Source of the DNA: Armatimonadota bacterium
GTDB taxonomy: Bacteria > Armatimonadota > Fimbriimonadia > Fimbriimonadales > Fimbriimonadaceae
NCBI GenBank assembly: GCA_020438215.1
Contig: JAGQUX010000021.1
Location: 1 to 49,551, forward strand
DNA: 49,551 nucleotides
Reading direction: 5' to 3'
Under the pieces are notes generated by a model, which was not told where the DNA came from, did not search any database, and saw nothing but the letters and a program-made list of their open reading frames with translations. This document shows, in pieces, positions 1 through 49,551 of the stretch (positions within the stretch are counted from its first letter, which is position 1; the number at the start of each line of letters is the position of its first letter). Both the position numbers and the translations under genes were made by a program.

Positions 1-1
1 G

Positions 2-175
2 CTGTTGCCAGAACCGACTCGAACGAGTTGGTTTCAGTTCAATCGCAAGGCGGGTGGATTTCTCTTTTTGGGGTTGATTCTCATTCCGCAAATCTTAAAA
101 ATTGATCTCATTGGTTCGATCATTTGGAAACCTGCACAGCTAATCTTCCAAGCTCTTACCGGGTTCCCTATGTAA
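2..175 (+). CDS. C-terminal end of a membrane protein, possibly M50 site-2 protease (partial)
   Basis: An open frame runs from the window edge to a TAA at 173-175 and gives the last 57 residues of a protein. They contain one clear hydrophobic segment (FLFLGLILIPQ) and a second hydrophobic stretch near the end (LIGSIIW, LIFQALTG). This resembles the last transmembrane part of site-2 (M50) metalloproteases, which often sit just upstream of trpS. No catalytic motif lies in the visible part, so the family is an inference. trpS follows 21 nt later on the same strand. Confidence 0.45.
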   Translation: MLPEPTRTSWFQFNRKAGGFLFLGLILIPQILKIDLIGSIIWKPAQLIFQALTGFPM

Positions 176-196
176 GCCGGGCCATAATAATCCTTG

Positions 197-1198
197 ATGA
201 GTTTGCCAGCCAATAAACGCATCCTGAGCGGGATGCGGAGCACCAATCCGAAACTTCACCTTGGAAACTATGAAGGGGCCCTTCGCAATTGGGTTGACCT
301 GCAGGATCAAGGATATGAGATGTTTTGCATGGTGGCGGACTGGCACGCACTCACCACAATGTTTGATAAGCCGCAGGAAGTGGCTTATAACTCTCGCGAG
401 GTGGCGAAGGATTACATCGCCGCAGGGATTGATCCCGAGAAATCAGCCGTGTTCGTGCAATCCGATGTGAAGGAGCACGCAGAACTTCATCTGCTTTTCA
501 GCATGATGACTCCGCTGGGCTGGCTGGAACGATGCCCAACTTATAAGGATAAGAAGCAAGATCTGGGGTCAGCAGAACGCGAGCCGTACGGCTTGCTCGG
601 GTATCCGGTTTTGCAAACAGCGGACATCTTGCTCTACCGCCCGTATGGGGTTCCGGTTGGAAAGGATCAAGCCCCTCACCTTGAGATTGGGAACGACATC
701 GCCGGACGGTTTAACAGTTTGTACGACTGTGAAGTTTTCACACCTTACAAGTACATGATCCCCGAGGACGAGAGCCGAGCGACATTGCCTGGTTTGGACA
801 TGCGGAAAATGTCAAAGAGTTATGATAACGGAATCAACTTATCGGATTCTGATGATGAAACGGCACAAAAGATTAAGAGTGCCTTTACGACGCCGACAAA
901 AATCCGCAAAGATGACCCAGGCATCCCCGAAGGATGCGCGGTTTGCCAGTATCTGAAACTGTACTCCCCAGATTGGGAAACCCAGTGGGATGAGGATCGG
1001 CAGGGCCTGCGTGGATGTATGCAGAACAAGAAGGAATTGATTGAGGTCATCAACGAGAAGTTCCGTCCGATGCGCGAGCGACGCGCTCAGCTCGACGAGG
1101 GCGAGATTGATCGCATCCTTGCTGATGGTGCGGAACGGGCACGTGCAGTGGCAGAAGAAACGATGCGTCAGGTGAAAAGCGCGATGGGGTTACGGTAA
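197..1198 (+). CDS. trpS: Tryptophan--tRNA ligase
   Basis: Class I aminoacyl-tRNA synthetase that charges tRNA-Trp with tryptophan using ATP in the cytoplasm. The 333-aa length is normal for bacterial TrpRS. The HIGH-equivalent motif is HLGN at residues 21-24 and the KMSKS loop is at 204-208, followed by a normal C-terminal helical part. The frame also opens at a TTG (194), but ATG 197 is preferred: CATAAT at 183-188 lies 8 nt before it, the leaderless-type arrangement seen at many starts here, and no SD sequence is present. The HAD phosphatase gene begins 3 nt after the stop, so the two are probably co-transcribed. Confidence 0.96.
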   Translation: MSLPANKRILSGMRSTNPKLHLGNYEGALRNWVDLQDQGYEMFCMVADWHALTTMFDKPQEVAYNSREVAKDYIAAGIDPEKSAVFVQSDVKEHAELHLLFSMMTPLGWLERCPTYKDKKQDLGSAEREPYGLLGYPVLQTADILLYRPYGVPVGKDQAPHLEIGNDIAGRFNSLYDCEVFTPYKYMIPEDESRATLPGLDMRKMSKSYDNGINLSDSDDETAQKIKSAFTTPTKIRKDDPGIPEGCAVCQYLKLYSPDWETQWDEDRQGLRGCMQNKKELIEVINEKFRPMRERRAQLDEGEIDRILADGAERARAVAEETMRQVKSAMGLR

Positions 1199-1201
1199 AT
1201 C

Positions 1202-1960
1202 ATGAGCCTCATCCCTCAGTTTTCTGATGTCAAAGCGGTCTATTTTGATCTTGATGACACGCTCTGTGCGTATTGGGATGCGGCGAAGTATGGGCTCCGG
1301 CGGGCGTTCAACGATCACCCAGAACATGGCTACACCGAAGAGCAGCTCTTAGCGCAGTGGTCAATTGCGTTTCGGGAGTTTGTCGAGACGATTGGCAAGA
1401 CGCACTGGTACGAAAAGTATCTCACCAGCGGGGAAATCACTCGCGCAGAATTGATGCGCCGCACATTAGAAAGACTTGGCATTTACGATGACGAGTTAGC
1501 ATATCGACTTTCTCATACTTATCATGTTGAGAGGCAAGCGGCGCTGATTCTCTTTGATGAGGCCTTACCAGTCATTAAGGTTCTTGCCCCAGATTATCAT
1601 TTGGGTTTGATCACTAACGGCCCGGCGGATATTCAAAGACAAGAGATTGAGAAACTCCAGATTGCTGAGTATTTCCCCCATGTTTTTATTGAAGGGGAAA
1701 TGGGATTTGGTAAACCGAATCCAAAAGTGTTTGAACTCGCGCAGGAATCGGTTGGGGTAGAGCCACACGAGATCCTTTTTGTTGGGAATAGCTACAAGCA
1801 CGACTTCCTACCTGCGCTTGAAGCGGGATGGCGCACAGCATGGATTCGGCGGGATTCCGACGTTGCGCCCAGTTCACGCACGGGCAAACCAGAAGAAAAG
1901 CCGGAAGATGGTCCGGAACCGGACATCACGATCTACTCGCTCAACGATTTGATCGCTTAA
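1202..1960 (+). CDS. HAD-superfamily hydrolase (YjjG/NANP-like phosphatase)
   Basis: 252-aa cytoplasmic HAD phosphatase. Motif I is FDLDDT near residues 16-21 with both catalytic aspartates, motif II is LITNGP, the motif III lysine lies in GFGKPNP, and motif IV is FVGNSYKHD. The insert after motif I is an alpha-helical cap (C1 type). The order of motifs and the TNG motif resemble YjjG-type nucleotide phosphatases and N-acylneuraminate-9-phosphatases, but the substrate cannot be read from sequence. The start lies 3 nt after the trpS stop, which suggests one operon. The stop abuts the stop of the convergent DUF151 gene with no spacer. Confidence 0.88.
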   Translation: MSLIPQFSDVKAVYFDLDDTLCAYWDAAKYGLRRAFNDHPEHGYTEEQLLAQWSIAFREFVETIGKTHWYEKYLTSGEITRAELMRRTLERLGIYDDELAYRLSHTYHVERQAALILFDEALPVIKVLAPDYHLGLITNGPADIQRQEIEKLQIAEYFPHVFIEGEMGFGKPNPKVFELAQESVGVEPHEILFVGNSYKHDFLPALEAGWRTAWIRRDSDVAPSSRTGKPEEKPEDGPEPDITIYSLNDLIA

Positions 1961-2461
1961 TCACTGGCTGTTTGCTTCAAGGATTCCGTCTGCCACGAGG
2001 ATCGGAGCATTGAACCGGAGAGCAACAGCGATCGCGTCGCTCGGGCGCGAATCGATGGGGTAAGTGTCTTCCCCATCCACAATCCAAATCTTGGCGTAGT
2101 AGGTGTCGTTGAACATATCATCAATCAGGATGCGATCAACGGTGGCATCTAGCTTTTCGATGATGTTCTTCAGCAAATCGTGGGTCATCGGGCGGTCGGC
2201 TTGCAGACCTTCGAGAGCCATGGTGATCGCGCTGGCCTCGAACGCTCCGATGACGATGGGGAGCTTGCGCCGACCGTCGCTGAGGAGTACAAACCGTTGG
2301 ATATTTTCGTCGGTGTGGGTGGCAAAAACTGCTTCGACCTGGCACTCAACTGGCTCACCGGGTTCGATGTCTTCTTCCATATCCGGAGCATCGCCGTCGT
2401 AAGGGAAAAACGACGGAGGCCGGTTCAGGTCATCTTGATCTTCGAAGCGGTCTTCCGCCAT
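1961..2461 (-). CDS. Bifunctional nuclease family protein (DUF151/BFN)
   Basis: 166 aa. An acidic N-terminal tail of about 35 residues is followed by a complete BFN/DUF151 domain. Conserved blocks are LPIVIGAFEASAI, THDLLKNIIE, DTYYAKIWI and the signature SRPSDAIAVALR. Family members in plants and Thermotoga are described as having RNase/DNase activity; the natural role in bacteria is unclear. It lies 4 nt downstream of the carB-half gene on the same strand and is probably co-transcribed with it. A GGAGG about 13 nt before the ATG is a distant SD candidate. Confidence 0.9.
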   Translation of the reverse strand: MAEDRFEDQDDLNRPPSFFPYDGDAPDMEEDIEPGEPVECQVEAVFATHTDENIQRFVLLSDGRRKLPIVIGAFEASAITMALEGLQADRPMTHDLLKNIIEKLDATVDRILIDDMFNDTYYAKIWIVDGEDTYPIDSRPSDAIAVALRFNAPILVADGILEANSQ

Positions 2462-2465
2462 GAGA

Positions 2466-4142
2466 TCAGGGTACCTCCGCTCCTCTAAGATATTCGCCGA
2501 TGGTCAGGCATTGCGCCCGCTCGGGGTTTTCAAAATATTCGAGTGATCGGGCGAGAGCGCGAGCCGTGTCAATACTCGTGACACAAGCGACGCCGGTTTC
2601 AATACAAGCACGGCGAATCCGTGCCGCATCCGAACCAACCGACTGGCCTGGCCCGGGAGTGTTGACCATCAAGCTGACTTCTCCTTGATAGAGCCGCTCC
2701 AAAATATTGGGCGAACCCTGTTGAATCTTATGGAGTTTCTCGCAGGGGATTCCGGCGGAATCAATTGCTTGATGAGTGCCTCCCGTTGCGGCGAGAGCGT
2801 AGCCCTTTCCGTGGAGTTGCTGAGCGACTTCAGCGACTTCGGATTTATCTTGATCGCTTACAGTGAGAATGACTTGGCCTTTCGGTTTGAAGACGATCCC
2901 GCTGGCGATGAGGGCTTTGTAAAGGGCGGCCTCATAAGTTGTATCGACGCCGAGGACTTCACCGGTGGATTTCATTTCTGGGCCGAGCGAAGGCTCGACT
3001 TGTCCAAGCTTTTGGAAACTGAAAACAGGGGCTTTGACCGCGTAGAGGTGAGCAGGAACATCAGTCTTCTTGATCTGATCAAGCGACCAGATCGAACCGT
3101 TGGCGAGGGTCGGTACCTGCGGGTTGTTCAGCGGAGTGCCTGAGCTATCCTGCGGCACCCAAAGCCCGGATGTATAGCCCATTTCGGCGAGGCTTTCGCC
3201 CATCATGCAGCGGGTAGCAAGCTTGACCATCTGGATGCCAGTGACCTTGCTCAAATACGGAACCGTTCGGCTCGCGCGGGGGTTGACTTCCAACACATAC
3301 GATTGTCCATCCACGAGAACGAACTGGATGTTCATCATGCCGCGAACATTCATCGCTTTGGCGATTTTGGCGGCTTGCTCGACCATTTGGGCTTGCAGAT
3401 CGCGGCTAATGGAGACGGGGGGATAGACCGCCATCGAGTCTCCGGAGTGGACGCCGGCTCGTTCGACATGCTCCATGATTCCGGGGACGAGCGTATCGGT
3501 GCCGTCCGAAATCACATCGACTTCGGCTTCTTGCCCTTCGTAATACTTATCGACCAGAACCGGCTGCCCAGGGTTGGCATCTTCGGCCAATTGGTAGAAG
3601 TTGCGCATGTGGCTGGCATCGTGGACGATTTCCATTGCCCGCCCACCAAGAACAAAACTCGGGCGAACAAGAACCGGATAAGTGACTTCCTCAGCGACTT
3701 CCAGAGCTTCACGGAGACTCTTGACCGCGCGACCGGGAGGCTTGGGGATTTCTAGCTGATTCAGCAGCTTTTCAAATTGATCACGGTCTTCGGCAAGGGC
3801 AATGGATTCGGGGCTGGTACCGAGAACTTGGATACCTGCTGCCGCAAGATGATCGGCAAGGTTGATGGCGGTTTGACCGCCAAACTGAACGACCACACCC
3901 TCGGGTTGGACATGATTGACGATATCGGTGACGTCTTCAAAGGTGACCGGCTCGAAGTAAAGGCCATCGCCGGTATCAAAATCGGTGCTGACCGTCTCGG
4001 GGTTATTGTTGACGATCTTGGCTTGGTAGCCCATCTCCTCCAAAGCCCACACACAATGCACACAGGAGTAATCAAATTCGATTCCCTGACCAATCCGGAT
4101 TGGCCCAGACCCCAGAACGAGAACCGACTTCCCTTGCGACAT
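2466..4142 (-). CDS. carB: Carbamoyl-phosphate synthase large subunit, C-terminal half
   Basis: 558 aa, matching only the second half of the usual ~1070-aa CarB. It begins exactly at the second ATP-grasp unit (KSVLVLGSGPIRIGQG), contains the ATP-grasp loops (VLVRPSFVLGGRAMEI, NPRASRTVPY) and ends with a methylglyoxal-synthase-like allosteric domain (AATGGTH, NTPGPG). This half makes carbamoyl phosphate from carbamate and binds pyrimidine effectors. An in-frame TGA lies about 35 nt upstream of the ATG, so it is a true separate gene and not a missed N-terminal extension. Split carB genes are known in some archaea and in Aquifex. The N-terminal half is not in this window, and the neighbour upstream is on the other strand. 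There is no good SD; a TAAAAC box sits 10 nt before the ATG. Confidence 0.93.
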   Translation of the reverse strand: MSQGKSVLVLGSGPIRIGQGIEFDYSCVHCVWALEEMGYQAKIVNNNPETVSTDFDTGDGLYFEPVTFEDVTDIVNHVQPEGVVVQFGGQTAINLADHLAAAGIQVLGTSPESIALAEDRDQFEKLLNQLEIPKPPGRAVKSLREALEVAEEVTYPVLVRPSFVLGGRAMEIVHDASHMRNFYQLAEDANPGQPVLVDKYYEGQEAEVDVISDGTDTLVPGIMEHVERAGVHSGDSMAVYPPVSISRDLQAQMVEQAAKIAKAMNVRGMMNIQFVLVDGQSYVLEVNPRASRTVPYLSKVTGIQMVKLATRCMMGESLAEMGYTSGLWVPQDSSGTPLNNPQVPTLANGSIWSLDQIKKTDVPAHLYAVKAPVFSFQKLGQVEPSLGPEMKSTGEVLGVDTTYEAALYKALIASGIVFKPKGQVILTVSDQDKSEVAEVAQQLHGKGYALAATGGTHQAIDSAGIPCEKLHKIQQGSPNILERLYQGEVSLMVNTPGPGQSVGSDAARIRRACIETGVACVTSIDTARALARSLEYFENPERAQCLTIGEYLRGAEVP

Positions 4143-4220
4143 GCCGCTAGACGTTTTACCCCTGCGCCTTGGTGGTCAGAGACTTTTGCGAAGCGAATAG
4201 GAATTGAGTACGATGAAGGG

Positions 4221-4817
4221 ATGGGAAAAGAGCGCGAATGTCGGGTGGTGCTGGATGGTCAAGAGTCGTTTGGCAAGGCGCACTGTGGTGACCTGGAGAT
4301 CGACTTTCGTGGCGACTTTCGTTTTCGGTGGTTCTGGAAGGATTTAACTTCGGTTTCCGCTTCTGATGGGCTATTGATCGTCCGGAAAGGGGATCAGGAG
4401 GCGGTGTTTCATCTTGGGGATCAGGCGGAGAAATGGCAACACGACATTCTGAACCCTAAGAGCCGGATTGATAAATTCGGGCTTAAGCCGGGGATGAGTT
4501 ACCAAGCATGGGGCGATTTTGATGATGAGTTTGCGGGGGAGCTTACTGATCGTGCCGGTAACGAAGGTAACGAGCCTCTGGACTGCGTGTTTGTGCGCTT
4601 GGATTCCGCGGAGGAGCTTGGCGCGATGATGGAAGCACGAGGAAAGATTCAACCTGCCGGGATGATCTGGGCGGTATGGCGCAAGGGCCGCAAGGAGTTT
4701 GGAGAAAACCATGTCCGAGATTTCGCTCGAGACAATGGCCTTGTGGATGTGAAGGTTGCTAAGTTCAATGATGAACTGAGTTCATTGAAGCTGGTGATTC
4801 CGAAGGATTTGCGCTAG
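4221..4817 (+). CDS. DUF3052-type protein
   Basis: 198 aa. The C-terminal half matches the DUF3052 pattern: DCVFVRLDSAEEL, a predicted strand-loop with GMIWAVWRKG, and the hallmark NGLVDVKVAKFNDELSSLK. The N-terminal half (about 90 residues) is charged and Trp-rich without a family I recognise. The frame is open far upstream through the antisense of carB, but ATG 4221 is chosen because TACGAT (4209-4214) lies exactly 6 nt before it, like other leaderless-type starts here. Its TAG overlaps the stop of the convergent GNAT gene through a shared CTAG palindrome (4814-4817). Function unknown. Confidence 0.75.
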   Translation: MGKERECRVVLDGQESFGKAHCGDLEIDFRGDFRFRWFWKDLTSVSASDGLLIVRKGDQEAVFHLGDQAEKWQHDILNPKSRIDKFGLKPGMSYQAWGDFDDEFAGELTDRAGNEGNEPLDCVFVRLDSAEELGAMMEARGKIQPAGMIWAVWRKGRKEFGENHVRDFARDNGLVDVKVAKFNDELSSLKLVIPKDLR

Positions 4818-5311
4818 TCCAGTTCCCAGACTTGGGTGACCTCCCCATCATCTTCAATCCGATCTTCGCCGCGAGTGAATCCGAGTTTGCTGAGGACGTG
4901 CTGGGAAGCGGAGTTTTCCGGGTGGACGGTCGCGATGATGCTTTTCAGAGCCCAGGATTCTCGCCCAAAGATAACGAGTTGGGTGAGGACTTCGGTGGCG
5001 TATCCCTGCCCCCAATGATCTGAGCCAAAGGCGTATTTGAGTTCGGGCTCTTGCTGACCTCCAGGGTGGACAAAGCCGCCGCATCCGATCCATATTCCTG
5101 TTTCTTTGCTGATAAAGGCGAGCATTCCATAGCCACGAGATTCGTAGTTTTTGAGGGTGATCTCGATCCAACGGGCGCAATCTTCGTAGGGGATGGGCTG
5201 ACCATCATCCACATAAGTGGCGACTTGAGGGTCGCCATAGATGGTGTAGATGTTGTCCTCATCACCGGGTTGCCACAGTTGGACGCGGACTCGCTGGGTT
5301 TCGAAAAGCAT
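4814..5311 (-). CDS. GNAT family N-acetyltransferase (RimJ/RimL type)
   Basis: 165 aa. This is a complete GNAT fold of the RimJ/RimL (Acetyltransf_3) type: N-terminal LFETQRVRVQLWQPGDEDN, central GYGMLAFISKETG and IGCGGFVHPGG strands, the acetyl-CoA loop WGQGYATEV, and ENSASQHVLSKLGF near the C-terminus. It likely acetylates an amino group of a protein or small molecule; the acceptor is not predictable. An upstream in-frame ATG (5434) exists, but 5311 is preferred because the domain begins there and TAACGT lies 7 nt ahead. The stop overlaps the DUF3052 stop. Confidence 0.87.
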   Translation of the reverse strand: MLFETQRVRVQLWQPGDEDNIYTIYGDPQVATYVDDGQPIPYEDCARWIEITLKNYESRGYGMLAFISKETGIWIGCGGFVHPGGQQEPELKYAFGSDHWGQGYATEVLTQLVIFGRESWALKSIIATVHPENSASQHVLSKLGFTRGEDRIEDDGEVTQVWELD

Positions 5312-5437
5312 GGAGGGGACGTTACCTGACCCTACTTTGCGCATTTGTAGTAATTCGGTTCTTTGTTTTCGTGAATAATTCAATAGGGCAACGGCATCTT
5401 TGTATAGATTTTTAGGTATTAATATCACCTGCAAAAT

Positions 5438-5467
5438 TTGACAAGTTGATGTGAATACAGATAAAAT
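5438..5467 (+). promoter_or_regulatory. Sigma-70 type promoter for PEP-CTERM gene
   Basis: Perfect -35 TTGACA (5438-5443) and -10 TAAAAT (5462-5467) with an 18-nt spacer. Predicted start of transcription is about 5474, leaving a short leader that carries the SD GGAGAGG at 5484-5490 ahead of ATG 5496. Confidence 0.6.
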
Positions 5468-5495
5468 TATTCAGTCTTTATTTGGAGAGGCACAC

Positions 5496-6269
5496 ATGAA
5501 AAAATCATATTCCTTGGGGATCAAGCCTATTGCGGCTCTGTCCCTCACATTATTTGCATGCACCCCTGCTTTCGCGCTCAACATGACCACGCGCTCAACA
5601 GCGATGAACTGGTCGGCCATTTATGGTGGCGGCCCGACAGTCATCACCCCGAGCGATTCGTTCTCGGCAAGCAACTTGACAAATTCGTTCAGCAATTCCA
5701 TGCAGTTTTCCGATACGCAAAGCGGGGACTTCCCTGGAAACTGGACGGCATCTGTTGCAATTGACATCGGCCAATTCTTCTCCGTAATTGGCCCGCTGAC
5801 GGACTTTGTTTATATCACTGGGAGCCAATATGGAACTAAAGCGCAAGCTGCAACGGGAATTGGCGCGGCAGGCATTCAATCTGCGGTACCTGGCAATCGC
5901 ATGGAACACACTTTTGATGCGGCAACGGCGTTCAACTATAACCTGGCCGGGAACTTCTTCTATGAAGTGAATGGCGCACAATTGAACGCTTACGTGATGA
6001 TGCAGAAGTGGAACGGTAGCGGCTTCTCGACCATTTGGGATTCACGCCTGCAGGGACTTGGTAACGCTGGTTCTTACGATGTCACAGGTCAATTGACTTC
6101 GGGCACATATAAGTTGATTGCTCAAACCGAAACTCCTCTCGGGCCGACGTTCTATTCGGTCAGCAACGTCTTTAGGTTCACGAACCTGGATGCAGTGCCG
6201 GAACCGGCAACGATGTTTGCTCTCAGTGGATTTGCTCTGGTGGCACTTCGCCGACGTAAGAAGAACTAA
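5496..6269 (+). CDS. PEP-CTERM sorting domain-containing secreted protein
   Basis: 257 aa. An N-terminal signal peptide (MKKSYSL, hydrophobic core, cleavage near AFA) precedes a Ser/Thr/Asn-rich extracellular region. The protein ends in a PEP-CTERM tripartite signal: VPEPATMF, a hydrophobic helix, then LRRRKKN. Such proteins are exported by Sec and processed by an exosortase, which is not in this window. The start at 5496 is fixed by the SD GGAGAGG 5 nt upstream; an in-frame ATG at 5451 lacks one. It shares the motif NWSAIYG with the paralogue at 12616 (NWSAVYG), so the two are probably related beyond the sorting tail. Function unknown; extracellular matrix or surface role inferred from the family. 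Confidence 0.9.
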   Translation: MKKSYSLGIKPIAALSLTLFACTPAFALNMTTRSTAMNWSAIYGGGPTVITPSDSFSASNLTNSFSNSMQFSDTQSGDFPGNWTASVAIDIGQFFSVIGPLTDFVYITGSQYGTKAQAATGIGAAGIQSAVPGNRMEHTFDAATAFNYNLAGNFFYEVNGAQLNAYVMMQKWNGSGFSTIWDSRLQGLGNAGSYDVTGQLTSGTYKLIAQTETPLGPTFYSVSNVFRFTNLDAVPEPATMFALSGFALVALRRRKKN

Positions 6270-6286
6270 GCCGCTTGGTTCTTGGA

Positions 6287-6320
6287 CGGGAGCGGATGCA
6301 GTCCGCTCCCGCTTTGCTTT
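6287..6320 (+). terminator. Rho-independent terminator
   Basis: A 10-bp perfect stem (6287-6296 with 6302-6311; GGGAGCGGA/TCCGCTCCC core) with a 5-nt loop, followed by a T-rich tail (CTTTGCTTT). It ends transcription of the PEP-CTERM gene 18 nt after its stop. Confidence 0.8.
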
Positions 6321-6376
6321 AAGTCGGGGACCCTAGCGTCAATTTGATGTCTGGGTGTATCATGAACTTCCCCCGT

Positions 6377-6463
<87 letters not shown>

Positions 6464-6487
6464 ATCTTTTCCCAGATTTAGCAAATG

Positions 6488-7195
6488 CTACTTCTTCTTT
6501 CGCTTCATCAGTCCGAGTAGCCCGAGTCCAAGTACGGTCATGGTCATCGGCTCGGGAACGGGAGCTTTAGCAAACGAAAAGTCATCTGCGAAGATGTACT
6601 TCTGCTCGTCGATATCAAATTCGGTTTCCAAATAGTCGAAGCGCGTAAAGCCATCGGTTTTGATGACACCGAAATAGTGATAGCCAGTGGAAATGCTGGC
6701 AGCAGCACCAAAGTCGATTTGGACTTCGCTAGTGGATTCCTTATCCAGCCAAAGCGAGATTCCTGCAGGTGGAGTATTCGTGCGGATAAAACCGCCAACG
6801 CCGAAAATGGTTTCATCCGCGTGACCGATGAATCCATCACCGATGGTGGGGGGCTGGCCGTGCGGAAGAGAATAGAATCCCCAACTTCCCGAGCGGGCGG
6901 CACCATTGCTAGTGGTGACTTGGCTGACGGCATTATTGGAAGTCCATGTGATACCGTGATTGGTGATGCTCGGAGCGGTGTGGTTGCCTCCTGTGATCGT
7001 CGAGCGGACACCGCCCCAGACGGCATCATTCTCGAACCCTTCGTTGACCTGGGTGTAACCCATGGTGTTCAGGGCATCGAGGTACAAGGCTCGATCAGTA
7101 AAAACGAATATCTCGGCTTGGGCGTGCGCGACGATCCCCGCCGCTAATGAAATCAACGCAATAGGCTTCAAATAGCTCATGAAATAATTCAGCAA
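6488..7195 (-). CDS. PEP-CTERM sorting domain-containing secreted protein
   Basis: 235 aa from a TTG start at 7195, chosen because AAAGGAG lies 7 nt upstream; an ATG five codons later (7180) is the alternative but has no SD. A signal peptide (PIALISLAAGIVAHAQA) precedes an extracellular region. The C-terminus is a PEP-CTERM signal: VPEPMTMTVLGLGLLG then MKRKKK. The middle contains aromatic/Asp-rich beta-type sequence (YHYFGVIKTDGFTRFDYLE), similar in feel to PEP-CTERM proteins with jelly-roll domains. It has no obvious similarity to the other two PEP-CTERM proteins in the window outside the tail. It faces tRNA-Leu with 24 nt between. Confidence 0.87.
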   Translation of the reverse strand: MLNYFMSYLKPIALISLAAGIVAHAQAEIFVFTDRALYLDALNTMGYTQVNEGFENDAVWGGVRSTITGGNHTAPSITNHGITWTSNNAVSQVTTSNGAARSGSWGFYSLPHGQPPTIGDGFIGHADETIFGVGGFIRTNTPPAGISLWLDKESTSEVQIDFGAAASISTGYHYFGVIKTDGFTRFDYLETEFDIDEQKYIFADDFSFAKAPVPEPMTMTVLGLGLLGLMKRKKK

Positions 7196-7260
7196 AATGC
7201 TGCTCCTTTTGACAGTATGACAACCTAAAGTTGAATTTATTGTGCAGTATTGCGCGTTGG

Positions 7261-8142
7261 TTAGAACGCGCTCGTTGCCCAGTACTGCTCCAGTAGCGTC
7301 CAATTTTGGTAACCCTCTTCCATTCCACCGAGGATGCGAGGGATCCAGTAGTCGGTGCGGGGGCTGTAATCAGAAGCGGATCGGGGATGCGCTTTCGGCT
7401 TTCCTGCCGTAATATTCCAAACAAACTTGCGGACGCCCTTTCCGTTGATTGTGATGTTCAGGGCGAGGGTTCCGGTGAGCTTTTGCAAGTCACCCCACGC
7501 GAACTTACCCATCGCTGTCGTCTTGCCCATCTTCATTACATATTTGCGGTTGTGGGGCTCAGTAAAGTAGACACCTTTGTATCCAGCAACCTGCTTCCCG
7601 TTGAAGGTAAGAGATACATCAGCCATGCCTTTGTTGGGTAGGTTTTCACGACCAGGTGCGATCCATGCGGCGACATAAACATTGCCATCTTCTTTGCTAG
7701 AATCGAAGTAGAGATAACCCATTTTGTCAACCGGAGTGATGAACTCCCAGGAGTAAGTTGGGTTGAATTCATCACCAGTAGACTTACGCGTGATCTCAAA
7801 TGGGAATTTAGAAATAGGTTGACCGTTATTGCGGAACTCAAATGCGTATTTGCCCGGCTTCTCAATCATCACTTGGGGATTGCTTTGCACGCGAATCAAG
7901 CGGAAGTTAGGATAGTTACTCGGGTCTTCGTAAAACTTGCCGCCATAGACTTCTTGCCCCTGGGAATCGAGGATGTGGGTGGTCATGGATTCGATGTTGT
8001 CGGGGACAAAACCGACTTGCATTTTCTCGGCGAGGAATCCAAATGCGGCGTTCTTGGTGTAGGTGCGCATTCCGTAAACGGATGCGGGATTGATAGCGGG
8101 AGTTGGGGCTTGGGTCGCGATGAGAAGGGCGGCAGACAGCAT
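7261..8142 (-). CDS. Secreted protein of unknown function
   Basis: 293 aa. A short signal peptide (MLSAALLIATQAPTPA) precedes a soluble, aromatic-rich, beta-strand-rich chain. I recognise no family. TAAATT lies 7 nt before the ATG, matching the leaderless-type start pattern of this genome, and no SD is present. It lies 24 nt after the dinB-family gene on the same strand, but its own TANNNT box suggests a separate transcript is possible. The divergent PEP-CTERM leader lies beyond its 3' end. Extracytoplasmic location is inferred from the signal peptide only. Confidence 0.7.
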   Translation of the reverse strand: MLSAALLIATQAPTPAINPASVYGMRTYTKNAAFGFLAEKMQVGFVPDNIESMTTHILDSQGQEVYGGKFYEDPSNYPNFRLIRVQSNPQVMIEKPGKYAFEFRNNGQPISKFPFEITRKSTGDEFNPTYSWEFITPVDKMGYLYFDSSKEDGNVYVAAWIAPGRENLPNKGMADVSLTFNGKQVAGYKGVYFTEPHNRKYVMKMGKTTAMGKFAWGDLQKLTGTLALNITINGKGVRKFVWNITAGKPKAHPRSASDYSPRTDYWIPRILGGMEEGYQNWTLLEQYWATSAF

Positions 8143-8166
8143 TGAGAATAATTTACTCGATTTCGA

Positions 8167-8646
8167 CTACCACTTGCGGGGGTCGTTTCCGCTTGCCCAG
8201 AGGTAGGTGACGAGCTGACCGGTGTGATACCACTCGTGAGTCGAGATCGTGCGGATGACCTCATGGAGCGGGGCCGAGGGCTGGCTCGTGAACTGCCACC
8301 AATCCCCTTTGAGTGGCACTTCTCTTTCTAGTTCCGCAGTTGTCAGGCTATCGATAATGCGGTTGGTTTCGGCGCGTGTGGCGTGGAGGAGTTCTCGGTA
8401 TTCACCGGCAGTCCCCCGTTTGCCCTGCTTCTCTAGGTCGGAGTATTTTTTCTGTTTATTGCCCAGGATTTCATCTTGAAACTGGCACTCTGTTGCGACT
8501 AATTCGCAGAGCAGATCGCCAATGGTGTTCATGCCTGGGCTCGGCGAGTAGTCGAGGCTGAGGTCACCGATATTGTCCAGCACTTCATCCAGATCGCGGC
8601 GAGTGTGCTGGAGTCGGCCTTTCAGGTGGTCGTGGAGCGATGGCAT
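8167..8646 (-). CDS. DinB family protein
   Basis: 159 aa, the usual length for a DinB/YfiT four-helix bundle. The conserved layout is visible: an N-terminal helix (LQHTRRDLDEVL), the first metal histidine region replaced by ELVATECQFQDEIL, and the C-terminal HEWYHTGQLVTYLW, whose histidines typically bind a divalent metal. Members are often thiol transferases or metal-dependent enzymes of unknown substrate. GATAAT lies 5 nt before the ATG. The gene is divergent from the sarcosine-oxidase-like gene, and the two promoters share a 27-nt gap. Confidence 0.82.
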   Translation of the reverse strand: MPSLHDHLKGRLQHTRRDLDEVLDNIGDLSLDYSPSPGMNTIGDLLCELVATECQFQDEILGNKQKKYSDLEKQGKRGTAGEYRELLHATRAETNRIIDSLTTAELEREVPLKGDWWQFTSQPSAPLHEVIRTISTHEWYHTGQLVTYLWASGNDPRKW

Positions 8647-8673
8647 GGCTCATTATCGCACCATAATCAAAGG

Positions 8674-9711
8674 ATGCGAGTCGCGATCATCGGCGGGGGA
8701 GTTTACGGATACTCCATAGCTTGGCGACTCTTGCTGGCGGGCCAATCGGTGACTCTGTTTGAGCAGTACGGCGCACTGAACACGCGCTCATCTTCGCACG
8801 GATTGCTTCGCATCTATCGCCATGCGACATTTGAAGGAGATGTGTATTGCCAGTTGATGAATCAAGCACGCACACTTTGGCATGAACTAGAAGAATTTCA
8901 AAGCACATCTCTTATCAATTCTTGTGGATGTATTTATATTGGCAAACCTGACAGTGAACTGATCCGAGAAAGCAAGCGCGTTGCTCTCTCGCAGAAAATG
9001 GCTACTCGCTCGGGAAGCAAGGCGGATTTCCCCTGGTCGCAGTTCGATCTCAAGGATGATGAGGTTTGGATTTTGGAGGAAGGAGCCGGGATGCTCTACT
9101 CCGATGAGTGCGTACGTTCTCTGCGGATGGCAGCGTTGGAAATGGGGCTGGAAGAGCGCATTCAAAAGGTGTCAAATCTCGCCGAAATTGAATCTAAATT
9201 TGATGCTGTGATCATAGCGGCAGGGCGGTTTACGAACGACCTTCTTGGCGAAGAATCTTTGCCTCTTGAGGTGACTGAGCAGACAATCGCCTGGTGCTCA
9301 GTAAGTGGCCCTACCGACTTCCCTGTTTTTGCCCATGAAACCGATACCGATTTCATCTATGGGTTTCCGCCGACCTCAGGCAACCCACTCATGAAAGTTG
9401 GACGGCACAACACAGTCGATCCAGGTAATAGCGAACTCAATAAGGGTGATCAAATTGCGGAAAGAGCGCAGACTCTATTCCCTAATACGGTTACCGGTTT
9501 GGCAAAGCAGGAGACATGCTATTACACCAATACTCCTGACCATCACTTTATTGTCGATTGGCTCCCCAATCATGCCAAAATACTAGTTGTGAGTTGCTGC
9601 TCCGGTCACGGGTTCAAGTATGCGCCTGCCATCGCTGAGCACGTTGCCACCGCAATCCAATCCGGCAGCATTCCGGACGCGCTGAAGCAGTTTTCATTGG
9701 GCCGGTTTTAG
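8674..9711 (+). CDS. FAD-dependent oxidoreductase, monomeric sarcosine oxidase family
   Basis: 345 aa. An N-terminal dinucleotide-binding GGGVYG (residues 7-12) ends with an acidic residue after the second strand (LFEQ). The C-terminal block is TCYYTNTPDHHF then CSGHGFKYAPAIAEHVA. This matches monomeric sarcosine oxidase/N-methyltryptophan oxidase, where the Cys in C-x-Y-T-x-T-P-D (here C282) holds FAD covalently. Likely reaction: oxidative demethylation or deamination of an N-methyl or cyclic amino acid with H2O2 release; the substrate is inferred only at family level. ATG 8674 follows CATAAT (8662-8667) by 6 nt, so the longer frame from 8605 is not used. The stop overlaps the sulfatase stop by 3 nt. 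Confidence 0.88.
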   Translation: MRVAIIGGGVYGYSIAWRLLLAGQSVTLFEQYGALNTRSSSHGLLRIYRHATFEGDVYCQLMNQARTLWHELEEFQSTSLINSCGCIYIGKPDSELIRESKRVALSQKMATRSGSKADFPWSQFDLKDDEVWILEEGAGMLYSDECVRSLRMAALEMGLEERIQKVSNLAEIESKFDAVIIAAGRFTNDLLGEESLPLEVTEQTIAWCSVSGPTDFPVFAHETDTDFIYGFPPTSGNPLMKVGRHNTVDPGNSELNKGDQIAERAQTLFPNTVTGLAKQETCYYTNTPDHHFIVDWLPNHAKILVVSCCSGHGFKYAPAIAEHVATAIQSGSIPDALKQFSLGRF

Positions 9712-11078
9712 AGCCCTGGCTTACCTGGAGGCTGGGTGAGCAAGCCATCGCGGTCGTACCTCTGGGCGTTATCCTGATACCAAACGGGAGCGGTGTTCCA
9801 ACGGGGATAGATCATGTCCTTTTCCCAGGCAAATAGCTTTTTGAAGAGATTCGCGACAAGGTTTGGATTCTCGGCAAAACGATTGTTCATTTCTTGCGGA
9901 TCTTGCTTGATGTTGTAAAGCATCGGCGGACGATCGGGCATACGGATGAGCTTCCAATCGCCATCGCGGACGGCTCCAGTAAAGCCCATGCGCCAGTAGA
10001 GAGTTTCGTGCGGGTCACCGGACTTTGATTGAGCAAGGTACGGCATGAGATCGACCCCATCGAACGGTTTGGCGACTTCGTAGCTTTTGCCTTGGCTTGC
10101 CGCACCGAGTGCCGTTGGCAAGATATCGAGAGTTGAAACGCGCCCATCGAACTTCATGCCCGCTTTGATTTTTCCGGGCCATTTCATCGCATAAGCGATG
10201 CGCGTACCGCCTTCCAGAAATGTACCTTTCATCCCGCGATACGGAGCATTCACGGCACCCGCTTGGATTTGACCGCCATTGTCATTGATGAAAATGACCA
10301 GCGTGTTTTGATCCAGCTTGTTCGTTTTGAGGGCATCCAGGACGACGCCAACGCTTCGGTCGAGACCCTTCATCAATCCGCAATATTTGCGGCGCCGGTT
10401 ATCGGTGATGTAGGCGAACTCCTCTTCATCCTCGGGTTTGGGCGTGAGAGGAGTGTGTGGCGCAGTGTAGCTGAGATAAAGGAAGAACGGCTTCTTTGCG
10501 TTGCGGGTAATGAACCCGGCGGCTTGCGCGCCAAAGTCATCGGTGGTGTAGGTGACCTTGGGTTCGGGGTCGTAATTCGATTGGATCGCCATTGCTTTCC
10601 CGACTTTTTGATCGAAGTAGGGGCGGCTACCCCCAGGCAAAAACCAATACTCATCAAAGCCACGACTTTTGGGGAGGAACTTATCTTCTTCGCCGAGGTG
10701 CCATTTGCCAACCAAACCAGTCGTGTAGCCTTGTGCCTTCATGTAGTCAGCGATGGTGCGCTCTTCCACGGGGAGGCCGATATCTTCTCTTTGGTCGCCG
10801 GGTTGGACTTCACCGATGGCGAGATTATCTTCATGGCCAAAACGGCTTTGATAGCGTCCGGTTAGGAACCCGGCGCGGGATGGGCTGCATACTGGTCCGC
10901 TGACATATCCTTGTGTGAACTCTACACCTTCATTGGCGATGGAATCGATGTTTGGAGTTTTGATTTGGAGGCTCCCCGTAAAGCCAAAATCTCCGTAACC
11001 GGCATCATCGCTGACGATGAATACAATGTTCGGCGGCGGGGATTGAGGGAGGCTCAGGCTGAGAAGTGGAACAAGCAC
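9708..11078 (-). CDS. Sulfatase (arylsulfatase/type I), secreted
   Basis: 456 aa. A short hydrophobic leader (MLVPLLSLSLPQ) precedes a complete alkaline-phosphatase-fold sulfatase. Metal-binding VSDDAGYGD lies near residues 22-30, and the formylglycine signature CSPSRAGFLTGRY has its modifiable Cys at residue 64. GKWHLGEED and INDNGG follow. It hydrolyses a sulfate ester, probably in the periplasm or outside the cell. The GTG start at 11078 is supported by TAACTT exactly 6 nt upstream and an in-frame stop just above it. A formylglycine-generating enzyme is not seen in the window. The Cys-type motif requires FGE or an anaerobic maturase. Confidence 0.94.
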   Translation of the reverse strand: MLVPLLSLSLPQSPPPNIVFIVSDDAGYGDFGFTGSLQIKTPNIDSIANEGVEFTQGYVSGPVCSPSRAGFLTGRYQSRFGHEDNLAIGEVQPGDQREDIGLPVEERTIADYMKAQGYTTGLVGKWHLGEEDKFLPKSRGFDEYWFLPGGSRPYFDQKVGKAMAIQSNYDPEPKVTYTTDDFGAQAAGFITRNAKKPFFLYLSYTAPHTPLTPKPEDEEEFAYITDNRRRKYCGLMKGLDRSVGVVLDALKTNKLDQNTLVIFINDNGGQIQAGAVNAPYRGMKGTFLEGGTRIAYAMKWPGKIKAGMKFDGRVSTLDILPTALGAASQGKSYEVAKPFDGVDLMPYLAQSKSGDPHETLYWRMGFTGAVRDGDWKLIRMPDRPPMLYNIKQDPQEMNNRFAENPNLVANLFKKLFAWEKDMIYPRWNTAPVWYQDNAQRYDRDGLLTQPPGKPGL

Positions 11079-11188
11079 GAGCCAAAGTTACCCAATACAA
11101 TTTCCCTATTTCTCGATGCCAATTGGAACTTTTCCTGTCCGCATTCCATTGATGATTACCGGTCTTCCTTCGGGAAGGAGAACACGTT

Positions 11189-11449
11189 ATGACGAAATCG
11201 ACATTGATCCTCGCAGGAATTTTGACTCTCGGAGTTGCTTTGGTGGGCTGTAATGGTGCCACAGAAGAGCCAGCCACAACCGATACGCCAACAACATCTT
11301 CCACAGAATCCAGTGACGCTGGCATGGAAACCGCCTCCACCAATGCTGAAATGGTGAAGTGCGACAAGTGCGGCATGGAAATGGCGAAAGAAGATGCTCA
11401 CGAGCACGACGGCAAAATGCTGTGCGAGCACTGCGTCGAATCGGCATAA
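11189..11449 (+). CDS. Small lipoprotein with CxxC metal-binding motif
   Basis: 86 aa. A lipobox-type signal (VALVGC, Cys at residue 21) suggests lipid anchoring. A Thr/Ser/Glu-rich linker follows, then a C-terminal module with CDKCGMEM, histidines (HEHD) and CEHC. The two Cys pairs look like a small zinc- or copper-binding ribbon, but I do not recognise a named family. The SD AAGGAG (11175-11180) is 8 nt before the ATG. It is divergent from the sulfatase gene and closed by a strong terminator. It could be a periplasmic metal-handling lipoprotein (inference). Confidence 0.8.
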   Translation: MTKSTLILAGILTLGVALVGCNGATEEPATTDTPTTSSTESSDAGMETASTNAEMVKCDKCGMEMAKEDAHEHDGKMLCEHCVESA

Positions 11450-11472
11450 GCTAGTCGAGCCACTTTTTCATG

Positions 11473-11502
11473 AGCCCCGCGATCTGCGGGGCTTTCTTGT
11501 TT
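11473..11502 (+). terminator. Rho-independent terminator
   Basis: The stem AGCCCCGC/GCGGGGCT (11473-11480 with 11486-11493) has the loop GATCT and a TTCTTGTTT tail. It lies 23 nt after the small lipoprotein stop. Confidence 0.85.
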
Positions 11503-11545
11503 GAGAGTAACGGAACTCTCAGAAGTTTTGGAGGCGTAGCATCGC

Positions 11546-12535
11546 ATGATGCTAGTTGCGATGCTTATGCAACCGAACTTTGCCCAAGAGATTCGTTGGG
11601 ATGACGAGGAACCGAGATTGGTCTTGGAGGCAATCTCAGATGGCCAAGTATCAGATGAAGAGTTTAAGGAAATCAGTCATACCCGTGGGTTTATCCGGCT
11701 TGGTCAGCGTGAGATTGGGATGGGCCGAGAGTTTTCTCATTCTGAGTTTCGGGAATATCTGGACTCCCAAGTTCCACACCGGTATCGACTGAGAAAAACT
11801 TTGAATGACTGGAGTCAAATTGACTTTTCTTCACTGGCAAACCGTGCAAAACGTTACCTCCCTCAAGGTGCTGATTTAGCGACTACGGTTTATCCCAGTA
11901 TCAAGCCAAAACCGAACAGCTTTGTTTGGGAAATTGATTCAGATCCGGCGATTTTCTTATTTCTCGACCCTGCTAAATCATCTGAAGAGGTTGCAACCAC
12001 GATCACTCACGAGTTGCATCACATTGGCTATGGTAAGAGTTGTCCCAGTCAGAAGTTTATTTCTTGGAAGTCCAATCTCACTGATTCTCAGCAAACGGCA
12101 TGGACATGGCTTGGCGCATATGGTGAAGGGTTTGCTGTTTTGGCGGCGGCAAAAGATATCTCAAATCCGGTTGGGGATATGGGGGATGAAGTGCAGAAAG
12201 CGTGGACAGACGGGATGAAAAATCTTGATCGCGACTTCAGCCTTGTACAAGAATTTCTGATTGCGAGTGCCTCTGGGAAGTTGGATTCTCAACAAAGTAT
12301 GGAGAAGGCGAGGAGCTTTTATGGTGTACAAGGGCCTTGGTATACGGTGGGCTTTCACATCGCCATCACTATTGAAAAGGAGCTTGGCCGCGAGAAGTTG
12401 ATTGAGTGCTATACGGATCCACGGAAACTACTTATCTTCTATAACGATGCAGTGAAGAAGGGAGAAAGGAAGCAGCCAACCTTTTCTGCAGAGTTGATTC
12501 GTGAACTTGGTCTACTGAGGTCCACCGAAGACTGA
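11546..12535 (+). CDS. Putative zinc-dependent peptidase (DUF5700-like)
   Basis: 329 aa. An HExxH motif, HELHH at residues 155-159, is followed about 35 residues later by YGEGFAVLA (E194), a plausible third zinc ligand. This arrangement resembles the DUF5700/DUF2268 predicted zinc proteases. The N-terminus has a short hydrophobic stretch (MLVAMLMQPNFAQE) that may be a weak signal peptide ending at FAQ, so export is possible but unsure. GGAGG (11530-11534) lies 11 nt before the first of two tandem ATGs. The function in the cell is not predictable. Confidence 0.75.
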   Translation: MMLVAMLMQPNFAQEIRWDDEEPRLVLEAISDGQVSDEEFKEISHTRGFIRLGQREIGMGREFSHSEFREYLDSQVPHRYRLRKTLNDWSQIDFSSLANRAKRYLPQGADLATTVYPSIKPKPNSFVWEIDSDPAIFLFLDPAKSSEEVATTITHELHHIGYGKSCPSQKFISWKSNLTDSQQTAWTWLGAYGEGFAVLAAAKDISNPVGDMGDEVQKAWTDGMKNLDRDFSLVQEFLIASASGKLDSQQSMEKARSFYGVQGPWYTVGFHIAITIEKELGREKLIECYTDPRKLLIFYNDAVKKGERKQPTFSAELIRELGLLRSTED

Positions 12536-12549
12536 TCAGTGAGCAGAAG

Positions 12550-12578
12550 TTGAAAAATTGAATAATTCGTGGTATTCT
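12550..12578 (+). promoter_or_regulatory. Sigma-70 type promoter for PEP-CTERM gene
   Basis: -35 TTGAAA (12550-12555), 17-nt spacer, -10 TATTCT (12573-12578). The expected transcript has about a 30-nt leader with the SD GGAGA before ATG 12616. Confidence 0.6.
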
Positions 12579-12615
12579 TAGTTTTCATTCTTTTGATTTC
12601 CACTTGGAGACGGAC

Positions 12616-13368
12616 ATGAAAACTAAAAATCTATTACTTGGCGCATGCGCTACTGCGTTCGCGCTCTCTGCAGTTCAAGCTGAAGCTCAAAGCATTACCA
12701 GCCGCCTTTCGCACATCAACTGGTCAGCAGTTTATGGTTGGAGTGGTGACCTTGGTACTCCGAACGTCGACCTTATGGAGACGGACATCAATACCGCTGA
12801 CTCACTCGGGGATTTCTTTTCCGATGCGAAATCGGGTGGGAACTTCTCCGCTTCTGTTTTGCTCGAAATTGGACACGAATATACGATTGGCGGCACAACA
12901 TCGAACTTCACTTCGATCAGTTCGAATATGTCTGCTGCGGCTACGACTTCTGCATCTGGAGTCGGGGTAGCAACGATTGGCACTGAAGTTCCAGGCCACA
13001 TCTTAGAGTTCGAATTTGATGTCACTTCAGATTTGGATTACACGCTGACAGGCGGTGCGGAAGCCTGGGTTCTCAACCCAGTTTATGCCGGCGTAACCCT
13101 GGAAGTTTTGAACGGCGGTTTCTACAATTCTGTGTTCCACAGCGCGTTTGATGCGGTAGACCCCACAAACTTTTCAACGAGCGGTACTTTGACAGCTGGA
13201 CACTATCGTATCACCAACTTTGCCTTGGTGAATGCCGGTGGCAACGATAGCAAAGGTTCCTACGCGAACTATAATTTCACTGTTGACAGCGTTCCTGAAC
13301 CGACAACAATGGCGGCACTCGCATTGGGCGCAGCCGCATTGATTCGTCGGAAACGCCGAAACTCGTAA
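12616..13368 (+). CDS. PEP-CTERM sorting domain-containing secreted protein
   Basis: 250 aa. The signal peptide is MKTKNLLLGACATAFAL with cleavage near AEA. The C-terminal PEP-CTERM tail reads VPEPTTMAALALGAAALI then RRKRRNS. It shares an N-terminal motif with the protein at 5496 (HINWSAVYG versus MNWSAIYG) and a similar length, so these are likely paralogues. The start at ATG 12616 is set by GGAGA 5 nt upstream; the in-frame TTG at 12604 is rejected. Probably anchored or released at the outer surface after exosortase cleavage; role unknown. Confidence 0.9.
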   Translation: MKTKNLLLGACATAFALSAVQAEAQSITSRLSHINWSAVYGWSGDLGTPNVDLMETDINTADSLGDFFSDAKSGGNFSASVLLEIGHEYTIGGTTSNFTSISSNMSAAATTSASGVGVATIGTEVPGHILEFEFDVTSDLDYTLTGGAEAWVLNPVYAGVTLEVLNGGFYNSVFHSAFDAVDPTNFSTSGTLTAGHYRITNFALVNAGGNDSKGSYANYNFTVDSVPEPTTMAALALGAAALIRRKRRNS

Positions 13369-13392
13369 CTTCGTAATTGCTACAATCAGTCA

Positions 13393-14022
13393 GTGATCCA
13401 TTTTCGACAGATGGCTCCGGCTGACGTTCCGGGAGTGGTGGAATTGCAACGCGCTTGCTTCCCGCCGCCATTCCCGGAAGAACTCCTTTGGCAGGCCGAG
13501 CATATCGCCCGCCATCTGGAGATTTTCCCCGAGGGACAGTTTGTTGCTTTGCATGAGGGCAAGGTGATTGCGAGTGCGAGTGCGTGCTTGATTTCCGAAG
13601 ATGCTTGGCAGGCACACCTTCCCTGGGAGGAAACCCTTGGCGGGTACTTCTTTGATCGCTTTGATGCACAAGGTTCGACTCTATATGGTGCGGATGTGAG
13701 CGTCAATCCCGAGTTTCGAGGGCGCGGTGTCGGGAGAGGGTTGTATCAGTGCCGCTACGATTTCGTGCGAAATTCTGGATTATTGCGGTACGGAACCGCT
13801 TGCCGAATCCCGGACTTTCGTGGGTGGTTTGGCCGGGATTCTGCATCTCGGGCAGACTTGGAGGAATACTGCCGTCTCGTGGAGATGGGCAAATTGAGCG
13901 ATCGAACACTCTCCCCACTTTTGCGCTATTGTTTGCGGCGCGAAGGAGTGATCGAGAACTATATTGAGGATATTGAGTCGGCAAATGCGGCTTGTGTGCT
14001 GGTTTGGGAGCCGGGCCAGTGA
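13393..14022 (+). CDS. GNAT family N-acetyltransferase (partner of nitrilase)
   Basis: 209 aa with a GNAT core: an N-terminal FRQMAPADVPGVVELQRACF motif and the acetyl-CoA loop NPEFRGRGVGRGLY. The GTG start at 13393 is preceded by TACAAT (13381-13386) with exactly 6 nt between, so it looks leaderless. The nitrilase gene begins inside its stop (GTGA overlap at 14019-14022). In other bacteria (for example B. subtilis YhcX) the same two domains form one bifunctional polypeptide, so these two genes likely act together on one substrate, which is not known. Cytoplasmic. Confidence 0.88.
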   Translation: MIHFRQMAPADVPGVVELQRACFPPPFPEELLWQAEHIARHLEIFPEGQFVALHEGKVIASASACLISEDAWQAHLPWEETLGGYFFDRFDAQGSTLYGADVSVNPEFRGRGVGRGLYQCRYDFVRNSGLLRYGTACRIPDFRGWFGRDSASRADLEEYCRLVEMGKLSDRTLSPLLRYCLRREGVIENYIEDIESANAACVLVWEPGQ

Positions 14023-14846
14023 AGGTTTCCGTCATCCAGTTTGGTTTCCGGGAGATTGCCCGCGAGCAAGAGTTTTACGACCATTTGGATGAGCTCTTTG
14101 CCCGATGTGAAGGGTCTGATCTAATTGTTTTGCCCGAATACTGTGCAAGTGAGTTGCTCGGTGTTGTTGGCGACTATACTGAGGAGACTTCGGCCATTGC
14201 GACAACTCCATATTTTGATGACTATGTCGCGTATTTGCGTGACAAGTCGAATGCAATGAATGCTGTTATTGTTGGTGGTACGGCGTACCGAAAAACCGAT
14301 GATATCGTTCAAAATATTTGTCCTGTTTTGGTGCCAGGTCAAGAGCCACTGATACGCGGTAAGGCTTTACTTGTTCCCTATGAGAAAGACGTGCAAGGGA
14401 TATCGTATTTGGGATTCCAACATAAGCCGGTGATTGATGGGGTTGGGGTTGCGGTTTGCTATGATGCCGAATTCCCTGCCCTGATCCGCCCGCTATGCGA
14501 GCAAGGCGTTGTAGTCTTGGCGGCTCCTTCCAGTACAGAGGATATTCACGGTTTCCGGAGGGTGCGCTACTCATGTTTGGCGCGGGCGATTGAAAACCAG
14601 ATTTATGTGATTCATGCCGCGATTGTCGGTTCAATTGGGCGTGAGCCGTATCTCAACAATTACGGGACGAGCGCGATTATCGCACCGAGTATGCGCGAGT
14701 TTCCTGATGGCCCGATCTTGGCCGAAAGCAAACTGAATGTAGAAGACGTGATCTCCGCTGAGCTGGATTTGGAGAAGTTGGAGCTGATCCGGGAGAAAGG
14801 TGAGGTTCGCAACTGGCATGATCGTAGTGAAATGTGGAAGGGGTAA
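14019..14846 (+). CDS. Carbon-nitrogen hydrolase (nitrilase superfamily)
   Basis: 275 aa. The nitrilase-fold catalytic triad is visible: Glu40 in VLPEYC, Lys115 in RGKALL, and Cys147 in AVCYDAEFP. It likely hydrolyses an amide or nitrile C-N bond. The start is the GTG at 14019 that overlaps the TGA of the GNAT gene (4-bp GTGA), implying translational coupling; an upstream in-frame ATG (13992) would overlap more. The C-terminal part is normal (SAIIAPS, EVRNWHDRS). It is probably the second half of a split GNAT-nitrilase enzyme. The stop lies 12 nt from the convergent phage-type ORF. Confidence 0.9.
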   Translation: MKVSVIQFGFREIAREQEFYDHLDELFARCEGSDLIVLPEYCASELLGVVGDYTEETSAIATTPYFDDYVAYLRDKSNAMNAVIVGGTAYRKTDDIVQNICPVLVPGQEPLIRGKALLVPYEKDVQGISYLGFQHKPVIDGVGVAVCYDAEFPALIRPLCEQGVVVLAAPSSTEDIHGFRRVRYSCLARAIENQIYVIHAAIVGSIGREPYLNNYGTSAIIAPSMREFPDGPILAESKLNVEDVISAELDLEKLELIREKGEVRNWHDRSEMWKG

Positions 14847-14857
14847 CCCCTCCCACT

Positions 14858-16084
14858 TCAGAATCCCAAGCGCGATTTATTAAAGAGTGTTGCCTGCGCG
14901 ATTCGCGTTTGCCCTGTGTTTCCCCCATTGTCATAAACGAATAGACGAAGATCAATAATCGTTGAACCACTCGTCGGCTTGAATTCCATAAAGTAGTACT
15001 CACCATTGTTATCCGTGAAATTGCTTCCGCTTGTCACAAAGTCAGTGCTTGCGAAGGAAGGTTGGTGCATTTGTAAACCACGCATATGTATTGATCCTTC
15101 GTGATTGAGTCGTTGCATCCGCCCACAAGCGACAAGGGTTTCCCCTTCTGACCATTTTCCGGATAGATTCACGTTTCCACCATAGACAGTTTGAGAGCCT
15201 GCGGCCGCTTTGGAATGCTCGAGCCATCGACCTTTGACGACACCGGTGGCAGCCAAGGTTGTAATTGCTCCTGCAGAACTCGTCCAACCAGCCGTTGTGC
15301 CCGCGCCGGTGTTATCCATAAAACAGGAATTAGCGTTGGCGTTGGCCATATTGGCTCCGTCGAAACCGGTGCTCCAAAATTCGGCGTTCGAGTTCACGAG
15401 GAACGGATAGTAACCATGCGAGTTTCCATCTAGGGTAGCGAGCAAAACGTCTGCCCAAGCGCTCGCTCCTGCCCGGCTGGGATGAACACCATCGCCGGAA
15501 TCGTATGCGGCAAGAGGCATGCCATTTTGCGGGTTCGTTTGCACGGCCCCGATAGGACAACAGAGGTAACCGTTTGCCAAGCAGAACATCTCTAGCCAAC
15601 GGTTTTGGCTCCAAAGAGAAGCGAGTTTGCTAGCAGAGGATGCCGTCGTGGTTGTGGGTGGAATCGTGCAGAAAACGGGCTTCGCACCGATTCGAGTGAT
15701 CTCGTTTGCGATGGTGCGCCAGTTACTGCGCATGGCATCGCGCTCAGCACCGGACAGCGGCCAAGTCGAGTCGTTACCGCCGCACATCACAACCACAATA
15801 TCGGGGGCATATTTGGCGATATTGGGAAGTTGAGTGTTCACAACTTGGGTTGAAGTGTGCCCCCCGGTCGCAAGATTGACTCCTGCCCCATGCGCAGGAA
15901 GAAAATACCGACCCAGCGATTTGGCAACCATCATCTGGGCGAACGATTTTCGGTCTGCGCCGGAGCCGCCAATGGCACCCTCGGCGAAGGAGTCACCAAT
16001 GAATATGACTCGCCCCCGTCCTAGCCCGCCTTTAGAAAAGGTGGATGCCGGTGGGCTCGCGAGTGAGGTGGGGATCGTTGGCAT
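14858..16084 (-). CDS. SGNH/GDSL hydrolase with C-terminal beta domain (phage tail-type), likely true gene
   Basis: 408 aa from ATG 16084, which overlaps the TAA of the +1-frame portal end by one base. SGNH blocks in order: FIGDSF (nucleophile Ser), the block II glycine in NLATGGHTS, MCGGNDS (block III Asn) and DGVHPSRAG (catalytic Asp/His). The last ~170 residues are Ser/Thr/Asn/Gly-rich and look like a jelly-roll or carbohydrate-binding domain. In phages such proteins sit on tails or spikes and de-esterify surface polysaccharide; a secreted host esterase is the alternative, but no signal peptide is visible. The DNA here has near-neutral GC skew, unlike the portal part. Confidence 0.72.
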   Translation of the reverse strand: MPTIPTSLASPPASTFSKGGLGRGRVIFIGDSFAEGAIGGSGADRKSFAQMMVAKSLGRYFLPAHGAGVNLATGGHTSTQVVNTQLPNIAKYAPDIVVVMCGGNDSTWPLSGAERDAMRSNWRTIANEITRIGAKPVFCTIPPTTTTASSASKLASLWSQNRWLEMFCLANGYLCCPIGAVQTNPQNGMPLAAYDSGDGVHPSRAGASAWADVLLATLDGNSHGYYPFLVNSNAEFWSTGFDGANMANANANSCFMDNTGAGTTAGWTSSAGAITTLAATGVVKGRWLEHSKAAAGSQTVYGGNVNLSGKWSEGETLVACGRMQRLNHEGSIHMRGLQMHQPSFASTDFVTSGSNFTDNNGEYYFMEFKPTSGSTIIDLRLFVYDNGGNTGQTRIAQATLFNKSRLGF

Positions 16085-17308
16085 TAGCCTACTCTCCCGA
16101 TGGCGATGCTGGAACCGGCACCCAGAGTCGGGCCATCTGCCTTGACGCTTGCTACCGCGGGGGCTGCCCCAGACGAATCTCCCAGACACCATTTGAGCGA
16201 TCCGCTGATGAAGTTTTTCTTGATCCTCTTGCAAAGCCCGCACCGAGCTCAAATCGAACGCGATTCGCAATCGATCCACCTCGCCAAACTCCACCAAAAG
16301 CTGATCAGTCAGCGTCGCGGCGATGTCCTGCCAAAGCGGAACCAAAAACTCTTCCGTAGCCGCCTCGCGAGCCTCGCGCATATTATTGAAAGTCGAACGC
16401 TGCATCCCCGCGCCCAGCCCGAGAACCATAGCCGGAATCCCAAATGCCGCGGTTATCCGTTCTTCCGGCAAGCGCGAGAGTGTCTCCACCGCCATCTGAT
16501 CAGGCGAGTAACCCACCTTAGAAATCTCTGCCGGAAACGTCGGGACAATGACTCCTCCCGCTCGCCCGCCGGATGTTTTCTCCTGGATTTTTTGTGCGAG
16601 TAACTCCGCATCTTTCGCTCCGATCCGAACGCCGTCCGTCTTAGCAGAGATCATCAGACTCGGTGCCGGGCTTTTCAAAACCGACTGGCAGTAGGCAGCA
16701 ATGGCATTATCCGTTGCCACCTGCCGCGCTACTGCCGATAGCCGGCTCATCCCCAAAAGCGGACGGTCGGGATCAACCCCGTCCCGGTCGTGAATCACGT
16801 CATCTCTCCCAACGCGCACAACCCCCCGACCTGTCCGCACCTCATAAAAGTCGACCAGATCAATCCGATCTTTCTTGGAAACCGGGTTCACCGAACCGTG
16901 CGGCAACCAATCCAATCCCACGACTTGCCCGTTTTCATCTCGGAGCTTGAGCAAGTAAGCATTGCCATCCAGCAACCGCGAATAGACTAGCGAAGACAGC
17001 AACTTCCCACCCGTCATCAAGCTACGATCCCGAGATCGCACTTGTCCTTGCGGCTGACGGAGCACTTGCGTCGCTGGGTGGAAACTCACTGTTTCCCAAC
17101 CGCGCTCGGTCTCCTCCTGCACCACGATGGGGGCCTGACCAACATTCCGCATCGCCCAATTCACGCAGGCCATAACAATGCTGTTGCCGCGCGCATCCCT
17201 CTCCCTCAGCGATACAAAACTGGTCGTTGCACCAAGGCCGCTCACCCCGATTCCTTCATCTTCGTAACCGCGGGTAAACCAACCCAACGCTTTCTGCCCC
17301 CATCGCAT
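14858..17308 (-). CDS. Phage portal protein read through into SGNH hydrolase (probable frameshifted gene pair)
   Basis: As sequenced this is one 816-aa ORF. Residues 1 to ~380 are an HK97-type phage portal protein, with a typical start (WGQKALGWF), the core NGNAYLLKLRDENGQV, HDRDGVDP, and FGIPAMVLG. Residues ~409-816 are an SGNH/GDSL esterase with a beta-rich tail. The joint (about residues 381-408, VWGSPRGSKRQGRW) looks like out-of-frame translation. In the +1 frame the same DNA encodes a credible end (AAPAVASVKADGPTLGAGSS...) that stops at 16086-16084 and overlaps an ATG (TAATG). Removing one base from the G5 (16159-16163) or C4 (16167-16170) run would give a 407-aa portal, the normal size. 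The upstream region has AGGA-type SD signals, unlike the leaderless host genes. Either a sequencing/assembly indel or a decayed phage gene. Confidence 0.82.
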   Translation of the reverse strand: MRWGQKALGWFTRGYEDEGIGVSGLGATTSFVSLRERDARGNSIVMACVNWAMRNVGQAPIVVQEETERGWETVSFHPATQVLRQPQGQVRSRDRSLMTGGKLLSSLVYSRLLDGNAYLLKLRDENGQVVGLDWLPHGSVNPVSKKDRIDLVDFYEVRTGRGVVRVGRDDVIHDRDGVDPDRPLLGMSRLSAVARQVATDNAIAAYCQSVLKSPAPSLMISAKTDGVRIGAKDAELLAQKIQEKTSGGRAGGVIVPTFPAEISKVGYSPDQMAVETLSRLPEERITAAFGIPAMVLGLGAGMQRSTFNNMREAREAATEEFLVPLWQDIAATLTDQLLVEFGEVDRLRIAFDLSSVRALQEDQEKLHQRIAQMVSGRFVWGSPRGSKRQGRWPDSGCRFQHRHRESRLMPTIPTSLASPPASTFSKGGLGRGRVIFIGDSFAEGAIGGSGADRKSFAQMMVAKSLGRYFLPAHGAGVNLATGGHTSTQVVNTQLPNIAKYAPDIVVVMCGGNDSTWPLSGAERDAMRSNWRTIANEITRIGAKPVFCTIPPTTTTASSASKLASLWSQNRWLEMFCLANGYLCCPIGAVQTNPQNGMPLAAYDSGDGVHPSRAGASAWADVLLATLDGNSHGYYPFLVNSNAEFWSTGFDGANMANANANSCFMDNTGAGTTAGWTSSAGAITTLAATGVVKGRWLEHSKAAAGSQTVYGGNVNLSGKWSEGETLVACGRMQRLNHEGSIHMRGLQMHQPSFASTDFVTSGSNFTDNNGEYYFMEFKPTSGSTIIDLRLFVYDNGGNTGQTRIAQATLFNKSRLGF

Positions 17309-17465
17309 TCTTTCCTGTTCCTCTCCCGTTCGTGGGCTAATAACGGCGGCATTTCCAAAGTTGCTACAACGGTTTTTGTTGAATTAATAACAATAACTCT
17401 GAGATCAAGGACATTAATTTTTACGGCGAAATTAATCCCAAATTAATCTAGGTAACCTGCGCTTC
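17309..17465. other. AT-rich divergent intergenic region with short direct repeats
   Basis: 157 nt between the portal start and the methyltransferase start. It is notably AT-rich (17370-17450) and contains AAATTAATC twice with 2 nt between (around 17429-17449), which could be an operator. TAACCT at 17453-17458 lies 7 nt before the methyltransferase ATG. This is one possible rearrangement breakpoint for the phage module. No dif-like XerCD site was recognised by eye. Confidence 0.4.
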
Positions 17466-18335
17466 ATGTCCTCGGGGAGTTTCATCGAAATTTATTTCGC
17501 CGACAATCTTGAACTCCTCCCCACCTTCGAGAGCGGCTCGTTTCCGCTCATCTATATCGACCCTCCGTTCAACACTGGCAAAGTCCAAACGAAGTTCGAA
17601 CTTCGTAACGTCCGCGATGACAAAGGTGATCGCGCCGGGTTCAAAGGCGCAACCTACCGCACAGAGAAACTCGGGGAGAAAAGCTACCTCGATATCTTTG
17701 ACGATTACATGAATTTTCTGCGCCCTCGCTTAGAGGAAGCCCACCGACTGCTCTCTGATGAAGGCAGTTTTTTTCTGCATCTTGATTATCGCGAAGTTCA
17801 TTACGCCAAGATCGAGCTCGACCGCATCTTTGGTCGCAACGCGTTTATGAACGAGATCATCTGGGCTTACGATTACGGCGCACGCTCCAAGAAGAAGTGG
17901 CCGACCAAGCACGACACCATTCTCTGGTACGCAAAAAACCCGGAGCAATACACCTACAATTTCGACGAAATTGATCGCATTCCATACATGGCACCGAGCC
18001 TCGTCACCGAGGAAAAAGCCGCTCGCGGAAAAACGCCCACCGATGTCTGGTGGCACACAATCGTGAGCCCAACAGGTCGCGAGAAAACCGGCTATCCCAC
18101 CCAAAAACCACTCGGAGTTTTGAATCGCATCATCCGGGTGCACTCAAATCCCGGGGATAAGGTGCTCGATTTCTTTGCTGGCTCCGGCACAACTGGGGAA
18201 GCCGCCATCAATAATGGTCGCAATGCCGTACTTGTGGATCGCAATGAAGAAGCTATCCGTGTTATGAGAAATCGCTTCCCTACGGCGACATTCCATCCCT
18301 CTTCCGCTGGAAGTGACGCAGAAAGTGATCAATAA
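17466..18335 (+). CDS. DNA methyltransferase, beta-class (orphan)
   Basis: 289 aa. The catalytic DPPF motif IV (residues 32-35, IDPPFNTGK) comes first, and the SAM-binding motif I DFFAGSGTTG (about 235-244) comes near the end, the order of the beta class of amino-methyltransferases (N6-adenine or N4-cytosine). A target-recognition region lies between (KKKWPTKHDTILWY, TDVWWHTIVSPTGREKTGYPTQKP). No restriction endonuclease gene is adjacent, so it is an orphan enzyme, perhaps phage-derived or regulatory. The last 56 nt overlap the convergent S9 peptidase gene. The target sequence is not predictable from the gene. Confidence 0.92.
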   Translation: MSSGSFIEIYFADNLELLPTFESGSFPLIYIDPPFNTGKVQTKFELRNVRDDKGDRAGFKGATYRTEKLGEKSYLDIFDDYMNFLRPRLEEAHRLLSDEGSFFLHLDYREVHYAKIELDRIFGRNAFMNEIIWAYDYGARSKKKWPTKHDTILWYAKNPEQYTYNFDEIDRIPYMAPSLVTEEKAARGKTPTDVWWHTIVSPTGREKTGYPTQKPLGVLNRIIRVHSNPGDKVLDFFAGSGTTGEAAINNGRNAVLVDRNEEAIRVMRNRFPTATFHPSSAGSDAESDQ

Positions 18336-20484
18336 TCATCCGATCGACATACCACCCGCCCAGATTGTGGTTCCGGCCCGGTAGCAACTTCATATCGAAT
18401 CGCTTATCCGCTTTGACCAGCGCATCTACCAATTGCATGGTTCCTGCGAACGGATTCACGTTATCATCATCTAACCCGGCGATCACGAGCAGATCACCTT
18501 CAATCTTTGCTGCATTTTCTATATTCGATTGCTCTTTGTAAGCATCAGTTATCGGGTAACCCATCCACAATTCATTCCACCACACTTTGTCCGTACGGTG
18601 ATCGTGGTTACCGCACAAGGAAACAGCGGCTTTATAGTAATCAGGGTGGGCAATCAGAGCGCGAGTTGAATCATATCCACCTGCGGAATAACCATAGATC
18701 CCAACCCCCTGAGTCAGATCCATCTCTGGGATAATCTCGGTGAATTCTTTTGCCCATTTCATATGATCTGGCAACCCCGCATCACCGAGATTCTGATAGG
18801 AGTAATCCTGAAACGCTTTGCCACGACCATTCGTTCCGCGACCGTCGACTTGGTACACATAGAAGCCCATCTCCGCAATCATCTGATTCCGAGAATAGGG
18901 AGCAAACGAAGTCGGAGTGTGGTGACCATGTGGCCCCGCATAGATGTACTCAATCACCGGGAGTTTGCCTCGGCTTGCCCGCTTGGATGGCACCCAAGCC
19001 AAACCATAGATATCGAACTTCCCATCCCTATCTTTAGTGATGTAAGGTTTAGGAAACTCAAATCCGGCTTTTAGGAATGCGCTCGCATCGCAAGCACCCA
19101 TGCTCACTTTCTCCTTACCATTCGATGCGTCTCGGATGGAGTATTGGAACGGAAAATCAGGGCGAGAATAAGCATCAAAAACCCATCTTCCATCGGGAGA
19201 AACACTCGCAGTATGGTGCCCATCTCCGGGAGTCAGGAGTGAGAGCTTCTTCGACTTTTGATCGAGCCGATACCAATACGAGTTGTAAGGATTTCCAGAT
19301 TCCCTTCCGCTGATTTCGACTAGCATATCGCCAGATGCCCCGGGCGGAAATTGATACGAGTTGACAACAAACTTACCATCGGTCAGTTGGTCTATTTTTC
19401 CGCTATCACAATCAATCTTGTAAATTTGATTCCAACCACTCCGTTCGCTCAACCAGTAAAGCGATTTTCCATCCGGACTGCGCTCTACTTTAAAATTGTT
19501 TGGATCAACAAAAGTCTTCGATGAATCCGAAAGCAGGCTCGCAACGCTTCCATCCGATGCGCTTACTTTGTTTACATCAACTTGCTGATAGCCCCTGTGC
19601 AAATCGTAATAAACAAAGTAGCGAGAATCCGCCGACCAAAACACTCGCCGATCCCACGGAAAATCCATCTCCCGCGCCTGAACATCCGTCACCTTCCCAC
19701 TGGGAATGTCGATCAGCACCCACCGATCTGCATCCAACTTATCGCCGGGAAGATCGTAGGGTTGGCGAGTCAGGCTCGGTCGGACATCATCTGCTGTCCT
19801 CACCGTGATGCGGTACATGTCTTTGCGATCGCCGGGTTTCCGGCGCATCGCCAAAACTTTGGATGAATCGGGGGACCAAAGCGCGCTGGCAAAGAAGTCT
19901 GTTTGCTTACCGTCCTCTGTCAGAGCTATTTCCGATGATCCATCCATCGCAACCAGCCGCAAATTGAAATCCTTTGTCTCAATCCGCCACTTTCCATCCG
20001 GGCTGATATTCCCGCGACGTTGCTGACCAGGCCGCTCGCTCGCAGGCAGTTTTGTCAGTTTCTTCTCACGATCTCGCCATTCCCAGCGGTTTTGCCCGAG
20101 CGAAAACTCCATTGACAAAAGTGCAGAATCGAAGAAGATAACCTGTAAGTTCAGCCGCTTTTCCTGCGCATTACGCACTTCCGCATCCCGCAAAGCGCTG
20201 GCCAAGGCCGAATGATCAAAGGCGCGCACAACGTTCCCAGTGATGCAGTTGGCAAACTTCCATTCCCATTCCCCATGAGCCGTCTCCCAACGATAAAGTG
20301 CCCCAACACCATTGCTACTCCAAGTTACAGAAACTCGGTCATTCAGAATCAACGGGTCAATGATTCCGCCCAAATTCTTTGAGAACTCATATTCCTGCTG
20401 AGTTGCATAGCTCGGAACTTCGGCTTGCCCGAATGCGACCACCGAGGCAAACGCCAAAACCATCGACAGACCAAAACGCTTCAC
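18280..20484 (-). CDS. S9 family peptidase (dipeptidyl peptidase IV-like), secreted
   Basis: 734 aa. A signal peptide (GLSMVLAFASVVAFGQA) precedes a DPPIV N-terminal beta-propeller (repeated WSPDS, SPDGKW, SPDGKSLYWL blades) and a C-terminal alpha/beta hydrolase. The catalytic Ser600 lies in GYSAGGY, the Asp in AGLDDDNV, and the His in GRNHNLG. It cleaves dipeptides, often X-Pro, from peptide N-termini in the periplasm. The start is GTG 20484 with TAAGAT 7 nt upstream (leaderless type). The 3' end overlaps the methyltransferase gene by 56 nt, and the last coding residues (FLRHFQRKRDGMSP) fall in this overlap. Confidence 0.93.
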   Translation of the reverse strand: MKRFGLSMVLAFASVVAFGQAEVPSYATQQEYEFSKNLGGIIDPLILNDRVSVTWSSNGVGALYRWETAHGEWEWKFANCITGNVVRAFDHSALASALRDAEVRNAQEKRLNLQVIFFDSALLSMEFSLGQNRWEWRDREKKLTKLPASERPGQQRRGNISPDGKWRIETKDFNLRLVAMDGSSEIALTEDGKQTDFFASALWSPDSSKVLAMRRKPGDRKDMYRITVRTADDVRPSLTRQPYDLPGDKLDADRWVLIDIPSGKVTDVQAREMDFPWDRRVFWSADSRYFVYYDLHRGYQQVDVNKVSASDGSVASLLSDSSKTFVDPNNFKVERSPDGKSLYWLSERSGWNQIYKIDCDSGKIDQLTDGKFVVNSYQFPPGASGDMLVEISGRESGNPYNSYWYRLDQKSKKLSLLTPGDGHHTASVSPDGRWVFDAYSRPDFPFQYSIRDASNGKEKVSMGACDASAFLKAGFEFPKPYITKDRDGKFDIYGLAWVPSKRASRGKLPVIEYIYAGPHGHHTPTSFAPYSRNQMIAEMGFYVYQVDGRGTNGRGKAFQDYSYQNLGDAGLPDHMKWAKEFTEIIPEMDLTQGVGIYGYSAGGYDSTRALIAHPDYYKAAVSLCGNHDHRTDKVWWNELWMGYPITDAYKEQSNIENAAKIEGDLLVIAGLDDDNVNPFAGTMQLVDALVKADKRFDMKLLPGRNHNLGGWYVDRMIIDHFLRHFQRKRDGMSP

Positions 20485-20589
20485 AAGCGCTATCTTACAA
20501 AACTTTGATCGTCCTAAGCCTGTTCAACCACCAACTTTCTCCCGACGTGGAATAATGGGCAGGGCGAAAATATATTCGCAACACATTCC

Positions 20590-21276
20590 ATGCTCGGAAA
20601 ATCAAAAAACGGGTCGCATCAATCAAAAGCCGATGAATACGCCGTCATCGGGCTCGGACGGTTCGGTACCTCGGTGGCAAGAACACTTGTTGCCGCTGGA
20701 CACACGGTTCTCGGCGTCGATCGGGACATGGCTCTCGTGCAACGCCATTCTCACGAGATCACTCACACCGCCCAACTCGATTCCACCGACGAAGAAGCCC
20801 TCAAGGAAATCAATATTGAATCCTACGGCACCGTCATCGTCGCCATCGGAACAAATTTCGAAGCCAACTTGATGACCAGTGTCGCCCTTAAAGAAATCGG
20901 CGTCAAGAATGTCATCTGCAAAGCCACAACGCTCATGCAACGCGACATTCTTCTCCGTGTCGGGGTAGATCGAGTCGTACTTCCGGAATATGAAGCGGGT
21001 GAGCGGCTGGCAATGAACATCACCTCCCCGAGCGTTGTCACGCAAATCGAGCTCTGTCCCGGAACTCGCGTTTCTGAAGTCAAAGTCCCCGATTCCATGA
21101 TCGGTTTGACGCTAGAAGAGATCGATCTCCGAAACAAATACGAACTCAACGTGGTCGCGATTCAGCGCGGCGAAAGCGTTCTTGTCTCACCGAAGAAAGG
21201 GTCGGTGCTCCGCAAAGATGACCTCATGGTCGTCATAGGATCGGGCGATGCTGTCCAAAAGCTCGGTTCCAATTAA
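20590..21276 (+). CDS. ktrA: Potassium uptake regulatory subunit (KtrA/TrkA RCK protein)
   Basis: 228 aa. The N-terminal RCK_N Rossmann fold has GLGRFGTSVA (about residues 21-30) and the acidic end of strand 2 (GVDRD), which bind nucleotide and gate the channel. The C-terminal RCK_C (TrkA_C) domain ends near MVVIGSGDAV. It forms the cytoplasmic ring on the KtrB pore encoded just downstream, overlapping by 29 bp (21248-21276). The first 14 residues are polar and longer than usual, so a slightly later start is possible. A TATATT box lies 13 nt before the ATG. Confidence 0.92.
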   Translation: MLGKSKNGSHQSKADEYAVIGLGRFGTSVARTLVAAGHTVLGVDRDMALVQRHSHEITHTAQLDSTDEEALKEINIESYGTVIVAIGTNFEANLMTSVALKEIGVKNVICKATTLMQRDILLRVGVDRVVLPEYEAGERLAMNITSPSVVTQIELCPGTRVSEVKVPDSMIGLTLEEIDLRNKYELNVVAIQRGESVLVSPKKGSVLRKDDLMVVIGSGDAVQKLGSN

Positions 21277-22603
21277 AGACCGCGACAAGAAACGCACAAT
21301 CCCCAGTGCGCTCAAGCTCATTCTTGGGCTGCTGGTGTTCGTTTTCATCGGTACTGGCATTCTCATGTTGCCAGGGATCGCCAAGCACGGCACTCTTGCC
21401 TTTAACGAAGCGATTTTCACCGCCGTTTCCGCCCTCAGCGTGACTGGGCTTTCCATCATCACCCCTGCCGTAGATCTCACTCCGTTCGGAAAGATCGTTT
21501 TGATGGGATTAATCCAGTGTGGTGGCGTTGGCTACATGGTTCTGGCGATCATGGTACTGCGCTTCCTGGGACGAGAAATCTCCCTTGGTGACCGCATGGC
21601 CCTCCAAGATGCGCTTGGCCTCATCAGTTCTCGAGAGATCGTCAAACTCACAATCCGCGTCTTTGTCACCGTCATCATCATTGAGTTCGTTGGAGCGGTC
21701 CTCCTCTGGCTTAACTGGCGCAACATCATGCCCGCGGATCGCGCGGCTTTCCACGCGATGTTCCATGCCGTCAGCTCGTTCTGTAACGCGGGATTCGACC
21801 TGTTCAACGGCTCCCGCGAGTTCCCCACTGACTCAGCTACCCTCACCGTTATGGGAATCCTGATCTGGTTAGGTGGACTGGGAATTCCTGTACTTTTCGA
21901 CACAATCACCTACTGGAAACGCCGACGATTCACCCTTCACACAAAGCTCACTTTCATCGTCACAACAGGGCTTGTGATTTGGGGGATGTTCGGGCTTTGG
22001 ATATCAGAAGCGCAACCCGGTGGTGTCCTCGATGGGCTCCCTATCGGTCGGCAACTAGGGTTAGCCCTCTTCCAATCAATCTCCTGCCGAACAGCAGGCT
22101 TTGTTGGAATGCCCCACTTCGAATCCCTCAACCCCGCTGCACAGCTTCTGATCATCACACTCATGTTCATTGGGTGTGCGCCCGCTTCGATGGGTGGCGG
22201 TGTGACAACCGGAACATTCGTTATTCTTCTACTGGCTGTCTTCGCCTATCTCAAGAATCACCAAACGCCAATCATCTGGGGACGCGCGATCCCCGGCGAA
22301 ATGATTCGAAAAGCTTCTGCGGTTCTCACAGTCTCCTTGTTTGCGGTGTTGACCTCATCCTGGCTGCTCATGATGACCCACGATGTCGATGCTCAAACCG
22401 CCATCTTTGAAGTCGTTTCGGCCTTCGCAACTTGTGGGCTGACCCTCGATTTCACGAGCAAATTATCCGGTTTCGGGCAGGTTGTCATCATGTTTATGAT
22501 GTTCTGGGGACGCTTGGGCGCACTCACATTGCTTCTTGCGCTCACCCACCGAGGGGCGAAGCGCCGCGTCAACTACCCTGAAGAAAAGATCCTGATCGGA
22601 TAA
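21248..22603 (+). CDS. ktrB: Potassium uptake pore subunit (KtrB/TrkH family)
   Basis: 451 aa, highly hydrophobic with four M1-P-M2-type repeats. Pore-loop signatures are visible: SALSVTGLS, FHAVSSFCNAGFDL, SISCRTAGF and SAFATCGLT, each with the central Gly that forms the K+ selectivity filter. It imports K+ (often Na+-coupled) together with the KtrA ring encoded upstream. The genes overlap by 29 bp, so they are one transcript. It follows the KtrB rather than the TrkH length. Inner membrane. Confidence 0.93.
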   Translation: MLSKSSVPIKDRDKKRTIPSALKLILGLLVFVFIGTGILMLPGIAKHGTLAFNEAIFTAVSALSVTGLSIITPAVDLTPFGKIVLMGLIQCGGVGYMVLAIMVLRFLGREISLGDRMALQDALGLISSREIVKLTIRVFVTVIIIEFVGAVLLWLNWRNIMPADRAAFHAMFHAVSSFCNAGFDLFNGSREFPTDSATLTVMGILIWLGGLGIPVLFDTITYWKRRRFTLHTKLTFIVTTGLVIWGMFGLWISEAQPGGVLDGLPIGRQLGLALFQSISCRTAGFVGMPHFESLNPAAQLLIITLMFIGCAPASMGGGVTTGTFVILLLAVFAYLKNHQTPIIWGRAIPGEMIRKASAVLTVSLFAVLTSSWLLMMTHDVDAQTAIFEVVSAFATCGLTLDFTSKLSGFGQVVIMFMMFWGRLGALTLLLALTHRGAKRRVNYPEEKILIG

Positions 22604-22620
22604 CGCCACGATTTGCCACG

Positions 22621-23136
22621 CTAGTTGACACTGGCAAGTAGCTGATCAATCGTATCCCCGAATTCTTCTCGCGCTTTCTTAGTCCAGCGCGTCCACTGGA
22701 CGCGGAGGCTCCCACAAGGCACATCAAACGCCTCGGCGATCAGCTCCCACTCGAAACCGTTAGCCCGGGCTTCTGCCACGGCCCGAAGATCAGGAAATTT
22801 CTCACCGATCGCTTCCAACAAGAGGGGCAATTCTAGGTCTCGGTGAATCTCCAGCGGCTCCCAATCCAAAGGATAGGAAACTCGCCGCATCAGTTCAGAT
22901 CGCCGATCCAAAGCCATATTCCGGATCGCCACCCAGAACCCAACCCGACCATAAATCTTGCCCGCTTTCACCTTCTGAAAAAGCGATACCAAAGCATCTT
23001 GCTCAAAGTCCTCGGAGTCCTCTTGGCTGAAGCCAAGTTTCTTCGACCACACCTGAGCGATCCGCCGAGCATTCTCCTCAACGTCACTATTCCAAACTGT
23101 TCCAAATTCATTGGAAAGACCATTCGTGTCCTTCAT
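22621..23136 (-). CDS. ECF-like RNA polymerase sigma factor
   Basis: 171 aa. The N-terminal region-2-like part (DSEDFEQDALVSLFQKV, FWVAIRNMALDRRSE) matches sigma2, where such helices bind the beta-prime clamp and the -10 element. The C-terminal region (LRAVAEARANGFEWELIAEAF, then LRVQWTRWTKKAREEF) is a sigma4-type helix-turn-helix. No anti-sigma gene is next to it. It is transcribed divergently from a CI-like repressor, with a perfect TTGACA-N17-TACTAT promoter whose -10 ends 6 nt before the ATG, predicting a leaderless message. Repeats bound by the repressor may control it (inference). Its 3' end faces ktrB. Confidence 0.78.
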   Translation of the reverse strand: MKDTNGLSNEFGTVWNSDVEENARRIAQVWSKKLGFSQEDSEDFEQDALVSLFQKVKAGKIYGRVGFWVAIRNMALDRRSELMRRVSYPLDWEPLEIHRDLELPLLLEAIGEKFPDLRAVAEARANGFEWELIAEAFDVPCGSLRVQWTRWTKKAREEFGDTIDQLLASVN

Positions 23137-23214
23137 GCTATAATAGTAGACGCAAGTTTACTATTTGTCAACACTTTCGTGACTTTTTGTGACATTTTGT
23201 GATAAAGTTATCCC
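23137..23214. promoter_or_regulatory. Divergent promoter and operator-like repeats between sigma and repressor genes
   Basis: 78 nt. On the minus strand: -35 TTGACA (23171-23166), 17-nt spacer, -10 TACTAT (23148-23143), 6 nt to the sigma ATG. An inverted repeat ATAGTA-N10-TACTAT spans 23143-23164 and covers that -10. On the plus strand three tandem 10-nt repeats, TTTCGTGACT, TTTTGTGACA and TTTTGTGATA, occupy 23175-23204, one helical turn apart. They run up to the repressor TAAAGT box (23203-23208), 6 nt before ATG 23215. The layout suggests autoregulation by the repressor. Confidence 0.65.
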
Positions 23215-23850
23215 ATGCCAAACGATGAGAACGCCGCTCGCCTTCGCCAATTCCGCGATTCGCTTGGGTTCACCCAAGAGGAAATGGCGGCTAAATTGGA
23301 GATCAAACGGAGCCGATATGCAAACTATGAAACCGGGCTCCGTGAACCAAAACGCAAGGTTCTTCAGAGCCTCATCGCGCTGGGATATCAGCCGGAAGTT
23401 GGGCCGCCCCTCATTCCCGCCAGCCAACTTCTCATCCCGATTCCCTATCTGGGTTTCATCTCTGCGAGCGACCCTGTGAACTGGACCGACCCCTTCGAAA
23501 GTGAATCGTTCGAATACGTCCCCCCCGAAATGGGTGATGTGCGTGGACGCTTCGCTTGCCGGGTTGCCTCCGATTCCATGTATCCGATCCTCGAACCCGA
23601 TGATGTTTGCGTTTTCCAGAAAGACAGCATCCCCAAAATCGGCACGATTATCATGTTTCGCTCAGAAGATCATCGGATCACGATCAAGCAGGTCACTCAT
23701 AACGGCACCGACTTTGTGCTTCATCCGATCAACAATAAGTACGAAGACTGCATTGCGGAAGGCGAGTGTTTGGGATATCTCGTCGGGGTGGTGAGGGAGC
23801 GTGGCACTCTCCGAACGACTATCTACGATGCAAGCGGCATCCGCCCTTAA
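23215..23850 (+). CDS. XRE-family CI/LexA-like repressor with S24 peptidase domain
   Basis: 211 aa. An N-terminal XRE helix-turn-helix (about residues 8-55; FTQEEMAAKLEIKRSRYANYE) precedes a C-terminal S24 self-cleavage domain. Ser121 (SDSMYPIL) and Lys158 (ITIKQV) form the usual dyad. The likely cleavage site is around Ala84-Ser85 (GFISASDP), where Ala-Gly is more common. Phage CI-type repressors of this build are inactivated by RecA-ssDNA after DNA damage. Its neighbours are the divergent sigma gene and, scattered elsewhere, phage packaging and lysis genes it might control (inference). Its TAA overlaps the TTA of the convergent GGDEF gene (TTAA palindrome). Confidence 0.9.
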   Translation: MPNDENAARLRQFRDSLGFTQEEMAAKLEIKRSRYANYETGLREPKRKVLQSLIALGYQPEVGPPLIPASQLLIPIPYLGFISASDPVNWTDPFESESFEYVPPEMGDVRGRFACRVASDSMYPILEPDDVCVFQKDSIPKIGTIIMFRSEDHRITIKQVTHNGTDFVLHPINNKYEDCIAEGECLGYLVGVVRERGTLRTTIYDASGIRP

Positions 23851-25790
23851 GCGGCTCGTCGTATTTGTGCGATCAATTTGACGATGCCGGGGCCGGCTTG
23901 CTTCCCCTCATCCAACGCGTGCTTGAGAGTTTCCAGTACATCTCGGCTTGTCATAGCGACACCGGAAACAGCCATCACGGTTGTAGATGCACTGAACGGA
24001 TGAGGCGTGTTGATCAATCCGCATTCAGATATCTTCCGCGCTAACTCAAGCGCTTCTTTGCCTGCAATCTCCGGCATGATGACCAAGAACTCTTCCGGGC
24101 CTGAGCGAGCAATGATGTCGTCCTTACGCACCAGAGATTTCATGCGGCTCGCGAACAGTTTGAGCGCGTTGTCGCCAGCCTCGTCACCATGCTGACGAAC
24201 AAAGTCACCAAAGCTATCAAGGTCGAAATAGGCAAACGCCACCCGACCAACAGGCTGCGAAGCATATTGGCAAGCTGCTTCCAGATAGGGGCGCATCGCG
24301 TGGTGATTGAGCAATCCAGTGAGGCCATCGGTTGTCGAAGACTCAGCCATCACTTCTTGGATTCTCTCGTTCGATTCTTTCACCTGTAGGCTCGCGGCGT
24401 ATTCGGATGTTGCGTCGTGCAAAACAGCCAGGATGTCCGACGATCCGCAAGGAGTGAAGTAAATCTTGAGGTGCCACTCCTTGTTATTGTGAACTTCATG
24501 AATTTCTGCTTCAGAAGGCTCGCGTTCCACCAAGCACTTCTTCATGGCCGTAACAATATGCTGTGCGGCGTTCGGCGGAACAATCGTTCGCCACTGCTGG
24601 CCCCCCACGATTTGATAAGCCATCTTCCCAAAGAGATTCGCGTTATCGTGGATCTCCACCATGTTGCCTTCGATGTCAAATCGTAGGAGCGTATCGGGAA
24701 TCGCTTTCAGCATCGCCGCTTTCGTCAAATCAGATTCGATCAGCATTGCCCGCTGGCGCGATTCTTGGCTAATATCTCGCACCATCACGTAGGCGCCGCT
24801 GACCACGCCCATCTGGTCAAAAACTGGCACCATATTGGCTTGTAAGTCCAGCTTTTCACCGGAAGCATGGTTATAAACCCAAGAAAGGGGCGTTGTCCCT
24901 TGTCCGATAAAAACGCGATACAGTGCCGTTTTCGCGGCATCACCAAGCACATGCCAGCCCATCACATCAAACAAATCTCGCCCGATGACCTCATCGGCGG
25001 AAACACCAAAAATTGCCTCGATTTCTGCGTTCCAAAGGTCAATCTTGCTGTCCTGCCCGAACCGAGCAAATGGCACCGGCATCCGCTCAAAGATGTCATC
25101 CGATGCCACAACGTGAGACTGCTTGATCTCGACATCTTTGATGTTGGTCATTGCGTCGGTCAAAACGTTTTGAACAACAACCTTCACCTCGCGTTTCCCA
25201 ACCGCGAGGATCGAGCCAATAAAACAGAAGAAGAGGAGCCCGAATCCAGTTGCGCGGAGAAGCCATTCATTGCGGGCAAAGGCATCGGCAGCATCACCCA
25301 AGTCTCGGGAGCCGCGCTCAGATTTCAGCTTCGCTTGTCGGAGCTTTTCCGAGTCGATCTTAGGAATCAAGGCATCACGGCGGATTTCACTCCAGATATT
25401 GCCAATCTCTGCCGCAATCTTAGGATCTGACTTTCGAACTGTCTCCTCAATATGCTGGAAACCGTCTTTACCCTGCAAAATCGTCTTCAACAGGAAGTCG
25501 TTCCCGGCAGAAACGCCCCGTTCCGACTCCTCAACAACTTCTTTGTACTGGTCTTCCCAGTCGAGCATGTGCCTTGAAAATGTGCCCGCGGCAACCGAGG
25601 CATCCAGCGCCGCCTGACTTCGAGTCGCAAAATTGTATGAGAGAATCAAGCAAGTGAAGGCAAGGGAAAACGCAAGCAACAAGTGCCAAGCTTGCAAACG
25701 CCGCTTGTACTTCGTCCGATCAGTTGCGCTATATCCTCCCTGGTCGAGATCATCCCAACTCAGCTCGGTTTTCTTGTAGCCCGATTCCAT
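23847..25790 (-). CDS. Membrane PAS-GGDEF protein with degenerate active site
   Basis: 647 aa. TM1 (LLLAFSLAFTCLILSY, about 35-50) and TM2 (GFGLLFFCFIGSILAVG, about 180-197) flank a periplasmic helical sensor region. Two cytoplasmic PAS-type domains follow (FARFGQDSKIDLWNAEIEAIFG; LLRFDIEGNMVEIHDNANL) before a C-terminal GGDEF domain. The signature reads GPEEF (564-568) rather than GG(D/E)EF, so diguanylate cyclase activity is doubtful. The inhibitory-site RxxD (R555, D558) is kept, which would allow c-di-GMP binding as an effector. There is no EAL domain. It lies 8 nt downstream of the DUF167 gene, probably in the same operon. Confidence 0.88.
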   Translation of the reverse strand: MESGYKKTELSWDDLDQGGYSATDRTKYKRRLQAWHLLLAFSLAFTCLILSYNFATRSQAALDASVAAGTFSRHMLDWEDQYKEVVEESERGVSAGNDFLLKTILQGKDGFQHIEETVRKSDPKIAAEIGNIWSEIRRDALIPKIDSEKLRQAKLKSERGSRDLGDAADAFARNEWLLRATGFGLLFFCFIGSILAVGKREVKVVVQNVLTDAMTNIKDVEIKQSHVVASDDIFERMPVPFARFGQDSKIDLWNAEIEAIFGVSADEVIGRDLFDVMGWHVLGDAAKTALYRVFIGQGTTPLSWVYNHASGEKLDLQANMVPVFDQMGVVSGAYVMVRDISQESRQRAMLIESDLTKAAMLKAIPDTLLRFDIEGNMVEIHDNANLFGKMAYQIVGGQQWRTIVPPNAAQHIVTAMKKCLVEREPSEAEIHEVHNNKEWHLKIYFTPCGSSDILAVLHDATSEYAASLQVKESNERIQEVMAESSTTDGLTGLLNHHAMRPYLEAACQYASQPVGRVAFAYFDLDSFGDFVRQHGDEAGDNALKLFASRMKSLVRKDDIIARSGPEEFLVIMPEIAGKEALELARKISECGLINTPHPFSASTTVMAVSGVAMTSRDVLETLKHALDEGKQAGPGIVKLIAQIRRAA

Positions 25791-25798
25791 TCCCAGTT

Positions 25799-26089
25799 TC
25801 AGTCAAATCCCAGTTTGGATTTCAACTGAATTTCATCAATCCCATCAATCTCCAGAACTTTCTCGCGAGATTTGTGCCCGCGGATCAGTACAACTTTCGA
25901 TTTTGGAATCTTCAAGGATTTAGAAAAAAGTTTGACTAGAGCTCCGTTCGCCTCGTTATCCTTCGGCTTGGCTCTCACCCACGCTTTCCAACCTTGGCCA
26001 TCCCATTCAATCGCCTCCCGACTCGCTCCGGGTGTCAGCTTCACTTGAACGGTGACTGACTTCCCCGAACCATCGGATTGAGATTGCAT
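25799..26089 (-). CDS. DUF167 (YggU) family protein
   Basis: 96 aa from ATG 26089; the ORF is open upstream but the family starts here. The full DUF167 pattern is present: VTVQVKLTPGASREAIE, WVRAKPKDNEANGALVKLFSKSL, then KVVLIRGHKSREKVLEI. Members are small cytoplasmic proteins of unknown function, often near yggT. Here it lies upstream of the GGDEF gene with 8 nt between and downstream of the TPR gene with 58 nt between. Confidence 0.9.
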   Translation of the reverse strand: MQSQSDGSGKSVTVQVKLTPGASREAIEWDGQGWKAWVRAKPKDNEANGALVKLFSKSLKIPKSKVVLIRGHKSREKVLEIDGIDEIQLKSKLGFD

Positions 26090-26147
26090 AGACTGTCTAG
26101 TTGAGATTTTCGGATAGTTGCAATGCGAACTAAAGGTGCGCAATTTG

Positions 26148-26708
26148 TTACTTTTTCAGCTTTTGTTGAACCTTCTCCCGGTTCACCTTGGCAGCTTCAT
26201 CTGTTGGAGCCAGCTTGATGTAGGCATCCCAAGTCGCCAATGCTTGCTTATACATCCCCGTTCGATCATAGCTATGAGCGAGAATTCTGTACGTATTTGG
26301 GTGCTGATTGGGGAACTTCTCCACTACTGGTGATAGCAAACTCACCACCATCCGGTACGAGCGTTTGAGATAATAAAACTCAGCCAAAGGATACGCCGAA
26401 TCTGGCATCTCGGGGAAAGTCTCTTTGAACCAAACCAGAATCGCAAGCTCGCTCCCAAAATCTTCGACATTCTTGTACATGTAAGAAAGATTCGTCACCG
26501 CCTCATAATCAAACGGTAAAACCTTTACTTGGAATTCTAGCGACCGGATCGCATGAGGGAAATCCCCGTCTTCAAACCACTGACTCTGTTGCATCTGCAT
26601 GCGATTCCGCATCGCACTCATGATCTCTCGATCGGCTTCATTTAGATCAGCTTGCCCAAAAGCAAAGCTAGAACCCAATAGCCCGAGCAGAATCAAAGAT
26701 TTTTTCAT
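26148..26708 (-). CDS. Exported TPR-repeat protein
   Basis: 186 aa. A signal peptide ([19 protein letters not shown]) precedes tetratricopeptide-like helical repeats ([63 protein letters not shown]). It ends in a Lys-rich tail. It likely scaffolds a periplasmic protein complex; the partner is unknown. Its ATG overlaps the gatB stop (ATGA, 26708-26705), so it is translated from the gatB message. Confidence 0.82.
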
Positions 26709-28150
26709 CCATCCAGTTCCTTGCGCAGAATCTCCTGCACCATTTTCGGATCGGCCTGACCGCCCGATTTCTTCATCACCTGACCCACAAAAAATCCAAT
26801 CAAGCCAACTTTGCCCGACTTGTATTGTTCAACCTGTGCAGTGCTTTCTTGCAAAACTTCTTGGATCATGGTTTCAATGGCTCCGGAATCAGAAATCATC
26901 CCGAGCCCTTTCTTTTCGACGATCTGAGAAGGCAGATCGCCGCTTTGGAATGACTCTTCAAAAACTTCCTTCGCGGTTTTTCCACTGATCTTGCCACCTT
27001 CGATCAACTGAATCAGATCAACAATATGCTTCGGCGAAACGTTCGATTCTTCCGCAGTTTTGCCCGTCTCGTTCAGCAACCGAGCAAAGTCTCCGTTCAT
27101 CCAGTTGGTCACCAACTTAGCATCGCCACCCAACTCAATCGCCGATTCAAAGAACTTCGACCACTCCAAATCCGAAACCAAAACACCAGCATCATAATTT
27201 GAAAGACCAAGGTCATTTTCGTACCGCAGGTGCTTGGCCAGCGGAAGTTCAGGAAGCGTTGCCCGCACCGACTCGATGTATTCATCCGAAAACTCCATCG
27301 GCACCAGGTCGGGATCGGGGAAATAGCGATAATCCTGCTCCGATTCTTTCACCCGCATCACATAGCTAGTTTGCGTATCCTCATTCCAGCCACGCGTCTC
27401 TTGGATGATCGTTCCCCCCTCATCCAAAACTTTGCCCTGGCGCTCGTGCTCAAATGCCACCCCGTTCTGCACCGACTTAAAGCTGTTCAGGTTTTTCAGT
27501 TCAGTTTTGGTGCCGTATTCGGTTGCTCCCTCAATACGTACGGAGATGTTCGGCTCGCATCGCATTGAGCCCTGCTCCATCTTCCCATCACAAACCCCCA
27601 AGTAAATCAGCGTTTGCCGCAGTTGCATCAGATAGTTTCGTGCGTCGTCTGGGCTCTCAATATCCGGCGGAAACGCCGTCACAATCTCCATCAGGGGAAC
27701 ACCCGCACGGTTGTAGTCAACTCCTGCGCCACCACCCGGGAGGTGCATCAATTTGCCCGTGTCTTCTTCCAGATGCACGCGCGCAATCTTGACCTTTTTC
27801 GTACCGCCATTTCCATCGGGAATCTCCAGCCATCCGTGATAACCAATCGGATTCGTTTCTCCGTATTGACTCACCTGATAGCCTTTCGGAAGGTCAGGAT
27901 AAAAGTAATTTTTGCGGTGGAAAACTGAATGTTTCGCAATCTTGCAGTTGAGAGCAAGAGCCGTTTTCAGAACAAACTCAACCGCCGCTTTGTTGGGCAC
28001 AGGAAGCGTTCCCGGCAAGCCTAAACACACCGGACACGTTCGCGTATTCGGCATCCCCCCAAATTCCACCGGACACCGGCAGAACATTTTGCTGTTGGTG
28101 AGGAGTTCTGCGTGAACCTCCATGCCCACGCTCACGACGTACTTGCCCAT
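26705..28150 (-). CDS. gatB: Aspartyl/glutamyl-tRNA amidotransferase subunit B
   Basis: 481 aa. It is part of GatCAB, which converts misacylated Glu-tRNA-Gln and Asp-tRNA-Asn to the amidated forms. Visible signatures: [35 protein letters not shown] (with the zinc-type cysteines), [25 protein letters not shown] and the C-terminal tRNA-binding YqeY-like domain ([23 protein letters not shown]). The frame opens at ATG 28159, but that ATG lies inside a TAGAAT box. The ATG at 28150 is 7 nt after that box and gives the usual family start, so it is preferred. gatA and gatC are not in the window. Confidence 0.95.
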
Positions 28151-28246
28151 AAGCTCCATTCTATCTCACGCGTTACGGCGAATCCGGGCAAAAACAATGT
28201 TTGATCACAATCCAGAATTCGAAAAAACAAAATTTACAAACAAGGG

Positions 28247-28275
28247 TTGCAATTTGAAAGAAAAATTCCTATACT
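28247..28275 (+). promoter_or_regulatory. Sigma-70 type promoter upstream of poly-C locus
   Basis: -35 TTGCAA (28247-28252), 17-nt spacer, -10 TATACT (28270-28275), in an AT-rich 150-nt region between gatB and the Cys-rich gene. Transcription would start near 28282 and run through the SD GGGAG (28304-28308), the uORF and the poly-C tract. Confidence 0.65.
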
Positions 28276-28314
28276 ACGAAATAGTGCAGTAAATATTCTG
28301 CTCGGGAGACAAAA

Positions 28315-28344
28315 ATGAATACTACCCCCCCCCCCCCGCAATAG
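28315..28344 (+). CDS. Short upstream ORF containing the poly-C tract
   Basis: ATG 28315 has a good SD (GGGAG, 6 nt upstream) and reads a 9-residue peptide, MNTTPPPPQ, then TAG, with the tract at 13 C. With 12 C the same frame continues without a stop into the Cys-rich protein (16-residue extension before its Met at 28364). With 14 C it ends at a TAA just before that Met. It therefore behaves as a possible translational switch or leader rather than a separate functional peptide. Confidence 0.5.
   Translation: MNTTPPPPQ
28325..28337 (+). repeat. Homopolymeric poly-C tract (13 C)
   Basis: Thirteen consecutive C residues lie just inside an ATG-started frame. Tracts of this length slip during replication, and the read length is also error-prone in assemblies. 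Confidence 0.9.
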
Positions 28345-28363
28345 TTCAGCGAAGGTAATCCGA

Positions 28364-28651
28364 ATGTTTACTACTGGGCTGCTCTGCGCGTTAGTACTGT
28401 TATTAGCAACACCAGGCAGAGCTGCATTCATTGCTTGCAACAAACTCATTTGCAACTCCAGTAAGTCTTGCTCAACGATTGCACTCTACGCTATCGTTCC
28501 AAACCCCGGGTACACATGCGGATTCAATTTGGTGCCATCAAGTTGCTCATTGTGGAACACACATGTGCTTTGCACCACTGTCAAATACTACGACCTTTGC
28601 GAAGAAGATCCTTACAGCGTGACTTACAACTACACAGACACGTGTAGTTAA
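28364..28651 (+). CDS. Small secreted cysteine-rich protein
   Basis: 95 aa. A strong signal peptide (MFTTGLLCALVLLLATPGRA) precedes a mature part of about 75 residues with eight cysteines spaced as in disulfide-rich secreted peptides (ACNKLIC, KSC, YTC, SSC, VLC, DLC, TC at the end). No family recognised. It has its own possible SD, GAAGG 8 nt before ATG 28364, but may also be translated from ATG 28315 when the poly-C tract has 12 C. The gene is AT-richer than its neighbours. The gene 17 nt downstream encodes a membrane-anchored protein, likely its partner. Confidence 0.68.
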   Translation: MFTTGLLCALVLLLATPGRAAFIACNKLICNSSKSCSTIALYAIVPNPGYTCGFNLVPSSCSLWNTHVLCTTVKYYDLCEEDPYSVTYNYTDTCS

Positions 28652-28668
28652 ATCAAAGGGAAGAGAAA

Positions 28669-29622
28669 ATGAAAAACATATCAATCATCTGCCTAGCTTT
28701 ATTAGCTTTGTCAACAGCTGCATTCGCCCAAAGCCAGGACTTACGCTTGCACTTACAAGACGTAAAGGGAAAAGTGAATTCTGGCCTTACGCTTACTGTA
28801 GTAGAGGAATACCCTGACGATACACGCTACCGACGCATTTATGTTGAGGACGGGTTTATTCGATCTGACACAATCGTCAAATATGAAGCTGGTGCTCCGC
28901 TTCAAAATCCGCAAGTTGCATTCGATATTTACCAAAACGGTAGTACCCGTACAGGTGCAGCAAAGCTTGAAGGCATCTTCTCAAATCCAAGTGAAGTTCT
29001 TGACCAAATGGTAGCCTTGCCTTCGCCTACTTCGCGCTCTACTATTTCAGAAGGACGCTCAGTAGAGTCGCTAGTATTGAAGCTATATGGATATGGAAGC
29101 ACTTCACTAACAGATATTGTTGAAAGAGCACGAAATCAGCAGATTTTCGAACCGAGCCACATTTTTGTTTCAGAGAGGGTTAATATTGCTGACGAGCGCA
29201 CTCTCGATTTGGAGTGGCAGCCAGGAAACCTTGCGCTCTCTAAAGTGACTCAGGCAATTAGAGATTCGGGAGGCGCAATCATCAGCACGAATACTATTGG
29301 GGAAAGTCCAGACTACTCCAATCACGATCGGGTGTATAATGTATCAATAAGCCACCCTCAGCTTGGCGTTCAAAATCGAAAAATAAAGATCTTGAACGAA
29401 GAATGGGGAGCTATCCCTGATAGAGTCAAATCGTTCCAGCTTTCAGAGAGCTCACGAACTTTTGAAAACGATAAAGTTTTTGATATTGTTCAGGGACAAA
29501 AGGTACTTGCAAAAGACCCCAGCAAAGCTGAAAAAGTTTATGCTCCGCTAATCTTCGCCCTTGTGGGTGCAGCTACAACTGCTGTCGCGAGCCTAACCAT
29601 ACGAGCTTGGAAGAGGCGATAA
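28669..29622 (+). CDS. Secreted protein with C-terminal membrane anchor, unknown family
   Basis: 317 aa. An N-terminal signal peptide (NISIICLALLALSTAAFAQ) and a C-terminal transmembrane segment followed by positive charges (PLIFALVGAATTAVASL then RAWKRR) give an outside-facing protein anchored at its C-terminus. The mature domain is beta/alpha mixed, with no family I recognise. The SD is AGGGAAGAG before ATG 28669. It is co-transcribed with the Cys-rich gene and ends at a clear hairpin terminator (29632-29659). AT-rich base use compared with gatB and the nuo genes suggests recent acquisition. Confidence 0.72.
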   Translation: MKNISIICLALLALSTAAFAQSQDLRLHLQDVKGKVNSGLTLTVVEEYPDDTRYRRIYVEDGFIRSDTIVKYEAGAPLQNPQVAFDIYQNGSTRTGAAKLEGIFSNPSEVLDQMVALPSPTSRSTISEGRSVESLVLKLYGYGSTSLTDIVERARNQQIFEPSHIFVSERVNIADERTLDLEWQPGNLALSKVTQAIRDSGGAIISTNTIGESPDYSNHDRVYNVSISHPQLGVQNRKIKILNEEWGAIPDRVKSFQLSESSRTFENDKVFDIVQGQKVLAKDPSKAEKVYAPLIFALVGAATTAVASLTIRAWKRR

Positions 29623-29631
29623 TTGTGACTA

Positions 29632-29666
29632 TGCCTGCCTTCCATATAGGAGGCAGGCAACTTTTG
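29632..29666 (+). terminator. Rho-independent terminator of the Cys-rich operon
   Basis: TGCCTGCCT (29632-29640) pairs with AGGCAGGCA (29651-29659) around a 10-nt loop and is followed by ACTTTTG. It closes the two-gene unit. Confidence 0.7.
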
Positions 29667-29704
29667 TGCTACAAAGTCAAGTTATTGGTCGTTCCTTGCT
29701 CCAC

Positions 29705-30265
29705 ATGGCAACAATCACAAAGCAAAGCTCGCCCGTGCGCTGGCTTACCGACAACCAATACGAAAGCCTTCCCCTCCCGCATCGAGCCATCGCCTGGGCG
29801 GACAGCCAAGTCGGAGTTCGTGAGAAAGGTCGGAACCGCGGACGCCAGGTCGAAGAGTATCAGCGTGTCGCTGGTCTTGGTCGCGGGGGCGGATATGCTT
29901 GGTGCGCTTGCTTTGTCACATGGTGCCTCATCCAAGCAGGAGCCAAGTGGTGTGCTCTCCCCAAGCCAGGTCTATGCGCCGCCGTCCGAAACTGGGCAAG
30001 CTGGGCGGAAGAGTCTGAGCGCTTGCGATCAACACCGAAACGTGGCGATCTGTTCTTCTGGCTGGATTCACAAGGCAGGGGTCATATTGGGTTTGTCCTC
30101 AGTACCTGGAAGCTCGGCATCATCCGCACGATTGAGGGCAACACCGATGGTGAAGCTGGCTCACGCGAAGGGGATGGCGTCTACAAACGCACGCGCACCC
30201 TCCGCTCATTCCAGAAACGCCATCGCTATGGATTCATTGATCTCAGCGATTTGAAATGCGAATGA
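29705..30265 (+). CDS. CHAP-domain peptidoglycan hydrolase (phage-lysin type)
   Basis: 186 aa from ATG 29705. The CHAP-type core is visible: AIAWADSQVGVREKG, the nucleophile Cys region YAWCACFVTWCL, and the His region RGDLFFWLDSQGRGHIGFV. These cleave peptidoglycan cross-bridges or the amide bond. There is no signal peptide, which fits a phage endolysin that needs a holin; holin-like genes exist at 39767-40161. It lies alone between host genes. It could also be a domesticated host cell-wall enzyme. Confidence 0.78.
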   Translation: MATITKQSSPVRWLTDNQYESLPLPHRAIAWADSQVGVREKGRNRGRQVEEYQRVAGLGRGGGYAWCACFVTWCLIQAGAKWCALPKPGLCAAVRNWASWAEESERLRSTPKRGDLFFWLDSQGRGHIGFVLSTWKLGIIRTIEGNTDGEAGSREGDGVYKRTRTLRSFQKRHRYGFIDLSDLKCE

Positions 30266-30291
30266 TGAGCATTCAGGGATAAAATCCCTTT

Positions 30292-31026
30292 ATGCTTGCC
30301 GCGATCATTGCCCTCGCCACCACCCCCGCCGACTTCCAGCCCATCTTCGATGGCAAAACGCTGGCTGGCTGGACACCCAAGATCGCTGGCTACCCCCTCG
30401 GCGAAAACTTCGGCAACACTTTCCAAGTCAAAAACGGCGTAATTATGGTCAATTACGACGCCTACACCGACGGCTTCAATGAGCGATACGGCCACCTCTT
30501 CTATGAGCGGGAGCTTCGCTACTTCATCCTCCGCGTGGACTACCGATTCATCGGCGAACAATGCAAAGGCGGTGCGGGCTGGGCATACAAAAACAGCGGA
30601 ATTATGTACCTGGGGCAACCAGCCAGCACAATGGCCCTCGACCAATCCTTCCCCGTCAGCGCAGAATTCCAGTTCCTCGGTGCGGATGGCGACCAAAAGC
30701 GCGGCACCGGCAATGTCTGCTCCCCCGGCACCCACATCCTCAAAGATGGCAACCTTATCAAGCAGCATGTGATTGAGGTCAATGGCCCCTCCATCCCTGG
30801 CGATGCCTGGGTCACCGCCGAACTTGAGGTGAATCCTGAATTCATCATCCACCGCATTAATGGCAAAGAGGTCTACCGCTACACCCACGCGGAATACGAC
30901 GAAAACGACGCAACTACCAAGCCCGTCCTCCCCAAATATCGCCGCCAGGTCGTAGGCGGGACAATCTCCCTGCAATCTGAATCCCACCCGGTGGAATTCA
31001 AAAACGTTCTTCTCAAACGGCTTTGA
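30292..31026 (+). CDS. DUF1080 (3-keto-disaccharide hydrolase) protein
   Basis: 244 aa. A short hydrophobic N-terminus ([12 protein letters not shown]) is probably a signal peptide. The DUF1080 jelly-roll domain shows [25 protein letters not shown] and [15 protein letters not shown], ending in [23 protein letters not shown]. The family binds or cleaves polysaccharides and is common in Planctomycetes and relatives. TAAAAT (30280-30285) lies exactly 6 nt before the ATG (leaderless type). The gene stands alone; nuoB follows 72 nt later with its own TAGAAT box. Confidence 0.88.
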
Positions 31027-31098
31027 ATCTGCGGACGGCCCCAACCCAAACCAAACTTCGCCCGCCAAACCTGAGTAGAATCACACACAAGCAAAGCG

Positions 31099-31689
31099 AT
31101 GCCAAAAAGAGTCGAAACGCTCGTCCTCCACGATAGTGCCACTCCCGTCATTGGGGATATCCAAAAAGGCGGTAGCGTCGTGGTCACCAACTCCAAAACT
31201 CTGCTGGATGTTGGCCTCAACCAAGCTCGCGCCCACGCTCTCTGGCCCCTCACATTTGGCCTGGCGTGTTGTGCCATCGAAATGATGTCCACGGTTGCCG
31301 CTCGTTTTGACCTTGCTCGCTTTGGATCAGAAGCTTTCCGCGCCACCCCTCGCCAAGCCGATGTGATGATCATTGCTGGACGCCTGAGCAAGAAGATGGC
31401 TCCCGTCCTCCGCCAGATTTACGATCAAATGCCTGAACCCAAATGGGTGATCAGCATGGGGGCCTGTGCTAGTTCAGGAGGCGTATATAACAACTACGCC
31501 ATCGTACAAGGAGCCGATCAAGTCGTTCCCGTGGATATCTATGTTCCCGGTTGCCCACCATCCCCCGATGCCCTGATGTACGGCATCATCAAACTGCAAA
31601 ACAAGATGAAGATGCAGGCAATGAAGACCAACAAGCAGATGTCTCTGATCGAACTCAAACCACGAGTGATTGAGAAGGTGGAGGCATAA
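31099..31689 (+). CDS. nuoB: NADH-quinone oxidoreductase subunit B
   Basis: 196 aa. NuoB carries the N2 iron-sulfur cluster near the quinone site of complex I. The ligands are visible: tandem CC in [18 protein letters not shown] and PGCPPSP. The chain is of normal length with a C-terminal Lys-rich tail. nuoI follows after 1 nt. Neither nuoA/C/D nor the other subunits are adjacent, which is unusual for this pathway. TAGAAT lies 17 nt upstream of the ATG, so this message would have a short leader. Confidence 0.95.
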
Positions 31690-31690
31690 G

Positions 31691-32140
31691 ATGGGCTTCG
31701 AACTAATGCGCGATGTTGCCAAGCCGATCATTAGCGGCTTCGGGATCACGGCAAAGCGGCTCCGCCGCGAAAAAGCCACTGTCCAGTACCCCGATGAGCG
31801 ACGCGAGCAATTCCCTCGCACCCGCTGGCGCCACGTCCTCACTCGCTACGACTCCGGTCTGGAACGTTGTATTGGTTGTTCGCTCTGTGCAGGTGCCTGC
31901 CCAGCGCGGTGTATCTACGTCCAAGCGGCGGACAACACCGATGAAGCCCGGTTCTCTCCCGGAGAACGCTTCTCCGAGCGGTACGAAATCAATATGCTCC
32001 GCTGTATTTTCTGCGGCTATTGCCAAGATGCGTGCCCGACCGGTGCCATTGTTCTCCGCAAAGATTTTGAGCTTGCCAACTACGAACGAGAAGACTTCAT
32101 CTACACCAAAGAGATGCTTCTCGAACCAGTCCGCAAGTAA
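31691..32140 (+). CDS. nuoI: NADH-quinone oxidoreductase subunit I
   Basis: 149 aa. It has two [4Fe-4S] ferredoxin motifs, CIGCSLCAGACP and CIFCGYCQDACP, that carry clusters N6a and N6b. The start at 31691 has GGAGG in the nuoB tail (31678-31682), about 8 nt upstream, so it is translated from the nuoB message. The first 35 residues are charged and form the usual NuoI N-terminal extension. It directly abuts the convergent zinc-ribbon gene. Confidence 0.95.
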   Translation: MGFELMRDVAKPIISGFGITAKRLRREKATVQYPDERREQFPRTRWRHVLTRYDSGLERCIGCSLCAGACPARCIYVQAADNTDEARFSPGERFSERYEINMLRCIFCGYCQDACPTGAIVLRKDFELANYEREDFIYTKEMLLEPVRK

Positions 32141-32590
32141 CTACTCGGCTTCTTTTTGCTGATCTTGCGATTGCGGCGGATCGTCGTAAACGGGCTCATT
32201 GCGGCTCGTGATCATGCTGCACCCGCGCCAAAACGCACTGAGCAAGATCATCGCCAAGATCCAGCGACCCCAACCGCCCATCCCACCGAACAGAGTTCGC
32301 ACGCCGCGCTTTGCCTCCAGCGCAACCGCACCCGGACGAAACGCAATATCGTGTTTGGCGCAGGCTCTGCACCGAGGCCCGGCTGTACCTAACTGAAGGC
32401 ATTTGTCGCAAAACGGTTGTCCGCACCGCCCGCAGGTCAAGCCCGTTGTCACCTTGGGGTGGTTGGTACACGGCTTGGCGTTCTCGTCTATTTCCTTTTC
32501 AAAAGACACCTTGCTAAAGTCCAGTCCGCAGTAGGAGCAAGACGTCGCTCCTTCTTCAAATCCTTTCTGACAGCGCGGACAATTTGGCAT
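32141..32590 (-). CDS. Zinc-ribbon membrane protein
   Basis: 149 aa. Three Cys motifs: CPRCQKGFEEGATSCSYCG (a zinc ribbon), CTNHPKVTTGLTCGRCGQPFC (B-box-like) and CLQLGTAGPRCRAC. A transmembrane helix follows (GRWILAMILLSAFWRG), then an acidic/Gln-rich tail. The N-terminal zinc ribbon is likely cytoplasmic. It resembles bacterial zinc-ribbon/B-box membrane proteins of unknown function often near rhomboid genes. ATG 32590 is chosen because the family starts there; the longer frame upstream is not supported. The stop touches the nuoI stop. Confidence 0.78.
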   Translation of the reverse strand: MPNCPRCQKGFEEGATSCSYCGLDFSKVSFEKEIDENAKPCTNHPKVTTGLTCGRCGQPFCDKCLQLGTAGPRCRACAKHDIAFRPGAVALEAKRGVRTLFGGMGGWGRWILAMILLSAFWRGCSMITSRNEPVYDDPPQSQDQQKEAE

Positions 32591-32636
32591 CTTCGAATTA
32601 ATTCCCCGAGAACCGGGCCACGAGTAAAATACCATT

Positions 32637-33506
32637 ATGTACCCCCAAGGCGGCGACCCGCAATACGTAGAAAACCAACCCCGGCCCCGTGGCGGTGGAT
32701 GCGGGATGCGCGGGATCATCGCCGTCGGCCTTGTCGTCGTCTCCCTGATCTCGTACTGCAATATGAAGCAGACAAACCCGGTCACCGGCGAGTCTCAGCA
32801 CGTCGCGATGTCCACTTCGCAAGAAGTTGCACTTGGGCTAGAGGCCGCTCCCCAAATGGCGGCACAGCATGGCGGTGAAGTCAAAACTGGTCCGGATGCC
32901 GAGTTGGTTCACGCAATGGGCCAGCACCTTGTTCGCACCTATTTCCGGGATAAAGAAAACCCCTACCGCTTTGAGTTCCATCTGCTCGCCGATGAAAAGG
33001 TCATCAATGCGTTTGCCCTCCCTGGCGGGCAGGTGTTCATCACCCGCGCGCTTTACAACCGCTTAGAAACCGAAGGACAACTCGCCGGCGTGCTTGGCCA
33101 CGAAATTGGGCATGTGATTGAGCGGCATGGAGCCGAGCACATGGCGAAAGCGCAGCTCACGCAAGGGCTCACATCTGCCGCGGCAATGGCTGCCTATGAT
33201 CCCGAAAAACCGGGGACTGCCGCCGCTGCCGCCGTCGCACAGATGGTCGGCAACCTGGTCAATATGAAATACGGTCGCAACGACGAACTCGAGTCCGATG
33301 AATGGGGCATTGATCTCTGCGTGCAAGCGGGCTACGATCCACGCGCGATGATCGGCGTGATGGAAATTCTGGATGAAGCCACAAAGTCTGGTCGTCCGCC
33401 GGAATTCATGTCCTCCCACCCCGATCCGGGCAACCGCATTGGTAGGTTGGAAGAGTTGATTGCCGCCAAGTTTCCGAACGGCGTCCCGCGTGACCTGGAA
33501 CCGTAA
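32637..33506 (+). CDS. M48 family metalloprotease (membrane-anchored)
   Basis: 289 aa. A N-terminal transmembrane helix (GIIAVGLVVVSLISYCN, about 26-42) is followed by a periplasmic M48 domain. HEIGH at 155-159 is the zinc site, and ELESDEWG (about 217-224) supplies the third ligand. LPGGQVFITRALYN and SSHPDPGNRIGRL are family hallmarks. It is BepA/LoiP-like and may degrade misfolded envelope proteins (inference). TAAAAT (32625-32630) is exactly 6 nt before the ATG. The next gene begins at the base after the stop. Confidence 0.92.
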   Translation: MYPQGGDPQYVENQPRPRGGGCGMRGIIAVGLVVVSLISYCNMKQTNPVTGESQHVAMSTSQEVALGLEAAPQMAAQHGGEVKTGPDAELVHAMGQHLVRTYFRDKENPYRFEFHLLADEKVINAFALPGGQVFITRALYNRLETEGQLAGVLGHEIGHVIERHGAEHMAKAQLTQGLTSAAAMAAYDPEKPGTAAAAAVAQMVGNLVNMKYGRNDELESDEWGIDLCVQAGYDPRAMIGVMEILDEATKSGRPPEFMSSHPDPGNRIGRLEELIAAKFPNGVPRDLEP

Positions 33507-34358
33507 ATGCTCAAATTCCTCCGCAACTTCCCTCGGAAAACAGACACTCTGGAAGAGCGTCTGAACCGCATTGGGTTCTTCTACATTCCCAAAACATTTT
33601 TCGAGCGATTGATGTGGCCAATTCTCATGGTAGGTCTCGCCATTGCACTTGCTACACCCCTAGTCCTTCAACTTCAAGACAGTCGCATTGTTGAGCAATT
33701 CCGCACCGAAGGTGCAATCCTGCTTCTTGGAATTTTCATCTCGCTCCCCAGCCTTATCTATCGTTGGTATTGGACACGCTCCACTATCCGTTTAGCGCAG
33801 GGTACTTCACTCACGAATATTGCAATTCTTGTACGTAATGAAAGAAACAAAAATTGGTATGATATGATTTCCAGCCGCCGTGAACACAAGAACCCTTCTG
33901 AGCTGGCAGCAGATTATTGGATCAAAACCAATTACTGGATTGAAAACCCGAATGCTGCGGAGGGATTCATTGAAGTCACAAGCCCGTACGCTGAAACATT
34001 GGCAAAATTGGAAAAATCAACAAATCGTACTATCATCCCGATTGGTGCGATCATGCTGATGAATTTGACATATATGATCGTTGAATCTCTCAAGCTTCTT
34101 TCAGAAGAGCATCTATCAATTATTCACTCCTCACTTTCATGGCAAAACATTCATGTTCCGAGATTGCCTTACTTCCTACTTGTCGTCTCATCTTTTGTTG
34201 CACTTGGATATAAACCACACGGAAGAATCGCAAAAGAAGTCCGAGAGCACATCAAAGACTTGCCCCCCAAGATCGTTACTCTTCTCAACCACGGTGATTA
34301 TCTCAACGTCGCATCTGGAGATTCGGTCGTGCCTCAATCCTCGCCAAACAGCCCCTGA
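33507..34358 (+). CDS. Integral membrane protein of unknown function
   Basis: 283 aa with two TM pairs: LMWPILMVGLAIALATPLVL and AILLLGIFISLPSLIYRWYW, then TIIPIGAIMLMNLTYMIV and YFLLVVSSFVALGY. Between them is a charged region (about 105-165) probably in the cytoplasm. No family recognised. Its ATG follows the M48 stop directly, implying translational coupling, so it may assist the protease. The DNA is noticeably AT-richer than the M48 gene, which hints at a different origin. The 3' end overlaps rmuC by 25 nt. Confidence 0.7.
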   Translation: MLKFLRNFPRKTDTLEERLNRIGFFYIPKTFFERLMWPILMVGLAIALATPLVLQLQDSRIVEQFRTEGAILLLGIFISLPSLIYRWYWTRSTIRLAQGTSLTNIAILVRNERNKNWYDMISSRREHKNPSELAADYWIKTNYWIENPNAAEGFIEVTSPYAETLAKLEKSTNRTIIPIGAIMLMNLTYMIVESLKLLSEEHLSIIHSSLSWQNIHVPRLPYFLLVVSSFVALGYKPHGRIAKEVREHIKDLPPKIVTLLNHGDYLNVASGDSVVPQSSPNSP

Positions 34359-35728
34359 GACTCCAGCTCCGGCAATGACGGAGGTTGCGCCTGCATCTCC
34401 ACCGCCGCAGTATCCGCAATCTCCTTACTGGATTCAATCCCCATTTCCTTGAACCGCTTGAGAGTTGGCACCACCCGCGATTGCAAAGATGCCCCCGCCG
34501 CATTGTAATGCTTCGCCGAATCGTTGATCGCCTTGCCTAGCCGAGCGTAGTGCCCCATCATCACCTCGAACCGGTCGTAAAGCTCAGAGCCCAACTTCTG
34601 AATCCGTTTCGCCTCTTCCGCCAATCTCTCCTGCCGCCAGCCATAGCTAACCGCGCGGAGCAAAGCCAGCAATGTCGAAGGCGTAGCAATGACAACATTC
34701 ACCGCCATTGCATCTTCCAGCAATCCAGGGCGATTTTCTAACGCCACTCGGAATGCTGACTCGCTCGGCACAAACATGATCGTAAAGTCCGGAGCGGAAT
34801 CGATCTTCGCATAATCCCGCTTGCCAAGCACCTTCGCGTGCTCTCCCAGTTTTTTAGCGTGATCAGCAAAAAGAACCCCGCGATTTGCTTCGTTTTCATC
34901 CTCAAGCCCAGAAAGGTACTGCCGCATAGGAGCCTTTGAGTCAATCACCAAGCATCGCCCTCCCGGTAATTTGATTATCATGTCGGGCCGCTGATTCCCT
35001 TCTTCCGTCTGGATCGTGCTCTGAGTTTCGTAGCTCATGTGCTTATCCAGGCCTGCCATTTCAACAACTTGCTCGAGAAGCATTTCTCCCCATTGCCCCG
35101 CCGAACCAGGATCTTGCAGAGCTTTCGTCAAGCGGCTTGTCTCGCGCTGGAGACCAACCTGTTGCTCGCTCAAAGACTTCACTTGCTCCATCAATCCTGA
35201 GTACGCGCCCTGCCGATTCCGCTCCATCAACTGGTTCTGTTCATCAAGAGCTTTGAGTTTCTCGCGCATGGGATCAAGCAGCTTCTCGATCTCCTGACGA
35301 CGCGACTTCTCATCCCCATCGGCGACCTCTTTGTACTGCTTCAGAACCGCGTCGGCCTGCTTGACCATATCTTCGGCGCTCTTCCGAAGTGCCTCATCTG
35401 AAAGCACCTTAAACTGGTTGGACATCTCCTCTTTCGCATCGCTCAAATCCTTAAGCCGCTGAGCATGCGACGCCTCGATCTCATCAATGCGCGTTTGCAG
35501 AGTTCCCACCGTGACTTCCGCCGAACCAAGCTTTCCGGAAAGCTCTTCGTTCTCCGTCTCCAAAACCGAGATCTGCTTCTCCAACTCATCGCGGCGCTGA
35601 GTCCGCTCTTCGAGCTTTGCTTCGATCCCCCCAATCGAAGAAACCCGCTTGCCCCACACCACCCAGGCCACGATCGCCATCCCGATCACGCCCAAAAGTG
35701 CCCCTATCACAACGGAAACAATGTCCAT
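34334..35728 (-). CDS. rmuC: DNA recombination protein RmuC
   Basis: 464 aa. An N-terminal transmembrane helix (VSVVIGALLGVIGMAIVAWVVW) precedes a long coiled coil (about 35-200, e.g. LEERTQRRDELEKQISVLETENEEL) and the RmuC nuclease-like core. Hallmarks are GQWGEMLLEQVVEMAG, RPDMIIKLPGGRCLVIDSKAP and FVPSESAF. It limits chromosome rearrangements at short inverted repeats in E. coli. The start at 35728 has GATACT exactly 6 nt upstream; the longer frame to 35869 is antisense to prpB. The 3' end overlaps the membrane-protein gene by 25 nt. Confidence 0.92.
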   Translation of the reverse strand: MDIVSVVIGALLGVIGMAIVAWVVWGKRVSSIGGIEAKLEERTQRRDELEKQISVLETENEELSGKLGSAEVTVGTLQTRIDEIEASHAQRLKDLSDAKEEMSNQFKVLSDEALRKSAEDMVKQADAVLKQYKEVADGDEKSRRQEIEKLLDPMREKLKALDEQNQLMERNRQGAYSGLMEQVKSLSEQQVGLQRETSRLTKALQDPGSAGQWGEMLLEQVVEMAGLDKHMSYETQSTIQTEEGNQRPDMIIKLPGGRCLVIDSKAPMRQYLSGLEDENEANRGVLFADHAKKLGEHAKVLGKRDYAKIDSAPDFTIMFVPSESAFRVALENRPGLLEDAMAVNVVIATPSTLLALLRAVSYGWRQERLAEEAKRIQKLGSELYDRFEVMMGHYARLGKAINDSAKHYNAAGASLQSRVVPTLKRFKEMGIESSKEIADTAAVEMQAQPPSLPELESQGLFGED

Positions 35729-35798
35729 TTGTCTAGTATCCCTGGAAAACCACCCCGAAAGAAACCAGCCCTCCCCACCCAGAGGGTAACTTTTCCTC

Positions 35799-36689
35799 AT
35801 GCTCAATCCCCCGCTCAAGAAGCCCGGCCAGATTCTCCGCGAGATGTGGAAGGAAGAGATCGTTGTCATGCCTGGAGCATTCTCAGCGCTTTCGGCCCTT
35901 GCTGCTTATAAGCAAGGCGCAAAGGCGGTCTATCTCAGCGGCGGTGCGATCACCAATAACGTTACCGGCCTCCCCGACATTGCGCTGATCACTCTCGAGG
36001 AGATGTCAGGAACAGCGGCTCGGGCATGCCAGGTGGCTCCTGTCCCCATCATCTGCGATGCCGATACCGGCTTCGGGGAAGCCTGGAACACTGCTCGCAC
36101 CGTGATCGAAATGGAGCGCGCGGGGCTCGCGGGAATCCATCTGGAAGATCAAGTGAGCCCAAAACGCTGTGGTCACCTGGATGGAAAAGCCGTCATCCCC
36201 ACCGACCACATGCTCACCAAAATCCGAGCTGCGGTGGATTCCAAGTCCGACCCTAGCTTCCTCATCATCGCCCGCACCGATGCCCGCAATGTCGAAGGGG
36301 TGGAATCTGCCATCGACCGCGCCAAAGCCTACGTTGATGCCGGAGCCGATGCCATCTTCCCCGAAGGACTCCACAGTGAAGAGGAATTTGCGGCTTTCCG
36401 GGAAGGACTCCCCGGAGTCCCTCTCCTTGCCAACATGACCGAATTCGGCAAGACTCCGCTTATCACCGCCGCGCAATTCCACAACCTCGGCTACCAGATG
36501 GTCATCTTCCCTGTGACAGCCCTACGCGTGATGCTCAAACGAATCAATGAGTTCTATTCCGATCTCCTCACCACCGGCACCCAGGCCGATTGGATGGAAA
36601 AGATGGTGACTCGCGCTGAGCTCTATGATGTCATCGACTACCCGGACTTTACGTCCCAGGATGAAACCTGGTCTCGGAACGCGGAATAA
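35799..36689 (+). CDS. prpB: Methylisocitrate lyase (isocitrate lyase/PEP mutase family)
   Basis: 296 aa. The TIM-barrel lyase signature KRCGH (SPKRCGHLDG) carries the catalytic Cys. PIICDADTGFGEAWN holds metal-binding acids, and the helix-swap C-terminus is present. It splits 2-methylisocitrate into pyruvate and succinate in the methylcitrate cycle of propionate use. TAACTT (35787-35792) is exactly 6 nt before the ATG. The partner synthase is at 38509, with a 530-aa secreted protein gene between them; prpD/acnD is not in the window. A general PEP-mutase-family lyase is the alternative. Confidence 0.9.
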   Translation: MLNPPLKKPGQILREMWKEEIVVMPGAFSALSALAAYKQGAKAVYLSGGAITNNVTGLPDIALITLEEMSGTAARACQVAPVPIICDADTGFGEAWNTARTVIEMERAGLAGIHLEDQVSPKRCGHLDGKAVIPTDHMLTKIRAAVDSKSDPSFLIIARTDARNVEGVESAIDRAKAYVDAGADAIFPEGLHSEEEFAAFREGLPGVPLLANMTEFGKTPLITAAQFHNLGYQMVIFPVTALRVMLKRINEFYSDLLTTGTQADWMEKMVTRAELYDVIDYPDFTSQDETWSRNAE

Positions 36690-36724
36690 TCCCCCTCGTC
36701 TAATGGGGTGTGGAGGTGAAACAC

Positions 36725-38317
36725 ATGACAACCCAAATCAAACTTTCGGTCATCGGTCTCTCGGTGCTCAGTTTTGCGAGCATTGCGAGCGCAGACTCGC
36801 TCAACGGCTTTTACCGCCGTGGTGACAGTGTCCAAGACCTGCGCGGGGCAGAATGGAAGACCTCCTTCGACCGCCGGGAAATCGGCATCACCATCGGCCG
36901 AGAAACCTACATCGGAACTCACAATTTCCGAGGTGATCTCTATAACGATATCTCCGGCGAAATCCGCGTCAGCTTGAACCAAATGAACAGCGAGCGGTTC
37001 CGGGGCAATGCAGTGCTGCGCCTCAACCGCGGCGAAATCGAGTTCCTCTCCATCGACGGCGACTTCGGACGAGACAAATACGTCGTGCGGGGGGCAAGCC
37101 CTTCCCGAGGAATGGGCATGGATCAATCCGTCGAATATTGGACGGATTCCACCCTCAGCGGCGACCGACGATCCCAAGTCCGTAACGTCAAGTTCCAATA
37201 CAAGGGCGACAACCGTTTCTGGATGGAAGGCGATTCCAATAACGGACGCTGGACAGCCGAAGGCTTCTGGTTTGACGAAAACCGATCCGGCAAATTCCCG
37301 AACAAGGTTTATCTCACCAAGTTCTCTGAGCCTGGCCTTGGCAACGGCAACGGCGATGGCTCCGTCACCTTCCGAGGCGTTCGTGACATTGACCCCTACC
37401 GCACCAACTGGAACGATATTGATGGCTTCGACCTCCGTTTCGATAAGTTCGGTGCACGCTATGATGTCCGCCTGAATGGTCGCCTAGAATCCAGCCGATT
37501 TGGCAACAACGGAAACTTTGGCAATCCTGGCAACTTCGGACAACCGTTCCAACTCACCCACACCTTCCGCACGGATGACAAAGTGGAATGGACGGAGTTC
37601 CGCAACGGGCGCGAAGTCCGCAAACTCCGCTACGACAACTCAGAAATCCGTGTCTTCCTACAACGTGATGGACGTGGTGCGATCAACGTGAACTCAGCCC
37701 GAGAGCCAGCAACAATCCCCGTCAATTGGACATGGGATGGCAATCGTGTCAAGCTCAGTTCCAGTGATCGGAGCACCCGTCTCGATGGCTGGGTTGATCT
37801 CACCGATGACCGACGCTACGTCGAACGGCTGAGCCTCAACACAACCTACGATGGCTACGGCAACATGTCATACCGAACAGTCATTGATGCACGCCCCGAC
37901 AACCGACGCAACGACCCTCGTTTCAACGACGGGTACCGACCTGGTACCGGCGACATTGGCGGCCCAATCGAACTCCCTCAAGGGTTCAAACTCGACACCG
38001 CTGAAAAGGGTGAAGGTCGTATGCAACTCGGTCGCCGCGAAGATGAAAGCGTCAATCAAGTCAAAGTCCGGCTGACTTCCGATGGCAAAGCCTATATCGA
38101 AGTCCGCGCAGACCGCATCCATAAGTTCGAAGGAACCTGGTCTCGAGGTCGAAACCTCACCATCAACCTCCGACTGAACGAGATGGACAATCGACGTGGC
38201 TCCGCAACTGGCGTGGTCGAAATCACCCGCGAGCGACGCTCCTTCTCCGCAATCTCCTTCCAAGGATCATTCGGCGAAAGCATCCGCGTTGACTTCCAAG
38301 ACAACGGACGACGATAA
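36725..38317 (+). CDS. Large secreted protein of unknown function
   Basis: 530 aa. A signal peptide (QIKLSVIGLSVLSFASIASA) precedes an Arg/Asn/Gly/Asp-rich, beta-rich mature chain. Several stretches resemble each other in pattern (EIGITIGRETYIGTHNF; RDIDPYRTNWNDIDGFDL; VKVRLTSDGKAYIEVR), which suggests repeated beta-sandwich units, and there is a short low-complexity stretch FGNNGNFGNPGNFGQPF. No family recognised. The SD GGAGGTG (36712-36718) is 6 nt before ATG 36725. It lies between prpB and the synthase, but a hairpin after it suggests its own transcript. Confidence 0.75.
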   Translation: MTTQIKLSVIGLSVLSFASIASADSLNGFYRRGDSVQDLRGAEWKTSFDRREIGITIGRETYIGTHNFRGDLYNDISGEIRVSLNQMNSERFRGNAVLRLNRGEIEFLSIDGDFGRDKYVVRGASPSRGMGMDQSVEYWTDSTLSGDRRSQVRNVKFQYKGDNRFWMEGDSNNGRWTAEGFWFDENRSGKFPNKVYLTKFSEPGLGNGNGDGSVTFRGVRDIDPYRTNWNDIDGFDLRFDKFGARYDVRLNGRLESSRFGNNGNFGNPGNFGQPFQLTHTFRTDDKVEWTEFRNGREVRKLRYDNSEIRVFLQRDGRGAINVNSAREPATIPVNWTWDGNRVKLSSSDRSTRLDGWVDLTDDRRYVERLSLNTTYDGYGNMSYRTVIDARPDNRRNDPRFNDGYRPGTGDIGGPIELPQGFKLDTAEKGEGRMQLGRREDESVNQVKVRLTSDGKAYIEVRADRIHKFEGTWSRGRNLTINLRLNEMDNRRGSATGVVEITRERRSFSAISFQGSFGESIRVDFQDNGRR

Positions 38318-38332
38318 TCGCCCTGACTCCAA

Positions 38333-38365
38333 GCCGCTTGGCCCAGCAACCCTGGGCTGAGCGGC
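38333..38365 (+). terminator. Long hairpin after secreted-protein gene
   Basis: GCCGCT-TG-GCCCAG, a 5-nt loop, then CTGGGC-TG-AGCGGC: two stem blocks with a symmetric TG/TG internal loop. No U-run follows, so factor-independent termination is uncertain; it could instead protect the 3' end of the message. Confidence 0.5.
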
Positions 38366-38508
38366 TGACCATCCCAGGCCCCACCAAAAACCCAAACTCT
38401 CCGTAGGTAGAATCGAACCAAGATCGAATTCCTCCGCGTCGCAATGCCCGGGCCGAGAAATAAACAAGCCCAAAACCGCGTAGATTCGGATGGATAAAGA
38501 GCGAAATC

Positions 38509-39654
38509 ATGAGCGCGACTACGTACGAAAATTACAGCCCCGGACTCCAAGGCGTCATCGGTGGCATCACATCAGTTTCCAAAATCACAGTTGAAGAAAG
38601 CCGACTGGAATATCGTGGCTACAATGTCCACGATCTCGCATCCAAGGGTTCATTTGAAGAAACTGCCTATCTCCTTCTGAAAGGCAAACTCCCAACCCAG
38701 GCCGAACTCGATGAGTTCAACGCCACCCTGGATGCAGAACGAGCAATACCCAGCCAAGTCGTTGATGCTCTTCGCGCTTGCGCACCGGGCACCCACCCGA
38801 TGGACATGCTCAAGGCCGCATACAGCGTGCTAGCTGGCTACGATCCGGAATACGATCAAGAAGATCCGACCGATCACGAAGTCAATGTTCGCAAAGCGAT
38901 CCGCATCCTTGCTAAAGCTCCGGCCATTGTCACTGCGGCATACCGAGTAGCAAACGGGAAAGACCCCATCGCTCCGAAGAGTGGTCTCCGCACCGCCGCG
39001 AACTTCCTTTACATGCTCCACGGCGAAGAGCAAGATGAGTACACCGAGTTGGTCATGGATGCCAGCCTCACTCTCTACGCTGAGCACACTTTCAACGCTT
39101 CGACCTTTGCTTGCCGAGTCACCGTCGCAACTCTCAGCGACATTTACAGCGGCATCGTCACCGGAATTGGCACTCTCAAAGGCCCTCTCCACGGTGGCGC
39201 GAATGAAGAGGCAATGGCAATGCTCCTCGAAGTCGGCTCCCCAGAAAATGCGGAAGCTTGGATTCGAGATGCACTGGCTACCAAGAAAAAGATCATGGGC
39301 TTCGGTCACCGCGAATACAAAGTCGGTGACGGTCGCGCAATCTATCTGACCGAAGTTGCTAAGGAAATCGGACGACGCAAAGGTAACACCAAGTGGGGCG
39401 ATATCGCCGACATCATGGAAAAAGTGATGCGCGAAGAAAAGAACATCTACCCGAACGTAGACTTCCCCGCCGCTTACGCGTACTACCTGCTCGGTATCCC
39501 CATCGAGCTTTACACTCCGATCTTCGTGATGGCTCGTGTGTCTGGATGGTCTGCTCACGCAATTGAGCAGCTGGATAATAACCGACTCATCCGACCAAGC
39601 TGCATCTACGAAGGCGATCTCGACAAAGCCTACGTAGAAATCCAAAACCGCTAA
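38509..39654 (+). CDS. Citrate synthase / 2-methylcitrate synthase
   Basis: 381 aa, the size of the small single-domain PrpC/MmgD-type synthases. Catalytic motifs: GPLHGGANEEAM (His), GFGHREYKVGDGRA (His) and LLGIPIELYTPIFVMARVSGW. It condenses acetyl-CoA or propionyl-CoA with oxaloacetate. Proximity of prpB argues for 2-methylcitrate synthase activity, but the enzyme could serve the TCA cycle. No good SD; TAGATT lies 22 nt before the ATG. A strong terminator follows. Confidence 0.92.
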   Translation: MSATTYENYSPGLQGVIGGITSVSKITVEESRLEYRGYNVHDLASKGSFEETAYLLLKGKLPTQAELDEFNATLDAERAIPSQVVDALRACAPGTHPMDMLKAAYSVLAGYDPEYDQEDPTDHEVNVRKAIRILAKAPAIVTAAYRVANGKDPIAPKSGLRTAANFLYMLHGEEQDEYTELVMDASLTLYAEHTFNASTFACRVTVATLSDIYSGIVTGIGTLKGPLHGGANEEAMAMLLEVGSPENAEAWIRDALATKKKIMGFGHREYKVGDGRAIYLTEVAKEIGRRKGNTKWGDIADIMEKVMREEKNIYPNVDFPAAYAYYLLGIPIELYTPIFVMARVSGWSAHAIEQLDNNRLIRPSCIYEGDLDKAYVEIQNR

Positions 39655-39676
39655 GCTTTCATAGCTTTTCGATCTC

Positions 39677-39712
39677 AAGACCTCAGCGATTATCGCTGGG
39701 GTCTTTTCTTGT
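39677..39712 (+). terminator. Rho-independent terminator after citrate synthase
   Basis: AAGACCTCAGCGAT (39677-39690) pairs with ATCGCTGGGGTCTT (39692-39705), with a long stem and short ATTAT-type loop, followed by TTCTTG. It separates the host gene from the phage module. Confidence 0.85.
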
Positions 39713-39766
39713 TTTCGTAGCAAATCATCTTTTGCAATCGTTCATCCCAAGCGAAAGGGGAGAGCA

Positions 39767-39973
39767 ATGACCGAAATCGCATGGGAGAAAGTTATCGAAG
39801 GGGGAGCATGGGCTGTCGTGGCCGTCATCCTCATCCACCAGATCTTAAGAGCGTGGATAACCGACCGGCAAATCCTACACGAGTTGCTGACTGGATTCCG
39901 CTCCGCAATCGAGGACTTGCGTGATGCGATCAACGCCATGCGCTCGGAATTGGGAGAGAAACACAAATCATGA
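39767..39973 (+). CDS. Small phage membrane protein (XhlA/holin-associated type)
   Basis: 68 aa. One transmembrane helix (GGAWAVVAVILIHQIL) is followed by an amphipathic, coiled-coil-like tail (LHELLTGFRSAIEDLRDAINAMRSEL). This resembles XhlA-type hemolysin proteins or small holin partners near phage lysis genes. The SD GGGGAG lies ahead of the ATG. It overlaps the next gene by 4 nt (ATGA). It is the first gene of a compact operon up to TerL. Confidence 0.62.
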   Translation: MTEIAWEKVIEGGAWAVVAVILIHQILRAWITDRQILHELLTGFRSAIEDLRDAINAMRSELGEKHKS

Positions 39974-40161
39974 AACAAGACTGGATTTGGATGGTGGCTA
40001 CTGGCCTCGTCACCGCAATAGCAACCGACTATCACGCATTCTGGAAATCAAAGCAGAACGATCCGAGTGCCCTGTTTGATTGGGGTTTAGCCTTCAAACG
40101 TGCACTCATCGGGGTGCTTTCTGGTGGTGGGTTCGCTGCCGCCCTGGTCGGAGGTCAATAA
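39970..40161 (+). CDS. Small phage membrane protein (possible holin)
   Basis: 63 aa. Two hydrophobic segments (IWMVATGLVTAIATDY; ALIGVLSGGGFAAALVGG) are separated by a charged loop (KSKQNDPSALFDW). The size, two TM segments and position in the module fit a phage holin, but the sequence alone is not diagnostic. It overlaps the upstream stop (ATGA). Confidence 0.58.
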   Translation: MKQDWIWMVATGLVTAIATDYHAFWKSKQNDPSALFDWGLAFKRALIGVLSGGGFAAALVGGQ

Positions 40162-40163
40162 CA

Positions 40164-40412
40164 GTGGACCTCATACTGGGGCGGCTCGGGCTGAACGGAT
40201 CGAGCATCAAGTTGGCGTATCTTCTCGGGCGCGACACAGGCCGCAAGTTCTTACGAGGGGCATTGATCTTCCCAGGAATTCGCATCGCCGATCTCCGGAA
40301 GGTGGCAGAAAAACAGGACGCACCGATCGAAGAGCTGATCGCCAAACGCGACCACATGCTCGATGGCATGATCGACTTTCTCGAAGAAATGCTCGATCTC
40401 GACGACGACTAA
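40164..40412 (+). CDS. Small phage-module protein of unknown function
   Basis: 82 aa from a GTG at 40164, chosen because GGAGG lies 9 nt upstream; the open frame extends further without a better start. Polar, alpha-helical and ends in an acidic run (EEMLDLDDD). No family recognised. It lies between the holin-like gene and the terminase small subunit, so it is probably part of the same operon. Confidence 0.55.
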   Translation: MDLILGRLGLNGSSIKLAYLLGRDTGRKFLRGALIFPGIRIADLRKVAEKQDAPIEELIAKRDHMLDGMIDFLEEMLDLDDD

Positions 40413-40434
40413 AAATCCAAAGAGGGGGAATCAA

Positions 40435-40824
40435 ATGGGGAGAGAAACTAAGCGTTCGCGCACTTACAGCGCGGACGTTGCTGAGGAAATCTGTAATCGC
40501 CTGGCCCGCGGGGAGAGCCTCAAGGAGATTTGCCGTGAGGAGCAAATGCCTTCCGAGGCAACCATTTACCGCTGGCTCATGCCGGGCGGCGAGCTTCATG
40601 TCCCCGAGTTTCTCGTCCAATATCGCACCGCGCGCCAATGGCAACAAGAAAGCTTGATGGAACGCCTTATGGAAGTCGCCGAAGATTCAAGCCTTACTGC
40701 CGAACATCGCAAAGCCCGCATGGATGCAATCAAGGCATGGGCTTCCAAGCTAGAAGCAAAGCGATACGGACAACAAAACAAATCAAAACCTCAAGAAATC
40801 CGGGTGGTTTACGATGATCAGTGA
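40435..40824 (+). CDS. Phage terminase small subunit
   Basis: 129 aa. An N-terminal helix-turn-helix (AEEICNRLARGESLKEICREEQMPSEATIYRWL) is followed by a conserved TARQWQQESLMERLMEVAED region and a Lys-rich C-terminal tail. This is the TerS DNA-binding subunit that recognises phage DNA for packaging. SD AGAGGGGGAA just upstream. It overlaps the TerL start by 11 nt, the usual phage order. Confidence 0.85.
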   Translation: MGRETKRSRTYSADVAEEICNRLARGESLKEICREEQMPSEATIYRWLMPGGELHVPEFLVQYRTARQWQQESLMERLMEVAEDSSLTAEHRKARMDAIKAWASKLEAKRYGQQNKSKPQEIRVVYDDQ

Positions 40825-41995
40825 AATCAAACTCCCCCGACTCCACAACGGCCAACTCCAAGTCAAACATGAGCTTTCGCGGTTCAATGTCTTGGCTTGT
40901 GGCCGCCGCTGGGGCAAAACAACGCTTGCCATCGACCTTGCTGTTCACGCGATGATCGCGGGCAAGCCAGTCGCATGGGGAGCCCCGCAATACAAGCTTC
41001 TCGCCGAACCACTGCGGATTCTTTCGCGTCTTGTCCACCCCGCAAACGCCAAAATCAACCTCTCCGAACGCCGCATCGAACTCTCGACCGGCGGTTCAAT
41101 CCAATTCTGGAGCCTTCTTGATCACAATGCTGGGCGCGGCACTAAATATGCCCTCTGGATCATCGACGAAGCCGCGTTTGTCCGCGATCTTGCTTCCATT
41201 TGGAACGAAAGCATCCTGCCAACTCTCGTTGATCTTAGCGGTGAAGCGCTCTTCGCCAGTACCCCCAACGGACACAACGACTTCTACCAGCTCTGGCAGC
41301 GGGGACTGAATCACACTAGCGACTGGCACTCCTGGCAAATGCCAACCGCCACAAATCCTCACATCCCTGTAAAAGAGATTGAGCGCATCCAAGCAACAAC
41401 TCCGGAATCCACTTTTCGGCAAGAATTCTTGGCTCAATTTGAACAAAACGAAGGAGCATTCTTTCGTGATTTCCGGTCGTGCATCAATCCAACACTTCAA
41501 ATCATTGAGCAACCCGGAGTGGAAGAACACTACACCGCCGGGCTCGATCTTGCCCGCAAACACGACTTCACCGTCCTCACCATTCTCGATTCAAAGGGCC
41601 AGCAAGTGGTCTGGAAACGGTGGCGTAACCTGCCCTGGCGAGCCCAACTCCAGGCAATTTCTCAAATTGCCAAAAAATTCGACTGCCAAATCCGCGTGGA
41701 TGCCACCGGCGTCGGTGATCCTTTTGTTGAGCAGCTCCAATCCGAAGGTCTGCGAGTTGAACCGATTCACTTTTCTGCCATGCGACGCCAACAACTCCTC
41801 GATAACCTCGCCCTCAGATTAGAAAGCAAGGAGATCGCTCTTCTGGACATCCCCATCCAAACTGCGGAGCTAGAGGCATTCCACTACTCGGAGAAAACCG
41901 GTCGCCCCGACGCCCCGAGTAGCGGCCACGATGACTGCGTTATGGCTCTCGCACTAGCGGCGTGGCGGCCCGGCTCCGTGGCGAAAATCTATTGA
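40814..41995 (+). CDS. Phage terminase large subunit (ATPase/nuclease)
   Basis: 393 aa, apparently complete. ATPase: Walker A GRRWGKT (30-36) and Walker B LWIIDEAAF (D118, E119). RNase H-fold nuclease: Asp245 (AGLDLARKHDFT), Asp296 (RVDATGVGDP) and Asp373-374 (GHDDCVMALA). It packages DNA into procapsids and cuts it. All catalytic residues are present, so it could be functional. The stop overlaps the convergent host TPR gene by 7 nt. No portal follows, although portal is the usual next gene; a portal gene lies 24 kb away on the other strand. Confidence 0.95.
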   Translation: MISEIKLPRLHNGQLQVKHELSRFNVLACGRRWGKTTLAIDLAVHAMIAGKPVAWGAPQYKLLAEPLRILSRLVHPANAKINLSERRIELSTGGSIQFWSLLDHNAGRGTKYALWIIDEAAFVRDLASIWNESILPTLVDLSGEALFASTPNGHNDFYQLWQRGLNHTSDWHSWQMPTATNPHIPVKEIERIQATTPESTFRQEFLAQFEQNEGAFFRDFRSCINPTLQIIEQPGVEEHYTAGLDLARKHDFTVLTILDSKGQQVVWKRWRNLPWRAQLQAISQIAKKFDCQIRVDATGVGDPFVEQLQSEGLRVEPIHFSAMRRQQLLDNLALRLESKEIALLDIPIQTAELEAFHYSEKTGRPDAPSSGHDDCVMALALAAWRPGSVAKIY

Positions 41996-43119
41996 GCAAC
42001 GGATCTTTTCTTCTTCAACTTTTTCCTTACTAACGAAATAGCAAATACAGAAACAAGAGTCAAAATTACTCCAAGAATAGCCCCAACAAAAATACCGGTA
42101 TTGAAGCCACTAAACATCGCTTCATTCCGCACTTGTCGCATGGGAACTTCTTTCGGCGCCCCAATCGGAGGTGTTTCCACATACCCATCCCAGAAATCTT
42201 TGTCTGTATCAGGATGCTTCCCAGCCTCGAGTTTCGCTATCATGAACTCCTCCCGATTTCGTTGAAACTCTTCACCATTCTTCCGTAGAGAAGCGTAATA
42301 CGTTCGAGTTTCCTTCTCGTCTTCCGGCATAGAATATCCGTCATCGAGCAAATCCGGTGTCCTTTCAAGCATTCGCTCTTTCCCAGACTCAACTAAGCCC
42401 TCAACGCGCCACTTGATCATGTACTGAATATGGGAATCTTCAAAAGGAAAAGTTCCCATTAGCCAGTTCCATACGTCGGGAGACTCCCATGCCCCACCAA
42501 GAACAATAATCCCAATCAAACCCTCACGCATTTCCTCTTTGGAAACCCCGACCGCAGGCATTGTGCCCTCAGCACCAGAAAACTCCCAAATCATATGCTG
42601 GATCAGAGCGACCTGAACTTTCTCTCGCCCAAAGTGAGCATCCGGATTGATCTCAATTCCCCGCTCCAAATGAGCCAAACCCGTCTTCAAATCACTCAAA
42701 TCCGCACGATCTTGAGTCTTGAACCAGCGATGAACATAGAACGTCCCCAGGTTCGCGTAATACCGATACTCGTGCTCCGAATCCGGCGCAGTTAGCCCGT
42801 CCAAAACCGCTCGCTTCTTCTCCATCCAGCCGATTGCTTCATCAGGGCGACCGAGTTTGTCACAAGCCACCCCGGCATCATCAAAAAGCTCTAACTCCTT
42901 TGCGCCCGACCCAATCTCCTTGTTCACGCGATCGAGCCGCATTTCGTAATACAAAGGAGGATTGCGGTCAAACCGCCCGGCGATGACACCTAAGATATCA
43001 GGCATCCCACGCAATTCTTGCGCCAGCGTATCGCTATCCCACTCACAAGCCGCGGCAAGGCTAAACAGTGCCAACAACGTACAAACAATCACCCAAAACC
43101 TCTTCATAAGATCACTCAT
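41989..43119 (-). CDS. Exported TPR-like protein with C-terminal membrane anchor
   Basis: 376 aa. A signal peptide (FWVIVCTLLALFSLAAACE) and a C-terminal TM helix (FSGFNTGIFVGAILGVILTLVSVFAISLV, then KKLKKKRS) bracket a helical chain. TPR-type repeats are visible (VACDKLGRPDEAIGWMEKKR; ANLGTFYVHRWFKTQDRADLSDLKTGLAHLERG). Likely periplasmic with a membrane tether. Its end overlaps TerL by 7 nt, so the phage module was inserted or rearranged right at this gene. No partner gene is obvious; the next two genes upstream encode small exported proteins. Confidence 0.75.
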   Translation of the reverse strand: MSDLMKRFWVIVCTLLALFSLAAACEWDSDTLAQELRGMPDILGVIAGRFDRNPPLYYEMRLDRVNKEIGSGAKELELFDDAGVACDKLGRPDEAIGWMEKKRAVLDGLTAPDSEHEYRYYANLGTFYVHRWFKTQDRADLSDLKTGLAHLERGIEINPDAHFGREKVQVALIQHMIWEFSGAEGTMPAVGVSKEEMREGLIGIIVLGGAWESPDVWNWLMGTFPFEDSHIQYMIKWRVEGLVESGKERMLERTPDLLDDGYSMPEDEKETRTYYASLRKNGEEFQRNREEFMIAKLEAGKHPDTDKDFWDGYVETPPIGAPKEVPMRQVRNEAMFSGFNTGIFVGAILGVILTLVSVFAISLVRKKLKKKRSVAQ

Positions 43120-43191
43120 GAATGATAGCGTTTGAAATAAAAAGACAGTTCCTAAAAAAGAAACTGTCTTTGAAAACTTGCGAAGGATGTA

Positions 43192-43626
43192 CTACCAGCG
43201 CGGCAAAAACGGATACATCTCGCGGCTAATCGTTGGCAAGTGAACCCGCCACTCACCGTCAACTTTTAGAACGTCCACTTGGTAGTTTTCATCGAATGCG
43301 CCGGGATAGTAGTTCGTTGTCACACCCAATCGAACGGTCGCTTTATCCGGGCTTTGCTGAACAGAACTCTTCACAAACCAAGCAAATCGGTAGTATTTAG
43401 ATCGCTCAAGAACCTCTTCCCACTCCTTCTCGATCTCTTCTTGAGTGCGACCCTCGACATAGGAGGTCGCCGCCAATTCTTTCGCATCGGAACGAGCCAA
43501 AGCGTCAAAGAACTTGGTCGTCTGCCCCTGTGCCGTCTGACCGGACATCAAGAACAAAACAATCACGACCACCGCGCCAATGCCACCCGCAATGGCGACA
43601 AAACTCGTCCGCTTCAGTACCTTCAT
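43192..43626 (-). CDS. Exported NTF2-like/DUF4878-type protein
   Basis: 144 aa. An N-terminal signal or anchor helix (GGIGAVVVIVLFLMSG) precedes a cystatin/NTF2-like alpha+beta domain (TTKFFDALARSDAKELA, then FDENYQVDVLKVDGEWRVHL). It resembles its upstream neighbour at 43648 in length and in the helix motif, and the two may be paralogues. Function unknown; such domains often bind a ligand or peptide in the periplasm. It is likely co-transcribed with that gene, 21 nt apart. Confidence 0.68.
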   Translation of the reverse strand: MKVLKRTSFVAIAGGIGAVVVIVLFLMSGQTAQGQTTKFFDALARSDAKELAATSYVEGRTQEEIEKEWEEVLERSKYYRFAWFVKSSVQQSPDKATVRLGVTTNYYPGAFDENYQVDVLKVDGEWRVHLPTISREMYPFLPRW

Positions 43627-43647
43627 AAATCTTCTGCCAATTAAACC

Positions 43648-44067
43648 TTACGAAAACGCGTTCATCTGCTCACGCAAGGCTAAGGTCTGCCTCGCATCGA
43701 TCTTCCAACGACGTCCATCCAATACAACAACATACCGCAGAGTAAAAATTCCCCGGTTCATCGGAAACCGGTATTTCACGTCGATATAAGCATCTCGACC
43801 GCTCTGCTCTACCCGATCCAACACCACGGCATCCGACCGCTGGATCATCCCATCCACCGATTGAACAAGGTAATTCAGTGCATCGGATTTGTCCTTCACC
43901 GTCACCCGCTCTAATTCTTTGAGGTCGCGGCTCACAATCGCCTGATGAAATCGCCGTACCGAACTTTCCGGGCCGCGATCACGGGAATAAGCGAACGTCG
44001 CCAGCGTCAGCACAGAAAGCACTCCTGCGCTCACCACCGAACTGGCCGAAAAACCGCGATTCCCCAT
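43648..44067 (-). CDS. Exported NTF2-like protein
   Basis: 139 aa. A N-terminal hydrophobic segment (SVVSAGVLSVLTLATFAYS) precedes an NTF2-like fold: SSVRRFHQAIVSRDLKELERVT matches the helix of its neighbour (KFFDALARSDAKELA), then FTLRYVVVLDGRRWKIDA. A possible SD AAAAGG lies directly before ATG 44067. It is divergent from the DUF1501 gene, with about 88 nt between. Role unknown. Confidence 0.65.
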   Translation of the reverse strand: MGNRGFSASSVVSAGVLSVLTLATFAYSRDRGPESSVRRFHQAIVSRDLKELERVTVKDKSDALNYLVQSVDGMIQRSDAVVLDRVEQSGRDAYIDVKYRFPMNRGIFTLRYVVVLDGRRWKIDARQTLALREQMNAFS

Positions 44068-44155
44068 CCTTTTAACAGCTTACACAACATATACTGAACA
44101 GAGAGGCCCAGAATCCGTCCAAACTTGCCATAGGATAAATGGGAGGCCAACGAAA

Positions 44156-45391
44156 ATGAACAACCCGATTTCCCGTCGCGACCTTTTCAAACAAACCGGT
44201 GTGCTCGCCGTCGGCATGATGGCACCGCCGTGGCTTTCCGCCATTACCAAGGCTGATCTGGTCAAAACCGCTAAAGGCACACCCATCGCTCCGGATACAG
44301 TTCTCGTTGTCTGCCAACTCTCCGGCGGAAACGATGGCCTCAATACCGTAATCCCCTTTACCGACAAATCGTATTACGAAGCGCGGCCCAGCATCGCCAT
44401 CCCCGAATCCGAAGTTCACCGCGTCAGCTCTAATCTCGGCTTCCACCCGGCGATGGAAGACATTGCCAAGCTCTACACCGCAGGCAAAGTTGCCGTCATC
44501 AACAACGTCGGCTACGCGAATCCCAACCGATCCCACTTCAAATCGATGGACATCTGGCAATCCGCCAGCCCGGATGGAAAACTCAAATACGGTTGGCTCG
44601 GGCGCGCATTCGATATTTTCGCGAAAGAGAATGAACTCAGTGCTATCGCAGGCATCGGCCTCTCGACTGGTAAGCCGCTGGCGCTCCAAGCTCACGATGC
44701 CAGCATCCCCTGCTTTGCCAGCCTCAACGATATTCAGAACATGGTCGGCAATGCCGACGCCGAGCGCATGCTCCGCGAAATCCAAGGCAGCATGGCTGAC
44801 GACGGCTCTAGCGTCAGCGTCATCCAAAAGGCAAACAACACCGCCCTGGATGCCATGAACACGCTCAAAGATCAACTGGCAAAATTCTCGCCGAAGCAAG
44901 CCTACCAAAACGATGCGTTCGGACGCGGATTCAAACAGATTGCCCAGATCGTGGCAACATCGCCACAAACCCGCGTGGTCTACTTCTCTGCAGGTGGATT
45001 CGATACCCACTCCAAGCAAGCGGAAAACCACAATAACCTGCTCGGCGGATTCAGCAAAGCGGTCGCCGCTTTCCAAGCAGAAATGGAAGCGGTCGGCAAA
45101 GCCGATAAAGTCATGGTGCTCGTCTTCTCCGAATTCGGACGCCGCACCTACGAAAACGGCTCCGCCGGCACCGACCACGGTAAAGCTGGCCCGATGTTCC
45201 TCATTGGCAAAAACGTCAAGGGTGGCTTCTACGGCGGCAACCCGGATTTCAACGAACTATCGCAAGGCGACCTCATCCACAAGATTGACTTCCGCCAGGT
45301 CTACGCCACCGCGCTGGACAACTGGATGGGAGCCGATTCCAAGGTTGTCCTTGGCCAAGCCTTCAACCCTATGGATGTCATTAAGGGATAA
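44156..45391 (+). CDS. DUF1501 protein with Tat signal
   Basis: 411 aa. A twin-arginine leader (SRRDLFKQTG, then AVGMMAPPWLSA) directs folded export. The DUF1501 (sulfatase-like fold) core shows LVVCQLSGGNDGLNTVIPF, RSHFKSMDIWQSA, FSAGGFDTHSKQ, FSEFGRR and TDHGKAGPMFL. Members occur widely in Planctomycetes and relatives, usually next to DUF1800, which is not seen here. The enzymatic role is unproven. SD GGGAGG is upstream. It ends with a short linker and a strong terminator. Confidence 0.9.
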   Translation: MNNPISRRDLFKQTGVLAVGMMAPPWLSAITKADLVKTAKGTPIAPDTVLVVCQLSGGNDGLNTVIPFTDKSYYEARPSIAIPESEVHRVSSNLGFHPAMEDIAKLYTAGKVAVINNVGYANPNRSHFKSMDIWQSASPDGKLKYGWLGRAFDIFAKENELSAIAGIGLSTGKPLALQAHDASIPCFASLNDIQNMVGNADAERMLREIQGSMADDGSSVSVIQKANNTALDAMNTLKDQLAKFSPKQAYQNDAFGRGFKQIAQIVATSPQTRVVYFSAGGFDTHSKQAENHNNLLGGFSKAVAAFQAEMEAVGKADKVMVLVFSEFGRRTYENGSAGTDHGKAGPMFLIGKNVKGGFYGGNPDFNELSQGDLIHKIDFRQVYATALDNWMGADSKVVLGQAFNPMDVIKG

Positions 45392-45436
45392 CTCCCAATT
45401 TATTCCCCTCATCCAGATCACTCATAAACAACAAAG

Positions 45437-45465
45437 CGGCCCGTCTCCCAGCGGGCCGTCTTTTA
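45437..45465 (+). terminator. Rho-independent terminator after DUF1501 gene
   Basis: CGGCCCG (45437-45443) pairs with CGGGCCG (45452-45458) around an 8-nt loop, followed by TCTTTTATT. Confidence 0.85.
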
Positions 45466-45473
45466 TTACATAT

Positions 45474-45685
45474 GCGTGGCACTGGTGCAACCAGTGGTTC
45501 TAAGAGTGCTGTGTGGCACTGGCATAGCCAGTGAAAGCTTCCTCTCCTGAAGATCGGGAGAGGACTGAGGTGAGGGTTGATCACCCCCGAAACACCTTGC
45601 TCTCACTCTCAACCCTCCTCCTAACCTCCTCCCAATCTTTGGGAGGAGAGGCAAAAAAATATGTGTGGCACTGGTGAAACCAGTG
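45474..45685. repeat. Dispersed hairpin-rich intergenic repeat (two palindromes, one composite block, third palindrome)
   Basis: Palindrome 1: CACTGGT-GCA-ACCAGTG (45480-45496). Palindrome 2: CACTGGC-ATA-GCCAGTG (45517-45533); the T/A pair of copy 1 has become C/G, a compensatory change. A block with CCTCTCC...GGGAGAGG (45541-45563), GGTGA...TCACC and CTCCTCCC...GGGAGGAG (to about 45650) follows. Palindrome 3: CACTGGT-GAA-ACCAGTG (45669-45685), 3 nt before the next gene end. This holds the 300-nt gap with no gene seen. Confidence 0.85.
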
Positions 45686-45688
45686 ATC

Positions 45689-46402
45689 CTAAGTGTGCCC
45701 TATACGCATCCTGAAATCGGAATCATCAAAATCTTGAAAGGCATATTTATGCAATAGAGACATCGTGACTCTCCAAACCACAAGGAGCACGACTCCGACG
45801 GATACAGCTAATCCAGAACTTGCAGCAGGAAAAACAAAAAGCAATATGTATGAAACAATGAGTAGCCCCAACAAAACTGGATGGGCAAGAGAACTTGAAT
45901 ATCTTTCCTCAGCTTTGATCCACAATCCAAAAATGCCTTCGAATTCTGCAAGCTCAAAGGCATCCAAATCTCTCCCTGAGTATTGATCTCCATAGAAAAC
46001 CCATACAGCTTCCTTTGTGGCCCTTTCTCCTGCCTCAATTCTTTGCCAAACTATTTCTTGGCAAAATTTCCATTGCCTGTGCCTTCTTGTACACATTTCT
46101 ATTACGGTGTCAGTATCAAGTAATGACGCAGCCTGCTTAGCTTTGTCTTTCCATTCTTGATATTCTTCCCAACTCCTAAGATTGCGTAAAATTAAGACCA
46201 AAAAAACCGCCAAGCCTAGTACACCAACTATCCATAAGTGCTGTACACCAATTCGCCGGAGTGCATAATCAATAATGGAAGTAATTACAAAATATATAAA
46301 GAAGATGGTTGTGAATCCATCTTCGACACTCCAATAAACATCTGGAGATTGATACAGTTGATCATTAAAATCTTGGACTAGGTTTGAGTTCGCAATTCGC
46401 AA
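45689..46402 (-). CDS. Membrane protein of unknown function
   Basis: 237 aa with four hydrophobic segments: TIFFIYFVITSIIDY, LWIVGVLGLAVFLVLIL, PVLLGLLIVSYILLFVF and SGLAVSVGVVLLVVWRVTM. A charged loop with acidic and Trp-rich sequence (SWEEYQEWKDKAKQ) lies between. The first ATG at 46402 may be preceded by an alternative. No family recognised. The DNA is AT-richer than the flanking tgt and DUF1501 genes. It is 6 nt downstream of the single-TM gene on the same strand. Confidence 0.65.
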   Translation of the reverse strand: MRIANSNLVQDFNDQLYQSPDVYWSVEDGFTTIFFIYFVITSIIDYALRRIGVQHLWIVGVLGLAVFLVLILRNLRSWEEYQEWKDKAKQAASLLDTDTVIEMCTRRHRQWKFCQEIVWQRIEAGERATKEAVWVFYGDQYSGRDLDAFELAEFEGIFGLWIKAEERYSSSLAHPVLLGLLIVSYILLFVFPAASSGLAVSVGVVLLVVWRVTMSLLHKYAFQDFDDSDFRMRIGHT

Positions 46403-46408
46403 GCCAGT

Positions 46409-46633
46409 TCACTCCCGAGTCCCCGCCGCGTCCCGAACCTCAGCCCCGTAATTCGTAACCGCTTCTCCCCCTTTGTCAGGAAAAAAAGTAACGGCAATCT
46501 TATCCATGCTCAAAAAGAACAAAATGATCAAAACCAGCACCACCCAAAACGCTTTAGGAAGCCCAAACTGAGAAACCGACTCACCTGAATTTGTCAGCCC
46601 ATCATGATCCGGTGGCTGTCTATGCCAATTCAT
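46409..46633 (-). CDS. Small single-TM membrane protein
   Basis: 74 aa with one TM helix (FWVVLVLIILFFLSM) after a polar N-terminus (HRQPPDHDGLTNSGE). No family recognised. Its start overlaps the last 14 nt of tgt, so it is translationally linked to that gene. The ORF is open and has no SD, so it is a modest prediction. Confidence 0.5.
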   Translation of the reverse strand: MNWHRQPPDHDGLTNSGESVSQFGLPKAFWVVLVLIILFFLSMDKIAVTFFPDKGGEAVTNYGAEVRDAAGTRE

Positions 46634-47723
46634 ACCGTTTCACCAAATCCCCCCAAGTCCCCGCCTCAATCGCCTCGCGGATTTCCCGCATCAGCCGCGC
46701 ATAAAACCACAAGTTGTGCAAAGATGCCAGCCTCTGCCCCAGCATCTCGCCGGAGTGGAAGAGATGCCTTAAGTACGCGGCGGAGTACCGCTCGGTTGCT
46801 GGGAACACCGACCCCGGATCAACCGGGCCTTCATGCTCCGCCCACTTTGCCCCTTTGATATTCACGCGTCCCTGCAAAGTGTAAAGCGCGTGATGCCGCG
46901 CCATCCGCGTTGGCAAAACACAATCAAACAGGTCAATCCCGCAGCTCACCGCATGAAGAATGTCGCCCGGGTGCCCCACCCCCATCAGATACCGCACCTT
47001 ATCCTTTGGCAAAAGCGGCGCGGCAAATTGCACCACCGGATACTGCATCTCGGTTGGCTCGCCCACACTCACGCCCCCCACCGCAAACCCTGCAAACGGC
47101 AACGAACAAATAAAATCGGCCGATTCCCGCCGTAAATCCTCGTGGACCCCGCCCTGCACAATCCCAAAGATCGCCTGCCCTTCCCGTGCCGCGTCTAAGT
47201 TCCTCTGCGCCCAGCGATGCGTTTGCTGCATCGCCTTTGTCGCCTCATCTTTGGTGCAGGGGTACGGCGGGCAAACATCCAGAGCCATGCTGATATCCAC
47301 GCCCAACTCCCCCTGAATCTGGATCGCCCGCTCCGGCGAAAGGAACAGCTCGCTCCCATCAATATGCGAGCGGAAAGTCACCCCTTCATCGGTGATCTTG
47401 CGGTTCTGGCTGAGCGACATCACCTGGTATCCGCCCGAGTCTGTCAGGATTGATCCGCGCCACCCCATGAACTTGTGAAGCCCGCCGAGCCGCTCGACGC
47501 GATCCGAGCCGGGACGCAAAGAAAGGTGGTAGGTGTTGGAGAGAACCTGCTCATATCCCATCTCTTCCAGGTCTTCCGCGCTAATCCCCTTGACCGTCCC
47601 CACCGTTCCCACCGGCATGAAGGCCGGCGTCTCTACCGTACCGTGAGGAGTGTGCAGTCGCCCCCGTCGTGCGCCTGTGTGGGGGCACTCTTTGATCAGT
47701 TCATACCTAACGCTCGCAGACAT
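46620..47723 (-). CDS. tgt: tRNA-guanine transglycosylase lacking the zinc-binding cysteines
   Basis: 367 aa. It swaps G34 of tRNAs with GUN anticodons for preQ1 on the way to queuosine. The catalytic acids are kept: LTDSGGYQV and the nucleophile region DLFDCVLPTRMAR; FGIVQGGVHEDLRRES is normal. The structural zinc site of bacterial Tgt (C-x-C-x2-C and a later His) is replaced: residues 305, 307 and 310 are Ser, Phe and Thr in DPGSVFPATER, while His336 (ASLHNLWFYARLM) is kept with the canonical 31-residue spacing. The reading frame is clean around it. It may be a zinc-free form or altered in activity. Upstream lies divergent der. Confidence 0.94.
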   Translation of the reverse strand: MSASVRYELIKECPHTGARRGRLHTPHGTVETPAFMPVGTVGTVKGISAEDLEEMGYEQVLSNTYHLSLRPGSDRVERLGGLHKFMGWRGSILTDSGGYQVMSLSQNRKITDEGVTFRSHIDGSELFLSPERAIQIQGELGVDISMALDVCPPYPCTKDEATKAMQQTHRWAQRNLDAAREGQAIFGIVQGGVHEDLRRESADFICSLPFAGFAVGGVSVGEPTEMQYPVVQFAAPLLPKDKVRYLMGVGHPGDILHAVSCGIDLFDCVLPTRMARHHALYTLQGRVNIKGAKWAEHEGPVDPGSVFPATERYSAAYLRHLFHSGEMLGQRLASLHNLWFYARLMREIREAIEAGTWGDLVKRYELA

Positions 47724-47778
47724 AGAAAATCAGGCCCGAGGTTACCGCCCTCACCTCTGCCATAATCTCCAAATCCCC

Positions 47779-49134
47779 ATGTCTGCATCACTGCCCACTC
47801 TTGTCATCGTGGGCCGGCCCAATGTTGGAAAATCCACCATGTTCAACCGGCTGGCGGGCCGCCGCATTGCCGTGGTGCAAGATCAGCCCGGCGTCACCCG
47901 CGACCGCCTCTACGCCGAGGTGGAATGGAAAGACCGCCGCTTCCGCATCGTGGATACCGGGGGAATCCTCTTTAGCGACGACGACCCGCTGATCGAGCAG
48001 ATTCGTGTCCAGGCGCAAGTCGCGATGGCCGAAGCCGACCTAGTTCTGTTCGTCACCGATTCTGCCGAGGGCCTCAACTCCGCTGACTGGGATTTGGCTA
48101 ACAGCCTCCGCAGTTTTGAGCAACCCATTTTTGTTGTTGCCAATAAGTCGGATAACGAAGACCGCTCGCTAGTCGCCCAAGAATTTCACGCTCTGGGAAT
48201 AGGCGATGTCTATCCCGTCAGCTCCCTCCAAGATAAGGGCTTCGACATCCTTTTCCGCGACATCATCAAAACCCTGGATGCCGCACCGAGCCCGTTCAAA
48301 GAAGAAGATGACGAACTCAAACTTGCAATTATCGGACGCCCGAACGTCGGCAAATCATCAATGGTGAACGCCCTCACCGGCGAGAATCGCGTCATTGTTT
48401 CCGACATCCCCGGCACCACCCGCGACGCTGTTGATACCCCCATCACCTACAAGGGCCGCAACATCCGATTGATCGATACGGCAGGGATTCGCCGCCGTGG
48501 AAAAACCCAAGGCAGTATCGAATACTACATGGTGCTCCGCGCTCAAAAAGCGATTCGGCGTGCCGACTGCGCCCTCCTCGTTGTGGATGGTCGCGAGGGC
48601 CTGACCGACGGCGACAAGCGCGTCGCCAAGATGTCAAAGGATGAGGGCAAGCCGCTCGTGATTGCCATCAACAAATGGGATCTCGTGGAGCCGCCCGACG
48701 GCAACCTCGGCAAATCCTCCCCGATCAAAAAAGATTGGCTCCGCATCCTCGGCAACGAAATTCCCGAAGTCAGCTATGCCATCAAGCGGTTCACTTCCGC
48801 GCAAGAAGAATCCGGCATGGATGGCGTGATGAACGCCGTCTTCAAAGCGGTGGAGAATTGGAATTTCCGCGTTGGCACCGGCGTCCTCAACCGCATCGTC
48901 CAAGACGCACAGTTCGAGCGACCGCTCACTCGCAAGGGGCTCCCGTTCAAGGTGCGCTACATCACTCAGCCCAGCACATGCCCGCCGACATTCATCGCCT
49001 TCTGCAACAACATCGACCTGTTCCATTTCAGCTATCAGCGCTTTATTGAGAACAAAATTCGCGAGCAGTTCCCGATGGAAGGCACCCCGATTGAACTTCG
49101 CGCTCGGGCATCCAGCGAAGACCGGCATAAGTAG
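47779..49134 (+). CDS. der: Ribosome biogenesis GTPase Der (EngA)
   Basis: 451 aa. It has tandem GTPase domains with G1 GRPNVGKST and GRPNVGKSS, G3 DTGG and DTAG, G4 NKSD and NKWD. The C-terminal KH-like domain ends near IRARASSEDRHK. Der is essential for assembling the 50S subunit. ATG 47779 is the family start; the long upstream frame is antisense to tgt. No SD is visible. A CATAAT box is 12 nt before the ATG, so the message has a very short leader. Confidence 0.96.
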   Translation: MSASLPTLVIVGRPNVGKSTMFNRLAGRRIAVVQDQPGVTRDRLYAEVEWKDRRFRIVDTGGILFSDDDPLIEQIRVQAQVAMAEADLVLFVTDSAEGLNSADWDLANSLRSFEQPIFVVANKSDNEDRSLVAQEFHALGIGDVYPVSSLQDKGFDILFRDIIKTLDAAPSPFKEEDDELKLAIIGRPNVGKSSMVNALTGENRVIVSDIPGTTRDAVDTPITYKGRNIRLIDTAGIRRRGKTQGSIEYYMVLRAQKAIRRADCALLVVDGREGLTDGDKRVAKMSKDEGKPLVIAINKWDLVEPPDGNLGKSSPIKKDWLRILGNEIPEVSYAIKRFTSAQEESGMDGVMNAVFKAVENWNFRVGTGVLNRIVQDAQFERPLTRKGLPFKVRYITQPSTCPPTFIAFCNNIDLFHFSYQRFIENKIREQFPMEGTPIELRARASSEDRHK

Positions 49135-49145
49135 TTTTCGAACAT

Positions 49146-49445
49146 TGTGTGGCACTGGTGAAACCAGTGAAGCCCTCCTTTTCCGAAGATCGGGAGAGGA
49201 CTGAAGTGAAGGTTGATCACCCTTTGCAACCGAAGCTCACTTTTAACCTAATCTTTGAAAGTCGAGATGCAAACGCGTGTGGCACTGGTGTAACCAGTAT
49301 TATTACTTCCTTTCAGCATCGCCAGTGAAGTCCTCCTCTCCCGAAGACCGGGAGAGGACTGTGGTGAGGGTTGATCACCCCAAAGCACCCAAATCTCACG
49401 CTCAACCCTCCTCCTAACCTCCTCCCAATCTTTGGGAGTAGAAAA
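49146..49445. repeat. Dispersed hairpin-rich intergenic repeat (two copies)
   Basis: Two further copies of the element at 45.5 kb fill the gap after der. Palindromes CACTGGT-GAA-ACCAGTG (49153-49169) and CACTGGT-GTA-ACCAGT (49283-49298) are each followed by CTCCT...CCGAAGA(T/C)CGGGAGAGG, a GGTGA/TCACC hairpin and CTCCTCCC-type runs. The first copy is degenerate. A half palindrome GCCAGTG near 49321-49327 looks like a decayed third. No gene is seen here. Confidence 0.85.
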
Positions 49446-49506
49446 CTCCGGCATTTAGCCCGTCCCCTCGCCTCCTGATCGCTTTCAGCCATAATAGTAA
49501 CGACGT

Positions 49507-49551
49507 CGAGGCGTGGCGCAGTTTGGTAGCGCATCTGCTTTGGGAGCAGAG
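49507..49551 (+). tRNA. tRNA-Pro (anticodon TGG), 5' part only
   Basis: It begins CGAGGCGTGGCGCAG, with a D-arm GTTTGGTAGCGC and an anticodon stem TCTGC/GCAGA whose loop TTTGGGA gives anticodon TGG. The window ends within the anticodon arm, so the 3' half and CCA are outside. Confidence 0.85.

Follow-up and report, generated by a model that had tools for sequence, protein, structure and literature searches.

A tract of 13 C residues (C13) at positions 28325-28337 on the + strand of the window, the whole 49,551-nucleotide stretch of Armatimonadota, probably Fimbriimonadaceae, DNA that was analysed, probably constitutes a translational contingency (phase-variation) locus that has been assembled in its unfused phase. 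The proposal, made in an earlier note from the letters of the DNA, was that slippage in this tract varies the start of a small secreted protein. It is now supported, albeit indirectly, by a tract that is far longer than expected and is coupled to both a start codon and a signal peptide. In related genomes, C/G tracts are strongly enriched in the promoter spacers of signal-peptide genes and moderately enriched within signal-peptide codons, and this evidence from the wider lineage argues in the same direction.

The tract begins 10 nt past the A of an ATG at 28315, leaving 7 nt between the start codon and the first C, and this ATG is preceded at a distance of 6 nt by a Shine-Dalgarno (SD)-like GGAG (28305..28308, + strand). 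When reading frames are computed for all tract lengths from 9 to 17 C, a one-base change in length toggles the frame between the full product and an early stop. With 9, 12 or 15 C, ATG 28315 is fused in frame to a downstream Cys-rich ORF, giving products of 110-112 aa. With 10, 13 or 16 C, translation stops after 8-10 codons, and the assembled 13-C form encodes a leader ORF, MNTTPPPPQ (28315..28344, + strand), that terminates at TAG 28342; at 12 C the same codons become the start of a 111-aa fusion. With 11, 14 or 17 C, the stop falls after 13-15 codons at TAA 28356, the 14-C product being MNTTPPPPAIVQRR, and this stop is located just 5' of a second ATG at 28364. The second ATG is separated from the end of the early stop codon by 5 nt in the 14-C form and by 19 nt in the 13-C form, and has an SD-like AAGG of its own 8 nt upstream (28352..28355, + strand). 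The tract, ATG 28315, its SD (in the form GGAG) and TAG 28342 had all been described previously and are confirmed in the sequence, and the frame counts given for 12, 13 and 14 C are correct by computation. The description of the locus as AT-rich holds in relative terms only, at about 44-47% GC against 47-57% in the surrounding DNA.

The ORF that begins at the second ATG (28364..28651, + strand) encodes a 95-aa Cys-rich, predicted secreted protein with a putative signal peptide, MFTTGLLCALVLLLATPGRA, and eight Cys in its mature part. This protein appears to be an orphan: no relatives were found in 40 related genomes, in 84,980 species genomes (where only close relatives would have been picked up), in viral contigs, phages, plasmids, Pfam, NCBIfam or PDB sequences, or among ~9,200 ORFs near tracts in related genomes. 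AlphaFold2 run on the single sequence returned a pLDDT of 47, an unusable model. Only 17 nt downstream is a gene for a 317-aa protein (28669..29622, + strand), which combines a signal peptide with a C-terminal hydrophobic segment plus RR, and a terminator-like hairpin of 11 pairs, seven of them G-C (29632..29659, + strand), closes the unit. This close spacing, together with the hairpin that follows, has the appearance of a two-gene transcript, and the 95-aa and 317-aa genes are probably co-transcribed. Across the 40 related genomes the 317-aa protein has a single, distant relative that shares 26-28% identity with it; this occurs in another member of the family (L005) and was not seen beside a Cys-rich partner. 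Whilst gatB and its TPR neighbour are conserved in three relatives, the genes at 28.2-31.0 kb are not found beside them there, which indicates that the locus is accessory and that these relatives offer no orthologous tract for comparison.

C13 is the sole C/G run of at least 12 bases in the 2.64-Mb draft genome (119 contigs), and distinct C/G runs of at least 8 bases number only seven (lengths 8, 8, 8, 8, 8, 11 and 13). Dinucleotide shuffles of the window yield 1.8 eight-base matches per 50 kb, so that the genome contains fewer such runs than the shuffles predict; against this general depletion of long runs, the two longest are conspicuous. The length of C13 is beyond chance for its genome. 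This scarcity also bears on the possibility that translation proceeds from ATG 28364 only, in which case the tract would be no more than a neutral stretch of the 5' leader and the ATG ahead of it a coincidence. The AAGG ahead of 28364 is in keeping with such an arrangement, as is the absence of any general enrichment for an SD and ATG followed by poly-C. SD use in the window is also weak (7 of 24 genes, against a background of 16%), and the SDs of both start codons consequently carry little weight. However, such runs are rare elsewhere in the genome, an SD-bearing ATG at most 13 nt upstream is expected at about one position in a hundred (1.1% of window positions), and the arrangement of poly-C within the n-region of a signal peptide recurs in relatives, all of which make initiation from 28364 alone improbable.

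Upstream of ATG 28315, a promoter, TTGCAA-N17-TATACT (28247..28275, + strand), had been put forward in the earlier note and is indeed recovered as a putative sigma70 site by a consensus scan with 9 of 12 matches, but sites of this type are no more numerous in the region than in shuffled sequence (2 found, 2.7 expected), which leaves the promoter part of the proposal weak. A further explanation would make the 13-C form a regulatory leader of stable length, whose four-proline peptide stalls ribosomes in an EF-P-dependent manner and thereby governs the downstream genes. Although MNTTPPPPQ does have its own start, the leader shows no RNA structure above shuffles (z 0.38) and no Rfam match, the sole Rfam match being a tRNA elsewhere, and a stable leader would have no need of a slippery homopolymer; this reading is regarded as very unlikely.

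The phase-variable interpretation draws further on a sample of 200 interior C/G runs of at least 10 bases from this genome and its relatives, which were fetched regardless of promoters and do not represent a full census. Runs at most 200 nt from a locus end were excluded from the statistics, and the rules for signal peptides and promoters, which are crude and were made for this analysis, were applied identically to the null sets. The combination of a tract acting as promoter spacer, an ATG within 35 nt and an N-terminal hydrophobic (signal-like) segment was found for 14 of the 200 runs, compared with 3 of 4616 random positions (0.065%) in the same DNA. Thirteen of these 14 tracts are G and one is C on the sense strand. 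The spacers in this class vary between 12 and 24 nt, the kind of spread that promoters caught partly in the on state and partly in the off state should show. One of the 14 lies in the genome that carries C13, on contig C54 (L037, locus positions 1501-1511, minus strand), where TTGACA-AAAAC-G11-T-GATAAT provides a spacer of 17 nt and an ATG 7 nt past the -10 opens a 91-aa Cys-containing predicted secreted protein; this G11 tract is a candidate promoter phase switch in its on state. In one sister species, the promoters of two loci 1.6 kb apart (L046 and L047) are near-duplicates, with flanks that are 83-95% identical and homologous starts, but one carries 9 G and the other 17 G, a difference that would be a direct sign of change in tract length.

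A search of 85 family genomes with the poly-G promoter-spacer pattern gave 26 matches, against 2 for the reversed pattern, and nearly all of the 26 (L062-L087) lead to an ATG, mostly 4-11 nt past the -10, and then to a signal-like ORF. The layout of these genes is near-leaderless, many of the ORFs are small and several contain 8-12 Cys. Among the matches listed from all genome contigs, the motif occurs in many phyla, so this lineage is not alone in having poly-G promoter spacers. In several relatives, long C/G runs are also present at the ends of contigs, where they could be artefacts of assembly; one sister species contig end (L057, locus positions 1433-1509) holds a run of 44 G/C together with other long runs. 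Family promoters often consist of a G tract followed by TAGNNT, and the minus strand of C13 reads G13-TAGTAT, which could suggest that the tract is itself a promoter spacer switching the gatB side. No -35/-10 pair surrounds C13 on either strand, and the minus-strand reading was rejected when no -35-like hexamer was found at 16-18 nt spacing with the tract set to each length between 9 and 16. Moreover, gatB, the nearest minus-strand gene, is a housekeeping gene about 150 nt away, in contrast to the short distances typical of the family promoters, and a role in its control is most improbable.

Tracts within coding sequence form a second class, to which C13 would belong. Allowing the assembled length or a change of one base in either direction, 30 of the 200 runs fall within the first 45 codons of a signal-peptide ORF. 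The matched null gave 7.1%, with a maximum of 9.5% among 20 replicates, which implies that about half of the 30 are probably real. The more specific layout, in which poly-C at most 12 codons from the ATG is followed by basic residues and then by a hydrophobic core, is present in 7 of the 200 against 1.8 expected (6 against 1.8 without the C13 locus), although this test was picked after examples had been seen and its strength is somewhat overstated. The group is small, and perhaps two of the seven arose by chance. In two members, the first Met past the tract comes only after 43 (L354) and 39 (L392) residues, so that neither has one in the first 38 and both need the upstream start or an unusual one. 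When the signal-peptide condition is dropped, an SD and ATG followed by poly-C show no enrichment over the reversed control in the family; what carries the argument is thus the layout of the signal peptide rather than a general association with start codons. Tract-bearing genes include those for RHS-repeat, PA14 and Ig-like proteins. In L377, L268 and L345, C/G tracts are situated in or beside the signal peptide of RHS-repeat, PA14 and FlgD-Ig-like proteins.

Six of the seven n-region tracts are out of frame as assembled. Homopolymer length errors are common in assemblies, and the window is one contig of a draft genome in 119 pieces. The gene could accordingly start at 28315 on a chromosome with 12 (or 15) C and a stable polyproline n-region, the 13 C being a consensus or sequencing error, and the more typical signal peptide of the fused form is in agreement with this. 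Nevertheless, comparable tracts leave several relatives out of frame, long ORFs among them, so the error would have to recur across many assemblies, and a 12-C tract would itself be expected to be unstable. On balance, a simple length error is unlikely.

Under the phase-variation model, replication slippage would produce cells that differ in the length of the C tract, and so in which of three states the locus occupies. With 12 or 15 C, ribosomes starting at 28315 would produce the pre-protein MNTTPPP(P)RNSSAKVIRMFTTGLLCALVLLLATPGRA..., whose signal peptide has a basic n-region in which Arg, Lys and Arg precede the hydrophobic core. At 13 or 14 C, only a short proline-rich peptide would be made from this start, and the sole source of the protein would be ATG 28364, used either through direct initiation or through reinitiation, for which the 14-C stop would be near enough. 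The signal peptide from ATG 28364 has no Lys or Arg before its core; 6 of 25 promoter-class signal peptides likewise lack Lys/Arg in their first seven residues, so that this start alone could work. As ATG 28364 carries its own SD, slippage is likely to alter the start, the n-region and the yield, together with export efficiency, rather than to act as an absolute on/off switch. The suggestion in the earlier note that the tract tunes expression instead of switching it fully is sound in this respect, since ATG 28364 has its AAGG at the right distance and lies shortly past both early stops. The 317-aa gene downstream may follow these changes through translational coupling or polarity. It is also possible, and is proposed here tentatively, that the family operates a broad contingency programme on its secreted proteins that combines poly-G promoter spacers, placed ahead of near-leaderless signal-peptide genes, with C/G tracts in signal-peptide codons, and in which C13 would represent a dual-start form that swaps the n-region instead of silencing the gene.

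Phase variation at simple repeats has mostly been studied in host-adapted pathogens. In this case, the same devices turn up repeatedly where secreted and surface proteins begin, in a phylum that is little known and apparently environmental. This suggests that the pressure is exerted by phages, predators or competitors and not by host immunity. No earlier report of phase variation in Armatimonadota was found in the literature searched, and the words phase variation and homopolymer are absent from the Fimbriimonas ginsengisoli genome paper (PMC4072686). The Armatimonadota tracts provide a testable set of loci, and reads that already exist would allow their lengths to be counted directly.

Homopolymer frame switching near a start codon is an established device, of which the C13 locus would be a further example, with a dual-start twist and an Armatimonadota setting. 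In Listeria inlA, a change in the length of a poly-A tract truncates the product after 8 residues and reverts at a measurable frequency (Orsi et al. 2010, PMC2831843), whilst Helicobacter canadensis, with its poly-G genes, has tracts in both promoters and 5' coding regions (PMC2823697) and the length of a C tract alters transcription from the Bordetella fim promoters (PMC1891110). In common with inlA, the C13 tract is positioned just inside the frame, where a one-base change either ends translation early (after 8 aa in inlA and 9 aa here) or restores the frame. Unlike inlA and the H. canadensis genes, the C13 locus has a second, SD-bearing ATG a short way downstream and in frame with the Cys-rich protein, so that its off phase may still give a shorter pre-protein, and its tract is poly-C within the n-region of a signal peptide in the phylum Armatimonadota. 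The poly-G tracts of the relatives and the G11 tract of contig C54 resemble the Bordetella fim and H. canadensis promoters in being located between the -35 and -10 elements. In contrast to Bordetella fim, C13 itself is not a promoter spacer, and the promoters of this Armatimonadota family lead directly into signal-peptide genes, most of which are small.

Follow-up and report, generated by a model that had tools for sequence, protein, structure and literature searches.

The tgt gene of this member of the Fimbriimonadaceae (Armatimonadota) encodes a tRNA-guanine(34) transglycosylase (Tgt) in which Ser, Phe and Thr stand in place of the three cysteines of the zinc site. We consider it probable (roughly 0.8) that the protein is an ordinary Tgt, the sole preQ1-inserting enzyme of its genome, with a C-terminal subdomain held by hydrophobic packing involving Phe307 instead of by zinc. 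Judging from the comparison with its relatives, the zinc-less Tgt is real and fixed, and in all likelihood a functional variant of a well-known enzyme.

The tgt product and its former zinc loop

Within the window, that is, the whole analysed stretch of 49,551 nucleotides, tgt occupies 46620..47723 on the minus strand, starting with ATG at 47723 and ending with a stop codon at 46622-46620, as the preliminary description had correctly placed it. Its 367-aa product scored 490.8 bits against the Pfam TGT profile (PF01702) and, for the whole protein, 459.4 bits against the NCBIfam equivalog TIGR00430, above the curated cut-off of 306.75 bits. An ORF of 74 aa at 46409-46633 (minus strand), with a single hydrophobic stretch, overlaps the 3′ end of tgt; it had no Pfam match, and the relatives checked showed no such gene downstream of tgt.

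Alignment with the zinc-bearing Tgt of Z. mobilis (about 46% identity) placed S305 (codon TCG, 46811-46809), F307 (TTC, 46805-46803) and T310 (ACC, 46796-46794) opposite the zinc cysteine triplet; the degenerate loop S305-V-F307-P-A-T310 (46794..46811, minus strand) stands where zinc-bearing Tgts have C-x-C-x2-C. H336 (CAC, 46718-46716, minus strand) aligns with the His ligand, and its distance of 31 residues from position 305 equals that between the E. coli ligands. Alignment and codons together uphold the replacement of all three cysteines as originally described, along with the exact spacing of the retained His.

The remaining key residues, all encoded on the minus strand, are canonical. 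D267 (46923..46925) and D95 (47439..47441) are the counterparts of the nucleophile Asp280 and the general acid/base Asp102 of Z. mobilis, in accord with the earlier claim that the catalytic Asp motifs were kept. C151 (47271..47273) and V220 (47064..47066) match Cys158, a residue of preQ1 affinity, and Val233; this pair bears on specificity for preQ1 versus queuine, and queuine-using eukaryotic Tgts have Val and Gly there (PMC3660597). The aromatic cluster Phe92/Trp326/Tyr330/His333 of the Tgt homodimer interface (PMC5395182) has its counterparts in F85 and, at 46764..46787, in Y313, Y317 and H320, which is a statement about residues of the sequence rather than about a dimer. On this sequence evidence the protein is classed as a Tgt but not as a zinc Tgt, because the Cys-x-Cys-x2-Cys plus His set of the zinc metalloprotein is represented by S305, F307 and T310 with only H336 kept.

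An AlphaFold2 model based on 53 homologues (model residue n = protein residue n+1) had a mean pLDDT of 93, with 94-97 across the former zinc loop, and its predicted TIM barrel and C-terminal subdomain matched Z. mobilis Tgt with a TM-score of 0.95-0.96. Since AlphaFold2 works without metals and the input alignment included zinc-bearing homologues, the high pLDDT there is weak evidence that the loop is stable without a metal. In predicted fold, catalytic Asps, preQ1 pocket, dimer-interface aromatics and pathway, the protein resembles the zinc-bearing Tgts of Z. mobilis and E. coli (TIGR00430), whereas their Cys3His has become SxFxxT with the His alone retained.

Distribution and history of the zinc-less Tgts

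An alignment with Tgts of related genomes, the comparison proposed in the preliminary description, covered 113 genomes of the same class and revealed 88 Tgts without CxCxxC, the present one counted in. They come from the Fimbriimonadaceae (f1) and a sister family (f5) and comprise every Tgt read from both families except one, L303; in three other families of the same order (f2, f3 and f4), every Tgt covering the zinc region has the C-C-C-H pattern. S-F-T-H is the commonest pattern among the 88 (62 Tgts), followed by S-F-L-H (11) and S-F-V-H (6), and Phe307, present in 87 of them, is followed by Pro in about 87%. D95, C151, V220, E222 (the counterpart of Glu235 of Z. mobilis), D267, Y317, H320 and H336 are invariant in 88/88, so both catalytic Asps and the preQ1-type pocket pair are common to all, and Y313 is kept in 85. 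An artefact at 46795-46815 (of assembly or sequencing, or a frameshift), for which no supporting evidence was found, is refuted by the like replacement (mostly SxFxxT) in the 87 other Tgts, which come from different genomes in the two families, and by a frame that is open without an internal stop; its probability is negligible. The earlier judgement that a frameshift was unlikely thus holds, and the assembly error then still allowed for is ruled out. L303 (G259:C25:7765-8832) is an additional C-C-C-H Tgt in an f1 genome that also holds a zinc-less gene; this assembly is 73% complete, and the zinc-bearing copy is probably contamination.

In a tree of 101 Tgts, computed with the motif region (residues 296-345) left out, the f1 and f5 Tgts grouped as a single clade (SH-aLRT 96) within zinc-bearing Tgts of the Armatimonadota, and the tree as a whole requires the state of the zinc site to have changed at least six times. 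The simplest account would be one loss in the common ancestor of the Fimbriimonadaceae and f5, its polarity being read from the zinc-bearing neighbours. Transfer from the Bacteroidota was rejected, since the Tgts of the two families cluster as a single clade within those of the Armatimonadota and the replacement residues differ.

To judge from sequences of the phylum of Cellulophaga, the Bacteroidota, similar losses are frequent there. Of 109 Tgts read from 148 genomes drawn evenly from that phylum, 84 are without the full Cys3His site: Cys3His is present in 25, one cysteine is kept in 39, and 45 have none. As the 30 top-scoring Tgts were all read and contain 22 of the 25 zinc-bearing ones, 25/109 is if anything an overestimate. 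These cysteine-poor Tgts resemble the present protein in having lost the full zinc Cys triplet while being otherwise canonical, but they differ in their replacement residues (GxTxxD, AxTxxD, FxNxxC and LxxxxS versus SxFxxT in f1 and f5), in a His that is often Gln and in their separate tree branches; the differing residues imply that the losses in Bacteroidota and Fimbriimonadales were independent events. In the FxNxxC group (L262, L266, L268, L270, L272, L300 and others) the zinc His has been exchanged for Gln (HN to QN), which looks like a later stage in the decay of the site. A comparison of a Cellulophaga Tgt with solved structures, made under a very stringent cut-off, gave no match. The replacement is wider in scope than the preliminary description implied, being not peculiar to one gene but family-wide in this lineage and frequent in Bacteroidota. 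Its premise of a need for this zinc throughout bacterial Tgts seemingly fails outside the tested proteins, and is doubtful because most sampled Bacteroidota-phylum Tgts also lack the site.

H336 is invariant in all 88 although its three partner ligands are gone, and D302 is about 91% conserved, both of which would fit a metal still bound at the old place through H336 and non-Cys ligands (S305, T310, D302, E311 or water). However, position 310 varies among zinc-less Tgts (T, L, V, C, A, N and S) and 307 is Phe, which leaves no conserved set of alternative ligands; zinc-bearing Tgts keep D302 about as often; and in the Bacteroidota phylum the His itself has become Gln in 44 of the 84 Tgts without the full site. 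Such a residual metal site is unlikely, and we infer that this Tgt binds no zinc.

Selection, the queuosine pathway and proposed working

The gene is under purifying selection, with dN/dS of 0.03-0.07 in the four same-genus pairs where synonymous change was least saturated (L019/L020, L026/L027, L026/L118 and L027/L118), many other pairs being saturated and uninformative. A second intact Tgt beside an inactive copy, which had been named earlier as a possible objection, was not borne out: a search of the genome (2.64 Mb, 99.4% complete) gave a single Tgt match. Weak second TGT-family matches (35-67 bits) were seen beside the normal Tgt at G046:C1:287112-287945 (L138), G190:C1:156835-157896 (L293), G261:C11:8198-8824 and G237:C9:533898-534272 (L383); these are possibly DpdA- or archaeal-type transglycosylases.

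The pathway search comprised QueF, QueC, QueA, QueG and QueH. The genome encodes QueF (G000:C75:14409-14639), QueC (C64:13134-13760), QueA (C86:50479-51474) and QueG (C31:142631-143557), and QueA and QueG, both of which act on tRNA downstream of Tgt, were detected in 53/53 good-quality relatives. QueH, sought as an alternative to QueG, was absent from 61/61 genomes; with QueG present, its replacement by QueH was rejected. Several f2 genomes (G037, G041, G043, G047, G053 and G055-G060) have QueA, and most of them Tgt as well, but gave no strong QueC match, which suggests that preQ0/preQ1 is salvaged there and not synthesised.

According to the literature, TGT needs zinc in order to be active, and E. 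coli Tgt is reported as a zinc metalloprotein (PMC9508795). Together with the strict retention of H336, these statements count against the reading preferred here, and the zinc requirement would also fit an inactive or degenerating Tgt. Inactivity is nevertheless very unlikely in view of the catalytic Asps invariant in 88/88, the low dN/dS, the retention of QueA and QueG in all good-quality relatives and a genome without any other Tgt. Because QueF, QueC, QueA and QueG are all present, the enzyme almost certainly works.

As an ordinary Tgt, the protein would act on tRNAs with a GUN anticodon and exchange their guanine-34 for preQ1 in the usual ping-pong reaction, with Asp267 as nucleophile and Asp95 as acid/base, and its product would feed QueA and QueG. 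The C-terminal subdomain would no longer bind structural zinc; a substitute core at the former metal place, with Phe307 for the second Cys and Ser305 and Thr310 for the other two, would hold in position both the loop and the dimer-interface helix that comes after it (Y313, Y317 and H320), and apart from Phe307 filling the metal place the loop would be unchanged. The loss probably occurred once in the ancestor of the Fimbriimonadaceae and f5, like losses having arisen independently in Bacteroidota. Both the packing of Phe307 in the metal's place and the activity of the enzyme are what we infer from these data. Among the alternatives offered in the preliminary description, "zinc-free, stabilised otherwise" is the best reading, since three of four ligands are gone from an enzyme that is conserved, under selection, encoded once and set in an intact pathway, whereas "specialised" is unsupported in view of the canonical residues of catalysis and of the preQ1 pocket.

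Possible zinc economy and significance of the loss

The loss might be part of a genome-wide zinc economy of the lineage, an idea compatible with a Tgt held by hydrophobic packing and suggested by ribosomal L31, which is also cysteine-less in Fimbriimonadaceae. When L172-L186 (f1) were compared with L157-L171 (f2-f5), L31 was cysteine-less (DISAFSHPFYTG) in the f1 copies read and zinc-type (CxC...CxxC) in the f5, f3 and f4 copies read. However, in this same genome QueC retains its zinc cysteines (C...C..C..C), and the ligands of ribosomal L36 are kept in 30/30 copies read, own genome included, so general zinc-sparing does not seem to be the reason; and f5 combines a zinc-less Tgt with a zinc-type L31, so the two losses are uncoupled. 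Zinc economy is thus a doubtful explanation. We also entertain, tentatively, that Tgt has shed zinc several times (in Fimbriimonadales and on at least two occasions in the Bacteroidota phylum), converging on a non-metal core, and that this was adaptive in uncoupling queuosine from zinc supply; drift that followed a compensating substitution explains the loss just as well.

The zinc domain has been described as one of two Tgt hallmarks (PMC6165067), and the zinc ligands as highly conserved (PMC4425180). In the open-access literature we found no paper on a Tgt without the zinc site; subscription papers and database annotation rules lay outside this scope, and curators may know of such proteins. 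Zinc and non-zinc forms are described for ribosomal S4 (PMC3087516) and GluRS (PMC4381286), which offer a parallel in that a structural zinc site was lost in evolution and function kept. These are different proteins, however, and it is for Tgt that the zinc domain is called a hallmark and zinc a requirement in the sources above. From the sequences compared here, zinc is apparently dispensable for Tgt. Annotators should be wary of calling Tgt a zinc enzyme, or queuosine zinc-dependent at the Tgt step, across all bacteria. The role of the Tgt zinc is now directly testable by comparing natural zinc-less with zinc-bearing enzymes, as, by the comparison made here, an entire family within the Armatimonadota and the majority of the Bacteroidota-phylum members sampled do without a site that has been called highly conserved, a hallmark and required.
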